A stretch of 64,000 nt of DNA, from assembly GCA_026692865.1 (NCBI GenBank), contig JAPLNI010000059.1, positions 62,001 through 126,000 on the forward strand. The letters are read 5' to 3'. Below, one piece after another: positions 1-64,000 of the stretch. A model generated the notes under the pieces. That model had not been told where the DNA came from and searched no databases. It saw only the letters and a program-made list of their open reading frames with translations. The position numbers and the translations under genes are program-made. Positions within the stretch are counted from its first letter, which is position 1. Each line of letters begins with the position of its first letter. The stretch comes from Planctomycetota bacterium (GTDB lineage: Bacteria > Planctomycetota > Planctomycetia > Pirellulales > Pirellulaceae).

Positions 1-18
1 TGCGAGAGCAATCAGATC

Positions 19-53
19 GAGTACAAGTACCATTTCATCGAGTACGAGCACGA
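19..53. repeat. GAGTAC-type intergenic repeat, copy 1
   Basis: The stretch holds GAGTAC repeats around the core GTACCATTTCAT. Nearly the same string recurs at about 24367-24394, next to further TACTCGTACTC units. Both copies are in non-coding DNA. It resembles a dispersed intergenic repeat; no function is evident. Confidence 0.55.
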
Positions 54-232
54 ATGATCGCAAACGCTGAGCGACACGCCCTCTAACGCAAGCGGCAAGA
101 CCAAAGATGCCACGATGGTGAACTGAAATCCGCAGTTCGCTAAAAACGTGGCCCGGCTTTTGCAAAGTGGTACTGCGACAGGCTTTTCAGTCTGCCGATC
201 TTGTATCAATGTCCAGGTGGAGACCCAAAATA

Positions 233-2893
233 ATGGCATTTCGATTCGATAAACTAACCGTTAAAGCGCAAGAAGCGATTGCCGAAGCCCAGAGCAAGGC
301 GACTTCATTCGGTAACCCCGAGTTAGACAGTTTGCACGTGCTATGGGGATTATTGCAAGATCGCGATGGAGTCCCGCTTGCATTGCTGAAAAAAATTGGA
401 GCGAATGTTGGCCAAATACAAGGCTTGATTGAAAGCGAGATGAATCGACTGCCGAAAACATCCGGCGGTCGCGCCCCGGGCGTTGGTCCTTCGCTGCAAT
501 CGGCATTCGAAGCGGCCGCTGCACTTGCCGAAGGGATGAAGGACGAGTACTGCAGCACCGAGCATTTATTGCTTGCGATCTGCAAAACGGACAACAAGGC
601 CGGAGCACTACTGAAGCTGCTTGGGATCAATGAGAAAGACCTTCTTCAAGGACTTCAGTCCGTTCGTGGAAGTGCACGCGTTACCGACCAAAACCCAGAA
701 GGCAAATTTCAAGCACTCGAAAAGTACGGCATCGATCTTGTTGCCCAAGCCGCTAAAAGTAAGCTTGATCCAGTCATCGGACGTGACAATGAAATTCGCC
801 GCGTGATTCAAGTCCTTTCACGCAGAACCAAAAACAATCCAGTCCTGATTGGAGAACCAGGCGTTGGCAAGACAGCTATCGCTGAAGGGCTTGCCGCACG
901 AATTGTGCAAGGTGATGTGCCACAGAGTCTCAAGAATCGGCGACTTGTCGCGCTCGATATGGGTGCGTTAATCGCAGGTGCAAAATTTCGTGGCGAATTT
1001 GAAGAGCGACTCAAGGCAGTTCTTCGCGAAGTCAAAGAAGCCGATGGCGATGTGATTCTATTCATCGACGAACTGCACACGGTCATTGGCGCCGGAGCAG
1101 CCGAAGGGAGCAGTGACGCGGCAAATCTATTGAAGCCCGAACTTGCTCGCGGACAGTTGCGTTGCATCGGTGCAACGACACTCGACGAGTACCGTAAACA
1201 CATCGAAAAGGATGCCGCACTTGAGCGACGATTTCAACCGGTCTACGTTGGCGAGCCTTCGGTCGAAGATACGATCACGATTCTTCGTGGACTCAAGAGC
1301 CGTTATGAATCGCACCACGGAGTTAAAATTCGTGACTCGGCATTGGTAGCTGCTGCAAATCTTTCGGCACGCTATATCGCTGATCGTTTTTTGCCCGACA
1401 AGGCGATCGACCTCATGGACGAGGCTGCTTCGCGACTCGCTATGGAACGAGAAAGTGTCCCCGCCGAGATTGATCAGATTCAACGACGATTAAGACAGCT
1501 AGAACTTGCCCAGCGACAATTGAACGAAGAAGGCGACATAGCGACGGCGGGTTCGCTTGAAGATATCGAAGAGGAAATTGCCAAGCAACAGAAAGCCCTC
1601 GCGTCGCTTCGTGAACAATGGGAAGCGGAAAAGCTCGGTGTTTCTGGTGTGCAATCGATTCGGCTTGAACTAGAACAAACGGAATCACAATTCAAGTCGT
1701 TGGAAGTATCCATCAAGGAGAATCAATCGCTCGGTCGCGGTGTTCCAGAAGGAGACTACCAAAAGCTTTTTGAACTCGATCAAAAGCGTCGCAAACTTCG
1801 CACGCAAATGGAACAGGATGAAGAGGCTTCTTCGGGAGATGCTCAACCAGAAAAAGACAAGCCCAAGCACACGCAGCGACTCCTTCGAACGGAAGTCACC
1901 GCCGATGAAATCGCGACAGTGGTCTCTGTTTGGACCGGTGTCCCTGTAAGTCGCATGTTGGAGACCGAACGAGCCAAACTGTTGGTCATGGAAGAGCGGC
2001 TTCATCAACGTGTCATCGGGCAAGACAAAGCCGTCGAAGCGGTCAGTAACGCGGTGCGTCGTAGTCGTAGTGGCTTGCAAGACGTTCATCGTCCCATTGG
2101 TTCGTTCTTGTTCCTTGGTCCAACTGGTGTTGGAAAAACAGAACTTTGTAAAGCGCTCGCCGAAGTACTCTTCGATGACGAACAAGCCATGGTGAGGTTG
2201 GACATGAGCGAGTTCATGGAACGACATACGGTCTCCCGTCTAATCGGTGCCCCTCCAGGATACGTGGGCTACGAAGAAGGAGGCAAGCTGACGGAAGCGA
2301 TTCGGCGCAGACCCTACAGCGTGCTTCTGCTGGACGAGATCGAAAAGGCGCACCCGGATGTGTTCAACGTTTTGTTACAAGTACTTGACGATGGACGACT
2401 CACCGACGGTCACGGTCGCACCGTGGACTTTACGAACACCATGATCGTCATGACGAGCAACATCGGAAGTCAAATGATTCAGAAGGTTGCTGAAGAAGGT
2501 GGTTCGGAAGAAGAGATGGTCGAAGCGGTACAAGAATCGTTGAAGGCAAAATTCCTTCCTGAATTCTTGAATCGTATCGATGAGACAATCGTGTTCGAGC
2601 CACTTGGACGTGATCAAATCAAACGTATCGTAACGCTGCAGTTGGATAGCCTCACGAAACAACTTGCCAAGAACGATCTCGTTCTCGAAGTGAGCGACGC
2701 CGCCTCGCGAGCAATCGCGGACGAAGGCTACGATCCCATCTACGGAGCACGACCGCTCAAGCGAGTCATTCAACGACGATTGCAAAACGCACTCGCCAGT
2801 GAACTACTCAAACGCGACGTCTCGGAAGGTGGCAAAATCACCGTCGATTACGCACATGAAGGATTTATCTTCGATGTTACGACAAACGGTTAG
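233..2893 (+). CDS. clpB: ATP-dependent chaperone ClpB
   Basis: This is a cytosolic AAA+ disaggregase that works with DnaK to rescue aggregated proteins. The 886-residue product has the full ClpB layout. A Clp N-terminal repeat domain covers about residues 1-150. The first AAA+ module has Walker A GEPGVGKT near residue 206 and Walker [11 protein letters not shown] long coiled-coil M domain spans about 400-550. The second AAA+ module has Walker A GPTGVGKT near 628 and Walker [14 protein letters not shown], followed by a C-terminal D2-small domain. I chose the ATG at 233 because MAFRFDKLT aligns with the usual ClpB start (MRLDKLT); an in-frame ATG at 167 would add 22 unsupported residues. The M domain carries a charged insertion ([11 protein letters not shown]). 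Transcription converges on the DUF1552 gene. Confidence 0.97.
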
Positions 2894-2917
2894 TGTGCGT
2901 TGGAGTAGAACAATGTA

Positions 2918-2938
2918 GATCAGCTGTCTCAGCTGATC
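2918..2938 (+). terminator. hairpin downstream of clpB
   Basis: A perfect 9-bp inverted repeat (GATCAGCTG, loop TCT, CAGCTGATC) starts 25 nt after the clpB stop and lies between two convergent genes. There is no long T tract, so it could be a bidirectional or weak terminator. Confidence 0.45.
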
Positions 2939-3043
2939 AGATCGCCGTGAGAGTTTCCATTAACGCTAAAAAAATCTGCGGGTGTCTCCCGAGGGGGGAC
3001 TCGCGACGTTTCTCCGACTTACGCGGGCGCACCCTGGCCCCTT

Positions 3044-4393
3044 TTAGGCGATTGAGAGGCGTTCGGTTGAGTCGCCGAATTGGTTTAGATCTACGCCCAT
3101 GCGGTTGATTAGGTCGAGGTGTAGGTTTGCCATCGGTGTCCATTCGCCCACTTTTTGATGAATGCCGCCTTTTAGGCCCGCTGATTTTCCACCGGCCAGG
3201 ATCACTGGGAGGTCGTCGTGGTTATGACGATCTCCATCGCAAATGCCGCTACCGTAGACGATCATCGTGTTATCCAGCAGAGATTGTCCAGAGGCGTCCT
3301 TACGGTCTTTCATGATCTTTAAGAAGTATGCGAGCTGCTCACAGTAGAACTGGTCAATTCTGGCAATTTTTTCGAGCCGATCAGGATCTTTTTTGTGATG
3401 TGATAAATCGTGGTGACCATCTGCGATGTTGATATCGCGGAACGAACGATTGCTTCCGTCATGTGCAAACATAAATGTCGCAACGCGAGTCGAATCGGTT
3501 TCAAATGCGAGCGCGAGTACATCTCCCATCAATCGAATATGAGCGCCGTAGCTATCGGGAATTCCTGACGGGGTTGGGTGATCGGGATCGTGAGGTAGTC
3601 CGAATTGCTCCGATTTTTGAATGCGTTGCTCGATGTCACGAATTCCTGCGAGATATTCGTCGAGCTTGTAGCGATCTTCACGTCCTAGGCGTCGATGGAC
3701 TTGGTTGGTTTCTTCTTTTAAGAAGTCAAGCATCGAAAGTTGGCTTGCTTGACGAAGTTCATAGTTCGCTTGTCGTTGACCATGTGTGCCGTTGCCGAAA
3801 AGCCTTTCAAAAACCAATCGCGGATTTGATTCTGGAGCAACCGGAGTGCGTTCGTCGGCCCATGCAAGATTGAATTGATAGGCACATGCGTAACCCGAGT
3901 CACAGCCACCTGACCGGCGTACACCATCGCAAGACAATTCGAGCGATCGAAGTCGAGTCTGATCTGCGAACTTCTGCGCAACGATTTGATCTGCGGAAAC
4001 GCCCAAATGAATATCTGTTCCTGCTGTCTTCAGTGGACGCGAGCCAGTCAAGTAGGTTGCGTTGGCTCGTGCGTGATCGCCACCGCCATCCTTACCGCCG
4101 ATAGCATGCTTGTGAGAGAGCCCGCTAATGAATCGGAGGTCGTTGCGGAATGGCTCGAGTGCTGCGGTTGATCGATTGAAAGTAAGCGTTTCATTTTCAC
4201 CACCCGGACGCCAGTGCTCCATGTTCACTCCGTTCGGAACATACAGGTAACACAATCGTATCGGCGACGATGTCTCAGCCGCAGCGACCGCAGAAGATAC
4301 CAAGCTTGGCATCGCGGGTAACGCGAGGGCTAAACCGGACGCCTTGAGAAAGCTTCGACGTGTTGCAGATAATCGGTTATTTGTATTGGTCAT
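3044..4393 (-). CDS. DUF1552 domain protein, Tat-exported
   Basis: A 449-residue member of the planctomycete DUF1552 family, whose biochemical role is unknown. The N-terminus has a twin-arginine signal (RRSFLKASG, residues about 11-19, then a hydrophobic stretch ending in VSSAVAAAE), which implies export in folded form. An HDGSNRSF block and a D-rich stretch (ADGHHDLSHH) mid-protein look like metal-binding or catalytic residues. I prefer the ATG at 4393 (MTNTNNRLSATRRS) because it puts the RR motif at a normal distance; an upstream in-frame ATG at 4462 would add 23 residues. It lies downstream of a DUF1592 cytochrome-like gene on the same strand. This pairing is common in planctomycetes and suggests a shared extracytoplasmic function. 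Confidence 0.88.
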   Translation of the reverse strand: MTNTNNRLSATRRSFLKASGLALALPAMPSLVSSAVAAAETSSPIRLCYLYVPNGVNMEHWRPGGENETLTFNRSTAALEPFRNDLRFISGLSHKHAIGGKDGGGDHARANATYLTGSRPLKTAGTDIHLGVSADQIVAQKFADQTRLRSLELSCDGVRRSGGCDSGYACAYQFNLAWADERTPVAPESNPRLVFERLFGNGTHGQRQANYELRQASQLSMLDFLKEETNQVHRRLGREDRYKLDEYLAGIRDIEQRIQKSEQFGLPHDPDHPTPSGIPDSYGAHIRLMGDVLALAFETDSTRVATFMFAHDGSNRSFRDINIADGHHDLSHHKKDPDRLEKIARIDQFYCEQLAYFLKIMKDRKDASGQSLLDNTMIVYGSGICDGDRHNHDDLPVILAGGKSAGLKGGIHQKVGEWTPMANLHLDLINRMGVDLNQFGDSTERLSIA

Positions 4394-4532
4394 GGGGACG
4401 GTGTCCGTGGAGTTGAAAATTAGCGAGATGTTTTGGATCGCGTCACAGGGTACTGTTGACACTTAAAATGGGCTGGATGGTGCGTATTGTATTGCGATCG
4501 GCTTCAGGATTGGTTGTCTTTTGGTAAGTCTT

Positions 4533-4563
4533 AAAGCTGCGACAAGTCGCAGCAGTCCAAAGG
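4533..4563 (-). repeat. stop-proximal palindromic repeat (AGTCCAAA family)
   Basis: A perfect 8-bp stem (GCTGCGAC, loop AA, GTCGCAGC) at 4536-4553 is followed by AGTCCAAAGG. On the minus strand it begins 6 nt after the stop of the DUF1592 gene and ends in TTTAAG. The same element flanks the ends of genes at 15741 and 20127, so it probably acts as, or derives from, a transcription terminator. Confidence 0.65.
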
Positions 4564-4569
4564 TTTTTG

Positions 4570-7128
4570 CTATTTGATTGCCGCTACGGCTTCGCTGTCA
4601 GTGGTGCGACAGTGGGTGAAGGGAACGCTGGTGAGAATTGCGCGGTAGAGCGTTTTCATGCTTCCTTTGTCTTTTTTCAACTCTTCGACAACGTTGTCCA
4701 CTGCAGTTGTATCGCGATAGGTCAATCCTCGGCCTAGTGCAAACGTCATTAGTTTTTCGGTCAAACAGCGATAGTAATCTTCCTTGCGTTTATCGGCGAG
4801 CATTTCTGCTAACTCGGCAACGCTTGTGAAGGTTTCGCCACTTAGTAGTTTACCTGATGGATCGATCGGTTGATCGGGTTCTGCAGGGTTACCGCGAAAT
4901 GCGGGACGACCTTTTTCGACGTCTCGCCATTGACCTATCGCATTGAAGTTTTCCATCGCTAATCCCAAAGGATCCATTCGATCGTGACATCCCGCACAAC
5001 CTGGATCACGACGATGGAATTCCAAGATCTCACGCAGCGACGCGTTCTTAAGGGCACCAGTTTTTGATTCTTCGAGTGCGGGAACGTTTGGCGGGGCGGG
5101 TGGTGCGGGGGTACCGAGCAGGTTATCTAGCAAAAACAAACCACGCTTCACAGGGCTTGTGCGTGTTGGGTTGCTAGTAACGACCAGTAACGAACCGTGG
5201 CTTAAGACACCGCGTCGATGACTCTCGGGTGGCAAGTCGACCTTCTGCATCTTCTCGCCTCGAACCCCTTGGATGCCGTAAAACTTGGCAAGCGATTCGT
5301 TCAGGAAAGTGTACCGAGCATTAAGTAGTTCTTCCGCCGGGCGATTCTCAACGAGCAAGTGCTGATACATTGTCAGCGTCTCCTTAGTCATTGCCTGGCG
5401 GACCTTCCAGTCAAAGATATCGTTTGCTTCCTCGTCGCTTCTGAGTCGCAGAATCACCTTCGCATCGATCTGCGAATCCTGCACATCACGCGTTTGAAGC
5501 CACTGCCCAACGAAGTTTTCAATGCCTCGTTCGAGCCTCCATTCAACCGCGATCATCCTATCAAATTGTTCGAGTAATTTACTGTGCATTTCACCCGCAG
5601 CGGCCACCTGCAGTAGTTTGTCATCCGGAGGGCCTCCCCAAATAAAGAAGCTCAGTCGAGTGGCGAGCGAGTAATCATCGATCGGAACTGCGGACACCGA
5701 TGCGTTTGGTGCTAGTGCCTTTTCGGCGATCTTCGGTTCTTCAACGCGATACAGAAATCGAGGCGATGCAAGGACTAACTGCATGGCTGTTGCTGCACCA
5801 TGTTCATAGCGTTTTCCGGGTTCATTCGCGACACGCATCCCGATATCACAAATGCGATCTAGAGTCAGCTCATCGATCGGACGACGAAACGCTTTGTCGG
5901 CTAAACTGCGAACTATCACTTTCATGTGCTCGCGAACTTTTGATTGATACTCTGCCGATTTCGCTTCCTCACTGTCCTTGGGGGTAGGAGGTGGACCGTT
6001 GAAGAACATCTTGCGGGCTTGCTCTCGATACTCCATTTCGCTTCCATCGAGAGGGCCGATAAGGTTCAGTTTCCGAATCGAAAACTTGTACTTTAGTTCT
6101 TTAACACTCTCGACGTTTGCTTTGCTATCGGAATTGATCGACTTGAAGTCTGCGATCACCTTGATATCACCTTTGGGGAGCTCCAACTCAGCCGAGATAA
6201 GCCCTTTTCCTCCGGTGCTAAAGTCTATCTTCTGCTCGCCAAGAATCTTTGGTTTGCCATCGCGATCCAGGAATGAGAAGACGAGTTGTGCTTCCTGAGG
6301 TGTTGAAGTCCATGCGTTTTCCATCTTCCAATCAAGTTCTACGCGATACCGCCCCTCCCTCTTCACTTCGCGAGTTAGATAGAAACTAACTGATTCGTCG
6401 AATCCGATTGATGATTTTGCTTCTGGGCCATCGAACGCATTCGTTTTCCACTGGTTGCCCCAGTAGTATCGCTCGACAGGCGTTGGACCTTCGTACTGCG
6501 TGAACTTTGCAACGATGTCTGAAGCCGCAGCAAAGTACTTTTCAAGCAGTACTGGCGATAACGTAAGTGCCTCGCCGATCGTGTCGAAACCATAACCCGT
6601 ATCATCGGCGGGGAACTCTTCGCGAACGTCGAAGTCGACACCGGTAAGTTCACGAATGGACTCTTTGTATTCGCTTCGATTCAGCCTACGCAACACGACA
6701 TGGCCGGGATCGATTTGCGTCGGATCTAGCTTGAAAACATCTTTCTGAATCCAGTGGACCCATTCCGAGCGAACTTCCGGAGCGGGTGGTTCGGCTTCCG
6801 CAGGTGGCATTGTTTGGGCTCGTACGTTTCGCCAAACCGTTTCCCATTTCGCTTGGGTATCATCGCCATACTTGCCGGAAGCGAGTGTTTCGAAGTTGAA
6901 CCCGCCCTCCTCGGAACCATTTCCATGGCAGTCAAAACAATGCTTACCAAATTTCTGCTGGACTGCAGTGGTGAGATCCGACGCAAACGTAGGATTCGCT
7001 AACGAAAGTACAAGCCCTGTTGATGTCAGGAGCATCGCTACGGACGCCCGAACGGCCTTTCCGTATGAGACGCCTCGCTCAGCGAAACGAGCAAAGGTGG
7101 CTTCTGTCTTGAAGTGAGTAAAGCTCAT
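4570..7128 (-). CDS. DUF1592/DUF1588/DUF1585 planctomycete cytochrome-like protein
   Basis: An 852-residue exported protein of the PSD1/DUF1587-DUF1595-DUF1592-DUF1588-DUF1585 architecture found almost only in planctomycetes and relatives. A hydrophobic signal (about residues 26-50, ending NPTFAS) precedes a c-type heme motif CFDCH (Cys64, Cys67, His68). A second CxxCH (CAGCH) sits in the DUF1588 part near HDRMDPLGLAMENF. A carbohydrate-binding-like middle part covers about residues 200-360. Two heme sites imply electron transfer outside the cytoplasmic membrane; the substrate is unknown. It is followed at a distance of about 175 nt by the DUF1552 partner, and both genes probably serve one process. 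The start is the first Met of the frame. Confidence 0.9.
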   Translation of the reverse strand: MSFTHFKTEATFARFAERGVSYGKAVRASVAMLLTSTGLVLSLANPTFASDLTTAVQQKFGKHCFDCHGNGSEEGGFNFETLASGKYGDDTQAKWETVWRNVRAQTMPPAEAEPPAPEVRSEWVHWIQKDVFKLDPTQIDPGHVVLRRLNRSEYKESIRELTGVDFDVREEFPADDTGYGFDTIGEALTLSPVLLEKYFAAASDIVAKFTQYEGPTPVERYYWGNQWKTNAFDGPEAKSSIGFDESVSFYLTREVKREGRYRVELDWKMENAWTSTPQEAQLVFSFLDRDGKPKILGEQKIDFSTGGKGLISAELELPKGDIKVIADFKSINSDSKANVESVKELKYKFSIRKLNLIGPLDGSEMEYREQARKMFFNGPPPTPKDSEEAKSAEYQSKVREHMKVIVRSLADKAFRRPIDELTLDRICDIGMRVANEPGKRYEHGAATAMQLVLASPRFLYRVEEPKIAEKALAPNASVSAVPIDDYSLATRLSFFIWGGPPDDKLLQVAAAGEMHSKLLEQFDRMIAVEWRLERGIENFVGQWLQTRDVQDSQIDAKVILRLRSDEEANDIFDWKVRQAMTKETLTMYQHLLVENRPAEELLNARYTFLNESLAKFYGIQGVRGEKMQKVDLPPESHRRGVLSHGSLLVVTSNPTRTSPVKRGLFLLDNLLGTPAPPAPPNVPALEESKTGALKNASLREILEFHRRDPGCAGCHDRMDPLGLAMENFNAIGQWRDVEKGRPAFRGNPAEPDQPIDPSGKLLSGETFTSVAELAEMLADKRKEDYYRCLTEKLMTFALGRGLTYRDTTAVDNVVEELKKDKGSMKTLYRAILTSVPFTHCRTTDSEAVAAIK

Positions 7129-7424
7129 TGGCGATAAAATTTGGGGGTAGAAATTCGATCGAGAAGTGATTCTTGATCAAACTTGGGCGGGCAACATTCA
7201 TTGGGAGGGAAATCGAAGAATCGATTTTGCTGGTCGGCGGAACGACACCTAGCGCCTTTAATTGTAGTCGAACGCACTTTGACCGGGAACCGCGAATCTG
7301 TTGGGGAAACCGGAGCGAGAGCAGGACGATAACTGCCCTTAGGTCCACAAATCTGCTATCATAGGTACAGTTGGGCGGTTATCGATCGCCTGCAATGCCC
7401 TGTGGTTGTGGTTTGCGTTGTGCT

Positions 7425-8528
7425 ATGAAAAATTTCCTACAAGTCGCAATTGCTTCATTGTTTCTCGCGTTTGCGACCACGCAATCCAACTCAAGCGAGC
7501 TATCAAAGACCGTTCTCACGATTGTCGGTGAGGACTTTCATATTAATGGGAAACCGACTTATCCGGGCAGGGATTGGAACGGTCATCGAATTGAAGGTTT
7601 GTTGTTAAACTCGCGAATGGTGCAAGCCACCTTCGATGATTTAAACCCCGAGACAGCCAAGCGTTGGGCCTATCCGGATACGCTGAAATGGGATTCCGAG
7701 CGAAATGTCCGCGAGTTTATCGCTGCGATGCCAGAGTGGAAAGCTCATGGACTTCTAGCGGTCACGGTTAATTTTCAGGGCGGGTCTCCTGAAGGATATT
7801 CCAAGAAGCAGGAGTGGATTTCGGGAGCTTTTGAAAGCGACGGCTCCTTGCGTCCCGAGTTTGCTGACCGAATGAAACGTTTGCTTAACGCTGCTGACGA
7901 GCTTGGTATGGCGGTTATCCTTGGCTACTTCTACTTTGGCCAGGATCAAAATCTCAAGGATGAAACTGCGATCATTAACGCCACCGACGTCGCTACGCGA
8001 TGGTTGCTCGATGGTGGTTGGAAGAACGTACTTGTCGAGGTGAACAACGAAACCAACGTTCGCGCCTATGATCATGAGATTCTCAAGCCAGCGCGAGTTC
8101 ATGAGCTCATTGAGCGAGTTCGTTCGCTTCAGAAAGATGGTCGCAGTTTGCTCGTTGGGACCAGTTACGGCGGTGGGGCCGTTCCAAGGGAGAACGTGGT
8201 GCGAGCGTCGGACTTTTTGCTGCTTCACGGGAATGGAGTAACTGACCCGGCGCGTATCACAGAGATGATCCAGCAAACGCGGAGTGTTCCTGGTTATCGT
8301 CCGATGCCGATTCTTTTTAACGAAGACGACCACGAGCGTTTCGACGATCCTTTAAACAATTTCTCGGCTGCGATCGAGGAGCACGTATCGTGGGGTTGGT
8401 TTGACTATCGTCGCAAGGGGGAATCCCTAGAGGATGGTTTCCAGTCGCCCCCTGTGAATTGGGGCATTAGCTCGCCACGCAAACGCGAGTTCTTTCACTA
8501 TCTGAAGACGGTCACCGGAAGTAAATAG
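7425..8528 (+). CDS. secreted glycoside-hydrolase-like (clan A TIM barrel) protein
   Basis: A 367-residue protein with a cleavable signal peptide (MKNFLQVAIASLFLAFATTQS). The body looks like a clan-A (GH5-like) TIM barrel. VEVNNETN contains the Asn-Glu pair typical of the acid/base residue after strand 4, and PILFNEDDHE is a candidate for the nucleophile strand. Family assignment is tentative because overall similarity to well-known GH5 enzymes is not obvious by eye. I chose ATG 7425 over an in-frame ATG at 7371 because it begins the signal peptide directly. It stands alone, divergent from the DUF1592 gene, and its substrate cannot be told. Confidence 0.7.
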   Translation: MKNFLQVAIASLFLAFATTQSNSSELSKTVLTIVGEDFHINGKPTYPGRDWNGHRIEGLLLNSRMVQATFDDLNPETAKRWAYPDTLKWDSERNVREFIAAMPEWKAHGLLAVTVNFQGGSPEGYSKKQEWISGAFESDGSLRPEFADRMKRLLNAADELGMAVILGYFYFGQDQNLKDETAIINATDVATRWLLDGGWKNVLVEVNNETNVRAYDHEILKPARVHELIERVRSLQKDGRSLLVGTSYGGGAVPRENVVRASDFLLLHGNGVTDPARITEMIQQTRSVPGYRPMPILFNEDDHERFDDPLNNFSAAIEEHVSWGWFDYRRKGESLEDGFQSPPVNWGISSPRKREFFHYLKTVTGSK

Positions 8529-8720
8529 CTGAGCTGTACTGCACGCTGCGCGTCGTTTTAAATCCTCTCTTAATGGACCCAACACTTCTGTCCTTTTGGT
8601 CAGAATACTTTGCGGAGTATCACCTCTCGATGATTCTGCCGCGGACGCATTGTTTGCTAAGAATCGCTATTTATTCATCGAAACTTTCTTCCGGACTTAC
8701 AAGTCTCAAAAATCAATCAC

Positions 8721-10694
8721 ATGGCTACACTTTCTAGGACAGAATCCGAACTACCGCCACGCGGCAATTTATTAGGATTTCGTAAGTACTTTAAGCAGGA
8801 TTTCACTTCTGGCTTTTTCGTCTTTCTCATAGCCCTTCCACTTTGTTTGGGCATCTCGATGGCGAGTGGTTTTCCACCGATGGCGGGTGTCTTTACCGCG
8901 ATCGTCGGGTCTATCTTGACTACTTTCCTCAGTAATTCCGAGCTGACAATCAAAGGGCCTGCGGCGGGATTGATCGTGATTGTGTTGGGATGCGTCGAAG
9001 ATTTTGGAGGTGGAAAAGCAGGTGATATCGCTGGAAATCTAGAAGCCTATCGTGCGGCTCTAGCGGTCGGTGTTGCTGCGGCAGTGATCCAGGTTGTCTT
9101 CGGTATCTTTCGAGCAGGGATACTTGGGGAGTTTTTCCCTCGTTCTGCTATCCACGGGATGCTGGCTGCTATCGGGATCATCATTATTGCAAAGCAAATC
9201 CCGGTTGCTCTAGGTGTCACTGCGAAAGGTGAGCCGCTGGAGCTGCTCGCTGAAATTCCGCATTTCATCATGGAAGCCAACCCGGCTATTGCGGTGATTG
9301 GCACAGTTAGCCTCCTGATCCTTTTTGGCTGGCCGAGGATTCGAAATCGGCTCGGTGTGATGAAGTCCTTTCCGGCTCAATTGATCGTTTTGATCATCGC
9401 GGTCATTCTTGGTTGGTTCTTCGATTTGTTGCATAAGCATTCATACGTTCTTCAAGGCCACCAATATCAACTTGGCGAGCAATTCCTTGTTGAGATGCCT
9501 CGGCAAATGTTTGGCATGCTTTCCGAAATTACGTTTCCAAACTTCAATGCACTGCTTGAAGTGAAGGCGTGGTATTGGGTCTTTATGTTCTTCGTTATTG
9601 GAACGCTCGAGTCCATTATCAGCGCGAAGGCGATCGACACAATCGATCCATGGAAACGCAAGACAAATATGGACCGCGATATCCGTGCTGTTGGAATCGC
9701 TAATTGCTGTGCGGCCATGATTGGTGGGCTACCAATGATCTCAGAGATCGTGCGTAGCAAAGCCAACATCGACAATGGTGCTCGGACAAGATTCGCAGAT
9801 CTATGGCACGGAGTTTGGTTGCTGAGTTGCGTTGCGTTGCTACCGACCACGCTCCACTTGATTCCTAAAGCTGCGTTGGCAGCGATGCTAGTCTACACAG
9901 GTTTTCGATTAGCTCATCCGTCAGAGTTCGTCAATGTTTATCGTATCGGACGCGAGCAGCTCATAATTTTTGTAGTCACGCTTGTTGCTACATTGATGAC
10001 TGACTTGCTAATTGGCGTTGCTATCGGAATTGGAGTCAAGATTGCAATCCATATTTATAATGGTGTGCCGATCAAATCGCTTTTCAAACTCTTCTTGGAC
10101 GTAGAACAAGTTGATGAAACAACATGTCTTATCCGTGCTCGAGAATCAGCAGTCTTTAGTAATTGGATCCCATTTAAACGCCAGCTAGAAGATCTTGCTT
10201 TAGTCCAACGACAAAACGTTATTCTCGACGTTTCGCAAACGCAGTTTATCGACCATACATTCTTGGAGAAGCTGCACGAGATGCAGCATGAGATTCAGCT
10301 TGAAGGATTAAAACTGGAAATCGTCGGGCTCGATAGCCAGATCCCATTGGCTTCGCACGAACAAAGTGCACGCAAGCGCGGGATGGTCCGCGTAAGACGA
10401 ATAACCGTCGTCGCAAACGAGTCGCTGGAAGCTCAGCTAACGCAAAAGTTTGTTGCCATGGGGGCGACAGGTTACACCGTGATGAAATGTCATGGAGCCG
10501 GGAGAGCTGCCGTTTTGTCTGACGCCAGTTCGATTGCGACTCAACTGGAAAACCAAGTGCGGATCGAAACCATTGTTCCGGTTGGTGTTAGTGACGAAAT
10601 CCTGTCCTACCTCCGACGTGAGGTTTTCCCATTGGGCCATGTAACGGCCGCAGTCGAAACCGTCGAAGCGGTTGTTGCCGAGCAGTTCATCTAG
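8721..10694 (+). CDS. SulP family anion transporter with STAS and P-II-like C-terminal domains
   Basis: A 657-residue inner-membrane transporter. Residues about 25-430 form the SulP core (Sulfate_transp), with typical stretches [19 protein letters not shown] and [14 protein letters not shown]; many bacterial members of this type carry bicarbonate or sulfate. A STAS domain follows (about 445-550, with [19 protein letters not shown]). The last 100 residues (about 558-657) are not part of a normal SulP protein. [30 protein letters not shown] and the closing [12 protein letters not shown] match the pattern of P-II/SbtB-like signalling domains, whose T-loop side binds nucleotides. This suggests a transporter with built-in metabolic gating, analogous to SbtA controlled by separate SbtB. 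Substrate (bicarbonate versus sulfate) is not decided by the sequence. Confidence 0.88.
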
Positions 10695-10742
10695 CGAAGC
10701 GTCACGAGGAGTAAGCATTTATAGCGACTACTTAAATAACCG

Positions 10743-11288
10743 CTATTTTGAGGAGGGTCCCATGTCTATGCTATTTGCAGTAGGGACTCGGGCCGAAGTC
10801 CCAATTGTCGAGCTTTGGTACAGATAATTAACTAAAATCGTCGTCCACATCAGTGCAGTGACAACGACTCCTAGGCATGCAGTCTGAACCCAGAACCGCG
10901 TTGTTGTTTTGTTCCAGGTTGAAGAAGTGTTTGTGGGAGTATCTCGGTCGAAGAATCTTTGACGAAGCTCAGCATCCTCAAAAAGTGCGGTCTGGCTTGC
11001 CTCAAGCATTCCATACTGTACTGAGAAGTCGAGAATTCCGTAAAGCATGTGTCGGCGGCCAACTGGGTCTATACCGAGAGCTTCGAAATGCCAAAGCTGG
11101 CTTCCAAAGGCTGAATCCGTTTCTTCTTCGAAATGGACACATCGCAAATTCTCGACTCGCGATTGCTGGTCACAGTATTCACGTTTTACCAAGCATCGAC
11201 GTGCTTGATCAGAAACAAGTTGCCAAGTTTGACGGGGGAATTGAATTGGGTCGATTTCCGGTTGCACGATCCGAGTCCCTAAGATCAT
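10743..11288 (-). CDS. hypothetical protein with one membrane segment
   Basis: A 181-residue frame of unknown function. The first 130 residues are polar and soluble-looking. One predicted transmembrane helix lies near residues 136-154 (ACLGVVVTALMWTTILVNYLY), followed by a short polar tail, so it looks tail-anchored. It converges on the SulP gene with only 48 nt between the stops. I recognise no family. Composition is protein-like and a frame of this length is unlikely by chance, but it could still be a lineage-specific gene. Confidence 0.5.
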   Translation of the reverse strand: MILGTRIVQPEIDPIQFPRQTWQLVSDQARRCLVKREYCDQQSRVENLRCVHFEEETDSAFGSQLWHFEALGIDPVGRRHMLYGILDFSVQYGMLEASQTALFEDAELRQRFFDRDTPTNTSSTWNKTTTRFWVQTACLGVVVTALMWTTILVNYLYQSSTIGTSARVPTANSIDMGPSSK

Positions 11289-11833
11289 TAATGGAGTTTA
11301 TTCTGCCTTAAGGCCGGCACCATAGTCGACCTGCTAAACATTCTATGTTGAAACCGTGAACTGGGTCACCACCGTAATCGGCAAGTTGGCGAATTTTTCT
11401 AAAAATTTTCGGAAATTAAGCTTCGGCTACCCGTAACTTAACAATAGGTTGATGGGTCAGCTCCAGGTTAATGGGTCAGCTCCGGCTGTTCAACGGGCCG
11501 AAGGAGAGAGGAATGATCCTAAACGCAAGCGTAAGCTTTTGTCGCTTTCAGGACGAAATGTGGCTATCGCGTACTGGTAGCTAGTGATTTGTCCAGTTGA
11601 AACGATGGGGTAGCTGAATTTATAAGAATGAAGATGTAGATGAAAAAAGTTGCAAAAGCAGATGTTTTCAGATGTTCCATAACGTCTGCTACGAGTACAA
11701 ACCCCGCTAATCATCTAGACGAAGCACGAGCCGCGTTGTTGGATGTCGCGCCGCAAGCGTGTGGTTAGTCTTTTGAACTCGGCTAACGCCAGAGGCTCAG
11801 TTTAAATCAATGGTTGAGTTCACTGAGTCGTCT
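11289..11833. other. 545-bp gene-free stretch with short repeats
   Basis: I see no convincing gene here. It holds a 19-bp tandem duplication (GGTTGATGGGTCAGCTCC type, 11446-11483) and a degenerate palindrome at 11651-11699 that matches, on the opposite strand, an element at 51728-51775. The HtrA gene ends at its right border inside a short direct repeat (ACTGAGTCGTCTT twice). Confidence 0.5.
11651..11699 (-). repeat. CGTAGCAGA-type palindromic repeat, copy 1
   Basis: Read on the minus strand, CTCGTAGCAGACGTTATGG and ACATCTGAA correspond to CTCGTAGCAGATGTCGTAAG and ACATCTGAA at 51731-51758. It is a degenerate copy with imperfect pairing. Confidence 0.45.
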
Positions 11834-13003
11834 TCACTGAGTCGTCTTTTCGAGCAGGTTGATTTTTAGTTCGAGTTCTTTTGTTTCACGAAGAATGGTG
11901 ACTGGTTGTGGTTGATCGATCGGGAGTTGCTCGACAATGCTCGCGAGGTCTGCTGGAGAGCGTACTACTTGATCGCCAAGTTTTACGATGACGTCACCTT
12001 TTTGAAGCCCCGACTTTTCGGCTGCTTGTCCATAACGCATTCGCACTACGATCACTCCTCCGCGAATCGGAAGATCCAGTTGGTCAGCGATCTCTTCTGG
12101 CAGCGGAGCAACTGTAATTCCCATAGTGGCCCTACGGACTTTTCCGAAGCTAGTGAGTTCGCTCGTTACCCACTGAACTCGATTCGAAGGAATCGCGAAG
12201 CCAACGCCTTGATACGAACCAGAGGAGCTCGCTATTGCAGTGTTGATTCCGACAAGCTGACCGTCCAAGTTAACAAGAGCGCCCCCGGAGTTCCCGGGAT
12301 TGATTGCAGCATCTGTTTGTAAGAGTTGCCCGTTGACTAGGCCCGGAAGACTGCGAGCTTTCCCGCTGATGATCCCGGCACTTACGGTTTGTTCAATCGC
12401 GAATGGGCTTCCGATCGCGAGCACCCAATCGCCAACGCTTAACCCGCTCGATTCGGCAACTTCAACAAAAGGCAATGGCTTGGTCGACTCGATGCGCAGC
12501 ACAGCCAAGTCGCTTGGAGCATCCGATCGAATATCGGTGGCTGGGAACTCGCGGCCATCGGGCAATCGAATCCGGACTCGCTTGGAATCGGCAACCACGT
12601 GATGGTTTGTCACGATCAGCCCGTCAGCACTGAGGATTACTCCCGAGCCGATGCTATAGTCTTTACCTGGTTCGCCCTCTAAAAATTCGAGCGTCTCGAT
12701 CTGCTCAAGTTTATCGTCTTTGCTCGGCTTCTTGGCAAAGACCATGACGACACACGGGAGAGCTCGTTCTGCTGCCGATCGGAAGGCTTTCGATAGTTCG
12801 CGAGCGCCGATGGACTGGGTTGATTGCTGGTCTTCTTGCTTTGTTTGATTTGTTGTAACCGGGGTTTTGTTTTCGGTTTTGTCGTCCTGAGGAAAAGCTT
12901 CTGCTGCAAACAGCACAGACAAAACGAACAGCCCACAACACAAGTGCTTTGGAGTAGGCGATTGAAAACGGATGAGTTCGTGGTTGTTACACATGAAATA
13001 CAA
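11834..13003 (-). CDS. HtrA/DegP-type serine protease with one PDZ domain
   Basis: A 389-residue periplasmic or membrane-anchored protease. A hydrophobic segment at about residues 21-37 serves as signal or anchor, followed by a low-complexity linker rich in Lys, Thr and Gln. The trypsin-like domain has the complete triad: His135 in VTNHHVV, Asp165 in APSDLAVL, and Ser239 in NPGNSGGAL. A single PDZ domain occupies about 295-380 (GGVIVVRMRYGQAAEKSGL). One PDZ makes it closer to DegS or short HtrA than to DegP. Its likely role is envelope protein quality control. The start is uncertain: Met1 or Met4 are both possible. Confidence 0.92.
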   Translation of the reverse strand: MYFMCNNHELIRFQSPTPKHLCCGLFVLSVLFAAEAFPQDDKTENKTPVTTNQTKQEDQQSTQSIGARELSKAFRSAAERALPCVVMVFAKKPSKDDKLEQIETLEFLEGEPGKDYSIGSGVILSADGLIVTNHHVVADSKRVRIRLPDGREFPATDIRSDAPSDLAVLRIESTKPLPFVEVAESSGLSVGDWVLAIGSPFAIEQTVSAGIISGKARSLPGLVNGQLLQTDAAINPGNSGGALVNLDGQLVGINTAIASSSGSYQGVGFAIPSNRVQWVTSELTSFGKVRRATMGITVAPLPEEIADQLDLPIRGGVIVVRMRYGQAAEKSGLQKGDVIVKLGDQVVRSPADLASIVEQLPIDQPQPVTILRETKELELKINLLEKTTQ

Positions 13004-13169
13004 ACAAAAGAGGCATGACCGTACAGCAAGACATCAAAGTTTTGTATAGTCTATCCAGAGTAGCTGAAATGTCATGTAGACAAAGTCACAAGAGAGCAAT
13101 TCGCACATTGCCAAAACAGTCTGAGAAGCCGTATTCGACTGAGCCGTTGTCAATTTAGCAAGAGGAAAC

Positions 13170-14453
13170 ATGTTTAATCCGGTAACCATCATCGAGCACA
13201 AGCGCGATGGGCTTTGCCTGTCGAAAGATGAGATCAAATTCTTTATATCGGAGTATGCTCGCGACGCGATTCCGAATTATCAAATGTCGGCTCTTGCAAT
13301 GGCGATCTATTTGAAAGGTATGTCACTCGAGGAGATTGCTGACTTAACCCTGGCGATGATCGAGACTGGGGAAAGATTAAAACGAGTCGGTGATTTTCCG
13401 CGAGTCGATAAACATTCGACCGGAGGGCTGGGTGACAAGGTGTCGTTGATCTTGGCTCCGCTTTTGGCTGTGTTGGATGTTCATGTGCCGATGATCAGCG
13501 GACGCGGATTGGGGATCACGGGTGGCACGCTCGATAAACTGGAAGCGATTCCGGGTTACCGAACCGACTTAAGCGAATCGGAGATCGAGAAGCAGCTCGC
13601 GGCTGTTGGATGTGTTATCACGGGGGCTTCCGAGCGAATTGTTCCAGCCGATAAGCGTCTTTACGCGTTACGTGATGTAACAGCAACAGTTCCTTCCATT
13701 CCGCTAATCACAGCCAGTATTCTTTCGAAGAAGACTGCCGAATCTTTGACCGCACTTGTTCTGGATGTGAAGTTCGGGAGCGGAGCCTTCATGCAAACCG
13801 AAGCGGACGCGCGGGCATTGGCGGCTTCGCTAGTCAACACTGGAAAACATCTAGGAGTGAAAACATCCGCGTTGTTAACGGATATGACTCAGCCACTGGG
13901 CAAGATGGTTGGCAACGCGAATGAAGTCATCGAATCGATTGAGACATTACGAGGACGAGGACCAGCGGACGTCCGCGAGTTGACGCTTGAGCTTTGTGCA
14001 AAGCTGCTCTTCGATGTTGGGCGATGCGGCACCATGCAACAAGCACGAATCATGCTCATTGATAAACTCGATTCGGGTGCCGCTTACGAAAGATTCGAAG
14101 CGATGGTGAGTGCTCAAGGAGGTCGACTGAATCAACTTCCTAAGCTTGCCCCCTCGTTTGATTATTGTGCGACTCAAGGAGGCATAGTCCAGTCCATGAA
14201 CGGACAACGGCTTGGCTATGCGGTTATCGCTTTGGGTGGTGGTCGCAAGGTGGTTGGTCAGGCGATCGATTTCGTTGTTGGGCTAGAGATGCTTTGTCGA
14301 GTCGGCGATAGTGTTGCTTCGGGGCAACCACTTGTTCGTGTCTACTACTCGGTTACCTCAGATCGTGCTTCCGCCGAAGAATGGATCGCGAAGGCATTTC
14401 AGATTGGTGACGAGAAACCAAAACCGGTTCCACTGTTTCAGGAGTTAAACTAA
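13170..14453 (+). CDS. deoA: pyrimidine-nucleoside/thymidine phosphorylase
   Basis: A 427-residue cytosolic enzyme of nucleoside salvage that splits thymidine or other pyrimidine nucleosides with phosphate. Signature stretches are KHSTGGLGDKVSL (phosphate-binding loop) and SGRGLGITGGTLDKLEAIPGY, with a C-terminal PYNP domain (IALGGGRKVVGQAID). Length fits the family (about 430-440). An AGAGGAAAC stretch just before the ATG can serve as ribosome-binding site. The cytidine deaminase gene starts 3 nt after its stop, so the two form a pyrimidine salvage operon. Sequence alone does not separate DeoA from Pdp specificity. Confidence 0.93.
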   Translation: MFNPVTIIEHKRDGLCLSKDEIKFFISEYARDAIPNYQMSALAMAIYLKGMSLEEIADLTLAMIETGERLKRVGDFPRVDKHSTGGLGDKVSLILAPLLAVLDVHVPMISGRGLGITGGTLDKLEAIPGYRTDLSESEIEKQLAAVGCVITGASERIVPADKRLYALRDVTATVPSIPLITASILSKKTAESLTALVLDVKFGSGAFMQTEADARALAASLVNTGKHLGVKTSALLTDMTQPLGKMVGNANEVIESIETLRGRGPADVRELTLELCAKLLFDVGRCGTMQQARIMLIDKLDSGAAYERFEAMVSAQGGRLNQLPKLAPSFDYCATQGGIVQSMNGQRLGYAVIALGGGRKVVGQAIDFVVGLEMLCRVGDSVASGQPLVRVYYSVTSDRASAEEWIAKAFQIGDEKPKPVPLFQELN

Positions 14454-14456
14454 CAG

Positions 14457-14885
14457 ATGTCTCAAGACGCTTTGCCTTCGGACGACATGTCGCCAGAGTT
14501 GCTCGAACGACTTTTTGAATCGGCTCGCGATGTTGCTTCAAGAGCATATGCACCCTATTCCAATTTCCACGTCGGTGCAGCGTTGCTTACGAAAGAAGGC
14601 CGCATAATTACCGGCTGCAATGTCGAGAACAGCTCCTACGGTGTAACGATTTGCGCGGAGCGAACGGCAGCGACTCGGGCAGTGGCGAGCGGGCTACGAG
14701 AATGGACTGCGATTGCAATTGTTTCTCCTACGGGCGTGAGTCCTTGCGGTGCCTGTAGGCAATTTTTAGCGGAATTCGCACCGCAGCTTTCGGTTTGGTT
14801 TGGGCACTTGGATCCGACTAAGCCAACAGTTGGGCCCGTTTCGATGGAACAGCTTCTACCCGCGGCAATGAAGTTTCCTTCGTGA
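14457..14885 (+). CDS. cdd: cytidine deaminase
   Basis: A 142-residue zinc hydrolase converting cytidine and deoxycytidine to uridine and deoxyuridine. The zinc site is complete: Cys-Ala-Glu in TICAERTA supplies a ligand and the catalytic Glu, and SPCGACRQ supplies the two other Cys ligands. APYSNFHVGAALL is the usual N-terminal substrate-binding stretch. This is the short tetrameric-type CDA. It is coupled to the preceding nucleoside phosphorylase with a 3-nt gap. Confidence 0.95.
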   Translation: MSQDALPSDDMSPELLERLFESARDVASRAYAPYSNFHVGAALLTKEGRIITGCNVENSSYGVTICAERTAATRAVASGLREWTAIAIVSPTGVSPCGACRQFLAEFAPQLSVWFGHLDPTKPTVGPVSMEQLLPAAMKFPS

Positions 14886-15016
14886 TGGCGGTCGAAAGCA
14901 CGGATTTCGCCTAAGAACTTCTTGCTTTTCCCCTTGACGCGCCCCGGGTACAGTAATAACAGTTGTTAGATACAGGTGGGATATTCAAGACTTCTTTCGA
15001 TTGAGGACTCCCAGGA

Positions 15017-15571
15017 ATGGCTTACCAGATTACGTCCAATCAAGATGATTCGAGCAAAGCGCTAGACCGTTTCTTCTCCGGTTTTGCGGAGTACATTTTT
15101 CATTCGCGGCTAGGTGTTGCGGATACCGAATTGGTCACTTACATCAGCGACCTGCTGATTCGATTTACGAAGATGGAATCGCTCCATCGCGTGAGGCATC
15201 TCAACGGGAAACCTGCGACGGAAGTCGTTGGAATGATGGCCGAAGGTCAGCAACGAATCGGGGTTGCCAAGCGAGAAGTGCATCGACACATCGGCGACTT
15301 CGCTCTGTTTTGGACAGGAGTATATCCAGAGTCCTTGCGTGAGCTGCAAGGTCCTGATCGCCGAGATCAGTTTCTGAACTACTGCGATCAAGGCAAACGA
15401 GCTTATGAGATCGCAAGCGAGATTCCTCCCGATTCGGAAGTGCTTACATCTTCCTCGCTGCTGAAACGACTAAGCGAGCAGTTTGACATGTGCGCATACG
15501 GGCTTCGTGAAGTACGCCGCCAATGGGAAACACCGGACAAGGATCAAGGCAACGGCCCAATATTGATCTAG
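15017..15571 (+). CDS. hypothetical protein, probably planctomycete-conserved
   Basis: A 184-residue soluble, mostly helical protein without signal peptide or membrane segment. Features are a charged, aromatic-rich body with ALFWTGVYPESLREL and a REVRRQWE near the C-terminus. I do not recognise a family. A TTGACG box at 14932-14937 with TAACAG 17 nt downstream could be its promoter, which would make it a separate unit from cdd. The ATG follows CTCCCAGGA, a plausible ribosome-binding site. Confidence 0.7.
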   Translation: MAYQITSNQDDSSKALDRFFSGFAEYIFHSRLGVADTELVTYISDLLIRFTKMESLHRVRHLNGKPATEVVGMMAEGQQRIGVAKREVHRHIGDFALFWTGVYPESLRELQGPDRRDQFLNYCDQGKRAYEIASEIPPDSEVLTSSSLLKRLSEQFDMCAYGLREVRRQWETPDKDQGNGPILI

Positions 15572-15572
15572 T

Positions 15573-15736
15573 TCTTTGGAGTGCGATGACTTGTCAACGC
15601 TTTCGGGGTAACGATCAAGCAAAAAGAAAAAGCAAGATGTCAAAAGAGAGGTTCGGTAAACATTAGACCAACGCGCCGATTCACTAGGCAACTCGCTAGC
15701 CCCAAAGCTCCGCCAAGCCGGAGCACTCCAAATTTG
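15573..15736 (-). repeat. composite palindromic repeat between two convergent genes
   Basis: The right part (15706-15732, GCTCCG/CGGAGC stem followed by CACTCCAAA) is a full copy of the stop-proximal repeat family and lies 8 nt after the TPR gene stop on the minus strand. The left part (about 15573-15650) is a diverged relative of the 171-bp unit found at 19739-20123, recognisable by TTGGAGTGC and GCTTTCGGGGTAACGAT. No gene is seen here. Confidence 0.6.
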
Positions 15737-15740
15737 GTTT

Positions 15741-16571
15741 CTAGTATCGCGGTTGAGTCGTTGGCGCTTGCGAAGTCATGTTGCCACCGGCAGGTGTTGT
15801 GGCGGGAGTTGCTATGCCAGCGCCAGCGCCTGTGGCGATGTTAGTTGGCGTTTGTGTCGCGGAGATGCCTTGATTGATTGTCTGTTGGATGGCTTGTTGG
15901 CTGTTGCGGATATCAATCGCTGCAACGCGTTGATAGACATCAGGTTGAAGCGAGTTAATCGATAAGCTTTGGGCGTAGTTTTGTCGAGCTTGAACCAGGT
16001 CGCCGGTGCTTTCGCGTAGTCGGCCTTTCGCAGCCCATGCACCTGCGTTGTTTGGTTCCATCGCGATCGCTTCGTCCAAATACTGTTCAGCCAATTTAGT
16101 TTGGCCATACTCTTGATTGAGCCTCGCCAACTCAATGCGTGCGTCGGCGAGAGTCGGGTTCTTTTGCGACCAATTTTTGAGCAACGTAAAAGCCTTATCG
16201 GACCGATTGCTTTCGGCCAACAAAACGGCAAGGCCTCGATAACACGCAGTGTGATTGGGTGAAATATCCAAGCATTGATTGTAAAGCGATTCGGCTTGCT
16301 CGATCATCTTTGGGTCCTTCTGCGAGACGCCCATTCGATGGTATGTGGACGCGAGGTTGTAGTAAGAATCCGGATTACCGGGATCCGTTTGCTTGGCGGT
16401 TTCGAATTGCTGAAGGGCTTCTGCGTATCGCCCTTGCTGATACAACTGAACCCCTAAGCTGTTCTTGCCCATTCCCGTCCAACGACAACCCGTCATGGCG
16501 GTACTTACCACAAGCAGAATCAACGCTCTGTAAGCGATCAATCGACAAGTCTTTGAAGCGATCATCAGCAC
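15741..16571 (-). CDS. TPR-repeat lipoprotein
   Basis: A 276-residue envelope lipoprotein. The N-terminus has a hydrophobic stretch and a lipobox (STAMTGC), so the mature protein should be lipidated. It then carries about five tetratricopeptide repeats (for example NSLGVQLYQQGRYAEALQQFETAKQ and PNNAGAWAAKGRLRESTGD). The last 45 residues are rich in Gln, Thr, Ala and Pro and probably disordered. TPRs imply protein-protein contacts; the partner is unknown. The start may be Met1 or Met3. It ends next to a palindromic repeat that probably terminates transcription. Confidence 0.82.
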   Translation of the reverse strand: MLMIASKTCRLIAYRALILLVVSTAMTGCRWTGMGKNSLGVQLYQQGRYAEALQQFETAKQTDPGNPDSYYNLASTYHRMGVSQKDPKMIEQAESLYNQCLDISPNHTACYRGLAVLLAESNRSDKAFTLLKNWSQKNPTLADARIELARLNQEYGQTKLAEQYLDEAIAMEPNNAGAWAAKGRLRESTGDLVQARQNYAQSLSINSLQPDVYQRVAAIDIRNSQQAIQQTINQGISATQTPTNIATGAGAGIATPATTPAGGNMTSQAPTTQPRY

Positions 16572-16779
16572 GTGCCTTCACCAAGTTTGACTTAGGTTCG
16601 TCATCGAAGCATATTGCGCGAGAAACTTGAGCCGAAGTCAGAAGAAATTCGAAAATCAATTCCTTCATAAGGATTTTTACGGTCTGAACACAATGGCAAT
16701 CTGGTTATGTTCTGCGATGAAGTCGAATAAAGATTACATCAACCCGTGCGAATCACAAGTTTGAACTCGGTGATTTGAT

Positions 16780-17142
16780 TTAGGCGTGTTGCTGCAATGT
16801 TCGTCGATCCCATAGAAGGAACCAGAACCCAAGGCTTCCAATGAGCCCGGCGATCGCAACCGGAAGAATGATGCGATGGGCGGCATGAGCCGATTCGGAA
16901 TCGATTGCGACCCCGAGCGACTTAAAGACAAGTTGTGATTGATCTGTAGAGATGCGATCTATGGAACTTGGCTTGGTGTCTAGCGGCCGTGAGTCTGCAG
17001 CGGCTTCCCAACCTTGCGAGGTTCGACGCCATTGCGATTGGCCGAGGGATACGGCGATTCCCTGAATCATAATCGCACTCCAAGTGAGGCTCATTGCCAA
17101 GGTCAGTATGAAGTTCCAATATTGTTTTTTGGGGGCTCGCAT
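16780..17142 (-). CDS. hypothetical membrane protein, two membrane segments
   Basis: A protein of about 120 residues (132 if the upstream ATG at 17178 is used) with two transmembrane helices, near residues 12-32 and 90-110 of the shorter form, flanking a polar extracytoplasmic loop of about 55 residues. No family is recognised. The short tail DRRTLQQHA would be cytoplasmic. It is on the same strand as the TPR lipoprotein gene, 209 nt upstream of it. Confidence 0.5.
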   Translation of the reverse strand: MRAPKKQYWNFILTLAMSLTWSAIMIQGIAVSLGQSQWRRTSQGWEAAADSRPLDTKPSSIDRISTDQSQLVFKSLGVAIDSESAHAAHRIILPVAIAGLIGSLGFWFLLWDRRTLQQHA

Positions 17143-17508
17143 CTGTTGAACCGTTCTCAAAGAAGACTTGGATCGCATCAGCGATTATTCAATGCAGACG
17201 CAATGCCAGACCTAAGGGCTCAGCTACAATGCACGAGACGTAAGTCCAGGTTGCCGCGAAGTTTATCGATTAGAAAGAACGCGACGAGTTCATCAAGAAC
17301 AAAAGAATTTGTTGCGAAAAGTCAACACTACAAGATGTAGAAACGCAACAGTTGCTTGAGACCACAGTTCCGAACGTCGACTATCTGGCCGTTTAGAAAA
17401 AACGCCTAGTGATGCGGACGGGACGATGGTCCCATCCTAGAGGGCTGGGGCAGAATGACTTTTTCTGCACTCTAGGCGAAGGACTTGCGAATCATACAAG
17501 CTCAAGAA
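17143..17508. other. gene-free stretch of about 330 bp
   Basis: I see no supported gene. A GACGGGACGATGGTCCCATCC block at about 17418-17438 is a weak palindrome resembling GGGACCCCCGTCCC at 33333-33346; both are near GGCTGGGGCA. They may be another dispersed intergenic element. Confidence 0.35.
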
Positions 17509-17766
17509 CTAGCTTGCGTCAGCTTTTGCTTCTTCTGCTTCGAGCTTTGCTTTTTCGAGTGCAATCCGTTTTGCGAGTGACGCTCGTCGACGATGTTCGG
17601 CAAGAATCTTTCGCTTGTGCGATAGAACGGTCTTTTGTGCCTCCAAGTAGGCCTCGAGCTTCGCTTGTAGCTCGGCGCGGCGATCAATCGAAAGCTTGAC
17701 GAGCGAGCTGATCGCCATCACGAAGGCGATTCCCCAAAGAATCCATTTCCAAGGTAGCTCGTCCAT
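17509..17766 (-). CDS. small membrane protein with coiled-coil tail
   Basis: An 85-residue protein. One transmembrane helix (about residues 7-24, WKWILWGIAFVMAISSLVKL) is followed by a continuous charged helix rich in Ala, Lys, Glu and Arg, likely a coiled coil in the cytoplasm. No family is recognised. It lies 41 nt downstream of parB on the same strand, so it may be co-transcribed with parAB. That position makes a role in anchoring or organising the segregation machinery conceivable, but this is only inference. Confidence 0.6.
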   Translation of the reverse strand: MDELPWKWILWGIAFVMAISSLVKLSIDRRAELQAKLEAYLEAQKTVLSHKRKILAEHRRRASLAKRIALEKAKLEAEEAKADAS

Positions 17767-17807
17767 AAATCACTTACCACTTCCAGGGATTGTCGATTTT
17801 GTAAGCA

Positions 17808-18854
17808 CTACGCACTTCTTGAAACCATGCGTTGCGTTGGGTCTAAGATCTCTCTTAGTCGTTCGAATTCGTCTGGGTTTGCGAAGTGGATGACGACGCG
17901 GCCTGATCCGCGTGCTCCTTGTCGAATCTCGACTTTCGTACCGAGTTGCTGCTTCAAGCCCTGTTCGAGTGCAAGGACATGATCGGACGTCGTTCGCTTC
18001 TTCGATTGCGTCGCAACGCCGATCGTTCCGCTTTCTTCCGCGTCTTCCTGAGCGACCTGTTCTCCAACGCGTCGTTCTATTTCTCGAACGCTCCAGCCTT
18101 CCGTTCGGCAGCGATTGGCAAAATCAACTTGCATCGATTCGGTGCTTAGCGTGAGGATCGCTCGTGCGTGACTTGCCGAGATCTTATCGGCTTGGACCAT
18201 GTCCAAAATTTGATCTGGCAGTTCGAGTAAACGCATCATATTGGTAACGGTTGTGCGATCGATTTTTAGCCGACCTGCAAGTTCCTCTTGAGTGCAACGA
18301 TGCTGAGTAATGTATCTTTTGAAGGACATCGCCTTCTCGATCGCGTTAAGGTCCTTGCGTTGCAAGTTCTCAATAATCGCAAGCTCAGCCACCAAGCGAT
18401 CATCGGCTTCGCGAACTTCGGCTCGGATCTTCGGAAGTCCCGCGTGGATGGTCGCTCGCAGACGTCGCTCGCCACTGATCAGTTGGTACCGGGAACCAAT
18501 CTTGCGAACTAGGATTGGCTGCAACTGCTGGTGACTCTTGATGCTTTCGGCTAGAGAGGCGATCTCTTCTTCGTTGAAGACGCGACGTGGCTGAAACGGG
18601 TTGGCGTCGATTGTCGTTACGTCTAGCTCCATGGATCCAACACCTGAAGCGGTTACCTCGAGCGTATCCGTTTGAACACGGAATGCGGCCGCGGACGATC
18701 GAGGTTGCGACGAAAGTGCATTAGCGTCAGTGCTAGCGAAAGACTGGCGATCCCGAGCGACGGCTGTTGATGGTGCTTCGTAGCCGCCGTCGTTTTCCAT
18801 CGGTGTTCCCAAGAGTGCGGCAAGTCCTTTTCCCAAACGGCGTTCTTTAGTCAC
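17808..18854 (-). CDS. parB: chromosome partitioning protein ParB
   Basis: A 348-residue DNA-binding CTPase that loads at parS and organises the origin region. The N-terminus starts with KERRLGKGLAALLG, the usual ParA-interacting stretch. The ParB/Srx nuclease-like domain follows (DVTTIDANPFQPRRVF, then LVRKIGSRYQLISGERRLRA with the GERR CTP-binding motif). A KorB-type helix-turn-helix comes next (TQEELAGRLKIDRTTVTNMMRL), and a C-terminal dimerisation domain ends the protein. I chose the GTG at 18854, which overlaps the end of parA by 8 nt and fits ParB homologues; an ATG at 18953 would add 33 unlikely residues read from within parA. Confidence 0.95.
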   Translation of the reverse strand: MTKERRLGKGLAALLGTPMENDGGYEAPSTAVARDRQSFASTDANALSSQPRSSAAAFRVQTDTLEVTASGVGSMELDVTTIDANPFQPRRVFNEEEIASLAESIKSHQQLQPILVRKIGSRYQLISGERRLRATIHAGLPKIRAEVREADDRLVAELAIIENLQRKDLNAIEKAMSFKRYITQHRCTQEELAGRLKIDRTTVTNMMRLLELPDQILDMVQADKISASHARAILTLSTESMQVDFANRCRTEGWSVREIERRVGEQVAQEDAEESGTIGVATQSKKRTTSDHVLALEQGLKQQLGTKVEIRQGARGSGRVVIHFANPDEFERLREILDPTQRMVSRSA

Positions 18855-19593
18855 GATCCAGTACCTCCATGCATAGTTCGATATAAGCTCGTGATCCTCG
18901 CGAGCGGGGGGCGTAGTCCAACACGCTTTGTCCGAAGCTGGGCGCCTCGGCAATAGCTACATCACGGGGGATCACCGTGTCAAATACAAAGTCACCAAAA
19001 AATTCGCGGACCTCGTTGTCCACTTCGTGAGTTAGCTCAAGAGAAATGTCGTACATCGTTAAGAGCACTCCTCCAATTTTTAACCGTCCTTCGGTCTGGT
19101 CAATGCATTGCTTGATCGCCTGAATCATCTGAGCGGCACCTTCCATCGCGAAGTACTCGCATTGAATCGGCATCAAAACTTCGCTGCTCGAGGCAAGAGC
19201 GGCTCGCGTCAGTTTCCCAAGCGACGGCGGACAATCAATTAAGACGGAATCAAAGCTGCTCGTCCCGGTCTCAATGTTTCGCTGAAGAATTTCGCTTTGA
19301 GCCACTTCGCCGTGCTCGAGCAGATTTACGTCTTGAAATGATCGGCATCCCGGCAACAAAAACAGGTCTCGGATGTCCGTTTCGAGAACGTGCGTGCTAA
19401 GCGATTCGGTTGAAAGAAGTGGATGTCGTGCACATGGCTTTCCACCTAAAGCTCCCGTCGCGTTGCATTGCGGGTCTAAGTCAATCACTAGCGTTCGCAA
19501 GCCTGCGCGGGCAAACCCGGCTGCAAGATTCACAGCCGTGGTTGTTTTTCCGACGCCCCCTTTTTGGTTGGCTATGCAAAGCGTGCGTGGCAA
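18847..19593 (-). CDS. parA: chromosome partitioning ATPase ParA/Soj
   Basis: A 248-residue deviant Walker-type ATPase that positions ParB-parS complexes. The P loop KGGVGKTTTAVNLA lies at residues about 11-24 with the signature lysine. VIDLDPQCNATGAL and LIDCPPSLGKLT are the Walker A' and B regions. Length fits the chromosomal Soj group, with no N-terminal plasmid-type helix-turn-helix. It is translationally coupled to parB (8-nt overlap). The 500 bp upstream contain a tandem repeat with parS-like palindromes. Confidence 0.96.
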   Translation of the reverse strand: MPRTLCIANQKGGVGKTTTAVNLAAGFARAGLRTLVIDLDPQCNATGALGGKPCARHPLLSTESLSTHVLETDIRDLFLLPGCRSFQDVNLLEHGEVAQSEILQRNIETGTSSFDSVLIDCPPSLGKLTRAALASSSEVLMPIQCEYFAMEGAAQMIQAIKQCIDQTEGRLKIGGVLLTMYDISLELTHEVDNEVREFFGDFVFDTVIPRDVAIAEAPSFGQSVLDYAPRSRGSRAYIELCMEVLDRD

Positions 19594-19782
19594 GTGGTGA
19601 AGTCCTTTTCTAAGTTCGCGATCCTGTCTGTGCAGTCGGTATACAGATTTTCCGCGATCATGAAAACATCAGCCCGAGATTCGTTCGCATTAACCGAGGA
19701 TTGAATTTTCGAAAAGTGGAATTCGATCTCGCGCCTGGATCGATACCCCGAAAGCTGTGACAAGGCACAGCAGTCCAAAAGG

Positions 19783-19796
19783 GTTTTTCGTGAAAC
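19783..19796. promoter_or_regulatory. parS-like palindrome (weak)
   Basis: GTTTTTCGTGAAAC in repeat unit 1 differs from the conserved parS core GTTTCACGTGAAAC at two positions. It lies about 190 nt upstream of parA. See the better copy in unit 2. Confidence 0.3.
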
Positions 19797-19953
19797 CTCT
19801 TTGGAGTGCTCCGACTTGGCGGAGCTTTTGGACTTATCTGTCGGGTTCCTATCGAAAAAGTCTCTGCTAACCAAGCGAGTCAGTTCTCACGGGAGGCTTT
19901 TTTCGTTACATCGATACCCCGAAAGCTGTGACAAGAAACAGCAGTCCAAAAGG

Positions 19954-19967
19954 GTTTTACGTGAAAC
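19954..19967. promoter_or_regulatory. parS-like palindrome
   Basis: GTTTTACGTGAAAC in repeat unit 2 matches the parS core GTTTCACGTGAAAC at 13 of 14 positions and is close to parA-parB. parS sites usually lie near these genes. The match may also be accidental because the sequence is part of a dispersed repeat. Confidence 0.45.
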
Positions 19968-20126
19968 CTCTTTGGAGTGCTCCGACTTGGCGGAGCTTTT
20001 GGACTTATCTGTCGGGTTCCTATCGAAAAAGTCTTTGCTAACCAAGCGATTCAGTTCTTACGCGAGGCTTTTTTTCGTTACATCGATACCCCGAAAGCTG
20101 TGACAAGAAACAGCAGTCCAAAGGAG

Positions 20127-21458
20127 CTAACTCAGCGGATGAACGACTAGTCCCGAGACCAGCTTGGGGAAAAAGTAGGTGCTTTTGGCTGGCATGCGTT
20201 CTTGATGAATCGAAACGTCACGAATGTTGTCGACCGTTGCGGGCATCACCAAAGCAGCAAGCGGATATCCGGATTGGCTCACGAGCTTTCCGTTGAGTCC
20301 ATCGATGACTTCTTGAACAAAATGCACGTACGTCGGAACAGGATGCCCCTCGAGTCCAAGTAAATCATCCAAAATCAACTTATGGAGAATAGCTACCCCA
20401 AGGCCTCGCCAGTCCTCGCTTTGGTTCGGAGCGAGCGATTCCATTCGCTCCATCGCCTCGGGCTTGCAGGTCAATCGCGTCCATTCGTTGGAGGCTTTGC
20501 TGTACAGGGCCATGATCTGTTGTTCGTCAAGTCTTTCGAGTTCAGCCCACACCGAACCTGCTGACTCTGCACCTTTTGCAACTACGTCGCAGTCAAAGTA
20601 CGGCGACAGCTTTTCATGAAGTTCAGCAGTCGTCATCTCGGGAACTCCACCAAGTAGTCGGTGCGTCGGCAGCACAAGCAGCCCCGGGTCGTTCATCCCG
20701 ACAAGCATTGTCAAAACAAAATTCGCAGGATGATCCGACGGTAGATCGCCCTTAGCAGCCAACTCGTCTCGATAATTGCAGGCGGTTTCGTAGCGATGAT
20801 GGCCGTCTGCTATAAACATATCTTTGGGGGAGACCAATCCACTGACTTGAGCAATCACGTTGATGTCGGTGATGGGCCAAACCTTGTGAACGACTCCCAA
20901 ATGATCGGTAGCTTCAAGCCCGTGAACGCCGCTGATTTCCGACTCGAGAATCGCTTGAACCTCGTTCTCAGGATCTGGGTAGAGACCAAAAATCTGACTA
21001 AGGTTGGCTTGTGTTGTACGCGTCAGTTTCAATCGGTCGTCTTTGGCTTTTGCGTGCGTTTCCTCGTGGGGATAGATGTTTCCTTCGCCAAATCGTTTCA
21101 GCCGCACGCGAGTCATGACGCCTTTGCGAATAAACGTGTGTCCTCGATAGTCGAACTCTTGGTGATAGACGTAGATCGCAGGATCAGGTTCGATTTGAAG
21201 AATGCCTTCGTTTCTCCATGTGCGAAAAATACGAGCGGCTCGCGTGTAGACATTATTCGAATCGTCGTCGGACGGCTCGACCTTATTCAGTTCTAGCCGT
21301 AGGAAGTTGTACGGCGAAAGGTTGTATAGGTGATCCTGGAGGTCGCTAGCTACCACGTCGTACGGCGGGGCAATGCAATCGGAAAGTGCCCCGACCATTG
21401 CCAGATTATATCGTAGACCTCGAAACGCTTGAATTTCTGGCATAGCTAGCTTTGGCAA
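20127..21458 (-). CDS. DUF1015 family protein
   Basis: A 443-residue cytosolic protein of the DUF1015 family, which is widespread but has no established reaction. The typical block IYPHEETHAKAKDDRLKL is followed by NLSQIFGLYPD. IADGHHRYETACNYRDEL resembles the kinase-like HxxxHH-type stretch of the family, and CIAPPYDVV is the N-terminal signature. Length is as expected. The start may be Met1 or Met6 (MPEIQAFRGLRY). It ends at the partial third copy of the tandem repeat, which probably supplies the terminator hairpin. Confidence 0.9.
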   Translation of the reverse strand: MPKLAMPEIQAFRGLRYNLAMVGALSDCIAPPYDVVASDLQDHLYNLSPYNFLRLELNKVEPSDDDSNNVYTRAARIFRTWRNEGILQIEPDPAIYVYHQEFDYRGHTFIRKGVMTRVRLKRFGEGNIYPHEETHAKAKDDRLKLTRTTQANLSQIFGLYPDPENEVQAILESEISGVHGLEATDHLGVVHKVWPITDINVIAQVSGLVSPKDMFIADGHHRYETACNYRDELAAKGDLPSDHPANFVLTMLVGMNDPGLLVLPTHRLLGGVPEMTTAELHEKLSPYFDCDVVAKGAESAGSVWAELERLDEQQIMALYSKASNEWTRLTCKPEAMERMESLAPNQSEDWRGLGVAILHKLILDDLLGLEGHPVPTYVHFVQEVIDGLNGKLVSQSGYPLAALVMPATVDNIRDVSIHQERMPAKSTYFFPKLVSGLVVHPLS

Positions 21459-21693
21459 ATTGGATCAGTGAACGAGACCAATCCCAGATTGTAAGCTTAT
21501 CCAGCATCCTGGCCAGATGAGCAGAACTGGCAAGGAGTATCTGCGACATCAGCTTGCCGCTCAAACGCATTGGCTGAGCTTTGATTGCCGTGAAACCATT
21601 GAAGTGATGCCAGAAATCAGGTGCCGAGATGTCGCGAGATAGACTTCGGGAGCGGATTCTGGCCGAAATCCAACTGAGCGTTGGACAAGAAAG

Positions 21694-21764
21694 CTACCCC
21701 GCTAGGACTCGAACCTAGAATGACTGAACCAAAATCAGTAGTGTTGCCATTACACCACGGGGCA
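21694..21764 (-). tRNA. tRNA-Gln (anticodon TTG)
   Basis: The minus strand folds into a complete cloverleaf. The acceptor stem TGCCCCG pairs with CGGGGTA plus discriminator G. The anticodon stem ACTGA/TCAGT encloses the loop TTTTGGT with anticodon TTG. The T arm is CTAGG-TTCGAGT-CCTAG. CCA is not encoded. TTG reads CAA glutamine codons. Confidence 0.95.
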
Positions 21765-22405
21765 GTGGGTTTCGACAGCGTCTTTCAACAGTGTCTTTCG
21801 ACGGCACGAATAATACCGTCAGTAATCGGAAAAGACAACGCCGTTTATCAAAAGGTTCTGTCGTTATTGGATCTATCGGAAAAGCCTGTGGGAACGCTGG
21901 GGGCTTTGGTTTTTGGTCGGTAGCAGGCAGATGTTGGGCATATCCCGTCGCGGTCGGAGCGGGGAGGTGCTTCAAAGCTTTCGCAGAAAGTTTCCGTCGC
22001 CAGCACAATGGCAGCCGCCGATGCCCATATCTCCGGTCTATTCGCTACACCCCGCACAGTCTTTGCGACTTACTTACCTAGATGATTCAAACTGCCCGAC
22101 CCGCGTATTTTTCTTATGTCATGCTTATTGGCCAGACGATGTAAAGGTTGCTTCGGGAAGTAGTTTCCCAGCGTACCCATTTTGACTGGTCGGTTGCTCC
22201 GGTCTCGTCAAGCTCGTGCTCAAGGATTTGAGCACGCGCAAGGACGGGACCAGCCAGAGCACGTTTGTAGGCATCAAGTTGAATCGGGTAGGAAGAAACG
22301 CGGCCGACTACCCCTGGAGTTCCGTGGTTCACATCATTGTGGCCGCTCCGGATGTTGCGTCCAACATACACACTGGTCTGAAGAAAAACCCTTAAGGAGA
22401 TAGAG
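21765..22405. other. gene-free leader region of the YTV gene
   Basis: No convincing gene is seen in these 640 bp. They separate divergent tRNA-Gln and the YTV gene and so probably hold two promoters, though no clear -35/-10 pair stands out. A long hairpin sits at 22201-22251, and AAGGAGAT (22394-22401) is a strong ribosome-binding site for the YTV gene. Confidence 0.5.
22201..22251 (+). promoter_or_regulatory. long imperfect hairpin upstream of the YTV gene
   Basis: An 8-bp perfect stem (GTGCTCAA, loop GGAT, TTGAGCAC, 22216-22235) lies inside an outer pairing GGTCTCGTC/GACGGGACC. It is 155 nt before the YTV start. It could be a leader structure in the mRNA. Confidence 0.4.
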
Positions 22406-24088
22406 ATGAGAAAGTTTTTGGCAATGCCGGTCTTGGCTGGACTTCTGTCCGCCGTTTCTGGCAGCGCTGTACAGGCTGCATATTGCGGTGCTGTTAGCTA
22501 TGAAAATTGTGGTCCTGCTGTTGCCGATGCTTGTGCACCGACAACTTACACCACAATGAAGACGATCACTAAGACCGTCTACGAACCGCAAACGTTTACG
22601 GGAACAAAGACCGTTAACCAAATCGTTTACGAAGACCAAGTTGTGAACAAAACACGACTTGAAAAAGAAACACAATACCGCGAAGTCTCGTACACTGTCT
22701 CCAAGCCAGTCTACGAAACCCACACGGCTACTAAGACCTACAACGTTCAGCGACCAGTCTATGAGACTCGCACAAAGCAAGTTACGTACAACGTATCTCG
22801 CCCAGTGTACGAAACTCATCAAAAGACGATCAACTACACGGTTATGAAGCCAGTGTACGAAACCCATGAAAAGGTGATCAACTACACTGTTCAACGACCT
22901 GTAACTGAGACTCGAACAAAGACTGTTAACTACACCGTTAACGTTCCTGTTCATGAGACTCACAGCAAAGTCGTTAACTACACCGTCATGAACAAAGTTT
23001 TGGAAAACAAAGAACGTACTGTGAACTACACAGTAATGGTCCCTGTTACCGAAACCTTGAGCCGAACGATTACGAAGAAAGTTACAACTCCTGTCAACTA
23101 CACCAAGACCATCAAGGTTGCGGGTGGTAGCTGGCAAACAACCAGCGAAGAAGTCGCTGGACCAGTTGTGAAGAAGATGGTTCGTGAGCCAGGTACTTGG
23201 ACTTTCGATCCTTCGACATGCAAGAATGTTTACTGCCCAGGTGCTTGCCGAGTTGAGTGCGTACAATGCCCACCAACGACCGTTTGCAAGAAGGTTTGGG
23301 TTCCAACTTGTGAAGAGAAGACAATTGACTGTGTACGCTACGAAACATCGTGCGTCACCGAATGTGTTCCTTACACGGTAACCAAGTGCGTTCCTGAATG
23401 CCGAACCAAGGTTATTCCTTACACCGTCTGCAAGATGGTTCCAGAATGCCGAAGCAAGACTGTTAACTACACGACTTGCAAAATGGTTCAAGAATGCCGA
23501 AGCAAGGAAGTTTGCTACACAGTTTGCAGCATGGTTTGCGAGCAAAAGAGCAAGACTTGCACTTACACAACCTGCAAAATGGTTCCTGAGTGCAAGACCA
23601 AGGTCTGCAACTACACAACCTGCAAGATGGTTTGCGAGCAACGCGTCAAGGACGTTTGCTACACTGTCTGCAACATGGTTTGCGAGCAAAAGACCAAGGA
23701 ATATTGCTACACAACTTGCAAAATGGTTTCCGAGTGCAAGACAAAGACTGTTCCATACTGCGTAACCAAGTGCGTTCCTTACACATGCACCGTTAAAGTT
23801 GCTAAGTGCGTACCAACATGCGTTCCTTACACCTACACCAAGTGTGTTGCTAAGTGCGTCACTGAAGAAGTTCCTGTAACAACATGTGCTCCAGCAGCAG
23901 ATGCTTGTGGCGCTCCTTCCTGTGATCCATGTGCAGCATCGGCTGGTAACGGTGGTGGACTGTTCAACGGTCGCCTACTGCGAGCTATCAAGAGCTTGCA
24001 CGGTTGCAAGTCCGGTTGCGGATGTGCAGCTCCAGCTCCAAGCTGCGGTTGCGAAGAAGCAGCTCCAAGCTGCGGATGTGCAGCTTAG
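22406..24088 (+). CDS. YTV-repeat cysteine-rich cell-surface protein
   Basis: A 560-residue exported protein with signal peptide (MRKFLAMPVLAGLLSAVSG, then VQAAY). It belongs to the planctomycete YTV-domain proteins reported from the Rhodopirellula cell wall. Residues about 50-235 are imperfect repeats of the type VYETHTKTVNYTV with almost no Cys. Residues about 265-500 are a second array, CKMVPECRSKTVNYTT, in which Cys recurs every few residues. The tail is rich in Cys, Gly, Ala and Pro (CGCAAPAPSCGCEEAAPSC). Many cysteines suggest a disulfide-linked wall or coat. The ribosome-binding site is strong (AAGGAGAT) and a strong terminator follows, so high expression as a single gene is likely. 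Confidence 0.88.
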   Translation: MRKFLAMPVLAGLLSAVSGSAVQAAYCGAVSYENCGPAVADACAPTTYTTMKTITKTVYEPQTFTGTKTVNQIVYEDQVVNKTRLEKETQYREVSYTVSKPVYETHTATKTYNVQRPVYETRTKQVTYNVSRPVYETHQKTINYTVMKPVYETHEKVINYTVQRPVTETRTKTVNYTVNVPVHETHSKVVNYTVMNKVLENKERTVNYTVMVPVTETLSRTITKKVTTPVNYTKTIKVAGGSWQTTSEEVAGPVVKKMVREPGTWTFDPSTCKNVYCPGACRVECVQCPPTTVCKKVWVPTCEEKTIDCVRYETSCVTECVPYTVTKCVPECRTKVIPYTVCKMVPECRSKTVNYTTCKMVQECRSKEVCYTVCSMVCEQKSKTCTYTTCKMVPECKTKVCNYTTCKMVCEQRVKDVCYTVCNMVCEQKTKEYCYTTCKMVSECKTKTVPYCVTKCVPYTCTVKVAKCVPTCVPYTYTKCVAKCVTEEVPVTTCAPAADACGAPSCDPCAASAGNGGGLFNGRLLRAIKSLHGCKSGCGCAAPAPSCGCEEAAPSCGCAA

Positions 24089-24161
24089 TCAAAAATTAAA
24101 TTGAACTTTTCAGCCGAACTTTTGTACGGTTCGGCCTAAAGGACAATCCAAAGATAAATTA

Positions 24162-24199
24162 AAAACGGCTGGCGTCTCCCGAGACACCAGCCGTTTTTT
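24162..24199 (+). terminator. intrinsic terminator of the YTV gene
   Basis: A 15-bp stem with one mismatch (AACGGCTGGCGTCTC with GAGACACCAGCCGTT) and a very short loop is followed by TTTTTT. It starts 73 nt after the stop. It is the clearest rho-independent terminator in the window. Confidence 0.9.
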
Positions 24200-24309
24200 C
24201 GTTTACGCTCAGAATCACGTAGCCAAGTCTCTCCGCAGACTTGTATTGCTTCGTGCACCGACCAAGTCAGAGAGCGTCCTGCTTAGAATTCCAGCATGTC
24301 TACATTTTC

Positions 24310-24395
24310 GTACTCGTACTCAGAGGCGTAAGCCGGTACTCGTACTCGATCGGATTGCGGTCGATTCGAGTATCAGTACCATTTCATTGAGTACG
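24310..24395. repeat. GAGTAC-type intergenic repeat, copies 2 and 3
   Basis: TACTCGTACTC occurs twice (24310-24320 and about 24337-24347), followed by GAGTATCAGTACCATTTCAT, which nearly matches the sequence at the left end of the window. The two parts are in inverted orientation and could pair. It lies between the YTV terminator and the end of the phosphatase gene. Confidence 0.55.
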
Positions 24396-24502
24396 AACTG
24401 ACGGAAGAGCTAAGCGGGACGCTCTCGTCAGCCTACGGAAAGGCTGACTCACGTGAATCGCTGCGAACTTGTCAAAACATCGCAGCGATTTGTGTCGAGC
24501 AC

Positions 24503-25318
24503 TTAATCCTCGCGTCTTAAAAAGTTCGTGACCATGCGATGGGCTCCGCGATAGGCTTGAACCAGTGGCGATTGGCTTCCTCGGATCATTCCGTTTCGGT
24601 CCGCTTGCCAGATTTGTCGCGAATCGACGTCGACTGCCGTCAGGTATCGTCCGCCGAAACAAAAAGTGTCGATGCAGATTAAGTGATGGTAGTCCGCGAT
24701 CCATCCATTCATTTGCGGCGAGTGACCAATCCAAACCGTTTTGCCTGAAACGTGAGGACGAGGCAGACGATCGTAGATATGTTCCCAGTACATGATCTCG
24801 GGTGGAGACTCGTGAATCGGAACATGAGGCAAGTAATTGGCGTGAACGAAAATATCGCTTTCAGTTTCCAGGCACGGGACCGTCTCGACCAGGAAACGTC
24901 GGTGCTTATCGGGAATTGACGAAATCTTTCCACCGTACGTGGTCAGAGTCATCCGTCCGCCGTTATGGAACCACAGCGTCGGATCTTGCTCGCGAACCAC
25001 AGCATCCTCAAAGAGCAATTCGTGATTCCCTTTCAGAAAAACAGTCCGATGATTGGATTGAAGATCGAGCAGGAAATCGACGGTTCCTCGACTATCCGGC
25101 CCTCGGTCGATGTAATCACCCAAGAAGATCAACAAATCATCTTTGGTCGGCGCGATCGCCTCAATTAGCGAGCTGACCGCCTTAAAGCATCCATGAATAT
25201 CGCCTATCGCAATCGTTCGCACAGATAGATTTGCTTTGAGTGTGGAAATTTGAATGTTGACAGCACCGACGCTAAATTCGGTTTTGCCACGGATTCTAGT
25301 TCCCCGCGACGCGACCAT
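24503..25318 (-). CDS. metallophosphatase, PrpA/diadenosine tetraphosphatase-like
   Basis: A calcineurin-like phosphoesterase. The three metal-binding signatures are present in order: GDIHGC, GDYIDRGPDSRG and GNHELL. A later IGHSPQ supplies another His. This is the layout of bacterial Ser/Thr protein phosphatases PrpA/PrpB and of the symmetrical Ap4A hydrolase ApaH. The full frame gives 271 residues, but family members usually begin just before GDIHG. The GTG at 25222 (239 residues) is therefore a good alternative start. It appears monocistronic. Confidence 0.88.
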   Translation of the reverse strand: MVASRGTRIRGKTEFSVGAVNIQISTLKANLSVRTIAIGDIHGCFKAVSSLIEAIAPTKDDLLIFLGDYIDRGPDSRGTVDFLLDLQSNHRTVFLKGNHELLFEDAVVREQDPTLWFHNGGRMTLTTYGGKISSIPDKHRRFLVETVPCLETESDIFVHANYLPHVPIHESPPEIMYWEHIYDRLPRPHVSGKTVWIGHSPQMNGWIADYHHLICIDTFCFGGRYLTAVDVDSRQIWQADRNGMIRGSQSPLVQAYRGAHRMVTNFLRRED

Positions 25319-25564
25319 CTCGTCTACAAGCTAACTTACAAGATTTTAACCGCCACGTAGCTCTATGTGCGATAGCTTTCCTGACTGTTTTCTGGCAATG
25401 ATGAACGTCTGGCATGCCTGTACCATGTAGTCCAATACACTTACAATCTGTGAGCAATCTGAGCAGTACCCAATTTTTCGTTCATCGAAAGGTTGTCCTC
25501 GTCAACATTGCAAAAACAAACAGTTGGTGTCGAATTTGAATCGAACGAAATTGAGCATCACGAA

Positions 25565-26827
25565 ATGATCTATATAATAGGAATTGGCGACGATGGTATC
25601 GCTGGGCTTACAAATGCTGCTTTGGAGCGAATTCAATCGGCAAGCTTGCTCCTTGGCCCTGCAAATCTCATGTCCAAAGCACAGCAGTTCAAGGCTCGCA
25701 AGGAAACCATTGGCGGGGATCTTGAGAAGCTGGCCACGCTTTTGGACAAAGAGGCCGATGGCGATGTGGTCGTTCTGACTGGTGGAGATCCGCTATTTTA
25801 CGGGACAGCCCGCTTTTTGTGCGATCGGCTGGGCAAGGACCGCTTTACCGTCATTCCACACGTCAGCAGCATGCAACTGGCGTTCGCTCGAGTGAAAGAA
25901 AGTTGGGATGAAGCTTACCTGACGAATCTTGCCACGCAGTCGTTGGGGAAGGTTCTGGAACGCATCCGCACATCGGAAAAAATTGGCCTTTTTACTTCTG
26001 ACGATGTCTCGCCGTCGGATCTCGCAAAGGCCCTTGTCGATCAAGGAATCGATTACTTCACGATTTATGTTTGCGAAAACCTAGGATCGCCCGACGAAAG
26101 AGTCACTCGAGGTTCCCCAGCGGAATTGGCTAAGCAAAAATTCAGCCAGCTCAACGTTATGGTCCTGATTCGCAAGCCAGGTGTTCCCGATCGTCCGGCA
26201 GCACTTGTGGCTCGTCGACTGTTCGGGAATCCTGACGAGCTCTTCCTCCAATCAAAGCCAAAGCGTGGGCTGCTTACTTCCTCGGAAGTGCGATGTGTGG
26301 CGCTGAGCGAGTTGGAGCTGGCTGACGATTCGATATTCTGGGACGTGGGTGCGGGAAGTGGATCGGTAGCGATCGAGGCCGCGAGCATCGCCCGGCTTGG
26401 GCATGCTTATGCGATTGAGATGGATGCCGAGGACTACGGACTGCTTGTCGAAAACACCCAGCGATTTGGAGTTCGCAACTTGACGCCAATCCTTGGGCAA
26501 GCTCCCACTGCATGGCTGAAGCTGCCTGATCCAGATGCGATTTTCGTAGGCGGAACTGGTCGCAGCGTCACCGAATTGGTGGAGGCTGCGTGGCCAAGAC
26601 TTCGTCCGGGAGGAAGGCTGATCGTGAACCTTGCAAGCATGGAAAACCTGGTTGCGCTGCAAAAACTTTTGACAGAAAACCAAAACTGCGAGCCCCATCT
26701 GTGGATGGTGCAAATCTCGCGAGGCAACTATCAATTCGAAAAGCTTCGGCTGGAAAGTGCGAACCCGACGTTTGTGGTCAAGGCGACCAAGCCGCACACA
26801 AACAAAGCTTCGGTGGAGAAGTCGTAG
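25565..26827 (+). CDS. cobL: precorrin-6Y C5,15-methyltransferase (decarboxylating), CbiE-CbiT fusion
   Basis: A 420-residue bifunctional enzyme of corrin-ring (vitamin B12) synthesis. Residues about 1-205 are a tetrapyrrole methylase of CbiE type (IYIIGIGDDGIAGLT at the start, VVVLTGGDPLFYG at the SAM site). Residues about 230-420 are a Rossmann CbiT-type methyltransferase/decarboxylase (FWDVGAGSGSVAIEAA as SAM motif I). The ATG at 25565 puts the CbiE fold at residue 1; a TTG at 25493 would add 24 residues of no obvious use. The next gene starts inside its stop codon (TAGTG). No other cob genes are in view. Confidence 0.93.
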   Translation: MIYIIGIGDDGIAGLTNAALERIQSASLLLGPANLMSKAQQFKARKETIGGDLEKLATLLDKEADGDVVVLTGGDPLFYGTARFLCDRLGKDRFTVIPHVSSMQLAFARVKESWDEAYLTNLATQSLGKVLERIRTSEKIGLFTSDDVSPSDLAKALVDQGIDYFTIYVCENLGSPDERVTRGSPAELAKQKFSQLNVMVLIRKPGVPDRPAALVARRLFGNPDELFLQSKPKRGLLTSSEVRCVALSELELADDSIFWDVGAGSGSVAIEAASIARLGHAYAIEMDAEDYGLLVENTQRFGVRNLTPILGQAPTAWLKLPDPDAIFVGGTGRSVTELVEAAWPRLRPGGRLIVNLASMENLVALQKLLTENQNCEPHLWMVQISRGNYQFEKLRLESANPTFVVKATKPHTNKASVEKS

Positions 26828-27708
26828 TGATTTTTATCGGACCCAATGACACAGGATTTCCTCTAGCTTCGAGTTTTCCTGAGCCGTCGGCGCTAGCCGC
26901 GGGTGACGCGTCAAACGACAATCCATCAGCTGGAAAATCTAAAACCGAGGCTAACACCGACGGCTCAGGGGTAAAGAGTCCTCCCGAAAATCGACTCGAT
27001 ATCCTCTTTGTTGGAGCCCACCCGGATGACCTCGAAATCGCTTGTGGCGGCACGATTCATTCCTTAGTCAAACAAGGCTATCGCGTGGGGATGGTTGATC
27101 TGACCGATGGCGAGCCGACCCCGGCTAGCCCCGCTCCGGAGGTTCGCTGGGCCGAAGCGAAAGCCGCTGGAGAGGTCCTTGGAGTTGCTTATCGCCGATT
27201 ATTGCATCTTCCAAACCGACGACTAATGGATGGTTTTGAAGAGCGTGTGGCACTGGCGAAGGAGTTCCGCTTTTGGCGACCGTCGATGGTTGTCGGGTTC
27301 GGCAACAAGACACCGATGGCTTCGCCTGACCATTACCAAGCAATGCAAATCACCGACGCCGCGGTATTTTATTCGCGACTAACCAAGTGGGATGAACACT
27401 TCGATGGCCTGATGCCACATTCGATTTCGCATCAGCTTTACTTCAAGTTGGCCTTTGAACCAGTGGCAATCGCAGGCTTTGATTCCTTGGTTACAGTCGA
27501 CATCACCGACTCGCTGGAAGCAAAACTAGCTTCGATTGCCTGCTACAAAACCCAGTTTCCACCAGCGAAAGCCCACGTGTTTGAGCGTGTCCGAGGGCTA
27601 GCCATCGCGGCCGGGGCGGCTGCCAACGTGCGTGCCGGCGAGGTTTTCGCAACTACTAGGCCCGTCGCCGTGAAAGATTTGGTCAAGCACTGCAACCAGT
27701 CACGTTAG
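26827..27708 (+). CDS. PIG-L/LmbE family deacetylase, BshB1-like
   Basis: A 293-residue zinc-dependent N-acetylglucosaminyl deacetylase-like protein. The signature AHPDDLEIACGGTI lies about 60 residues in, preceded by a low-complexity leader rich in Ser, Asp and Pro. MVDLTDGEPTP and SPDHYQAM are the further metal/substrate motifs of BshB1 enzymes, which deacetylate GlcNAc-malate in bacillithiol synthesis. I start it at GTG 26827, overlapping the cobL stop by one base after GGAGAAG; the frame continues upstream through cobL, but that is a shadow. Bacillithiol specificity is likely by similarity but not proven; other bsh genes are not in view. Confidence 0.85.
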   Translation: MIFIGPNDTGFPLASSFPEPSALAAGDASNDNPSAGKSKTEANTDGSGVKSPPENRLDILFVGAHPDDLEIACGGTIHSLVKQGYRVGMVDLTDGEPTPASPAPEVRWAEAKAAGEVLGVAYRRLLHLPNRRLMDGFEERVALAKEFRFWRPSMVVGFGNKTPMASPDHYQAMQITDAAVFYSRLTKWDEHFDGLMPHSISHQLYFKLAFEPVAIAGFDSLVTVDITDSLEAKLASIACYKTQFPPAKAHVFERVRGLAIAAGAAANVRAGEVFATTRPVAVKDLVKHCNQSR

Positions 27709-27871
27709 CATGATAACCGCTAGTAGACGGGGCAGCTAAGTAAAATACCTTCGATCGCCTGTCGAATTCGGCCTTGGAAGGTCGGCGTCTTGTCGTTACA
27801 CTCTGCGATTCGATTGGAACCGGAATCTTGTATTCGGCCCTAAAAAGCCTCATAAAGAACAAAAAACGACG

Positions 27872-28075
27872 ATGTATAAGCTCAAAACACACAAGGCAAC
27901 TAAAAAGCGTTGCCGATTGACCGCCACTGGTAAAGTCAAGCATCGTAAGGCTGGAACAAGCCACTTGGCCATCAGCAAGCCGCCCAAGAAGATCCGCCAA
28001 CTGCGTGGAACTCGAGTTTTGGAAGTCAATTTCCAACGAGCTGTCCAAGACGCGCTGCGTGGTAACAGCTACTAA
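27872..28075 (+). CDS. rpmI: 50S ribosomal protein L35
   Basis: A 67-residue, highly basic protein starting MYKLKTHKATKKRCRLTATG, the normal L35 pattern, with HRKAGTSHLAISK in the middle. It opens the conserved rpmI-rplT-pheS-pheT series. infC, often just upstream in bacteria, is absent here; bshB1 lies there instead. A palindromic element follows 10 nt after its stop and may reduce read-through into rplT. Confidence 0.95.
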   Translation: MYKLKTHKATKKRCRLTATGKVKHRKAGTSHLAISKPPKKIRQLRGTRVLEVNFQRAVQDALRGNSY

Positions 28076-28085
28076 AGAAAAGTGT

Positions 28086-28137
28086 GGCATAGGCTTCCAG
28101 CCTATGGTTTTATTTCCACAGGCTGGAAGCCTATGCC
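28086..28137. repeat. GGCATAGGCTTCCAGCC palindrome, copy 1
   Basis: A 22-nt left arm (GGCATAGGCTTCCAGCC and four to five more) and its near-perfect complement enclose a loop of about 8 nt. It starts 10 nt after the rpmI stop. A second copy sits at 56221-56285 next to another stop codon. Confidence 0.85.
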
Positions 28138-28232
28138 TCTTAGATTAGTCTTTTCGGACCATTTTAAGTCCAAGTTTCTAGGTAACAACATCTGCAATTC
28201 GGTGAGATGCCTTTCAGGGGTAAACTCGCTAA

Positions 28233-28252
28233 CAGATTCCGGTCCGAATCTG
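28233..28252 (+). promoter_or_regulatory. small inverted repeat in the rplT leader
   Basis: CAGATTC and GAATCTG flank a 6-nt loop, 68 nt upstream of the rplT start. L20 operons are often autoregulated through leader structures, so this may be part of one; the stem is short and the role uncertain. Confidence 0.3.
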
Positions 28253-28319
28253 ATGGATTATTCCAATATGCGGTGACCTGAGAGGCTCATTTTTAGCACC
28301 AAAAGGTTGCACAACTACT

Positions 28320-28676
28320 ATGCGTACTCGTAAGGGTTCAGCTCGTCGTCAGTCAAAACGACGTTTATTTCAACGTGCCGAGGGTTATGTAGGCGGTCGT
28401 CGCAGGTTACTGCGAACGATGAAGGAAAACTTGGTCCGCGCGGGTCGATTCGCTTATCGCGATCGACGCGTCAAGCGACGTGAGTTTCGACGTCTTTGGA
28501 TTATCCGTATTAACGCCGCCTCGCGTATGCACGGTCTGCGATACAGCCAATTTATCGCAGGTCTAATCAAGGCTCAAATCGAACTTGACCGAAAGCAACT
28601 CGCCGAAATGGCTGTCAACGATCCAGCAGGATTCGAGACCGTCATCGCTTCGGTTAAGCAAGCTTTAGGTAAGTAG
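28320..28676 (+). CDS. rplT: 50S ribosomal protein L20
   Basis: A 118-residue basic protein with the standard L20 sequence: [15 protein letters not shown] at the N-terminus, [17 protein letters not shown], and [20 protein letters not shown] in the globular part. It is an early-binding assembly protein of the large subunit. It sits 244 nt behind rpmI, an unusually long gap filled by a palindromic repeat. Confidence 0.97.
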
Positions 28677-28724
28677 ATTTTAGTAGTCAGTAGTCGGTGG
28701 CTAGTTGCTGATTGTTTTTGTGTT

Positions 28725-28813
28725 AGCCCTGATAAGGGCGACAGCTTACTTGCCGGGGACGGCAGTCCCCGGTGCCAAGGATTGATGAAGTTGAGCCCCG
28801 ACAGGGGCGACAG
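28725..28813. repeat. AGCCCCGACAGGGGCGACAG repeat pair with a GGGGAC palindrome
   Basis: Two copies of the same 20-mer (28725-28744 slightly diverged as AGCCCTGATAAGGGCGACAG, and 28794-28813) flank an 8-bp palindrome CCGGGGAC/GTCCCCGG at 28753-28772. The block lies between rplT and pheS. Each piece can form a small hairpin. Confidence 0.7.
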
Positions 28814-28877
28814 CGCGTCCCGACTATGTTCTTTCGGTTGCTTGGCAGGAATCTCACCCTGTTTTTTGTTGTTAGTT

Positions 28878-29939
28878 ATGTCACTCGCAGACTTCACATC
28901 GAGCCTCGATTCGCTACTGGTTGCTGCTGAGAAATCGCTAGGACTGGTCGCTGATGAAGCTGGTCTTGAGGAGCTGCGAGTCCTCTACACGGGTGCCAAA
29001 AACGGACAGTTGAAATCGATCCAAAAGGGAATGGGGAGTTTGTCTTCGGACGAACGACCTGCCGCGGGAAAGAAATTCAACGAAGTGCGAGATTCAGTTC
29101 AAGCTGCGATCGATAATGCTGCTGCAAGAATCTCAGGCGGCAGCTTAGTTGGTGCTTCGCCGAAGTCTAGCGGCACAAAAAAATCAGTTCCACCAATCGA
29201 CCCCACGCTGCCTGGTGTGAGACCGCGACTTGGACGGCTTCATCCGATCACTCAGACAATCGAAGATCTCAAAGAGATCATGGGACGGCTCGGCTTCTCG
29301 GCGACGGAAGGCCCTGAGATTGAAGATACGTGGCATAACTTTGTCGCGTTGAATATCCCTGAAGATCATCCGGCTCGTGATCCACTCGATAATTTCTATT
29401 TGGCCACAGCAGGTAAAAACGCGTCCGATCCAACCGCTTTAGATGCAAAGCTTTTGCGAAGCCAAACCAGTACTGTTCAAATTCGAGCGATGGAATCGCA
29501 GAAGCCACCGCTAAGAATCATTTCACTCGGACGAGTTTATCGCCCTGACGAAGCCGATGCGACACACTTTCCGATGTTCCATCAAATGGAAGGGCTCTGG
29601 ATTGATACTTCGGTATCAATGGCTCAACTAAAGAGCGTTCTTCGAATGTTTGCGACAAGCTATCTCGGCGGCGATGTTACGATTCGGTTTCGTCCATCGT
29701 TCTTCCCGTTCACCGAGCCAAGCGTCGAGGTTGACTACTTTTGGAACGATCAGTGGATCGAATTTGGTGGCGCTGGAATGGTCGATCCGAACGTCTTGAA
29801 AGCGGTCGGATATGATCCCGAAGAAATGTCCGGATTTGCATTTGGGCTTGGTGTCGAACGACTATGTATGCGTCGATACGGTATCACCGACATTCGCGAT
29901 CTGTTTCGAAGTGACGTACGATTTTTAAGGCAGTTCTAA
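28878..29939 (+). CDS. pheS: phenylalanyl-tRNA synthetase alpha subunit
   Basis: A 353-residue class II aminoacyl-tRNA synthetase catalytic subunit (alpha2beta2 enzyme). An N-terminal coiled-coil (about 1-90) is followed by HPITQTIEDLKEIMGRLGF, the class II motif 1 region (GPEIEDTWHNF), motif 2 (FPMFHQMEGLWID), and motif 3 (GFAFGLGVERLCMRRYGI). I chose the ATG at 28878 (MSLADFTSSL); an upstream ATG at 28782 would translate the repeat block. pheT starts 4 nt after its stop. Confidence 0.97.
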   Translation: MSLADFTSSLDSLLVAAEKSLGLVADEAGLEELRVLYTGAKNGQLKSIQKGMGSLSSDERPAAGKKFNEVRDSVQAAIDNAAARISGGSLVGASPKSSGTKKSVPPIDPTLPGVRPRLGRLHPITQTIEDLKEIMGRLGFSATEGPEIEDTWHNFVALNIPEDHPARDPLDNFYLATAGKNASDPTALDAKLLRSQTSTVQIRAMESQKPPLRIISLGRVYRPDEADATHFPMFHQMEGLWIDTSVSMAQLKSVLRMFATSYLGGDVTIRFRPSFFPFTEPSVEVDYFWNDQWIEFGGAGMVDPNVLKAVGYDPEEMSGFAFGLGVERLCMRRYGITDIRDLFRSDVRFLRQF

Positions 29940-29943
29940 TTCG

Positions 29944-31980
29944 ATGCTAGTTTCTTGGGAATGGCTTACTCAATACGTTGATATCGACTTGTCGCCGGAC
30001 GATATGGCGAACCGATTTGCGTTGTCGGGATTGAATCATGAATCGACCACCAAAGTGGGACCGGATTTCGTTATCGATTTAGAAGTCACCAGTAACCGCG
30101 GCGACTGCTTGGGGCACATCGGAGTGGCTCGCGAGGCTTCGGTTCTTTTGAGCACTCCACTTCGAATTCCAGCGCCGATTGTTTCGCCAGCTTCGGTAGA
30201 CGCGGCTCAGACAAGCAGCCTTATCAAACTATCGAACCGTTTCGAAACAGGTTGCCCGCGGTACACAGGAAAAGTAATTCGTGGCGTAAAGGTCGCTCCA
30301 AGTCCGGCTTGGATGCAACGACGTTTAACCGCGATCGGCGTCAAACCAGTCAACAACATTGTTGATGCGACTAACTATGTCATGTTCGAATGTGGGCAGC
30401 CACTTCATGCCTTCGATCTGTCCAAGATTCGTGGAAGTGAGATTGTCGTTCGCCCTGCTGAAGCGAAAGAAAAGTTCATCGCCATCGATCATCGCACCTA
30501 TGAACTCGATCCATCGATGGTCGTGATAGCCGATGCCGAACGAGCAATCGCACTGGGTGGCGTGATGGGTGGCGAAGATTCCGAAGTAAGCGAATCGACG
30601 GTGGACCTTCTGATCGAAGCTGCCGATTTTACCCCGCTCGCGATTCGACGCGCTGCACGCAAGCTCCGATTGCATTCGCCTGCTTCCTATCGTTTCGAGC
30701 GACGTGTGAACTCTGAAGGGTTGCTGTGGGCTGCCGAGCGTTGCTGTCAGTTGATTGTTGAAATGGCTGGCGGAAAGGCTACCTCCGGGTTCGTGGACTC
30801 GGCTCCTCAAAACAAAACGCAGATGCCTGAAGTTATCCTTCGCAAACAACGAATCATCGACGTGCTGGGAATTGCAATTCCTTGGAAACGCTCGCTAGAT
30901 ATTCTCTCTGCACTTGGCTGCGTGATCGCATCGAAGAATGATGAGAAGGCAACAGTTGTTGCGCCACCGTTTCGTTTGGATCTAGGTCGTGAAGTAGACC
31001 TGATTGAAGAAATCGCACGAATGAATGGCTACGAAAAGATTCCCGAAGACGCAGTCGTCCCCATCTTTGTTTCCGCGCGACGAGACAAAGACGTCATGCT
31101 CCAACGAGTTCGCTCTGTAGCGACGGCAGCGGGCTACGATGAGGCTCTCACGGCCAGCGTAGTCAACAAGCAAGCCTCCTCGTTGATCTCCCCTTGGACT
31201 GCTCTTCCGCCTTTGATGACACAAGTTCAACTGCTCGAAGGAGCAACGTTCTTGCGTCGATCGATCGTGCCAAGTCTCATTCAAGCGTACCAAAATAACC
31301 AGAGCCAACAGAACCGAGATGCATGTTTGTTTGAAACGGCGCTGGTCTATTTGCCAAGTGCTGATAGCAAGGGACTACCGACACAGCAAAACACACTCGC
31401 GTGGGTTGGAACTGGGAGCAGTCGCGATTCCAAAGGGATGATCGAAGAGATTGTTCGGCGTGTTGCGCATGGGCAAGTATTGACGACCGAAGAAGATTAC
31501 GCCGATCCATGTGTTGCTGATAACACGGGCGTTCGCGTTCTGTGTGATGGTCGAATGTTAGCGTGGTACGGAAACGTATCACGGTCCGTGCGGAGTACCC
31601 TGAAGCTCGATCAAGACCTCACGTTCGGCGAATTGAACTTGGACTTGTTGCAAGAGTTCTTGCTCACGATTCCACGATTGAAACCAATCGTTCCTTATCC
31701 AGCGATTCAACGCGATTTGAATTTCATTCTCGACGAGTCCGTGCGCTGGGGTTCGCTGTCTCAAGTCGTTCACAACTCCGCTGGTGAATTGCTGACCGAT
31801 TGCATCTATCGAGAAACTTATCGCGATGCAGAGAAAGACGGCGAAGGCAAGAAACGAGTGTTGCTAAGCTTGATCCTTCAAAGCCCGACTCAAACCCTCA
31901 CCGGTCAACAAGCCGATGACGTCGTCGCAAAAGTCTTGAAAGCAACCAAAGAATCTTTCGACGCGGCGATAGTTGCTTAG
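29944..31980 (+). CDS. pheT: phenylalanyl-tRNA synthetase beta subunit, short form without tRNA-binding domain
   Basis: A 678-residue PheT, about 110 residues shorter than the usual 790. The N-terminal start ([20 protein letters not shown]) runs straight from GLNHEST into [20 protein letters not shown]. The EMAPII-type OB-fold tRNA-binding domain normally inserted between these two blocks is missing. B3/B4 editing domain, B5 domain, catalytic-like core and the C-terminal ferredoxin-fold anticodon-binding domain ([12 protein letters not shown] onward, about 580-675) are all present. Coupling to pheS (4-nt gap) supports function. The absence is clean, not a frameshift. Confidence 0.95.
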
Positions 31981-32087
31981 AAAGCCGCTTTCAAGCGATG
32001 CTAAGCATCCTAGAGCGAATCTCTTTTGCGTGTGATAGAATGGCAGCGGGTTAATTCGTTTGCAAAATTCACCAGACAGTACCTCAA

Positions 32088-33086
32088 GTGTCGCAAGTAT
32101 CCAGTACGCAAAACTCTCGACCCTGGATACTGTTGGCTGCATTTCTTATCGTTGTGGTTGGTAGTCATTTATTACTTCTGGTTTACAACCGTTTTATCTT
32201 TTCGATGTTACCTACGGCGGTTGCGTCTTGGTTTACCCACATTGTTGGCTCCGCTTACAATTTTCAAAATGCCGCATACTTAGGCCTTGCGATTTGGGTT
32301 GCAATCCGTTGCACAATTGCAAACAAAAAGACTTTTTTTGTGCCTTGCGTGCTGATGCTGATAGCAGGCGTATCACCAGCCATGGAATGGATTGTTGCAA
32401 GCTTTTCTTGGACTTCCGTAGATTTTTTTCCAGTGTTCGCTTTCGGAGGATGGTCTTTCTGCATACGGACAATCGTCCACTACGCGATCATGTTTTCTTT
32501 GGTTTTTCGTGCGGTTGGGATTTGCCTTGCACCAATACGCGAAACATCAACTCCGAAACCATTGACTATCTCGGTTCTTATGGGATTAACGGGGGTCCTG
32601 GCATGTTCCTTCGCGGTTGATATGTGGATCGCGCGACAACAATCTAGCTCGTTTTCAATGCAGTCGGCGATCATGTCGTTACCATCAGTAATGACCTCGA
32701 TGATTCTCGGATACGCTGCAACAGCGACACTTGTTCTCGGGGCAATTCTGCTGTGGATTCCCAATCGAGCTTGCCGACTTTTGGGGATGCTGTGTATGGG
32801 TATTTGGATACTGGTCACTATTGCGACTGGCTTCTTGTATTATCTCGTGGTCTTACCGGCATTTAAGCAAGAGATCGATAAGTTGGGCACCTCAAATGGG
32901 ACCGTTGTGTTTTCCCATAGTCCTTCAATACTTGTGCTTGTTGGTCAAAATGCAGTCACGTTTGTTTCGACTTGCGCTGCCGTAGGCCTGTTTCACTTTG
33001 CCGGTTATCGATGGGATCGCAAGCAGCCATCATGCGATGGTAATTCAGTTCCTCAAGAACCGATCTCATTTACGGATATTGATTAA
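32088..33086 (+). CDS. hypothetical multi-span membrane protein
   Basis: A 332-residue integral membrane protein with about eight hydrophobic segments (for example WILLAAFLIVVVGSHLLLLV, MGIWILVTIATGFLYYLVV). Starts at GTG 32088. No catalytic motif or family is recognised. It is followed 24 nt later by a small zinc-ribbon gene on the same strand, which may be co-transcribed. Confidence 0.7.
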   Translation: MSQVSSTQNSRPWILLAAFLIVVVGSHLLLLVYNRFIFSMLPTAVASWFTHIVGSAYNFQNAAYLGLAIWVAIRCTIANKKTFFVPCVLMLIAGVSPAMEWIVASFSWTSVDFFPVFAFGGWSFCIRTIVHYAIMFSLVFRAVGICLAPIRETSTPKPLTISVLMGLTGVLACSFAVDMWIARQQSSSFSMQSAIMSLPSVMTSMILGYAATATLVLGAILLWIPNRACRLLGMLCMGIWILVTIATGFLYYLVVLPAFKQEIDKLGTSNGTVVFSHSPSILVLVGQNAVTFVSTCAAVGLFHFAGYRWDRKQPSCDGNSVPQEPISFTDID

Positions 33087-33110
33087 TTTGATTGTGAGAT
33101 AGTTGTTGAG

Positions 33111-33299
33111 ATGCCTGTAAAGCGTATTCGGAGCAAGTGTTGCGATCGATGCAAGAAGAACGAAGATGTCCTTTATCGCGTTCGCATCGATGAGTCGCGT
33201 GCCTGGATTTTTGTTTGTCCCGATTGTCTCGAGCAGGTGAAGCCAGGCAACTCGTTTTACCAATATGGTGGGACTTGGAAGAGTAAGAAACGCCACTGA
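33111..33299 (+). CDS. small zinc-ribbon-like protein
   Basis: A 62-residue basic protein with two Cys pairs, CDRCKK near residue 10 and CPDC near residue 37, spaced like a zinc ribbon. Between them is the strand-rich stretch VLYRVRIDESRAWIFV. The C-terminus is Lys-rich. I recognise no named family; the arrangement suggests a small zinc-binding nucleic-acid or adaptor protein. Good composition and the intact Cys pairs support a real gene. Confidence 0.75.
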   Translation: MPVKRIRSKCCDRCKKNEDVLYRVRIDESRAWIFVCPDCLEQVKPGNSFYQYGGTWKSKKRH

Positions 33300-33482
33300 T
33301 GCGAGAGGCTGGGGCAAAGATACCGTAGAATGGGACCCCCGTCCCGTACAATGACTTGGATATGTTGTTCATCGTCCTATAGTATAATTCCCGAACCGAG
33401 TGTGACTTTCGAAGCTCGATCTTGCAAATGACGCGTTCTTTTTTGTTAGTGTGGTTCATAAAAGCTTAACCGCAGGATTCTT

Positions 33483-36191
33483 TTGAGCGATTCAAAAATC
33501 GACAGCTTATCTATCTTTGTCACCGGTGCTACGGGTTATGTCGGAGGACGGCTCGTACCAGCGTTGCTTCGCGGAGGCTACAAGGTTCGTTGTCTGGCAC
33601 GCGAACCGCGTAAGCTGGCCGAGCGACCTTGGCGTAACGATCCGAACGTGGATGTGGTGACTGGCGACCTTACAAACGTTGACGAACTTGTCGAACAGTT
33701 GCAAGGGTTTTCGGTCGCTTACTTTCTTGTTCATTCGATGGAAGCATCGGGTGGAAAGTATGCTCAGCGGGACCTTCTGCTTGCTTCGAATTTTGCTCGG
33801 GCTGCGAAGATCGCTGGCGTTGAGCGGATCATTTATCTTGGCGGCCTAGGGGAGCTTGGTGACGGGCTGAGTCAGCACTTGCGGTCGCGACGTGAAGTCG
33901 AAGAAACGCTTGGATCAACTGGAGTTCCAGTGACAACGTTTCGCGCGGCCATGATCATCGGGTCTGGATCGGCTTCCTTCGAAATCCTTCGTTATCTGGT
34001 AGAGCGATTGCCGGTGATGGTGACTCCTTCGTGGGTTACGACCGAGTCACAGCCGGTTGCGATAAGCGACGTTCTGCATTGGCTTGTTAAATGTTTGGAA
34101 GTTCCCGAGACAGTTGGCAAGACTCTGGAAATTGGTGGAGCCGACATTTTGCCGTATCGCGAGCTGATGCGAATCATGGCAGAGGAGCTGCACATCCCGA
34201 AAAGATGGATTGTGCCTGTTCCGATTCTCACTCCGAAGTTGAGTTCTCTGTGGATCAGTCTTGTCACGCCGGTTTCTTATAAAATCGCACGCCCACTTGC
34301 TGAAGGTCTTCGCAATCGCGTTGTCGTCACCGATGACAAAACGCAGCGATTGATGCCTCATGAAGCACTCGGAGTCAGAGACGCGATCAAGCGTGCGCTG
34401 CATAAAATCGAATTGAATGAAGTTGAGACGCGTTGGACCGTTGCTGGGCCAATCTTGGGGGATCCGCATTGGGCTGGCGGGAAGGTCTTCACGGACCAAC
34501 GCTCAGTCATGATCAACGCAGATACGGCTTCAGTTTTCGCTGCCGTCTGTCGTATCGGTGGAGGTAACGGATGGTACGCAGGTGATATCTTATGGCGCAT
34601 TCGCGGTTGGATGGACACGGTCGTTGGAGGCCCGGGACTAAGGCGCGGTAGACGCGATAGCGAACGAGTCGAATTTGGTGAAGCACTCGATTTCTGGCGC
34701 GTTGTTGGCATCGATCGAGATCGATCTTTGTCGCTGCTTGCGGAGATGAAGTTGCCTGGCGTTGCGATGCTGAACTTCAATCTGAAGCCTGAGTCGGATA
34801 ATTCTAAAGGCGATAATCCAAAAGGTAATAATTCAAAGGGCGACAGAGTTCGCACCCAGTTGACGATGACGGCGCGATACCGGCCGAGGGGGTTGTTGGG
34901 AATCCTATATTGGTATGCAGTGGTGCCGCTGCATAACATTGTGTTCGGAGGGATGTTGAAGGGGATAAGGAAAGCGGCGGAGAAGTCTCGATTGAATATC
35001 GCAAATTTAGTTCTAGAATCGGCTGAATCGACATCTTCTTCGTTGGTGCGGGCACCGGTCCCGGGCTACGGCAGAGCTCGACTGTGGCTCGGAATTTCGG
35101 GAGTCGGTACGATGGTGACGCTCGCTGCGGCGGCACTGACTTTTGGCATTATTCCCAGTTTTATGCCCGCTAGGACGGCTGGTTTGGGTGCACAGATAGC
35201 AGGGCTAGCTGGGTTCTTCGCTTTGTACATGCTTATTCAGCTCCCATTTGATTTTTTAGGCGGCTACTGGCTTCCTAAGGGTTATGGGCGGTCGCATCCA
35301 CCCTTGGGAACCTTTGTGGTCAATTTACTGCGTGGCATGTTAACTCACGGGGCTTTATTGATACTCGCGGCGACACTTATCATGATTGCGGGCGGATACG
35401 CTGGCAGGATCGGTTTGATGGTTGCGGGTATGTTCATCGCGCTATCTCTACTCCAGTTGCGTACGCAAATTGCATCCATCATGTCGCGATTGGATCTTGA
35501 TCCGGAGCCATCAAGACCAGGTTCACCCGCCGAGCAACTCGAAGTCATCGACGTACACTGTGACGACGAAGGTTTTACTGGTGGAATTACCGGAGTATTT
35601 CAACCAAGAGCCCAGCTATTCCCAGCTCGTTGGCGAGAAGTTTTGGATACTGAAGGCGTTGATTTAGCGATAGCTCGAAGAAGGTTGGCGGTGAAATCTG
35701 GGAGTTGGTTGCGTGGTAGAGTTGTCGCACTAATGTTCACCGCAATTGGATTGATCTTTGCATCATTTATGGTTGCGACAGCCGATCTGGGTACCGGTTC
35801 GGGAACGATTCAGTTTAGCCTTTGGTTTAGCTTGTGGTCATTCTTGGGGCTTCTGACTTTGCCGACTCTAAGCCGACAAGGCGTGATCGAGATAGATGAA
35901 CGAGTACAAGCCGAAGGATACCCGACATCCCTAATGCGAGTGGTAACGGAAAGACTGGATCGATTGCAGGATGGAGAACCCGTGCGTCCGTCATTAGTCG
36001 AGACAATCTTTCATCCGGTTCCTAGCGTCGAAAACCGGTTCGAAGGGCCTCGGTCCCATCAGATCATTGGTTATTGGGATGCGGCTCGCACCTCGATTTA
36101 CATCAGCGTTGCAGGTTTGGGGCTTTTGGGGCGAGCTGTCCACTGCAATTGTGGTCGCCCATCGTTGTGGGTTTTCTTACCGACTGACTAA
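33483..36191 (+). CDS. SDR (NmrA-like) + DUF2867 + polytopic membrane domain fusion
   Basis: A 902-residue protein starting at TTG 33483. Residues about 8-290 are an NAD(P)-binding Rossmann domain (FVTGATGYVGGRLVPALL) of the atypical SDR group. Residues about 320-510 match DUF2867 (GGGNGWYAGDILWRIRG, DFWRVVGI). A short low-complexity hinge (SDNSKGDNPKGNNSKGD) interrupts DUF2867 near 440-455. From about 540 the protein has at least six membrane segments. A soluble part there, SRQGVIEIDERVQAEGYP and later IFHPVPSVENRF, vaguely recalls the C-terminal half of M48 membrane peptidases, but no HExxH is present. Usual SDR-DUF2867 proteins are about 500 residues, so the membrane extension is unusual. 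Confidence 0.85.
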   Translation: MSDSKIDSLSIFVTGATGYVGGRLVPALLRGGYKVRCLAREPRKLAERPWRNDPNVDVVTGDLTNVDELVEQLQGFSVAYFLVHSMEASGGKYAQRDLLLASNFARAAKIAGVERIIYLGGLGELGDGLSQHLRSRREVEETLGSTGVPVTTFRAAMIIGSGSASFEILRYLVERLPVMVTPSWVTTESQPVAISDVLHWLVKCLEVPETVGKTLEIGGADILPYRELMRIMAEELHIPKRWIVPVPILTPKLSSLWISLVTPVSYKIARPLAEGLRNRVVVTDDKTQRLMPHEALGVRDAIKRALHKIELNEVETRWTVAGPILGDPHWAGGKVFTDQRSVMINADTASVFAAVCRIGGGNGWYAGDILWRIRGWMDTVVGGPGLRRGRRDSERVEFGEALDFWRVVGIDRDRSLSLLAEMKLPGVAMLNFNLKPESDNSKGDNPKGNNSKGDRVRTQLTMTARYRPRGLLGILYWYAVVPLHNIVFGGMLKGIRKAAEKSRLNIANLVLESAESTSSSLVRAPVPGYGRARLWLGISGVGTMVTLAAAALTFGIIPSFMPARTAGLGAQIAGLAGFFALYMLIQLPFDFLGGYWLPKGYGRSHPPLGTFVVNLLRGMLTHGALLILAATLIMIAGGYAGRIGLMVAGMFIALSLLQLRTQIASIMSRLDLDPEPSRPGSPAEQLEVIDVHCDDEGFTGGITGVFQPRAQLFPARWREVLDTEGVDLAIARRRLAVKSGSWLRGRVVALMFTAIGLIFASFMVATADLGTGSGTIQFSLWFSLWSFLGLLTLPTLSRQGVIEIDERVQAEGYPTSLMRVVTERLDRLQDGEPVRPSLVETIFHPVPSVENRFEGPRSHQIIGYWDAARTSIYISVAGLGLLGRAVHCNCGRPSLWVFLPTD

Positions 36192-36561
36192 CGAGATACA
36201 CATCAGCTGTCTTCACATCTAAGTGCCCTTCGGCGAATCGTAGTTCGCATGCACTAGGCGACCCGGTACAGTCATTCTAAGATCTGTATACCCACGATGC
36301 ATTTCCTTAGCGTGGATTATTCATATTGAGCCGCAAACGCTAGCCGCAACAGTGCTTCCCTGTAAGCTCGGGCACTGAAGTTCAATCTGAGGCCCTTAAA
36401 TAATCCGAGCTAGCATGCAATACGACCTCGATCTACGAGCCGCCTTAGCGGTTGTTTAATGGAAACGAAACTTCACGTAGTAAATCGCCAATTCAATTCA
36501 AAGTGGTGGAGCCGGTTTCGCTATTAGGGTGCGAATTCAAAAGTGAGAAACGTGAATAGCC
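36192..36561. other. gene-free stretch of 370 bp
   Basis: No gene is supported. A few short self-complementary words (for example CGCTAGC near 36345) and gene-like codon structure are absent. It presumably contains the promoter of the following membrane-protein gene. Confidence 0.4.
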
Positions 36562-37494
36562 ATGCAACCGCGATCGATATTCCAGTTCATTCCGTTACTC
36601 GTTCGTCTCTACGACCGATTCAACTCTGATAAACAGCAAGGCAGACTTGAGTATTGGACGGTTTGGTTTGCTGTAAGTGGTTTTCTTGTGCACCTTGCAC
36701 TCATAGCATTAGCGCGATCGGTACCGTCCTTGAATTCTGGTTTACTGTCGAACTTAGACCGTAACTACCTTCACGCGGTTTATACCCCGTTCAGCTTCAT
36801 TCTGTTCTACGAAGTTTTGCTGTTAGTATTTGCTCTGCCTCGGTCACACACAAGCGCGATTAGGATGCAATACGAAATCATGTCGCTGATCGTAATCCGC
36901 CGTGTTTTTAAAGACATTGGTGAGTTTCGTGATCCATCGACATGGTTGTCCCAAATCGATGCATCGACGATGGTTTTAATGGACATGGTCGCAGCCATCA
37001 TCATGTTCTCGCTAGTAGCTTTGTTTCGACGGGTCAGCCTCACCGTAAATCACTCGCCACCCCACGGGGATTTGCACAAGTTTATTGCGATCAAAAAATC
37101 GGTAGCCGTGCTACTTCTTGTTGTTTTGATTGGGCTCGCAACATATAACGTTTTTCACTGGGCTTCGGGTGTTCTTGCCACGTCGCATGCAACGGAAGGA
37201 GCGGCAAAGGATCTTGACTACTTTTTCTTTCCTGCATTCTTTGAGTTCATGATCTTCACAGACATCTTCCTCCTGATCATTTCAATTCCGTTTTTCGAAA
37301 GATATGAATACGTCATCCGTAATGCGGGGTTTGTAATTTCGACGGTCCTTCTGAGGTTCTCACTTTCCACGCCTAAGCCATATGATTTGGTAGTGGGACT
37401 TGTCGCTATCGTTTACGGCCTGTGTGTGCTAAGCGTGTTTTCATACGCTACGCACATACAATCCGATCGCATAAAAGACAGCCATGACCAATAG
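36562..37494 (+). CDS. hypothetical multi-span membrane protein
   Basis: A 310-residue integral membrane protein with about seven hydrophobic helices (WFAVSGFLVHLALIALA, FILFYEVLLLVFAL, KSVAVLLLVVLIGLATY, GLVAIVYGLCVLSVFSY). It has no recognised signature. Family unknown; it might be one of the conserved uncharacterised bacterial membrane proteins with a periplasm-facing Phe/Tyr cluster (LDYFFFPAFFEF). Confidence 0.7.
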   Translation: MQPRSIFQFIPLLVRLYDRFNSDKQQGRLEYWTVWFAVSGFLVHLALIALARSVPSLNSGLLSNLDRNYLHAVYTPFSFILFYEVLLLVFALPRSHTSAIRMQYEIMSLIVIRRVFKDIGEFRDPSTWLSQIDASTMVLMDMVAAIIMFSLVALFRRVSLTVNHSPPHGDLHKFIAIKKSVAVLLLVVLIGLATYNVFHWASGVLATSHATEGAAKDLDYFFFPAFFEFMIFTDIFLLIISIPFFERYEYVIRNAGFVISTVLLRFSLSTPKPYDLVVGLVAIVYGLCVLSVFSYATHIQSDRIKDSHDQ

Positions 37495-37519
37495 TCAAAT
37501 CTCAGCAAAGGAGGAATCG

Positions 37520-37621
37520 GTGAAACCATACTGGTCAACGGAAAGTGCCTCAAGGAAACGTACCGTAGGTCGACTCGCGGTCTTGGAATTTGCTTCCTTT
37601 TTAGTGCCGCAGGCACGATAG
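37520..37621 (+). CDS. possible small gene, 33 codons
   Basis: A GTG-started frame (VKPYWSTESASRKRTVG onward) sits behind a perfect AAAGGAGG ribosome-binding site at about 37508-37515. It is basic and has no recognised domain. The stop comes after FLVPQAR. It might be a genuine small peptide or the truncated beginning of a lost gene. Confidence 0.25.
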   Translation: MKPYWSTESASRKRTVGRLAVLEFASFLVPQAR

Positions 37622-37908
37622 TTGCCTGCCCGAGACGACAGGACCGCAAAGGATCTAAGTGTATCAAGCCTCGGAAGAGCGATAGCATGTAACAAGTGTT
37701 GTGCCTACAACTTGAAAAAGTCTAAGCGAGATTGTGCCTCTTTCGGAAGTGTTTTGTTAACGTCTTGAGGCACTGGGCTTTGTCTTGGATAGAATTCGGT
37801 TATCGACTGAATACATGATCTTCAAGATTTTACCTCGATTTTTCTGCCCTCAAGACGCACTGGATCACTCAATTGCAATCCTCTGGAAATCGTCCAACAA
37901 TAGGCGGG
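37622..37908. other. intergenic region
   Basis: Nothing gene-like is seen apart from the short frame just before it. It must contain the start signals of the next membrane protein gene. Confidence 0.3.
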
Positions 37909-38454
37909 ATGTTGCTACAGCACGTAATCGTATTTTTGATTTGCATTGTATTTCCCGGGCTTGTAACCATGATCATTCCGGCGACGTGGATAACGTTCGA
38001 TCGAAATGAACAAGGAGTGCGATGTAAAACCTACACATGCGTGTTCTTTATTGTGCCTTTCAAGGTCCAACAAGTTGATCCAGTTACAGAGATCTCGCAG
38101 CGCGAACATTCGGGAAGAACTGAGAAGCAGCACAAATTGGGTCGCACGACGAATAAAATCGTTGAAGTCCAAGGTGAAGGTTTTTTAACGATTCATGGAG
38201 TCGATGAGCAGTTCATAGAAATAAGTGTTTCGCCTGCCAGTTTGGAGAGTGTTGCCGCACGGTGCAACGAGTTCTTGAGTTCGAACAATCAATCATCCAC
38301 AATCGTCTTCACGATTCCGAACTGGAAATTTGGCGTCCTGATGGGCGGCACTCTTACATCGTTGACGTTGTTATTTGTCGTTGGTTATACGCTGGGATTT
38401 TTGAAGTTAATTTTTACCGGCCTAAAGCAAATCTTTGTAAGCGCTAGCCCATAA
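37909..38454 (+). CDS. hypothetical membrane protein, two membrane segments
   Basis: A 181-residue protein with one helix near the N-terminus (LLQHVIVFLICIVFPGLVTMII) and another near the C-terminus (LTSLTLLFVVGYTLGFLKLIF). The polar domain of about 110 residues between them looks beta-rich, as in bacterial PH-like or YdbS-type domains (WITFDRNEQGVRCKTYTC), but the match is weak. I start it at ATG 37909; a TTG at 37873 is possible. Function unknown. Confidence 0.55.
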   Translation: MLLQHVIVFLICIVFPGLVTMIIPATWITFDRNEQGVRCKTYTCVFFIVPFKVQQVDPVTEISQREHSGRTEKQHKLGRTTNKIVEVQGEGFLTIHGVDEQFIEISVSPASLESVAARCNEFLSSNNQSSTIVFTIPNWKFGVLMGGTLTSLTLLFVVGYTLGFLKLIFTGLKQIFVSASP

Positions 38455-38652
38455 AATGAGCTGGACCCTTCGTTATCATTTTATCGCGATGATGATCGTA
38501 GTAACAATTATCTGCAACACGTCGATAAAACAATTACCGTCATTCGCTGCGACTCTAGACTGAAGTATTTCAGAACAGGTCTTTCGGGAGAATGTTTTTA
38601 GCAAGTCAAATGAGCCTATTCGCATACGATAGATGACCGGATTCACTTAAGT

Positions 38653-39852
38653 TCATTTTACCTCGACGGGTGATGCACTTTTATTTTGGTAGACTGATTG
38701 TTTTGGCGGTTCCAATGCGTACTCCGTTGACAGTTGTTCAAACTTCTTCAACCAGGAGGCCGTAATTGCTTCTCCGAGGTTCGGTGATTTTAGGCACAGC
38801 AATTGTTCGCTCGTTTTTCCCCAGTAGAAGCTAATCCAGCCATGGGCGATTTCTTCTGACTCTCGCACGAATGTCACCAGTTCTTCTTCGGTACATGCCA
38901 GTGGAAACATCTCTTCAATGACAATCGGCTTTCCTAAGTCATATGCCTTTAACGCCTTAACAGCCTTGTCGATTTCATTTTTCTTTGGATAGAAGTGCAC
39001 GGATACAAAATCAAGGCGATTTCCGGCGCGGCTGGAATGAAACAACGGCTTGCCGCCACCAAAAACGAAAATCCACGGAATTTCACCGACGGTAATCATG
39101 TGTTTCGGATCGTGCTTGCGAATGGCATCGACCATTTTATTCACCCATGCATCGGCCACCGCATCGCGTGCACGTCCTTGTAAAGAAAGCGAAATTCGTT
39201 GGACAAAATGCTTCCCTGCAAGCTCACCGGCTAACCAATCTGTGGCTGGTTCTTCTCCTGGTAGGATCGGTTCGTTCATGAGGTCGTAACAAAAGATCGC
39301 TGGGCTATCCTTGCACACATGAGCAACGCTCTCCCAGAATTTTCCGTGAACCGACCAACGATCCGCTTCATCCAATTCGTCATACCACGAAGGAATGTTT
39401 TGCTTGTGGTAACATGCAAGTCCTGTAACATCCAGGTACAACCCAATGTCCTCAGCTAATTGAACTAACTTGGCAAGTTGGGCTAAGGCAGCAGCGTTGG
39501 GTGTGTCGCGAGCGTCCATGAACTTTCCTACTTGCAAGTGGATCCTGACACAATTGCAACCTAAGGACTTTATCTCTTGAAAGTCCTCGACGACCGTTTC
39601 CCATTCGTCGATCCAGTACTCGTCGAGTAATCGACCGCTCGAATCATGATCGTAGTTCACACCCCATGCTCGCCAAGGGACAGGTGGATTCCCGCGAACA
39701 AACCTGTGGCCATCTTCACTGACGCGAATAGGCGTCAGTGGCTCGGCAATCGCGGGGGTAACTGCAACTGCGACGATGACTATGATTAGGACGCGACAGC
39801 ACCAGGTTGTGAATTGATTGGAGCTCATTTTTGTCCTTGCGATGCATTGCAC
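38653..39852 (-). CDS. glycoside hydrolase family 5-like (cellulase/mannanase clan A)
   Basis: A 399-residue exported protein. The N-terminal hydrophobic stretch VLIIVIVAVAVTPAIAEP is a signal peptide. The TIM-barrel hallmarks of clan A follow: VRIHLQVG after strand 2, acid/base Glu194 in CYDLMNEP, HFYP after strand 6, and nucleophile Glu314 or Glu315 in IVIEEMFP. This matches GH5-type endo-glycanases acting on beta-mannan, cellulose or similar; substrate is not readable. The neighbouring sulfatase on the same strand suggests joint action on a sulfated glycan. Confidence 0.85.
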   Translation of the reverse strand: MQCIARTKMSSNQFTTWCCRVLIIVIVAVAVTPAIAEPLTPIRVSEDGHRFVRGNPPVPWRAWGVNYDHDSSGRLLDEYWIDEWETVVEDFQEIKSLGCNCVRIHLQVGKFMDARDTPNAAALAQLAKLVQLAEDIGLYLDVTGLACYHKQNIPSWYDELDEADRWSVHGKFWESVAHVCKDSPAIFCYDLMNEPILPGEEPATDWLAGELAGKHFVQRISLSLQGRARDAVADAWVNKMVDAIRKHDPKHMITVGEIPWIFVFGGGKPLFHSSRAGNRLDFVSVHFYPKKNEIDKAVKALKAYDLGKPIVIEEMFPLACTEEELVTFVRESEEIAHGWISFYWGKTSEQLLCLKSPNLGEAITASWLKKFEQLSTEYALEPPKQSVYQNKSASPVEVK

Positions 39853-39916
39853 CTATCTATTGAATCGGACCATAAACATCGTAGCGACTACCGAGTAGTG
39901 CCAAAGTTTATTTATT

Positions 39917-41635
39917 TTACTTACTCTTCAAATCATCTTTCGAGGGCATCCAGATAACGCCGACACGCCGCGCCCAAGTTTCCCAATCGTCCACCATTTT
40001 CTTGATTCTTTCGGGGGACTTTTCAGCGAGGTCGTTTAACTCGCAGCGATCCTCGGCCAAATTGTAAAGCTCCCACTTAAGCTCATGCGGCATTCGCTTG
40101 GAGAAGACAGCTTTCCAGTCGCCTTGTCGCAGCCCATGAGCCTCTTGATGATCAAAACCGATTGTTCGCGTCGGTAGTTTTTCGCCCCGCATCGCTGGCA
40201 TCAGGCTTGTACCTTCGATCGGGGTAACGTTGTGTCCCTCGCGTGTTGATGGATATTTGGCTCCCGTGATTTCGATCAGCGTTGGCATCACATCCATCAA
40301 GTGAGCGGGATCATTGACCCAATTTTCTTGTTTGCCAATTCCTTTCGGCCAATGTGCGATGAAGGGCGTGCTTATCCCACCCTCGTGCGTAAAGTGTTTA
40401 TAAAGTCGAAACGGGGTGTTCCCGAGATTTGCCCAAGCGCTTCCATAAGATTGGTGAGTTCCACGACCGCCAATATTTCGAATTCCTTCGCCTGTTTGCA
40501 TCGTAGTAGTCCCTTTGCGTGAGTCGCCATCGAAACCAAAGGGGCCCCACTCGTAACATGCACCATTGTCACTGAGAAAAAGTATCAGCGTGTTGTCGAG
40601 ACTATTTGTTTTGCGAAGGTGATCGACAATCTTTCCAACGCCCGTGTCGACTCCTTCGACCATCGCAGCGAACACAGCCATGCGACGCGCAAGATCCAAC
40701 TGCCGCTCTTTATCGAGTGAATCCCACGCGGGATTTTCTTGTCCTGGAAAGCCATTTGCTATGTCATCACGATCAACAGGAACAATTGATCGGGGAGAAA
40801 GCTTCCATTGCGGGCCGCTTGCTAAACCTAGCTTCTTCATCCGTTCGAATCGTTCTTCACGCAGTACATCCCATCCCCGCCGATAGATGGCATCGTACTT
40901 GTCTGCGCGTTCCGCTGGCGCTTGCACAGGAAAATGGGGTGAGGAATGCCCGAGGAATACGAACCACGGTTGATTACTGCTCTGGCCTTGTCTGATGAAT
41001 TCTAAAGCGTATTCATTGAAGACGTCGGTTGCGTAATAATCATGTGCGGGCGGAGCGATTTCTTTTTTACGATCCTCGGGTAATCGAATGTTGTAATCGG
41101 CATCGTATTGATCGTGCGAATGTTCGCGGGTGTAGCCGTAAAATTCATCAAAGCCTCTTTTGATCGGCCCTGTTTCTTGATGCATGTGCCATTTGCCAAC
41201 ATAGTAGCAGCCATATCCCGCCGGCTTTAATACTTCAGCGATCGTTGCACATTGATCGCTGAGTCGTCCTAGATATCCTGGACCACGTTTCGCATTCGGT
41301 TTGTCACTCGTAAAGTCACCGATGCCGGCTTGGGTGGGGTACAGACCTGTCATCAAGGAAGCTCGACTGGGACAGCATCTTGCCGAGTTATAGAGCTGTG
41401 AAAAACGCACACCGGCTGTAGCCAACGCATCAATGTTTGGGGTTCTGATTTCGCCTCCATAACAACCCAAGTCGGAGTAGCCTAAGTCATCGGCGAGAAT
41501 CACGATGATATTGGGCTTCTCTGCTGCGTATGCAAAACTAGATGCAAGTGTGGCAAAGATAAAGGATAAAATTCTTCCGTGCTGCATAAAGGGAATCATG
41601 AGTGTTGGTGGTAATCTTCTCAATGTAATCAGCAA
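39917..41635 (-). CDS. sulfatase (formylglycine-type arylsulfatase family)
   Basis: A 572-residue exported sulfatase (S1 family). Signal peptide ends about residue 38 (FIFATLASSFAYAAEK). Metal-binding start NIIVILADDLGYSDLG is followed by the formylglycine site CCPSR (Cys87 to Arg91, the first Cys being converted to formylglycine), then the substrate/metal stretch GKWHMH and FLSDNGAC. It would need a formylglycine-generating enzyme, not seen in this window. Possible alternative starts are Met13 and Met17. The GH5 gene lies downstream with a 64-nt gap. Confidence 0.94.
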   Translation of the reverse strand: MLITLRRLPPTLMIPFMQHGRILSFIFATLASSFAYAAEKPNIIVILADDLGYSDLGCYGGEIRTPNIDALATAGVRFSQLYNSARCCPSRASLMTGLYPTQAGIGDFTSDKPNAKRGPGYLGRLSDQCATIAEVLKPAGYGCYYVGKWHMHQETGPIKRGFDEFYGYTREHSHDQYDADYNIRLPEDRKKEIAPPAHDYYATDVFNEYALEFIRQGQSSNQPWFVFLGHSSPHFPVQAPAERADKYDAIYRRGWDVLREERFERMKKLGLASGPQWKLSPRSIVPVDRDDIANGFPGQENPAWDSLDKERQLDLARRMAVFAAMVEGVDTGVGKIVDHLRKTNSLDNTLILFLSDNGACYEWGPFGFDGDSRKGTTTMQTGEGIRNIGGRGTHQSYGSAWANLGNTPFRLYKHFTHEGGISTPFIAHWPKGIGKQENWVNDPAHLMDVMPTLIEITGAKYPSTREGHNVTPIEGTSLMPAMRGEKLPTRTIGFDHQEAHGLRQGDWKAVFSKRMPHELKWELYNLAEDRCELNDLAEKSPERIKKMVDDWETWARRVGVIWMPSKDDLKSK

Positions 41636-41893
41636 AAATGACGTTTGATGTAGAGTAGATTACTTATTGGGAAGTTAGTTTCGAAAGCAAGAAATGACTT
41701 TGAACCGGCGACGGTTTAAACGATCAACAACTCTCATTCTACCGAAAACACGAGTGCCGTTTGGATTGAATGATTCATTCTCGACAAAAGATTGATCGGG
41801 ATTGGTTGTATCAGTCTTATTGACAAACTATTTCCGATTCCAATAGACCAACGGTTGTAACCGAAATTATGGGTTGAAAGTTGGTTGTGCAAT

Positions 41894-42787
41894 TTACTTT
41901 TGCGTGGCGAGCGTTTTCGCGGTCTGCATTGCTACTTTACTCAGTCCAACCATCGAATTGCAGATGATCAAATTTGAATTGTTATCTGGCCCCATAGTCA
42001 GCGAAGCGAGTTCGGAGGCGTGACGGCCGCCTACGATAAAAACGGTCTTGTTTACCTGGGCTACCTCGGCGAGTTTTAGAACTTCGGCTCGATGGCTGTT
42101 ACTACGTAATGGTTCGGAAATGCTGAGCCACAAGAGGCTTGGTTGTTCATCGATGACAGCATCTGCTAAAACATCCAGTGGGGTATTGGGGCCCAAGTTA
42201 GTCTCATTAAATTCAGCCTCCTGTAAGACTAGGGAAGCCATGAGGGTTGGCAGGAAATATACTTCACCGCTCATGGCGCCACCGATAGCTACGGGAGCAT
42301 CTTCATCCGGCGTTCCAACCGAAAGTCGCAACTGATTCAACGCTCTTTCGCAGAGGATCGTCGCGCGGTGCTCAATAAAAATAGCTCGCTTGTCATGTGG
42401 CCAGCGCTCACCAATATGTTTCAGAGCCATCGCGATCGGACCATCACACAATTCGGCGACGCTCATCCCTGACGCAAACAACCACTGCATCAATCCAGTA
42501 ACCGCAGTAGCATGACCCTCTTCCAAAACATGAATCATATCTTCGATTGGAGAATTGGAGCGGACCTGTTCCAGGACGCGATCCATTCCCAGCAGTTCTG
42601 GCTCAACAAGATTCGCGTGCGTAGCTCGAACATAGCGAATCGCTTCAGAGACAGGGATACGCCGGTGCCCACCGCGCGTGCGATATACTCCCAAGTCGCC
42701 GGTGTCGAACAATCGACGAACGGACGACTCACTTAGACCGAGTGCTCTGGCGAATTCGGATGTGGATAGGGTGCGGACTGCTGACAT
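41894..42787 (-). CDS. CarH/LitR-like MerR-type regulator with altered cobalamin-binding domain
   Basis: A 297-residue transcription factor divergent from the rhodopsin/carotenoid genes. Residues about 6-55 form a MerR-type winged helix (LSTSEFARALGLSESSVRRL, then TRGGHRRIPVSEAI). Residues about 60-155 form the four-helix bundle of photosensitive CarH proteins, with the W-x9-EH motif (Trp129, Glu139, His140). Residues about 160-297 match the B12-binding Rossmann domain (LGPNTPLDVLA). But in the ligand motif E-x-H-x-x-G the histidine is replaced by Tyr177 and the glycine by Pro180 (GEVYFLP). Cobalamin binding by His is therefore not possible as in Thermus CarH. Start chosen at ATG 42787; a longer frame to 42946 exists but reads AT-rich DNA. 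Function as repressor of the pigment genes is inferred. Confidence 0.85.
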   Translation of the reverse strand: MSAVRTLSTSEFARALGLSESSVRRLFDTGDLGVYRTRGGHRRIPVSEAIRYVRATHANLVEPELLGMDRVLEQVRSNSPIEDMIHVLEEGHATAVTGLMQWLFASGMSVAELCDGPIAMALKHIGERWPHDKRAIFIEHRATILCERALNQLRLSVGTPDEDAPVAIGGAMSGEVYFLPTLMASLVLQEAEFNETNLGPNTPLDVLADAVIDEQPSLLWLSISEPLRSNSHRAEVLKLAEVAQVNKTVFIVGGRHASELASLTMGPDNNSNLIICNSMVGLSKVAMQTAKTLATQK

Positions 42788-43092
42788 ATTCGGAATAGAT
42801 TTGGTAAATTCAACCAGTATCTGAGATTTTGACCAAAAGGAAAAATCTTTTAAAATTTTTAACTTCTTCACATCGGATTTCATTAGGGAAACTGCCAAAA
42901 CTATCTCGGGAAAACTGAATAACTGGAAAGTTCTCGAAAAAAACATTTAGCGGGAACCAAAATCACCTTGACAGGTGCGGACAATACCACGCCGGTGCGT
43001 GTTGGTAGTTTTTAGCTTGCCATGCCGGACACCCACGTAGGGGGATCTCCCCGTGGGATGGTTGCGTTTCTTTCACTCAAAGGGTTTTTCCA
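42788..43092. promoter_or_regulatory. divergent regulatory region between the CarH-like gene and the rhodopsin gene
   Basis: A TTGACA box (42968-42973) lies exactly inside an inverted repeat CACC-TTGACA-GGTG (42964-42977), and GGTGCG recurs at 42974 and 42994, 20 bp apart, on the same face of the helix. These are possible operator half-sites. No good -10 box is evident. A strong hairpin (CCCACG/CGTGGG with inner GGG/CCC, 43032-43057) sits 36 nt before the rhodopsin ATG. The part near the regulator is AT-rich. Confidence 0.5.
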
Positions 43093-43947
43093 ATGCTCGA
43101 GTCGATATCAGTGTTGGCCGCAGGTATGCCTGACCTGTCGGTCTTTCAGTTTTCCATCGTGGATAACATTTTCTCCATGACGGTCGCCACCATGGGGGCT
43201 GCGGCGATCTTCTTGTTCCTCTCAAGATCGTCGGTAGACGAGGCATACCGACCAGCACTTTTGGTCAGTGGCTTGGTAGTTTCAATCGCTTGTTACCACT
43301 ACTTTATGATCCGTCACTCCTGGCAAGGTGCGTTTGTTTTAGCCGACGGAGGCTACAAAGGATCGGGAGCAGCGTTCAACGACTTCTATCGATACGCTGA
43401 CTGGATTTTGACCGTTCCATTGTTGATGGTTGAATTAGTAGCCGTTCTGCGATTGCAAGCAGGCAAAGCCACGTCGTTGCTGACGCGATTAGTGATCGCG
43501 GCCGCTTTGATGATTGCCTTAGGGTATCCCGGAGAAGTCATTTCCAGTCCTGAAGGTTGGAGTGCACGGGTCATGTGGGGTGTACTTTCGTCGATCCCAT
43601 TCTTCTACATTCTGTTTGTGCTTTGGGTCGAGTTGACGAATTCGCTTGACACACAACCAGCTGCTGCACGTAGGTTGATCGAAATTGCACGTTTGGTGTT
43701 ACTCATCACTTGGGCCGTGTATCCAATCGCTTACGCATTTGGAGGAACGATGACTGCTTTGGAAGCAAAGGCGGGCGGCAATGTTGATCCATCAGGGATC
43801 GTTGCGTTGCAAGTCGGTTATGCGATCGCCGATATGACTGCAAAAGCCGGCTTCGGTATGTTGATTTACTTCATCGCGCGAGCCAAGAGCAAGGGAAGTT
43901 ACGGTAACGCGTTAGGCGAAACCGCGGGTGCTTCTGTCATTGCTTAG
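43093..43947 (+). CDS. xanthorhodopsin-type light-driven proton pump
   Basis: A 284-residue seven-helix microbial rhodopsin. The retinal Schiff-base lysine is Lys251 in IADMTAKAGFGML. Helix C is RYADWILTVPLLMVEL: Arg100, Asp103 (proton acceptor), Thr107 and Glu114 (donor), the D-T-E set of outward proton pumps. His69 in CYHYF corresponds to the acceptor-coupled His of proteorhodopsin and xanthorhodopsin. Leu111 at the tuning position predicts green absorption. The stretches LGYPGEV, PIAYAFGG and SGIVALQVGYAIAD match Salinibacter xanthorhodopsin closely. Gly163 (MWGVLSSIPF) aligns with the xanthorhodopsin glycine that leaves room for a carotenoid antenna. It heads a six-gene operon making retinal. 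Confidence 0.97.
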   Translation: MLESISVLAAGMPDLSVFQFSIVDNIFSMTVATMGAAAIFLFLSRSSVDEAYRPALLVSGLVVSIACYHYFMIRHSWQGAFVLADGGYKGSGAAFNDFYRYADWILTVPLLMVELVAVLRLQAGKATSLLTRLVIAAALMIALGYPGEVISSPEGWSARVMWGVLSSIPFFYILFVLWVELTNSLDTQPAAARRLIEIARLVLLITWAVYPIAYAFGGTMTALEAKAGGNVDPSGIVALQVGYAIADMTAKAGFGMLIYFIARAKSKGSYGNALGETAGASVIA

Positions 43948-44033
43948 TCTTTAGATTGGTAATCAGTGCGACCGCATGTCTCAAAGTATGCGGTTGCCAT
44001 AAGTTGTTAAGTTTTGCAGCCTCCGGTGCTCGA

Positions 44034-45050
44034 ATGATTCTCGCTTCCATCTACATTGCGATTTGCACTGCCTCGATCGGCAGCGTGTTCATGCTCGGAG
44101 CACCGGATTGGCGGGTTCTTGCATTACTTGCCGCCATATCCGTCGCAGTTGTTGGCGTTCCTCATGGCGGGTTGGATCATTGGGCAGGGAGGCGTTTGCT
44201 GTCGCGTCGTTTTTCGGACCGATGGTGGCTTGTGTTTTTCATTTCGTATCTCTCAGTCGCTGTAGGCTTCGCGGCATCTTGGATTGCTTTTCCTGTTCTA
44301 ACTGTGCTTGTGTTTTTTATCGCCTCCGCTTGGCACTTTGGACGTGAAGATCACAAAGCAAACTTAAATGTCGGTAGCGGTCGCCAGCAAATCAAGATAA
44401 TGCAAAAGGTGTTTGGGCACGTCCAATGTATGGCCGTGGGTGGGTTGGTGATATGGGTTCCCGCTCTCATGCGACCGGACGAGATGCTTTGGCTACTTCG
44501 TTCGATCATTCCTGCTTCTGGATCAGGTGGTGATGCTCAAGAGGTCGTTCTGTGGACACAATGGTTAAGCTTGATTCTCGTCCCGATCGCTGCGTTCGTA
44601 ATTACCATAAATGTTTTGAGCGATCCTAATGAATTGAAGCAATGGGTGCCGGTCGCAACAGTGGCGATTAGCGTTTTCACTCCGATCTTGTTGTCGTTTA
44701 CGATCTTTTTTTGTGCTTGGCACTCTATTCAAGGTCTACGTAGGCTTCAACGACGAGAGCGACTTACCAATATCCAATTTGCTTGGGCGACGTTTCCAAT
44801 GTCGGCGATGGCCGTTGCTGGAATAGTGTTCATTGGGTGGTTCTTTCAAGATGCAACCTCGGCATTCGCAGTCGGGGAACAATCACCTGTTCTGCAAACA
44901 TTGTTCATCGGATTATCCGCGATCGCGGTGCCTCATCTGTTATTGCATGAGATGGAAGATGGTGCGAGCTATTTAAGAAGCGACGGCATCCGGCAATCAG
45001 CGAATTCCTATGCGGATACGCTAAGGCTTCAAAAAGGAACTGCGTCATGA
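44034..45050 (+). CDS. blh: beta-carotene 15,15'-dioxygenase, Brp/Blh family
   Basis: A membrane iron enzyme that splits beta-carotene into two retinals. With the ATG at 44034 it has 338 residues (an upstream TTG at 43956 gives 364). Several helices carry the conserved His motifs of Blh: GVPHGGLDHW, SAWHFGREDH, CAWHSIQGLR and AVPHLLLHE. It follows the rhodopsin with a short gap, and crtY begins inside its stop (ATGA overlap). Supplying chromophore to the rhodopsin is its obvious job. Confidence 0.94.
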   Translation: MILASIYIAICTASIGSVFMLGAPDWRVLALLAAISVAVVGVPHGGLDHWAGRRLLSRRFSDRWWLVFFISYLSVAVGFAASWIAFPVLTVLVFFIASAWHFGREDHKANLNVGSGRQQIKIMQKVFGHVQCMAVGGLVIWVPALMRPDEMLWLLRSIIPASGSGGDAQEVVLWTQWLSLILVPIAAFVITINVLSDPNELKQWVPVATVAISVFTPILLSFTIFFCAWHSIQGLRRLQRRERLTNIQFAWATFPMSAMAVAGIVFIGWFFQDATSAFAVGEQSPVLQTLFIGLSAIAVPHLLLHEMEDGASYLRSDGIRQSANSYADTLRLQKGTAS

Positions 45051-46276
45051 GATTGGCTGATCCAACAAACACGTCGGTGAAGTCTGCCGACTATGTTCTC
45101 GTCGGCGGCGGTTTGCAAAGCGGCTTGATGGCCTTAGCGATTCGACATCATCGCCCCGAAGCCAAGATCGTTATTCTGGAACGCGAATCTAAACTCGCTG
45201 GCAATCACACTTGGTCATTTCATGCGAGCGATATTCCTGCCAGTTGCCATGCGTGGGCGGGTTCCTTGATCGAGTCGCGATGGCCCGGTTATCAAATCAT
45301 CGTCGGCGGCAGAACACGGCAGGTTGATATGCCCTATGTCACCTGTTCGTCTGAGCATTTTGCAACGGTAATCACCGAGGGACTCCGCGAAGGAGATTGC
45401 CAAGTTTTAACCGATACGACTGCGACAGACATTACAGCGAACTCGGTTCGATTGGCCGACGGCACACGCTTGACAGCAACTACTGTCATCGACAATCGCG
45501 GCCCTTCCCGACTCGAGATCGCTTCCTTTTCAGGTGGCTTTCAAAAATTTTGGGGCTTTGAGATCGAGCTGTCGAATGATTGGCCTTTCGAGAATCCAAT
45601 CGTGATGGATGATCGCGTCGATCAAACGGACGGCTTCCGATTCGTTTACACATTGCCCATGGAGCGACGCCGTGTGCTAGTGGAAGACACCCGATTTTCG
45701 AATACACCCACCATCGATCGCGATGAATGCTTTAAGCAAGTGACCGACTATTTGAAGGCTCGCGATTGTGGTGACTATCGCATTGTTCGGGAGGAGAGTG
45801 GGGTTCTGCCAATGCCCACTACTGGCTTTATGCCCGGGAATCCATTGCCGCATTTGGCTGGCGGCTATCGCGGTGGTTGGTTTCATGCTGCGACTGGCTA
45901 TTCTTTTCCGCTTGCGATCCAGTTGGCCGAGCTTGTTGCGATTACGCCCGTCGACAAGCTGTCGGAGGCTATGCAACAACTGAAGCTGCAGAATACTGGG
46001 CGTGCACGGTTCGCAAGATTTCTAAACCGATTGCTATTCGAGTTGGTAAAGCCGCATACTCGCTACCAAATCTTTCGTCGCTTTTACAGAGTGCTTGACG
46101 AACCTGCAATTGCAAGGTTCTACGGTCATCGATTCACGTGGTCCGATGCTTTTCGTATTGTCGTTGGCGTCCCACCTGGAGGGTTGAGGCCCTGGAACTT
46201 TTTGCGTTCGTTCATGAAATCAAAGTCGAAGCCAGCTAACTATCCATCGGCGGTCAGCAAAAGGGTACCAGCATGA
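45047..46276 (+). CDS. crtY: lycopene beta-cyclase, CrtY type
   Basis: A 409-residue FAD/NAD(P)-binding flavoenzyme cyclising lycopene at both ends to beta-carotene. The dinucleotide motif VLVGGGLQSGL is at about residues 17-27, then ESKLAGNHTWSFH, RQVDMPYVTCSSEHF, and GGYRGGWFHAATGYSFPLA near 285 are CrtY/CruA-independent signatures of the proteobacterial-type CrtY. It overlaps blh by 4 nt and crtE by 4 nt. Confidence 0.94.
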   Translation: MRLADPTNTSVKSADYVLVGGGLQSGLMALAIRHHRPEAKIVILERESKLAGNHTWSFHASDIPASCHAWAGSLIESRWPGYQIIVGGRTRQVDMPYVTCSSEHFATVITEGLREGDCQVLTDTTATDITANSVRLADGTRLTATTVIDNRGPSRLEIASFSGGFQKFWGFEIELSNDWPFENPIVMDDRVDQTDGFRFVYTLPMERRRVLVEDTRFSNTPTIDRDECFKQVTDYLKARDCGDYRIVREESGVLPMPTTGFMPGNPLPHLAGGYRGGWFHAATGYSFPLAIQLAELVAITPVDKLSEAMQQLKLQNTGRARFARFLNRLLFELVKPHTRYQIFRRFYRVLDEPAIARFYGHRFTWSDAFRIVVGVPPGGLRPWNFLRSFMKSKSKPANYPSAVSKRVPA

Positions 46277-47295
46277 ATTCTTACGCTCAACGATTGCTCG
46301 ATCAATCCTTGTTCGGCCCCGTCAACGACTTTACCGGGTGCCAAGGCAAGCGCATTCGCAGCTCGCTACTGCAACTTAGTTACGAACTTTCAGGCGGGGT
46401 GGGACCTTTGTCGCCAGCCATCAGCGAAGCGATCGAAAGCTTGCATGCTGGATCGCTGGTAATCGATGATATCCAGGATGATTCGCAATCTCGACGCGGA
46501 CAGCAAACCATGCATCACAGGATCGGCGTACCTCTGGCAATCAACGCTGGAAACTGGATGTATTTTCATGCACTGGAGTGCTTAAGCGCTGCTCCGTTAC
46601 CAATGGAACAACGGGATCGATTGCTGGCTTCCATGATCCGTGCAGCCAGGCAATGCCACGAGGGGCAAGCAATCGATTTGCATTCGCGAGTGGATCGTGT
46701 TCCCGCTATGCATTGGCACGAGGCTACGTTGGCAATCAGCACGCTGAAGACTGGCGAGCTAGTATCGTTAGCAGTCGATATGGGCAGCATTGCAGCCAAC
46801 CCTAATTCACCATTGTCGGGTGCACTGCGCAAGTTTGGTCGACAAATCGGCATCGCTTTGCAAATGCGAAACGACCTAGACGAGCTTGCCAAGATTGCTC
46901 AAGCCGAAGCCACGTCCCAGGCGATCCATTCCATTCGCGATGAGGATCTCCGCAATGCAAGATTAACTTGGCCGTGGGTATGGGCTTTTGAATTGCAAGA
47001 AATGAATGGTAGAAACGACCGATGCGCATCTATGTTGCAACGTATTGTTTTCTCAGAGCGAGATCGGCACAATGTTGCCGTCGAACTTTTCGCAATCGTT
47101 GGAACGCATGGCGACCAAGTGATTCGTTCGCTCGTTCGCGACCAATTGAGATTGTTGGGGGAGCATGTGCTGGATGAACGAATGCTCCACGCTCTTGGTG
47201 AAATTCTTGAGCCAATCGAACGACCGATCGCTGCTGCCAAACTGCCTGATAAGATGCTTGTGAACTCTTTCCTGGGTAATGTAAGCCATGGATAG
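46273..47295 (+). CDS. crtE: polyprenyl (geranylgeranyl) diphosphate synthase
   Basis: A 340-residue trans-isoprenyl diphosphate synthase. First Asp-rich motif DDIQD (65-69) is intact, with GKRIRSSLL upstream for IPP binding. The second motif, normally DDxxD, reads NDLDE (200-204), so the first Asp is Asn and the last Glu. Position before crtI and crtB implies GGPP production. Overlaps crtI by 8 nt. The altered second motif makes product length or activity worth checking. Confidence 0.9.
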   Translation: MNSYAQRLLDQSLFGPVNDFTGCQGKRIRSSLLQLSYELSGGVGPLSPAISEAIESLHAGSLVIDDIQDDSQSRRGQQTMHHRIGVPLAINAGNWMYFHALECLSAAPLPMEQRDRLLASMIRAARQCHEGQAIDLHSRVDRVPAMHWHEATLAISTLKTGELVSLAVDMGSIAANPNSPLSGALRKFGRQIGIALQMRNDLDELAKIAQAEATSQAIHSIRDEDLRNARLTWPWVWAFELQEMNGRNDRCASMLQRIVFSERDRHNVAVELFAIVGTHGDQVIRSLVRDQLRLLGEHVLDERMLHALGEILEPIERPIAAAKLPDKMLVNSFLGNVSHG

Positions 47296-48886
47296 CCACT
47301 CAGCATTGAAGGATGTACCTTCCCTCGAAACCAGCGATTTGCGAACTCCACTTGGTCATAGCAATTTCTCTAGCAGTACATCTCACTGCGGCCGAGCGGC
47401 AGTGATTGGCAGCGGATTTGGAGGTCTTGCCGCGGCGATTCGATTACAAGCGATGGGGTTCGAAACCGTTTGTTACGAGGGTCGAGATAAGGCAGGTGGA
47501 CGGGCCTACGTCTATCGCGACGCGGGCTTCACCTTTGACGCTGGGCCGACTGTAATCACAGCGCCCCATTGTTTAGAAGAACTTTTCGAAGCCGGTGGTG
47601 AAACGATGTCGGATCACGTGGAATTGATCCCGGTCGACCCGATGTACCGATTGCAATGGCCCGATGGCATGCATTTTGATTACAGCAGCAATGAATCCCT
47701 CTTATTGGAACAGATTCGACGATGCTCGCCTGGGGATGTCGAGGGCTATCACCGCTTTGCTGCCTATACGAAAAAGGTATTCGAGAAGGGGTATTTGGAA
47801 CTCGGGGCCACTCCTTTCTTGAACTTTCGAGATATGATCCGTTGTGCACCCGACTTGATGAAGCTTCGCGCGGACCGCAGCGTTTATTCGGCCGTTTCAA
47901 GATTCGTCAAGGATGAACATCTGAGACAGGCCTTCAGCTTTCATCCGTTGCTCGTCGGTGGCAACCCTATGCAGACCAGTTCCATTTACACTTTGATTCA
48001 CTGGATCGAAAGAAAATGGGGAGTGTTTTTTCCTCGCGGTGGTACAGGAGCTCTAGTCGAAGCGTTGGTTGCTCTTTTTCAGCGTCTGGGTGGCGAGATC
48101 CGCCTCGAGACACCGGTCGAGAAGATCTTGGTGAAGAACGATCAACACGGTCGAACAAAGCATGAAGTCCACGATCAATACGGGCAGCACGAAACGTTTG
48201 ACTTGGTTGTCTCCAACGCGGATATCCATCATACCTATTCTAATTTGTACCGAGACCATTCAGGCGGTCGTACGATGAGTCGCAAGCTTGAGAAGTTGGA
48301 TTGGTCGATGTCGCTGTTCGTGATGTACTTTGGAACGAATCGACGTTACGACAACTTGGCACATCACACCATCCTGTTTGGGCAGCGATACCAAGGATTG
48401 CTGCGAGACGTCTTCCATGGTAGCACGTTGCCGAAAGACTTTAGTCTTTATCTGCACGCTCCGACGGTGTCTGATCCTGCAATGGCACCGCCTGGTGGCG
48501 AAGCGTTCTATGTGCTCAGCCCAGTTCCACACTTGGGGCGAGCCAACATCGATTGGGAACAAGTGGCCCAAAATTATGGCGATGCGATTTTAGAGTCCTT
48601 GGAAACACATCTACCGGGTCTTCGACAATCGATCGTCACTAGAAGGCACTTTACGCCAGTCGATTTCCGAGACCAACTTAACGCGTTCCACGGATCCGCA
48701 TTCTCTGTTGCTCCCAAGCTAACTCAGAGTGCCTATTTCCGGCCTCACAACAAATCGGAGAAGGTACCGGGTCTATATATCGTTGGTAGTGGAACTCATC
48801 CAGGCGCAGGTGTGCCAGGGGTGATCAATACAGCCAAGGCAACGGTCGGTATTATCGCTCAGGATTTTGCAGAGGTGCTTCGATGA
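47288..48886 (+). CDS. crtI: phytoene desaturase, CrtI type
   Basis: A 532-residue FAD-dependent desaturase that turns phytoene into lycopene. The FAD motif VIGSGFGGLAAAIRLQ is at about residues 39-54, with GRDKAGGRAYVYRDAGFTFD just after. The C-terminal signature GLYIVGSGTHPGAGVPGVIN is complete. The first 35 residues, rich in Ser and Thr, are an extension before the usual start. It overlaps crtE by 8 nt and crtB by 4 nt. Confidence 0.96.
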   Translation: MDSHSALKDVPSLETSDLRTPLGHSNFSSSTSHCGRAAVIGSGFGGLAAAIRLQAMGFETVCYEGRDKAGGRAYVYRDAGFTFDAGPTVITAPHCLEELFEAGGETMSDHVELIPVDPMYRLQWPDGMHFDYSSNESLLLEQIRRCSPGDVEGYHRFAAYTKKVFEKGYLELGATPFLNFRDMIRCAPDLMKLRADRSVYSAVSRFVKDEHLRQAFSFHPLLVGGNPMQTSSIYTLIHWIERKWGVFFPRGGTGALVEALVALFQRLGGEIRLETPVEKILVKNDQHGRTKHEVHDQYGQHETFDLVVSNADIHHTYSNLYRDHSGGRTMSRKLEKLDWSMSLFVMYFGTNRRYDNLAHHTILFGQRYQGLLRDVFHGSTLPKDFSLYLHAPTVSDPAMAPPGGEAFYVLSPVPHLGRANIDWEQVAQNYGDAILESLETHLPGLRQSIVTRRHFTPVDFRDQLNAFHGSAFSVAPKLTQSAYFRPHNKSEKVPGLYIVGSGTHPGAGVPGVINTAKATVGIIAQDFAEVLR

Positions 48887-50121
48887 GAAGTGAACTGGTC
48901 AATGAGGTAACAACACAATCAACAAACATTGCAGGTCAAAAGGCTGGAACAGCCAATGAGGTCATTCAGCGATCCAGTCGTTCGTTTTCGCTAGCGGTTC
49001 GTTTCTTGCCGGCTCCATTTCGCCAGCATGTGACGGCTCTTTATGCTTGGTGTCGCAGCGTCGATGACACGGTGGATCAAGCTTCTGATCTAAAGCATGC
49101 AGAGGAAGCACTTCAAGTTCTGGATGTGGATCTTCAGCGAATCGCTATAGGCAAAGCGATCCAGCATCCCGCTTCAACTTGGATCGAACCGCTGATAGCC
49201 AATCGTGCGATTAACCCACAGCACGCCAGCGAGTTGATCGAAGGTATGCGAATGGACTTAAGCGGGTATCGCGTCGAAACCGAGGCCGACTTGGAACGCT
49301 ACTGTTACCATGCTGCGGGGACTGTGGGTTTGATGATGACGCAATTGATGGGAGTGCAAGATCGCAAAGCCGATCTGCATGCAGTTGCTTTAGGAGTTGC
49401 GATGCAGATGACCAACATTGCCCGGGATGTACGCGAAGATGCCGACCGAGGGCGATCTTATCTGCCTGGCATCCCAAATCCGTTGACCACGGACCCTGAG
49501 GCAGTCAAAGCGTCTGTAGCCAAGCTATTGGAACTGGCGGAACAACATTATCAAACAGCCGTGGCGGGAATGCATTATTTACCTTGGAACTGCCGCATGA
49601 GTATCCGCGTCGCCATGCATGTCTACCGCGAGATCGGTCGCCAGATCCAACGTAATCAATTCGATGTACTGCATAAGCGAACGGTGCTTAGCAAACCCAG
49701 ACTATTTGCGACTGCTTTGTTAGCGACGGTCGCCTCGGTAAAAGACGATGTTCAAATCTCAACGAAACGCTTTCTTAGTTCTGTTACTTTCTATACGAAG
49801 GAAATCAAAATGAACGATCCAATCAATTCACAATCCTCGCAACAACTCAGTGCACTGAAGCAAGCCAAGCATACGGTGTATTTGGGGCTATCACTCACGT
49901 TGATCATGGCCACTGCGTTATTCTCGATGGTCTTTTTCAATCCTAAGAGTAGCGAGTACTCTTATCTGCCATTGATCTACGCCGGGATAAGCTTGGTTGG
50001 CGGAGTTCTATTTAATCGATTAGCAGCACGTTGCGACACGGCGGTAGTCGCGGTGAATGTCCATCCTTCTAACTTGCCAGCATCTCCCTCGCCGGAGATC
50101 TATGGAAAGCAGCCCACCTAA
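48883..50121 (+). CDS. crtB: phytoene synthase CrtB with C-terminal membrane extension
   Basis: A 412-residue protein. Residues about 25-300 are a squalene/phytoene synthase: first Asp motif DDTVD (61-65), second DVRED (182-186) with RGRSYLP after it, and the RSFSLAVRFLP N-terminal stretch. It joins two GGPP to phytoene. From about 330 it carries two hydrophobic helices (TVYLGLSLTLIMATALFSMV and YLPLIYAGISLVGGVLF), absent from ordinary CrtB. An in-frame ATG at 49810 (residue 310) preceded by GAAGGAAATC could start a separate 103-residue membrane peptide covering that extension. Last gene of the pigment operon. Confidence 0.92.
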   Translation: MRSELVNEVTTQSTNIAGQKAGTANEVIQRSSRSFSLAVRFLPAPFRQHVTALYAWCRSVDDTVDQASDLKHAEEALQVLDVDLQRIAIGKAIQHPASTWIEPLIANRAINPQHASELIEGMRMDLSGYRVETEADLERYCYHAAGTVGLMMTQLMGVQDRKADLHAVALGVAMQMTNIARDVREDADRGRSYLPGIPNPLTTDPEAVKASVAKLLELAEQHYQTAVAGMHYLPWNCRMSIRVAMHVYREIGRQIQRNQFDVLHKRTVLSKPRLFATALLATVASVKDDVQISTKRFLSSVTFYTKEIKMNDPINSQSSQQLSALKQAKHTVYLGLSLTLIMATALFSMVFFNPKSSEYSYLPLIYAGISLVGGVLFNRLAARCDTAVVAVNVHPSNLPASPSPEIYGKQPT

Positions 50122-50487
50122 ACGCTGGGACTTCGGCACAATAACCAAAACACGCCAGGTAACGCGACGCGTTATCTTTCGGTAACAGTACCCGCAACGC
50201 CATTTTCTTACACTTCGCAGCATCCAAACTTAGTTCGTTGGATAGATGTTGGTAAATTGCTGGGTTATTGGCCCGAAACCACCAGAATCGATCAACTTCT
50301 AGATACCCAAGCGACAAATTCTTTGCCCTTTCGGACTACATGCCGGATTCTCTGGGTTTAACATCGCGCGACGCCAAACACTTTGATAAAACCAATCAAT
50401 CGAGAGGGTGCTATTAAGTTTTATTCGCGTTGCGAAAAGCTTACACTTCGGTTGCCTTCGATCAACTGCTATCACTCGAGGACTTAG
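50122..50487. other. gene-free stretch after crtB
   Basis: No gene or clear terminator is seen in about 365 bp, apart from short repeats of little strength. The stretch GATAGATGTTGGTAAATTGC may hold regulatory DNA, but nothing specific can be shown. Confidence 0.3.
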
Positions 50488-50649
50488 GTGTTTACCGAAT
50501 CGCAAAAGCAAATTCGCGGGCAAGCTTTGGCTGAAGCATTTTTTTATCGTACGGATCGCGAGCGGAATCGGACGTCATCGATCGGGTCATTGCTTCGCTC
50601 AAGCCGATCGAGACTCCTAAAAGTTTTGACGAAGGACGTTGAAGCTTAG
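50488..50649 (+). pseudogene. possible frameshifted remnant of a small gene
   Basis: From GTG 50488, behind a GAGG at 50478, the frame reads FTESQKQIRGQALAEAFFYR, which looks protein-like. Past about 50560 the better-looking protein continues in another frame (ESDVIDRVIASLKPIETP, ending TGA 50640-50642). Either a small gene has a frameshift here or both are chance frames. Confidence 0.3.
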
Positions 50650-50742
50650 TTTTAAAAAGTCAGTGATTGGCGCGTGTGATGATAAGGCGAGCTTTGTAAT
50701 CTACATTTTCGTATGGGCATTCTGAAATAAACGGATCTATCT

Positions 50743-51648
50743 TTGAACTGGCTCAATTATCATCATTTGCTGTACTTCTGGGTTGTTGCGAGGGAGGGGT
50801 CGGTTGCGCGGGCGAGCGAGGTACTTCACGTTACTCCTGCGACCATAAGTATCCAACTTCGTGATCTTGAAAAATCGCTCGGCGTCGAGTTGTTTCGAAA
50901 ATCAGGGCGAGGGTTAGCACTGACTGAGATGGGGGTTGCCGTTCAGGCCTACGCGCAAGATATTTTTTCGACTGGGCAAGAACTTCTTGACATGGTCAAC
51001 GGTCGACCGATTGGTGGTCCGATGGTTCTTCGCGTGGGAATCAAAGATGTAATGCCAAAACTGGTAGCCTATCAATTGCTCGAGCCAACACTCCAAATGT
51101 CGGAAGACGTGCGATTGTTGTGCTTTGAAGGAGACATCACCAAGCTGATTGCAGACCTTGCGATTCATAAGCTAGACGTTGTTTTATCTGATACGCCGAT
51201 CGACCCAACCATGAAGGTGCGTGCATATTCCCACTTGCTCGGCGAGTCCGACGTCGTGTTGGTCGGTTCGAAATCGCTTGCCAAAAAGTTCCGAACCGGG
51301 TTCCCGCAATCGCTATCTGGTGCTCCGATCCTTTTGCCGATGAAGAACACGATCCTGCGTCGATCAATCGACTACTGGTTCGAAGGACTCGACATCCGGC
51401 CGAAGATTGTTGGCGAGTTTGATGATAGCGCGATGCTGAAAATCATGGGCAGTAAAGGTGTTGGCATATTCCCCGTCGCAAGTGTGATTAGGAAGGAAGT
51501 GGAAGCCATGTATTATGTGGAACTTATCGGCACCATTCCGAACATCACGGAAAAATTCTACGCATTATCTGTCGAGCGTAAGGTGAAACATCCAGCGGTT
51601 TTTGCTATCTCAGAAGTTGCAAGAAAGAACCTTTCAACCCGCGCTTGA
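50743..51648 (+). CDS. nhaR: LysR-family regulator, NhaR-like
   Basis: A 301-residue LysR-type transcription factor. The N-terminus MNWLNYHHLLYFWVVAREGS followed by RASEVLHVTPATISIQLRDLE is the NhaR-type winged helix-turn-helix. Residues about 90-295 are the substrate-binding domain. In Escherichia coli NhaR responds to sodium and activates nhaA; no antiporter gene is next to it here, so the target is unknown. Starts at TTG 50743. Confidence 0.88.
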   Translation: MNWLNYHHLLYFWVVAREGSVARASEVLHVTPATISIQLRDLEKSLGVELFRKSGRGLALTEMGVAVQAYAQDIFSTGQELLDMVNGRPIGGPMVLRVGIKDVMPKLVAYQLLEPTLQMSEDVRLLCFEGDITKLIADLAIHKLDVVLSDTPIDPTMKVRAYSHLLGESDVVLVGSKSLAKKFRTGFPQSLSGAPILLPMKNTILRRSIDYWFEGLDIRPKIVGEFDDSAMLKIMGSKGVGIFPVASVIRKEVEAMYYVELIGTIPNITEKFYALSVERKVKHPAVFAISEVARKNLSTRA

Positions 51649-51727
51649 CTCTCTGTTGTGTAGAACCGATGGCTATGCACTTGTACTGCTTGGCTAATGC
51701 TTCGGCACAATTTAAAGATGGGGTTGA

Positions 51728-51775
51728 GACTCGTAGCAGATGTCGTAAGACATCTGAAGGCTGCAGCATTTTCCC
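51728..51775 (+). repeat. CGTAGCAGA-type palindromic repeat, copy 2
   Basis: Contains the perfect 8-bp inverted repeat CAGATGTC-GTAA-GACATCTG (51737-51756), preceded by CTCGTAG. It matches 11651-11699 on the other strand. It lies after nhaR and could act as a terminator. Confidence 0.55.
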
Positions 51776-51912
51776 GCATCTCCACCGACTTCTGAATTCT
51801 TACGAACTCAGCTACCCCCAAGTCAAATAGGGACAAAGCACTAGGTATCGCTACTCTTATTGCCCGTGGTTCTATCACGTTGGCGACCAGTGATGATGAT
51901 TGTTGACTGGAG

Positions 51913-53634
51913 TTACTTACTTTTGCCTTTTTCTTTCGCGGGTGGCTTCCAAGCGATGACGCCGACGCGATTAGACCAGGCTTCCCATTGAGCGGTCATG
52001 GCTTGCACGCGTTCGGGGTGCTGTTGAGAAAGATCTTGCATCTCGGTTCGATCAGAGCTGATGTTATAGAGCTCCCAACCACCTGGATGCTTCGAGACTA
52101 GTTTCCAGGCCCCGTCGCGAATTGCTCGGTTTCCTTCGTGCTCCCAGAAGATAGGTTGCGATCGGTTCAATGGCTTGCCGTTGAAGGCTGACGCGAGGTT
52201 TACCCCTTCCGTTGGTTGAATCGATTCACCGGAGAATTCGGTCGGATACTTGGCTCCCGAAAGCCCGATACATGTCGACATCAAATCGATCAAATGAGCT
52301 GGTTGCGATTCAAGGGCGCCATGTCGTTGGCTTTGAATACCTGCTGGCCAATGCGCAATAAGAGGCGTGCTGATTCCACCTTCGTGTTGCCAATGCTTGT
52401 ATAAACGAAAAGGTGTGTTGCTTACGTTTGCCCACGATTCGCCATAAGCAACGAAAGTATCAGCACCTCCAGGCATGACTCCTTCGCCTTGTCGCACTGG
52501 GAAGCCATCGCGAGTTTGCTTCGGGACCATATCGGGTTGAAGGTAGTCGCTGGCCAAGGGGGGAAGGCTTGGCTTGTCTAGTCGCGCGACAAATGGTCCT
52601 TTGCGACCGTTTTCTTCGGCGCAACCGCCGTTGTCTTGCAAGTAAAGAATCAGCGTATTCTCAAGTTGTCCATTCGCCTTTAACGAATCGACCAAGCGGC
52701 CAATCCCTTGATCCATACAATCCAGCATCGCAGCAAAGACTTCCATGCAGCGTGATTCCCAGGCTTTGTTCTCGACCTCGCTCCAGTCACCAACCTGGGG
52801 CGATACTTGCCAACGATTATCTAGCAGTCCAAGTTGTTTCATCTTCGTCAGTCTCGTTGCTCTGACCGTGTCATAACCCGAATCGTATCGACCTTTGTAC
52901 TTTGCTATGTCAGTTTCTTTCGCATGCATCGGCCAATGAGCGGCCGTATGAGCCATGTACATGAAGAATGGTTTTTCAGGGCTCTGTTGTTTGTGTTCGT
53001 TCACAAAGCGTACGGCATGATCATTGATTGCATCGGTATAATAGAATTCTTTGGGTTGATATTCTTGGTCTGCAAACGGCGAGATAAATGTATTGTCGCG
53101 CACAAGCGTATTGGGATCAAAGAAACTACCTGCACCGTGGATGGTCCCGTAGAATCGATCAAACCCGCGTTGAAGCGGCCAGTTGGTAAAATTGGATTCG
53201 CTTGATAGATTTGTCTTGCCGGTTACGTGCCATTTTCCGGTCATGTAAGTCGAATAGTTGGCCGACTTGAGAGCTTCAGCAATCGTGACAGCTCGTTTGC
53301 TAAGTTCGCCGGTGTAAGCTGGCGCACCTTGCTTCGTCGTCCAACCATCGACCATGTGTCCGATTCCGGCTTGATGAGGATAGAGCCCCGTGAGCAGAGA
53401 GGCTCGCGTCGGACAACACCGGGCAGTGTTGTAGAACTGGGTGAATCGAACTCCGCCCGATGCAAGCTTGTCCAGATTGGGCGTCTCGATCTCACCACCA
53501 TAACAACCGACGTCTGAGTATCCAACGTCATCAGTCATGATGATGATAATATTCGGCGGACGTTCGACGGCCCAGGCTGCACTTAAACATCCAGCGAATG
53601 AGAAAACAAGAGAGCACAATAAATGCTTAGTCAT
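51913..53634 (-). CDS. sulfatase (formylglycine-type)
   Basis: A 573-residue exported sulfatase. Signal peptide (LVFSFAGCLSAAWAVE), metal-binding NIIIIMTDDVGYSDVG, formylglycine motif CCPTR (Cys73 to Arg77), GKWHVTGK and LYLQDNGGC. It closely resembles the sulfatase at 39917 in length and motifs, so the two are probably paralogues. It is the last gene of a minus-strand set with another sulfatase 21 nt upstream. Confidence 0.94.
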   Translation of the reverse strand: MTKHLLCSLVFSFAGCLSAAWAVERPPNIIIIMTDDVGYSDVGCYGGEIETPNLDKLASGGVRFTQFYNTARCCPTRASLLTGLYPHQAGIGHMVDGWTTKQGAPAYTGELSKRAVTIAEALKSANYSTYMTGKWHVTGKTNLSSESNFTNWPLQRGFDRFYGTIHGAGSFFDPNTLVRDNTFISPFADQEYQPKEFYYTDAINDHAVRFVNEHKQQSPEKPFFMYMAHTAAHWPMHAKETDIAKYKGRYDSGYDTVRATRLTKMKQLGLLDNRWQVSPQVGDWSEVENKAWESRCMEVFAAMLDCMDQGIGRLVDSLKANGQLENTLILYLQDNGGCAEENGRKGPFVARLDKPSLPPLASDYLQPDMVPKQTRDGFPVRQGEGVMPGGADTFVAYGESWANVSNTPFRLYKHWQHEGGISTPLIAHWPAGIQSQRHGALESQPAHLIDLMSTCIGLSGAKYPTEFSGESIQPTEGVNLASAFNGKPLNRSQPIFWEHEGNRAIRDGAWKLVSKHPGGWELYNISSDRTEMQDLSQQHPERVQAMTAQWEAWSNRVGVIAWKPPAKEKGKSK

Positions 53635-53655
53635 AATATAACTTTCGAAGGCAGT

Positions 53656-55086
53656 CTACTTATCGAAATCGATTAATGGTTTGGGGTTGCTCACGCGACC
53701 AAGCTCGCGTGAACCTGGTGCGGGACCATCCAGACCAAGGTCTGTGCTCATGGTGGTGATGAGACCTTGAAGCTCCGCAACGATTTTCGGGTGTTCGGCG
53801 GCAACATCTTTCGATTCGCCAATGTCGGACTTGAGATTGAAAAGTATTGGCGTGAACGGTGGCGTGGCTTTCTTTTGGTTCGCTGGTTTGTCTTGATCGA
53901 TGACCAGCTTCCAGTCTTGATGTCGCACGGCCTGGAGCTTCATTCCTTTGTAGTAAAAGAAAGTCTCGTGAGCAGGCTTTACCGAAGAGTCACCGGTGAG
54001 ATGATGCATGATGTTCGCTCCATCAATTCTTCGATCGGTTGGGACTGTGGCACCTGCAAGCGAAGCCAAGGTTGGCAACACATCAAACATTCCACAGATC
54101 GCGTCGGTCGAGGTGCCAGCCGGGATCTTCTTGGGCCACCACGCGATGGTCGGGACTCGCATCCCGCCTTCCCAAGTACTCGCTTTGTGACCTCGTAATG
54201 GATCATTCACAGCACGAGGCGTCCCGCCGTTGTCGCTAGTAAATATCACTAAGGTGTTTTCGCTTAGTCCTTGAGTACGGATCGTGTCGAGCACGCGTCC
54301 TACGCTCCAGTCAACTTCTTCTACCCAATCCGAGTACAGCCCATTACCAGATTTTCCAACCCATTTTTTTCCTGGATAGAGCGGGAAGTGAACTGCGTTG
54401 TGAGGAAGATAAAGAAAGAAAGGTTTCGTTTTGTTTTCCTCGATAAACTTGACGGCTTCATCGGTGTAGATTTCAACCAACGACTGCTGGTCGTCGGGAA
54501 GAACTCGCTTTACTACTTGTCCATTGCGTAGCAGTGGCAATGGCGGTTGGTTCCCTTTTGAATTCTTTGGCAAAGGGGCACCCAAATCGCTTTTCACACC
54601 ATCTTCGGACGGACCCATATCGTTCGAATAAGGGAGTCCGAAATGCAAGTCAAAGCCTTGCTTGTTCGGAAGGAATTCGGGTTGATCACCCAAGTGCCAC
54701 TTTCCAACGATTGCGGTCGCGTAACCGACTTCCTTTAGGACTTCCGCAACGGTGATCTCGTTTGGTGATAGCCCCATATTGTTCGCCGGGAACAAAACTC
54801 CCGGAATAGGAAGAGCACGCTTTGGATAGCAACCGGTCATCAGTGCCGTCCGCGATGGAGAGCAAACGGGAGCGGCATAAAAAGACGTAAGCTTACAACC
54901 CTCGCTGGCCATCCGGTCGAGAACTGGCGTTCTATTCAGCTTCGAACCGAAAGGGCCAATGTCTGCATACCCAAGATCATCGATATTGATCACGATGAAG
55001 TTTGGTTTCGATGCAGCACTGGATACAGCCGCGTTCGCGAACAGAGTCACGAACGTGAGTGACAGTAATGTGAGGACGATTTTCAT
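53656..55086 (-). CDS. sulfatase (formylglycine-type, short)
   Basis: A 476-residue exported sulfatase of the arylsulfatase-A-like type. Signal peptide (TLLSLTFVTLFANAA), NFIVINIDDLGYADIG, formylglycine motif CSPSR (Cys75 to Arg79), GKWHLGDQ and FTSDNGGTPRA. The motif set is that of the galactosamine/glucose-sulfatase-like group common in planctomycetes. Together with neighbours it points to stepwise desulfation of a polysaccharide. Confidence 0.94.
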   Translation of the reverse strand: MKIVLTLLSLTFVTLFANAAVSSAASKPNFIVINIDDLGYADIGPFGSKLNRTPVLDRMASEGCKLTSFYAAPVCSPSRTALMTGCYPKRALPIPGVLFPANNMGLSPNEITVAEVLKEVGYATAIVGKWHLGDQPEFLPNKQGFDLHFGLPYSNDMGPSEDGVKSDLGAPLPKNSKGNQPPLPLLRNGQVVKRVLPDDQQSLVEIYTDEAVKFIEENKTKPFFLYLPHNAVHFPLYPGKKWVGKSGNGLYSDWVEEVDWSVGRVLDTIRTQGLSENTLVIFTSDNGGTPRAVNDPLRGHKASTWEGGMRVPTIAWWPKKIPAGTSTDAICGMFDVLPTLASLAGATVPTDRRIDGANIMHHLTGDSSVKPAHETFFYYKGMKLQAVRHQDWKLVIDQDKPANQKKATPPFTPILFNLKSDIGESKDVAAEHPKIVAELQGLITTMSTDLGLDGPAPGSRELGRVSNPKPLIDFDK

Positions 55087-55159
55087 GAGTTATCCAATGT
55101 TTCGAGAGGATGCGATAGCGCAAGGATGTGATGCGTTCCAATAGTTTACCGCCAACTAA

Positions 55160-56167
55160 CTATTGAGCAGATTGCAGATGCTTCAACAGGAAGTCAGTGG
55201 AAGTTTCAAAATCAGGATTCTTCGCACCTGGGTAGGTCACGATGCAATCGACGCCGATTTCTTTGCAACGCTTGGCAAACTCGATGCCGTAAAGCGCCGA
55301 ATGCGTTGGGTCCGCTTCGGTGCCGCCGAGTACTGGTTCCTTCTTTTGGTTCGGATACTCAAGGAACAGCTTCGGATCATCTTTTGAAATCAGAGCCATC
55401 GGGGAGTACTCCATGATCCACGGGAGGACTTTCTCGCGGTTCTCGGTAAGAAGTGCGAATTCTTCCGCTCTTCCGCGTCCTTTGCTTGTAAATCCGAATG
55501 CGTGCCCACCATAAGTTGCATTAGCGATCCACTTACGAAGCTCGATAGGATCAAGCGAAGTTTGAGCTCCTGTGACGGCTGCGCATTGGAGACGAGATGA
55601 TTGCCTGGCGATCGGATCTGAACTGGTTGGGTCTGCTAGGTCATCATGCAAAGAAAGCCATAGCGATGTACATGCGCCGGCAGAACCACCCGTTGCACCG
55701 ATGCGATTTGGGTCGATATTCCATTCATTTGCTTTAGAGCGAATGGTTTGCAAAGCACGTGCGGCATCGTTTACGCATGCTTTTACTGGAGGTTCTACAT
55801 TTTGTTCCATCGCCTGAGGAATAAATCGATAGTTGATCGCAGCAACCGAGATTCCCGCATCAAGAAATGGCTTGATCTGTCGAGTCCCATATCCGGCTTT
55901 GTCGCCGTTCATCCATCCGCCGCCGTGAATCAAGAGGACAACCGGTGTGGGCTTCTCGGACTTGGCTTTCCAGAAGTCAAACTTTTGTCGTTCTGAATCT
56001 GTACCGTAAACAACATCCGCATGGGTTGGAGCAGGACGCTCGGGCGGCTGTTTTGCTTTGGCCCCAGCCTTGTTGGCTCCGCCGGCGGTAGCCTTGGGGG
56101 CGGCTTGCTCTTGAGCAAGAAGATTCGACGATAGAACACACAAGGCGAGTACAAATAGTTTCTTCAT
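55160..56167 (-). CDS. secreted alpha/beta hydrolase (carboxylesterase-like)
   Basis: A 335-residue exported esterase. Signal peptide (FVLALCVLSSNLLAQ), an Ala/Lys-rich linker, the oxyanion HGGGW (81-85) and nucleophile elbow GGSAG with Ser162. This matches the BD-FAE/acetyl-esterase type. In a sulfatase set it may remove acetyl or other ester groups from a glycan. Spacing of 73 nt to the next gene downstream is compatible with an operon. Confidence 0.88.
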   Translation of the reverse strand: MKKLFVLALCVLSSNLLAQEQAAPKATAGGANKAGAKAKQPPERPAPTHADVVYGTDSERQKFDFWKAKSEKPTPVVLLIHGGGWMNGDKAGYGTRQIKPFLDAGISVAAINYRFIPQAMEQNVEPPVKACVNDAARALQTIRSKANEWNIDPNRIGATGGSAGACTSLWLSLHDDLADPTSSDPIARQSSRLQCAAVTGAQTSLDPIELRKWIANATYGGHAFGFTSKGRGRAEEFALLTENREKVLPWIMEYSPMALISKDDPKLFLEYPNQKKEPVLGGTEADPTHSALYGIEFAKRCKEIGVDCIVTYPGAKNPDFETSTDFLLKHLQSAQ

Positions 56168-56220
56168 CAGTCGCGATTCCGATAAGAGGTAGGACCAAAG
56201 ATTTTACAATTGTGGCAGTT

Positions 56221-56285
56221 GCATAGGTTTCCAGCCTGTGGGCTTCAATCCCGCAGTCTTCAATCACATGCTGGAAGCCTATGCC
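56221..56285. repeat. GGCATAGGCTTCCAGCC palindrome, copy 2
   Basis: Arms GCATAGGTTTCCAGCCTGTG (56221-56240) and CACATGCTGGAAGCCTATGC pair with a few mismatches around a longer loop than at 28086. On the minus strand it begins 2 nt after the stop of the LamG-like gene. Confidence 0.8.
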
Positions 56286-56287
56286 AC

Positions 56288-57004
56288 TTACTTCCCGTAC
56301 AAACGAACGTCGTCGAAGTCGTTCATGTCGTCGAATGAACCGATGCCGATTCGACCTTTTCCAAAGGTCTTGTCGGTCGCGGTTAAATGGGGCTTGTTCA
56401 TATCATCGAAGTAGACCGTAATGGTTCCTGCCGTGCTATCGCGAACAACTTTGACATGATGCCATTTGTCGTCCCATGGGACTTCTCGTTTGTTATCAGT
56501 CAGTGGTCGGCGGGGCTGGGCGTTGACGATCATGATTTGCCCACTTGCAGGGTCAGGTTTCGCTCCTAGGTGAACGTAGTAAAAATGCTCAGGGTCTTGG
56601 TGACTGAAGAATGCGCAGCAATCGCGATGGTTACCGGTGTCCTTAGTGCTTCTGACTTTAAAGGTAAGAACGAAGTCCGACACTTGCACGTCTTTGATCA
56701 GAGCAATGTTGTGAGGGCTTCTTACCTTCGGCTCATAGACGCTCTTACGTTTGTTCAGCCCGAACGATTTGTTGCCAGCTTCATCGTGAAGGTACCATGA
56801 GGCATCGTCGGTTGTTTCCCACTTGTCACGCCCTTGTTCGAAGTCTTCGCTATAGACGAGTGGCATTCCTTGCGAATCATCGCTCAGGACAAGCGTACCC
56901 TGAGCCACGATAAACGACGGCCATAGAATCGACATCGACAATAAAAAGATCGACGAAAAAAAGATTGACGAAGAAATCTTTCGATACGTTAGATGCGTTG
57001 GCAT
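56288..57004 (-). CDS. exported LamG/DUF1080-like beta-sandwich protein
   Basis: A 238-residue protein with a long N-terminal signal (FFSSIFLLSMSILWPSFIVA) and a jelly-roll-type domain (EDFEQGRDKWETTDD near the start, FVLTFKVRS, WHHVKVVRD, RIGIGSFDDMNDFDDVRLYG near the end). This is the pattern of DUF1080/concanavalin-like folds that bind or cleave carbohydrates. No catalytic residue can be assigned. It shares the strand with the surrounding sulfatases. Confidence 0.75.
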   Translation of the reverse strand: MPTHLTYRKISSSIFFSSIFLLSMSILWPSFIVAQGTLVLSDDSQGMPLVYSEDFEQGRDKWETTDDASWYLHDEAGNKSFGLNKRKSVYEPKVRSPHNIALIKDVQVSDFVLTFKVRSTKDTGNHRDCCAFFSHQDPEHFYYVHLGAKPDPASGQIMIVNAQPRRPLTDNKREVPWDDKWHHVKVVRDSTAGTITVYFDDMNKPHLTATDKTFGKGRIGIGSFDDMNDFDDVRLYGK

Positions 57005-57141
57005 GATTGAAGCAATCGGATGGGAGAGAGAGCCGTATTCAATTACGACGCAGGACTCTTAATCGTACGAACAGTCGATATCGCCCCGCAATGGGTTGCC
57101 ACGTTTTATTTGACTTTTTCCAGACAATTCAAACGAAATCG

Positions 57142-58674
57142 CTATGCGGCCTTCTTCTTTCCTTTGGCTTTTCCGCCGGCTTTAGGCTTCGCGCCCGAAC
57201 CGTCGTTTTTGGTCGGCATCGGAGCATTCACTTCGGATCTCCATGCGACCAACCGATCGTGCAGTTCTTTTGCCTTCTCCGGCATCTCCATCGCGAGGTT
57301 CTTTGATTCGCCGATATCTCTGCTCAGGTTATAAAGCTCCAATCGACCGTCCTCAAGAAACTCCATCAGTTTCCAATCGCCTATTTGTACTAGGCTGACC
57401 GGAGTCGTTCGCCAAGTGTCCGCCCCTGCACCGAGATAGCCTGGAAAGTGCTGGAAGATGGCGTCTCGCTGAAGCTTGCCATCGGAATCACGAAAGAGCT
57501 TTACGAGGCTCTCGCCATCTAGCTGTTGACGAGGTTTCGGAGCACCTGCAATCTCGATCATTGTTGGAAAAATATCAACATGGATCGTCGGAACATTGCA
57601 CGTCGTGCCCGGCTTCGTAACGCCTGGCCATCGAACGACAAAGGGTTCGCGAGTTCCCCCTTCGTACAGGCTTCCTTTGCCGCTTCGAAGGGGTGCATTG
57701 TCGGTGATGTCATTGGCTTTTTTGATTCCCTCTCGTTCATAGCCTCCGACCCCACCGTTATCACTCGTGAAGATCAGCACCGTGCTATCCGCTAGCTTCA
57801 GTTCGTCTAAGGTCTTCATGATACGCCCCACGCTTTCGTCGACCGAGTAAATCATGGCTGCATATATTGGATTATCGTGACCACCGACGCCTGGCTTAGG
57901 CCTGAATTTTTCGATCAGTTCAGCTTTGGCGTCGTGTGGCGAGTGAACTCCAAAATGCGGCAAGTAGAGAAAGAAGGGGTTCTCTTGATTGCGAGTAATG
58001 AAGTCGACTGCTTTGTCAGTCAAGAAGTCTGCTAGATAGGTTCCGTCAGGATACTCCGTCTTCGGCGAGGTAGCGAATTCGAAGTGCTTACCTGCGCTCA
58101 CGATCGCCTCGTCGAAGCCACGATTGCTTGGATGATAGTCACCCTTCTCACCGATGTGCCATTTCCCAAACATGCCGGTGACGTAGCCCGATTCCTTGAG
58201 TTGCTTGGCAAATATGTCTCGATCAAGCGGAAGATCTGTAACGTTATCGACCGGCTTCAGAGGACGCGAACTCCAATCAAAGCGATCCGTTCCTCCGACG
58301 GTGTAAACTCCGGTACGCGCCCCATACTGGCCGCTCATCAGCGCCGCTCGAGTGGGAGTGCAATTTTGGCAATGATGATGATTGAGAAGTTTAGTGCCTT
58401 CCGACGCCAGCCGATCAATGTTGGGCGTCTCGTAATACTTGCTTCCGAAGCTAGCGACATCGGTATAGCCGAGGTCGTCCGCCATGATGAAAATGATGTT
58501 CGGTTTTTTTGCCACTCCTTCAGTCGCTTGGAGCTGCGACATTGAGCTGATGATGGCTCCAAAAGAAAAGATCGCGTAAGCGTACACATTTTGGAAGATC
58601 GGATATGCGTTCGACTTGGCCATTTCATCGCCCATTTTTGGAAGGAACTGGGAGCCACACGAAACGGTTAGCAT
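57142..58674 (-). CDS. sulfatase (formylglycine-type)
   Basis: A 510-residue sulfatase. The first 55 residues include a hydrophobic stretch (VYAYAIFSFGAIISSM) serving as signal or anchor. NIIFIMADDLGYTDVA, formylglycine motif CTPTR (Cys105 to Arg109), GKWHIGEKGDYHPSNRG and FTSDNGGVGG follow. It ends in a Lys/Gly/Ala tail (AGGKAKGKKKAA), found on many planctomycete exported proteins. Real start may be Met14 or Met18. The PEP-CTERM gene upstream ends 12 nt before it. Confidence 0.93.
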   Translation of the reverse strand: MLTVSCGSQFLPKMGDEMAKSNAYPIFQNVYAYAIFSFGAIISSMSQLQATEGVAKKPNIIFIMADDLGYTDVASFGSKYYETPNIDRLASEGTKLLNHHHCQNCTPTRAALMSGQYGARTGVYTVGGTDRFDWSSRPLKPVDNVTDLPLDRDIFAKQLKESGYVTGMFGKWHIGEKGDYHPSNRGFDEAIVSAGKHFEFATSPKTEYPDGTYLADFLTDKAVDFITRNQENPFFLYLPHFGVHSPHDAKAELIEKFRPKPGVGGHDNPIYAAMIYSVDESVGRIMKTLDELKLADSTVLIFTSDNGGVGGYEREGIKKANDITDNAPLRSGKGSLYEGGTREPFVVRWPGVTKPGTTCNVPTIHVDIFPTMIEIAGAPKPRQQLDGESLVKLFRDSDGKLQRDAIFQHFPGYLGAGADTWRTTPVSLVQIGDWKLMEFLEDGRLELYNLSRDIGESKNLAMEMPEKAKELHDRLVAWRSEVNAPMPTKNDGSGAKPKAGGKAKGKKKAA

Positions 58675-58686
58675 AGCATTTATTTC

Positions 58687-59334
58687 CTATCGGTGGTTGA
58701 CGCGAGCTCGACGTCGCCGCACAAATAGACCGCCAAGTAATAGACCAACCAAGGCGATTGTCGAAGGTTCTGGAACAGCAGTGACATTGAACTCGTAATT
58801 GTAAGTTTGATTGCCGGTAGCTTCCTGGGTCCAAAACGTGTAGGTACCCGCCGGGAGTGGTCCAGAAAACTTTTGCGCATTAGGAACTGCGGTAGAGAGT
58901 CCAAGATCATCCAACACGTTGTCGCCCTGGGACCTGCCCGCAGCAAAACCAACAAGCGTTCCGCCTAAAAGTTGACTTTGGCCAGCCACATCATTTGTTG
59001 GAATCGTGGTAAGCGTCCCGGTGTAGACAGCCATAAATCCGCCCCCGGCTGCATCGGTCGTTGTGTAGGATCTCAAAGTCACCGTCGAAAGCCTTTGACC
59101 TGTTGGAATGGTGATTATCCAGAAATCTCGGTCCAAAGGCGACGAGGTTGTGGAACCAATTACGTTGTTGATGCCTAGGTCAAGCGTGCCAATGACCGTG
59201 GGGATACCAATCGTTCCGGACAATTCTCCGTTAACCGACTCGTTGTAGATAAGCGCCGCTTGAGCCAGGTTCGTCAGGACACAAACCTGGAGACATAAGA
59301 ATACGAATAAAATTCGGGGGAATAGATAACACAT
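58687..59334 (-). CDS. PEP-CTERM sorting-signal protein
   Basis: A 215-residue secreted protein with N-terminal signal peptide and a classical C-terminal PEP-CTERM tail (VPEPSTIALVGLLLGGLF, then RRRRAR), recognised by exosortase for surface attachment. The middle is low in charge and rich in Thr, Gly and Val, likely a beta-sandwich (DUF-like, FWIITIPTG and FWTQEATG). Function unknown; it lies directly upstream of a sulfatase on the same strand. Confidence 0.88.
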   Translation of the reverse strand: MCYLFPRILFVFLCLQVCVLTNLAQAALIYNESVNGELSGTIGIPTVIGTLDLGINNVIGSTTSSPLDRDFWIITIPTGQRLSTVTLRSYTTTDAAGGGFMAVYTGTLTTIPTNDVAGQSQLLGGTLVGFAAGRSQGDNVLDDLGLSTAVPNAQKFSGPLPAGTYTFWTQEATGNQTYNYEFNVTAVPEPSTIALVGLLLGGLFVRRRRARVNHR

Positions 59335-59674
59335 AGATCAATATCTCACGGAGAGCAAAGGGAAATTGCTTTACGTTTACTTTAAGGGAAGCTTACGGAC
59401 CGTTGGCGATTGTAGTTTCCGAAAGTAATTTCGCAATCCTTTCATAAACACAATCTTAGTTCGATTATTGGAAAAGATTGCTCTAAGAAGAGATTGAGTA
59501 CCGTTACTCGACTTGCAAACTATCTTAGTGTTGATTAAAATCACGCTATCCGAAATCAGAGTGAAATCGATCGCTTTTGGGGCGGTTCAGACGGTCTTTT
59601 TCAGCCCGCCAGCCTCCAAAGTCATAAATCGGTCGAAACTCTCCTTATTTCTCAATTTCTCACGAGGCCTAACT
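59335..59674. other. divergent intergenic region
   Basis: These 340 bp separate the minus-strand PEP-CTERM gene from the CBS-domain gene and must hold promoters for both. No clear boxes are visible. CACGAGG just before the CBS-gene ATG is a plausible ribosome-binding site. Confidence 0.4.
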
Positions 59675-60100
59675 ATGCGAGTCCAAGAAATTCTCAGCCG
59701 AAAAGGCGATTCGGTTTACCAAATCTCTCCCGATGCGACGCTCGCTGAGGCTGTTGATCGATTGGTTAATTTCAACATTGGATCGCTTTTGGTATCCGAT
59801 GGCGAGTCCATCTATGGGATCATTACCGAGCGAGACATTATGAAAGTCATCGCTGATTCGCGACGGCCCCTAAGCGAGGTCCTTGTCCACGAGCAGATGA
59901 CTAGTGAAATGGTGACTGGCGAGCCGAACGACAACGTAAACGATATCATGGGTACGATGACCAGTCGCCGCGTTCGCCATCTTCCGATCATGGATAATGG
60001 ACGGTTGGCTGGAATGATCTCGATTGGCGATATCGTGAAGGCCCAGTATGAATTGTTGGTGGTCGAGAATCACTATCTTCGAGAATACATTCAGAGCTAG
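59675..60100 (+). CDS. CBS-domain pair protein
   Basis: A 141-residue cytosolic protein consisting of two CBS domains (DATLAEAVDRLVNFNIGSLL with GIITERDIMK, and PNDNVNDIMGTMTSRRVRHL with GMISIGDIVK). Such stand-alone pairs bind adenine nucleotides and regulate partners. The ATG at 59675 is chosen over an upstream one at 59513 because it begins the first CBS domain and has a ribosome-binding site. It overlaps apbE by 53 nt in a different frame. Confidence 0.9.
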   Translation: MRVQEILSRKGDSVYQISPDATLAEAVDRLVNFNIGSLLVSDGESIYGIITERDIMKVIADSRRPLSEVLVHEQMTSEMVTGEPNDNVNDIMGTMTSRRVRHLPIMDNGRLAGMISIGDIVKAQYELLVVENHYLREYIQS

Positions 60101-61187
60101 AAAGTCCTTACGCCATCCGGGGCGACTGACTACTCCGTTCTCGTTGGTAATCTTGATTTCGGCCGTCATCTTGTTGGCTTCCTGCGACCGACGTCAAGCG
60201 AAGCCATCGGTCGACCATGTCGTGCTTCGAGGGTCGACGATGGGCACGACTTATTGCGTGCGCTATCGGCCGAGTGTTGGATGTGAAGATCAACACGCCA
60301 TCCATCAATTTATCGAAGAAGAGCTTAAACAGATAGATCTTCAGATGTCGACTTATCGTGAGGACTCGGAAGTCTCGCGATTCAATAGCTCGCAATCGAC
60401 TGAATTATATCCGGTCTCTTTTGAAACGGCATTCGTTGTCGATCTTGCGCAGGAGATCGCTGAAATTTCCGATGGGGCTTTCGATGTTACTGTGGGACCA
60501 ATTGTAGATCTGTGGGGATTCGGCCCCGCAGGACGTCGACATTCAATTCCATCGGACGACGAGATCCAGTCGGTTAAGCGCCTCGTCGGATACAAGAACT
60601 TGATTGTCCAATTGAGTCCGCCCTCGCTGAGAAAGTTGATTCCAACGCTGCGAATCGATCTGTCGGCGATTGCGCCAGGGTTTGGGGCGGACCGCGTTAG
60701 CGATCTACTCAAGAGTCTTGGTATTCAGGATAGCTTCGTCGAAATCGGGGGTGAGATTGTCACGCGTGGTCACCGATCAGGTTCGGACCCGTGGCAAATC
60801 GGAATCGAGTCGCCTGAAGATTTCAAGCGATCGCTGAAGACTGTATTGGCGCTTTCGGATGCTGCCCTAGCGACCAGTGGAGACTACCGGAATTTCTTTC
60901 TTGATTCGGGTTCTCGATTCTCACACACGATCGATCCGAAAACGGCTCGCCCGGCGATACATTCGTTGGCTTCCGCGTCTGTTGTTGCGAGTAATGCAGC
61001 ACTTGCCGATGCAATCGCTACCTGCATGATGGTCTTGGGGAAAAGCGACGGACTGCGACTCGCAGAAGATAACAACTGGGCCGTGCTTCTCGTACAAAGA
61101 TCGGATAACGGCTTTGAATCGAGCTATTCAAAGCCGTTCGAGAAAGTCTTTCCTGAAGTATGCAGGAAGATTAAAGCGGGGCAATGA
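60048..61187 (+). CDS. apbE: FAD:protein FMN transferase (ApbE), lipoprotein
   Basis: A 379-residue enzyme that covalently attaches FMN to Thr/Ser of partner proteins (for example NqrB/NqrC). A hydrophobic stretch and lipobox (ILLASC) predict a lipoprotein. GSTMGTTYCVRY, MSTYREDSEVSRFN and GGEIVTRGH, ATSGDYRNFF and SHTIDPKTARP are the classic ApbE motifs. The exact start is uncertain: ATG 60048 lies inside the preceding CBS-domain gene; a TTG nearer the signal peptide is possible. No target flavoprotein is in view. Confidence 0.92.
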   Translation: MNCWWSRITIFENTFRARKSLRHPGRLTTPFSLVILISAVILLASCDRRQAKPSVDHVVLRGSTMGTTYCVRYRPSVGCEDQHAIHQFIEEELKQIDLQMSTYREDSEVSRFNSSQSTELYPVSFETAFVVDLAQEIAEISDGAFDVTVGPIVDLWGFGPAGRRHSIPSDDEIQSVKRLVGYKNLIVQLSPPSLRKLIPTLRIDLSAIAPGFGADRVSDLLKSLGIQDSFVEIGGEIVTRGHRSGSDPWQIGIESPEDFKRSLKTVLALSDAALATSGDYRNFFLDSGSRFSHTIDPKTARPAIHSLASASVVASNAALADAIATCMMVLGKSDGLRLAEDNNWAVLLVQRSDNGFESSYSKPFEKVFPEVCRKIKAGQ

Positions 61188-61342
61188 GTTTGTGGATGCT
61201 GGTTCATGGTTGGCAGTGCTGAATCAGTGGACTAAAATCACGCTGGTCTTTTGAACAAGTAGCCGCGAATAAATGGATATAGAATCTTCCGAACCGATGT
61301 TTGTTTTTCCCCAGCTCTCCACTTCCATATGTCAGGCTTGAA

Positions 61343-62551
61343 ATGATTCGTCGTACTTTCCTTCAGTCCATCTTCGCGCTGTCTGCTGCCTCGACATTGC
61401 GAGCCCAAGACAAACCAGCAACCCGTATTTTGCTTCGATCATCTTGGCAAACGGTAAACATCGGTGACATTGCCCATACTCCTGGGATGTTGGCATTGCT
61501 TGAGAAATATCGACCGGATGCGGAAGTGATACTTTGGCCTAGCAGTGTCGATCGGGGGGTCACAGAAATATTGATGAAGCGATTCCCAAAGCTAAAGATC
61601 GCACTCAGTAAAGCCGATCGTGAAAAGGCGTTGAAAGAATGCGACTTCTTCTTGCATGGATCTGGGCCAGGACTGGTTGGAGCAAAAGAGACCGAACTTG
61701 CAAGGAAGATCGGCAAGCCTTACGGATTTGGCGGGGTCACTCTCAACGATGATGAACTGAAGACGAAGGGTGAGCTGCTTGCTGGAGCGAAGTTCGTTTT
61801 TCTTCGTGACACCGATTCGATGAAAGCTCTTCAGAAGAGTGGTATTGAATTGCCTAAGGTGGACTTCGGTCCTGATGCAACTTTCGCGATCGATTTGCGT
61901 GATGATGATGCTGCAGCTGTCTTGATGAAAGAGTTTCGGCTTGAGCAAGGGAAGTTTCTTTGCGCTATCCCGCGACTGCGTTGGACTCCTTACTGGGAGA
62001 TTCACCCCGAAACCGTCAAGCCGAATCTTGAACGGGTCAAAGTCAACGAAGAGTTCGCAGAGAAAGACCACGCCAAGATTCGCGAAGGGATCACGGCTTG
62101 GGTGCGTGAGACAAAGATGAGAGTTCTTCTGTGTCCTGAGATGACGTATGAAGTTCCACTTTTGCGCACCCTTTTGTTTGAAAAATTACCTGATGATGTA
62201 AAGCCATTTGTGGCCGTAATGGATCGCTATTGGTTAACCCCTGAAGCTTGTAGCGTTTACGCAAAAGCAGCAGCAGTTTTGAGTTCGGAACAACATTCCC
62301 CAATTATTGCTATCGCAGCCGGAGTCCCTGCGGTTTTGGTTCGACAGCCGACGGATACTCGTAAAGGGCAAATGTGGTACGACCTGAAGATGAACGATTG
62401 GGTTTTCGAAATCGATAACATTAGTGGCGAGCAAATTGCAAATCAAATGGTAAAAATCGGACGCGATCTTCCAAGTGCTCGGCAAGAGGCCGCAAGAGCA
62501 CGCGATTATGCCCACGAAAGAATGGCCGCCATGATCGCCGCGATTCCATAA
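61343..62551 (+). CDS. polysaccharide pyruvyl transferase family protein with signal peptide
   Basis: A 402-residue protein. The N-terminus MIRRTFLQSIFALSAAS then LRAQ looks like a Tat-type or Sec signal (RRTFLQ). The remainder resembles the pyruvyl transferase (CsaB/WcaK) GT-B-like fold: NIGDIAHTPGMLALL, DFFLHGSGPGLVG, and SEQHSPIIAIAAGVPAVLVRQP near 330. Such enzymes normally use cytoplasmic phosphoenolpyruvate, so a signal peptide is surprising. ATG 61343 is chosen over ATG 61301 because it starts the signal peptide. Confidence 0.78.
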   Translation: MIRRTFLQSIFALSAASTLRAQDKPATRILLRSSWQTVNIGDIAHTPGMLALLEKYRPDAEVILWPSSVDRGVTEILMKRFPKLKIALSKADREKALKECDFFLHGSGPGLVGAKETELARKIGKPYGFGGVTLNDDELKTKGELLAGAKFVFLRDTDSMKALQKSGIELPKVDFGPDATFAIDLRDDDAAAVLMKEFRLEQGKFLCAIPRLRWTPYWEIHPETVKPNLERVKVNEEFAEKDHAKIREGITAWVRETKMRVLLCPEMTYEVPLLRTLLFEKLPDDVKPFVAVMDRYWLTPEACSVYAKAAAVLSSEQHSPIIAIAAGVPAVLVRQPTDTRKGQMWYDLKMNDWVFEIDNISGEQIANQMVKIGRDLPSARQEAARARDYAHERMAAMIAAIP

Positions 62552-62725
62552 GCTTAAAGCGGCTTACACGCACGAGCGTAAGAGTTTTTTGATACTCGGC
62601 TGAATCAACCGCTTGATCGTCCAGATTTGGGAAAAGTTAAGCAGCTTATCCCTGATCGGGTGGTTACAATGGAGTTTTGTAGTTTGGTCATCATACGACT
62701 TGTGGCTCGTAATGGATGTGACCAA

Positions 62726-64000
62726 ATGAATTCGACCAAAATAGTATTCGACCAACTGAGTAGAGTGCGAATGACTGGCTGGCTTCCATGGCAACAAATC
62801 TTGAAAAAGCTTCTCGTTTGCTTGGCGGGTATATTCGCACGCGAACGGGCCACAGATTGTCGTCGCGTTTTCGCGTTTGAGACGCTTGAGCAGCGGCTAC
62901 CATTTGCTGCCGGGCTGGTCGATTTGGGAATTCAGCCAACGGGCGCTTTAACAGGAAAAATTGTCTACACTTCGGCAGGGCATGGATGGCAGTGGAGCGA
63001 CGCTGCAAATCGATGGGCGACTGACCGCGGTAATCTTTCGTCTCTTGTGGAAGATTTCGGGAATCAGGATCAGCTCACTTACTACGTTGACTTCTTGCAT
63101 AAGTCGGGAGCCACCGTTGTTCCGATGAGACCGGTGGGGCGGCAGCTTAACGAAGTCGTTGTGGACAACGATTCGGCTGGTGTTGCTTTTACTGGCTCAT
63201 GGGCTACCAACACGGCCGGTCCGCGTTGGTATGACGAAGACTACGGCGCGAATTTAGATGCAGTGAAGTACCGCTTTGCAAACGTCAACTCTACCACCGA
63301 AACAGCCACTGCGACTTTTACGCCGAACATTCCCGCAGCCGGCATGTATCCGATTTACACTTGGGTTCCGTTTGCAACGAATCGGACGAATCAGCTTTAC
63401 CGCGTCAACCACACTGGTGGGACGACGGAAGTTCGCGTCGATCATCGCAATGTTGGCAATGGCTGGGTCTATCTCGGGACGTATCATTTCGAATCGGGCA
63501 GTTCTGCTATCGACGGTTCGGTGACCATCAGTAACCGTTCGTCAGCGGGTGGGTCGGTCGTTATTGCTGACGCTATTCGCTTCGGTAATGGTATGGGCGA
63601 TGTGCCTTGGAACGGTGTTGGGATTGGAAGCGGCAGTGTTTCGGGATTTCCACGCGAGGATGAAGGGTCTGTGTTGTGGGCGTGGCGTAGTGTTGGGCAA
63701 GGGACCGACTTTACAAGTCCATCGACAGTAATCGGCACTAACAATGTGAATGCACCGATTCGGATGGCAGAGCAGATGAATGCCGACACAGTTCCGTATG
63801 GCACGAGCGTGTATGTAGGTTTTCATTCCAATGCGACGACTGGGAACCCAGCAACCGCGACGGCAACCGGTGCGATTGGTTTAGTCTCAGCGAGTGCTCC
63901 AACACTGAATCAAGATGATCTTGCTTTGTTCACGGGGCGACAAATAAACGTCGATATGCGAGCACTTAATGGGCAATTCGAGCACAATTGGAGCACTCGC
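62726..64000 (+). CDS. LEPR-XLL-type exported protein with golvesin-like domain (partial)
   Basis: Runs off the right edge; the first 425 residues are visible. An N-terminal region contains FETLEQRLPFAA at about residues 55-66, a variant of the planctomycete LEPR-XLL motif (usually LEPRLLLSA) near the start of large extracellular proteins. The segment KIVYTSAGHGWQWSD recalls N-acetylmuramoyl-alanine-amidase-type proteins with a zinc His. WVPFATNRTNQLYRVNH to IADAIRFGNG matches the golvesin C-terminal-like domain found in xanthan-lyase-annotated proteins. It probably acts outside the cell on polysaccharide or peptidoglycan. First in-frame ATG is 62726; the start is uncertain. Confidence 0.8.
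   Translation, partial: MNSTKIVFDQLSRVRMTGWLPWQQILKKLLVCLAGIFARERATDCRRVFAFETLEQRLPFAAGLVDLGIQPTGALTGKIVYTSAGHGWQWSDAANRWATDRGNLSSLVEDFGNQDQLTYYVDFLHKSGATVVPMRPVGRQLNEVVVDNDSAGVAFTGSWATNTAGPRWYDEDYGANLDAVKYRFANVNSTTETATATFTPNIPAAGMYPIYTWVPFATNRTNQLYRVNHTGGTTEVRVDHRNVGNGWVYLGTYHFESGSSAIDGSVTISNRSSAGGSVVIADAIRFGNGMGDVPWNGVGIGSGSVSGFPREDEGSVLWAWRSVGQGTDFTSPSTVIGTNNVNAPIRMAEQMNADTVPYGTSVYVGFHSNATTGNPATATATGAIGLVSASAPTLNQDDLALFTGRQINVDMRALNGQFEHNWSTR

Follow-up and report, generated by a model that had tools for sequence, protein, structure and literature searches.

The locus is likely to be an ordinary retinal and xanthorhodopsin operon joined to a dedicated, probably autoregulating switch of CarH fold, whose cue is something other than classical His-ligated B12 photochemistry. 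It is the regulator switch, and not the pump cassette, that is the new element. The window (the whole stretch of DNA analysed, 64,000 nt) holds the genes rhodopsin-blh-crtY-crtE-crtI-crtB in one direction at 43093-50121, with the regulator gene divergent from them, and all seven open reading frames are intact. This order, proposed in the earlier note, is borne out by the intact frames, by family matches and by overlaps of 4-8 nt (blh-crtY 4 nt, crtY-crtE 4 nt, crtE-crtI 8 nt and crtI-crtB 4 nt). Alignment with relatives places the start of the regulator most likely at 42787 (MSAVRTLST..., 297 aa) rather than at 42946, and the region between regulator and rhodopsin would therefore measure 305 bp. 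Blh may start at an in-frame ATG at 44034 instead of the TTG at 43956.

The enzymes expected for a route to retinal are matched by their families, as the earlier note had claimed. The genes for Blh (beta-carotene 15,15'-dioxygenase; 43956..45050, plus strand), CrtY (lycopene beta-cyclase; 45047..46276, plus strand) and the CrtI-family phytoene desaturase (47288..48886, plus strand) encode proteins that each exceed curated family cut-offs, with 149 bits for TIGR03753 (cut-off 95), 298 bits for TIGR01789 (cut-off 215) and 640 bits for TIGR02734 (cut-off 238), respectively. The four His motifs of Blh are kept in its relatives. The CrtE-like polyprenyl diphosphate synthase (46273..47295, plus strand) matches PF00348 (3e-40), and its first DDxxD motif is kept in 52/52 cassette members. 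Its second Asp-rich motif is a non-canonical NDxxE, the Asn being present in all 49 alignable cassette members, the window included; two further polyprenyl synthases of the same genome have DDxxD at this position. The CrtB-like phytoene synthase (48883..50121, plus strand) falls below the cut-offs of the NCBIfam phytoene synthase equivalog models despite a strong match to PF00494 (2.5e-69), and the Asp residues of its two motifs are largely kept (39 to 45 of 45). Its C-terminal end (49810..50121, plus strand) is a hydrophobic module with no Pfam match which, judged by eye, likely forms two membrane helices.

The rhodopsin (43093..43947, plus strand) is predicted to be a light-driven proton pump of the xanthorhodopsin type. 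It matches PF01036 (1.1e-37), and its best PDB matches are xanthorhodopsin, Gll0198, psXR and Kin4B8, all of which are pumps. The match to the proteins of Salinibacter ruber (3DDL), Gloeobacter (Gll0198, 6NWD) and Kin4B8 (7YTB) runs over nearly the whole length, and the D-T-E triad, the retinal Lys and the antenna-fenestration Gly are common to all of them. The pump residues first read from the sequence as D-T-E are thus confirmed, and the active-site His is also present. The Gly lies at XR position 156, for which a passage of PMC13043013 gives the fenestration role. Both spectral-tuning residues are Leu; Leu at position 93 is associated with green absorption in an excerpt of PMC9878933. One difference from these xanthorhodopsins is that no enzyme recognised in the window's genome would add the keto or hydroxyl group of a known antenna carotenoid. 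A search of this genome for enzymes of the CrtZ, CrtW and CrtO types recognised none (no CrtO above cut-off) and returned two PF04116 and four PF00487 genes, none named as a carotenoid enzyme, so a classical keto- or hydroxy-carotenoid antenna is not evident. The description of the locus as self-contained therefore stands for gene content, but is qualified by these missing enzymes and by the NDxxE motif of CrtE. That the rhodopsin is a light sensor rather than a pump is extremely unlikely. The adjoining regulator gene would fit such a role, but the D-T-E triad, the full retinal gene set, the identity of the PDB matches and the lack of a transducer in the cassette all speak against it.

The cassette is not special to this genome, and its kind is already known among relatives. 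A rhodopsin occurs in 32/241 family genomes (11/68 genera), and a synteny comparison found the same six genes colinear in 43/80 named loci and in 19 of the 31 family loci, so the arrangement is more than chance. Many of the remaining loci are cut by contig ends; others hold more distant rhodopsins, either without any of the five companion genes or with a different order. The cassette, its regulator included, is also present in the cultured Rubripirellula obstinata CECT 8602 (L069). A planctomycete host is supported by matching contigs, which lead to the genus of a Planctomycetaceae MAG and to the family of R. obstinata. The suggestion that rhodopsins of this group are rarely discussed has to be qualified. 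Five green rhodopsins from freshwater planctomycetes are described in parts of a 2019 paper (PMC6461901), and excerpts of a 2026 study (PMC13043013) include Planctomycetota among rhodopsin-bearing cyanosphere MAGs and describe, as a general feature, rhodopsin genes that neighbour brp/blh and carotenoid genes. These sources share the green-light or planctomycete rhodopsins with the present locus; their excerpts mention neither a divergent regulator nor an operator. PMC9878933 recovered 92 MAGs of Planctomycetota during a spring bloom, and in an excerpt of it the phylum is not named among the rhodopsin carriers, which counts against a wide role.

The term 'island' holds only in part. Homology to one sister-species contig (L049) stops at the regulator and at crtB, with different flanks beyond, but the base composition of the cassette equals that of its surroundings. 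The boundaries at L049 and the patchy distribution among family genomes could be taken to indicate a recent horizontal acquisition of a mobile phototrophy island. This is very unlikely, and a recent island was rejected on the flat composition and on the rhodopsin tree, in which the window groups with its sister species (support 99) within a clade of planctomycetes. This was a quick tree of 80 rows, for the window and all named loci but L133, whose sequence was too short, and it is to be read with caution where long branches meet. The gene order is moreover common to Gemmata/Fimbriiglobus MAGs, and loss with rearrangement explains the pattern equally well, loss being seen in one genome (G122). 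A search for the empty site in the flanks returned only short inverted-repeat matches.

The regulator (41894..42787, minus strand) consists of an HTH_17 domain, a B12-binding_2 domain and a Rossmann-type B12-binding domain. PF12728 and PF02607 match above cut-off, PF02310 (B12-binding) reaches 22.5 bits, under its cut-off of 32.1, and the NCBIfam CarH equivalog model gives 35.9 bits against a cut-off of 400. The predicted model has a pLDDT of 87.9, with the Rossmann part predicted at high confidence, and its fold is closest to CtMerR and the photocobilins. Superimposing it on known structures gives a Z of 19.8 for CtMerR and about 15.4 for TtCarH, values in which the DNA-binding part is barely compared. 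MetH (Z 15.8) and a corrinoid protein (Z 15.5) fit about as well as TtCarH, and the AppA SCHIC structures (Z 15.3) are level with it, a likeness of B12-type fold only. The arrangement of HTH, four-helix bundle and Rossmann fold is that of CarH and class I LitR (T. thermophilus 5C8D; CtMerR 8JBS), with which the regulator also shares Wx9EH, GxxxP and a carotenoid-gene neighbourhood; it differs from them in its HTH_17 match and in a Tyr in place of the cobalt-ligating His. The label 'CarH/LitR-like' is thus apt for fold and architecture, but B12 light sensing is not to be assumed from it.

The clade of this regulator comprises fourteen proteins that match with at least 173 bits, clear of the following match at 145 bits. 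Rhodopsin is found in 13 of their 14 genomes, and the fourteenth (G122) retains a remnant cassette that, with genes named by eye, has no rhodopsin, blh or crtI. Wx9EH is complete in the window regulator and in 11/14 members, the window included, and GxxxP is present in 13/14. The position of the cobalt ligand is Tyr in 13/14, the window among them, and Phe in the remaining one (L152), and the Gly of GxxH is missing in seven. The regulator consequently fails the defining CarH motif, in which ExHx2G is counted according to a passage of PMC8156234. A CarH-like protein of Thermus (locus L144) keeps the His, and among 16 paralogous regulators, the best-scoring with loci from a longer list, Tyr occupies the position in 15 and Ser in one (L173). 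The window's own genome has five PF02607 matches, namely a MetH-type gene, the window regulator, two HTH-plus-B12 paralogs and one protein dissimilar to the regulator. The idea that this genome encodes a genuine CarH at another site was rejected, both HTH-plus-B12 paralogs carrying Tyr or another non-His residue. No report of CarH in planctomycetes was found in the open-licence PubMed Central literature, where absence is weak evidence.

The DNA between regulator and rhodopsin genes carries a 9-bp unit, (A/G)CAGTTTTG, in two directly repeated tandem copies. Two putative operator-like sites are present in the window, GATAGTTTTGGCAGTTTCCC on the regulator side (42886..42905, minus strand) and GTGCGTGTTGGTAGTTTTTA on the rhodopsin side (42995..43014, plus strand), with leave-one-out scores of 18.1 and 12.4 bits, respectively, against a shuffle 95th percentile of 8.0 bits. 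Gibbs sampling gave a motif of 20.4 bits (12 restarts) compared with 12.05-12.85 bits in six shuffled sets (4 restarts), the shuffles throughout preserving base composition only, and 9 bp is the only repeat period. The best leave-one-out sites exceed the shuffle threshold in 11/11 intergenic regions; the weights were trained on these 11 regions at positions found with all of them, and the set includes close relatives (the window and L049; L039 and L044), so these scores are not independent. With the full motif the two sites are the top two in the 64 kb (20.8 and 17.4 bits, the next 12.8), and the second of them, on the regulator side, lay outside motif training. In 9 of the 10 other regions the best site scores higher than the best one in the window. 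A genome-wide pattern search has its sole exact match inside 42886..42905, by construction, as the pattern was derived afterwards from that site; elsewhere there are always at least two mismatches, and the pattern does not pick up the site on the rhodopsin side. Among stretches outside training, sites occur at L075 and L193 (both of genome G223) and at L195, with 26.9, 19.4 and 21.3 bits, and the remnant locus L194 has none.

The motif accompanies the regulator. In 66 judged rows (14 of the 80 had too little upstream sequence), with motif labels assigned by hand at about 12 bits, both are present in 11, neither in 54 and the motif alone in one; L075 is scored as regulator-positive, the regulator of its genome ending at a contig end. 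On the tree these counts come down to only five changes, a number that cannot reach significance in an independent-pairs test, and a looser rule (3 bits over the region's shuffle threshold) also admits 7/69 rows in which no regulator adjoins. Absence of the regulator from 55/66 rows indicates that the cassette can do without the switch; of the 54 rows that lack both, 12 lie outside Planctomycetia. Upstream frames of 13 cassettes (12 without the regulator, and L091 with a doubtful remnant of it) were inspected by eye and offered no obvious replacement. Paralogous regulators have their own upstream 9-bp repeat in 11/17 cases, five of these among 11 loci outside the consensus reading. Two promoter-like sites are found on the plus strand (42781-42810 and 42829-42856; 0.3 expected), more than 230 nt upstream of rhodopsin, and none was found on the strand of the regulator. 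At gathering thresholds the only Rfam match in the window is a tRNA, and the leader was accordingly judged to contain no known riboswitch or similar element.

Taken as one operon, the six forward genes would lead from GGPP through phytoene, lycopene and beta-carotene to retinal, which would be inserted into a green-absorbing xanthorhodopsin proton pump to generate proton motive force in the light. A dedicated regulator of CarH architecture would come from the divergent gene. We infer that this protein binds the tandem repeats beside its own gene and beside that for the rhodopsin; both genes would most likely stay repressed as long as the cue is absent. The regulator most likely takes its cue from something other than classical AdoCbl photolysis, because the cobalt-ligating His of CarH-type photoreceptors of known structure is here a conserved Tyr. 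The pocket may hold another tetrapyrrole, or cobalamin ligated differently; alternatively, the domain may be a ligand-free or partner-controlled dimerization module.

A working AdoCbl light sensor, with base-off cobalamin having Tyr, water or nothing below the cobalt and CarH-like Co-C photolysis, is unlikely. The adenosyl-capping Wx9EH, the retained GxxxP and the nearness of the fold to CtMerR and the photocobilins would suit it, and the MetH-type gene of the genome (named by eye) has an intact DxHxxG, so B12 is probably used by the cell. However, the lower-ligand His is missing from all 14 clade members, half of which have also lost the Gly of GxxH, CtMerR and SasPcob use His as the lower axial ligand, and ExHx2G belongs to the defining motif noted above. 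SCHIC binds haem in place of cobalamin, and ferric haem can be ligated by Tyr. A pocket of this kind, in which Tyr is an iron ligand and redox, oxygen or light is sensed through haem or another tetrapyrrole, also seems improbable. The AppA fold match is in its favour, and the conservation of Tyr in both rhodopsin-linked and paralogous regulators suggests a role and not decay; yet fold likeness does not show the ligand, and the Phe of L152 and the Ser of L173 do not fit. AppA is, to our knowledge, not an HTH regulator.

Also unlikely, though slightly less so, is a regulator that represses without any ligand, as CarA does, or that serves as the effector of a separate photoreceptor in the manner of class II LitR with a short LOV protein. 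Both have precedents, CarA of Myxococcus xanthus being a carotenoid-operon regulator that represses independently of B12 (in passages of PMC8156234) and PmlR2 acting for PmSB-LOV (in an excerpt of PMC9758184). CarA, however, has an intact B12 motif and no Wx9EH (same passages of PMC8156234), the reverse of the window regulator. Class II LitR keeps the four-helix bundle alone, whereas here a Rossmann part is predicted and matched by structure, with PF02310 below cut-off, and the rhodopsin is the sole photoreceptor within the cassette. The operator would also differ from that of CarH, which is an 11-bp direct repeat (in a passage of PMC8156234); the present motif, if it is the operator, has 9 bp.

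It is tentatively possible, if short of an even chance, that CarH-fold switches with the conserved Tyr for His and tandem 9-bp repeats make up a class of their own in planctomycetes, one branch of which is dedicated to rhodopsin phototrophy, with a chromophore or cofactor chemistry undescribed for this fold. In our judgement, little is understood of what makes bacteria produce a rhodopsin light pump at a given time. Here a single cassette, with a small regulator and a short repeat motif, would make up a compact circuit open to direct testing. The regulator breaks the GxxH rule by which SignatureFinder predicts B12 photoreceptors, so screens demanding GxxH would pass it by. If it still senses light, it would represent a second ligation chemistry for B12-fold photobiology; if it does not, it would be an example of the reuse of a light-sensor fold.

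By open reading frame analysis the window contains seven intact genes at 41894-50121, which bears out the rhodopsin and retinal gene set claimed in the earlier note. The regulator lies on the minus strand, and rhodopsin, blh, crtY, crtE, crtI and crtB follow in this order on the plus strand, with overlaps from blh to crtB of 4, 4, 8 and 4 nt. The complete retinal route claimed in the same note stands in part: Blh, CrtY and CrtI score above the cut-offs of curated models, whereas CrtB and CrtE have Pfam-level support and fall below the cut-offs of the NCBIfam equivalog models. CrtE (46273-47295) keeps the first DDxxD, and its second Asp-rich motif is NDxxE; at this position both remaining polyprenyl synthases in the host genome have DDxxD. 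As the Asn is found in 49/49 alignable cassette members, its invariance suggests function rather than loss. CrtB ends in a hydrophobic module of ~100 residues without a Pfam match (49810-50121). This module is present in 19 of 46 CrtB reading frames, the window counted in, where locus L068, split by a frame change and possessing the module, was entered twice as lacking it. In locus L046 the matching stretch (3315-3626) falls in a separate ORF that overlaps. Genes that by eye are sulfatase-like lie either side of the cassette (39917-41635, 51913-53634 and 53656-55086). The rhodopsin leader contains, by eye, a GC-rich hairpin (CCCACG...CGTGGG, about 43030-43062) that is also seen in the sister-species contig (L049), its bases changed yet paired; a short inverted repeat of that contig (about 11313-11414) is found again in the window's host genome, at C58 and C26.

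The window rhodopsin aligns over nearly its full length with xanthorhodopsin, Gll0198 and Kin4B8, and the D-T-E triad, Lys, His and fenestration Gly are all present. Family searches recognised no carotenoid hydroxylase or ketolase in the host genome: the two FA_hydroxylase genes are one OlsE-like and one unnamed, the four FA_desaturase genes are three DesA-like and one weakly GntB-like, and CrtO has no match above cut-off. Given the Gly and this result, a carotenoid antenna, if there is one, would have to be β-carotene itself, come from an enzyme that escaped recognition or be supplied from outside. Elsewhere, locus L060 (G171, C221; a genome matching Rubripirellula obstinata CECT 8602, whose cassette locus is L069) is a second rhodopsin with the triad N-D-Q, as in sodium pumps. 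In loci L031 and L032 crtB is followed by a second, distant rhodopsin gene; the first appears broken in L031 and has Ala in place of the triad Glu in L032.

The host genome (5.55 Mb, 99.4% complete, one rhodopsin) shares its genus with genome G074, and we infer Pirellulaceae as its family. Rhodopsin occurs in 32 of 241 Pirellulaceae genomes (31 over cut-off) and 11 of 68 genera, and in 0/14 control genomes. The synteny search proposed in the earlier note found all six genes colinear in 43 of 80 named loci and in 19 of the 31 family loci. A colinear subset is seen in 33 of the 80, many truncated by contig ends and including Armatimonadota-type loci with rhodopsin alone, and another arrangement in 4; the Phycisphaerales order differs (rho-crtI-crtB-crtY-blh-crtE, L131). 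The rhodopsin phylogeny proposed alongside, a quick tree rooted on Armatimonadota and Thermus that carries a long-branch warning from the tool, places the window rhodopsin in one group of Pirellulaceae, Gemmataceae and other Planctomycetia (66 rows, SH-aLRT 89), paired with L066, a pond Planctomycetaceae MAG (support 99). That such rhodopsins are rarely discussed holds less well: they were reported from freshwater planctomycetes in 2019 (PMC6461901), and a 2026 study lists Planctomycetota among rhodopsin-bearing MAGs (PMC13043013). The available text of a comparison of deep-sea and surface planctomycete isolates records none (PMC11588811), and in that of a spring-bloom study with 92 Planctomycetota MAGs the phylum is missing from the rhodopsin carriers named (PMC9878933). 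From these counts and publications, the cassette is of a known kind and patchily spread; it is real, intact and ordinary for its group.

In Pfam the regulator exceeds the cut-offs of HTH_17 and of the four-helix B12-binding_2 and stays under that of the Rossmann-type B12-binding domain (22.5 vs 32.1 bits). The AlphaFold2 model (mean pLDDT 87.9, alignment of ten sequences) supports the Rossmann part. It superimposes on CtMerR (Z 19.8, rmsd 3.0, 219 residues) and on photocobilins (Z 18.1-18.5), while TtCarH (about 15.4), AppA SCHIC (15.3), MetH (15.8) and a corrinoid protein (15.5) are mutually level in Z. In the excerpts available, the light-responsive B12 signature consists of GxxW, EH, GxxH and GxxxP, the GxxH His being the lower cobalt ligand (PMC11796333), and CarH homologues are defined by ExHx2G... 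and Wx9EH (PMC8156234). Of the 14 members of the rhodopsin-linked clade, the window counted in, 11 have the whole of Wx9EH and 13 have GxxxP; where CarH has the ligand His, 13 have Tyr and one has Phe. Among the best-scoring 16 of a longer list of paralogous Pirellulaceae regulators, 15 carry Tyr at this position and one carries Ser, and ER replaces EH in all 16. A Thermus CarH-like gene (L144) keeps every signature element, its His showing that the alignment is able to detect the ligand. With this His replaced, the regulator has a CarH chassis yet is no CarH by the defining motif; the earlier 'CarH/LitR-like' description is borne out in fold and chassis.

The clade is set apart among 240 family genomes (14 matches of at least 173 bits, the next at 145), and 13 of the 14 genomes contain a rhodopsin. 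The remaining genome, G122 (88% complete), holds an eroded remnant (L194, 889-4756; genes named by eye) in which regulator and crtB are truncated, with crtY and crtE between them; no rhodopsin, blh or crtI was seen in this interval, and the motif was not found in the remnant. The regulator is directly divergent from rhodopsin in 11 loci, window counted, and in genomes G223 and G175 both genes lie at contig ends. At locus L033 (9038-9829) the regulator- and motif-linked rhodopsin is of another type (triad D-T-K), so the switch is here paired with a different rhodopsin.

Eleven intergenic regions share the motif G[AG]CAGTTTTGG[CT]AGTTTTT[AG], which scores 20.4 bits where six shuffled sets gave 12.05-12.85; in leave-one-out scoring a site exceeds the shuffle threshold in 11/11 regions, some of them close relatives. 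The motif repeats directly with a period of 9 (over offsets 5 to 13 its self-similarity is 1.13 at offset 9 and no more than 0.04 at any other), whereas CarH operators are described, in the part of the source available, as 11-bp direct repeats (PMC8156234). The cassette sites, at 42886-42905 (minus strand, 17.4 bits, outside the training set) and 42995-43014 (plus strand, rhodopsin side, 20.8 bits), are the top two of the whole 64-kb window, the next scoring 12.8 bits. Untrained stretches gave three sites of 19.4-26.9 bits, two from one genome. Across 66 judged rows, regulator and motif occur together in 11, neither in 54 (12 of these outside Planctomycetia) and the motif alone in one, L091, where a questionable remnant ORF stands at the regulator position. 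With 5 changes on the tree this co-occurrence is suggestive and not significant by independent pairs; a less strict rule also accepts the motif in 7 of the 69 rows that have no regulator next to the rhodopsin. The pattern GRYAGTTTTGRYAGTTT was composed once the site at 42886-42905 was known. Its one exact match in the host genome lies within that site, and 15 other places match with two mismatches each, a total of 16 that is below the control of 22; the site on the rhodopsin side deviates too far to fit this pattern. Upstream of the paralogous regulators lies GRACGTTTTGRACGTTTT, likewise of period 9, found with up to three mismatches in 11 of 17 loci, each scoring better than any of 100 shuffles. 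Six of those matches had contributed to the choice of the pattern, and the independent matches are 5 of the 11 remaining loci. The strongest pointer to the repeats as regulator binding sites is that two branches of one regulator family each have a 9-bp repeat of their own.

The regulator would occupy the paired 9-bp repeats between its own gene and the rhodopsin gene and control both; judging from CarH and CarA, it is more likely to repress than to activate them. At the level of residues, the conserved Tyr at the ligand position argues against plain decay and against classical His-on cobalamin. A live option for the cue is haem held in the B12-type fold, as SCHIC binds haem; an unusual cobalamin mode and a partner protein of the regulator are live options also. 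For a cassette of already known kind, the part for which no description was found in the open-licence literature searched, where absence weighs little, is the regulator-motif pair dedicated to it, apparently a variation on the CarH design.
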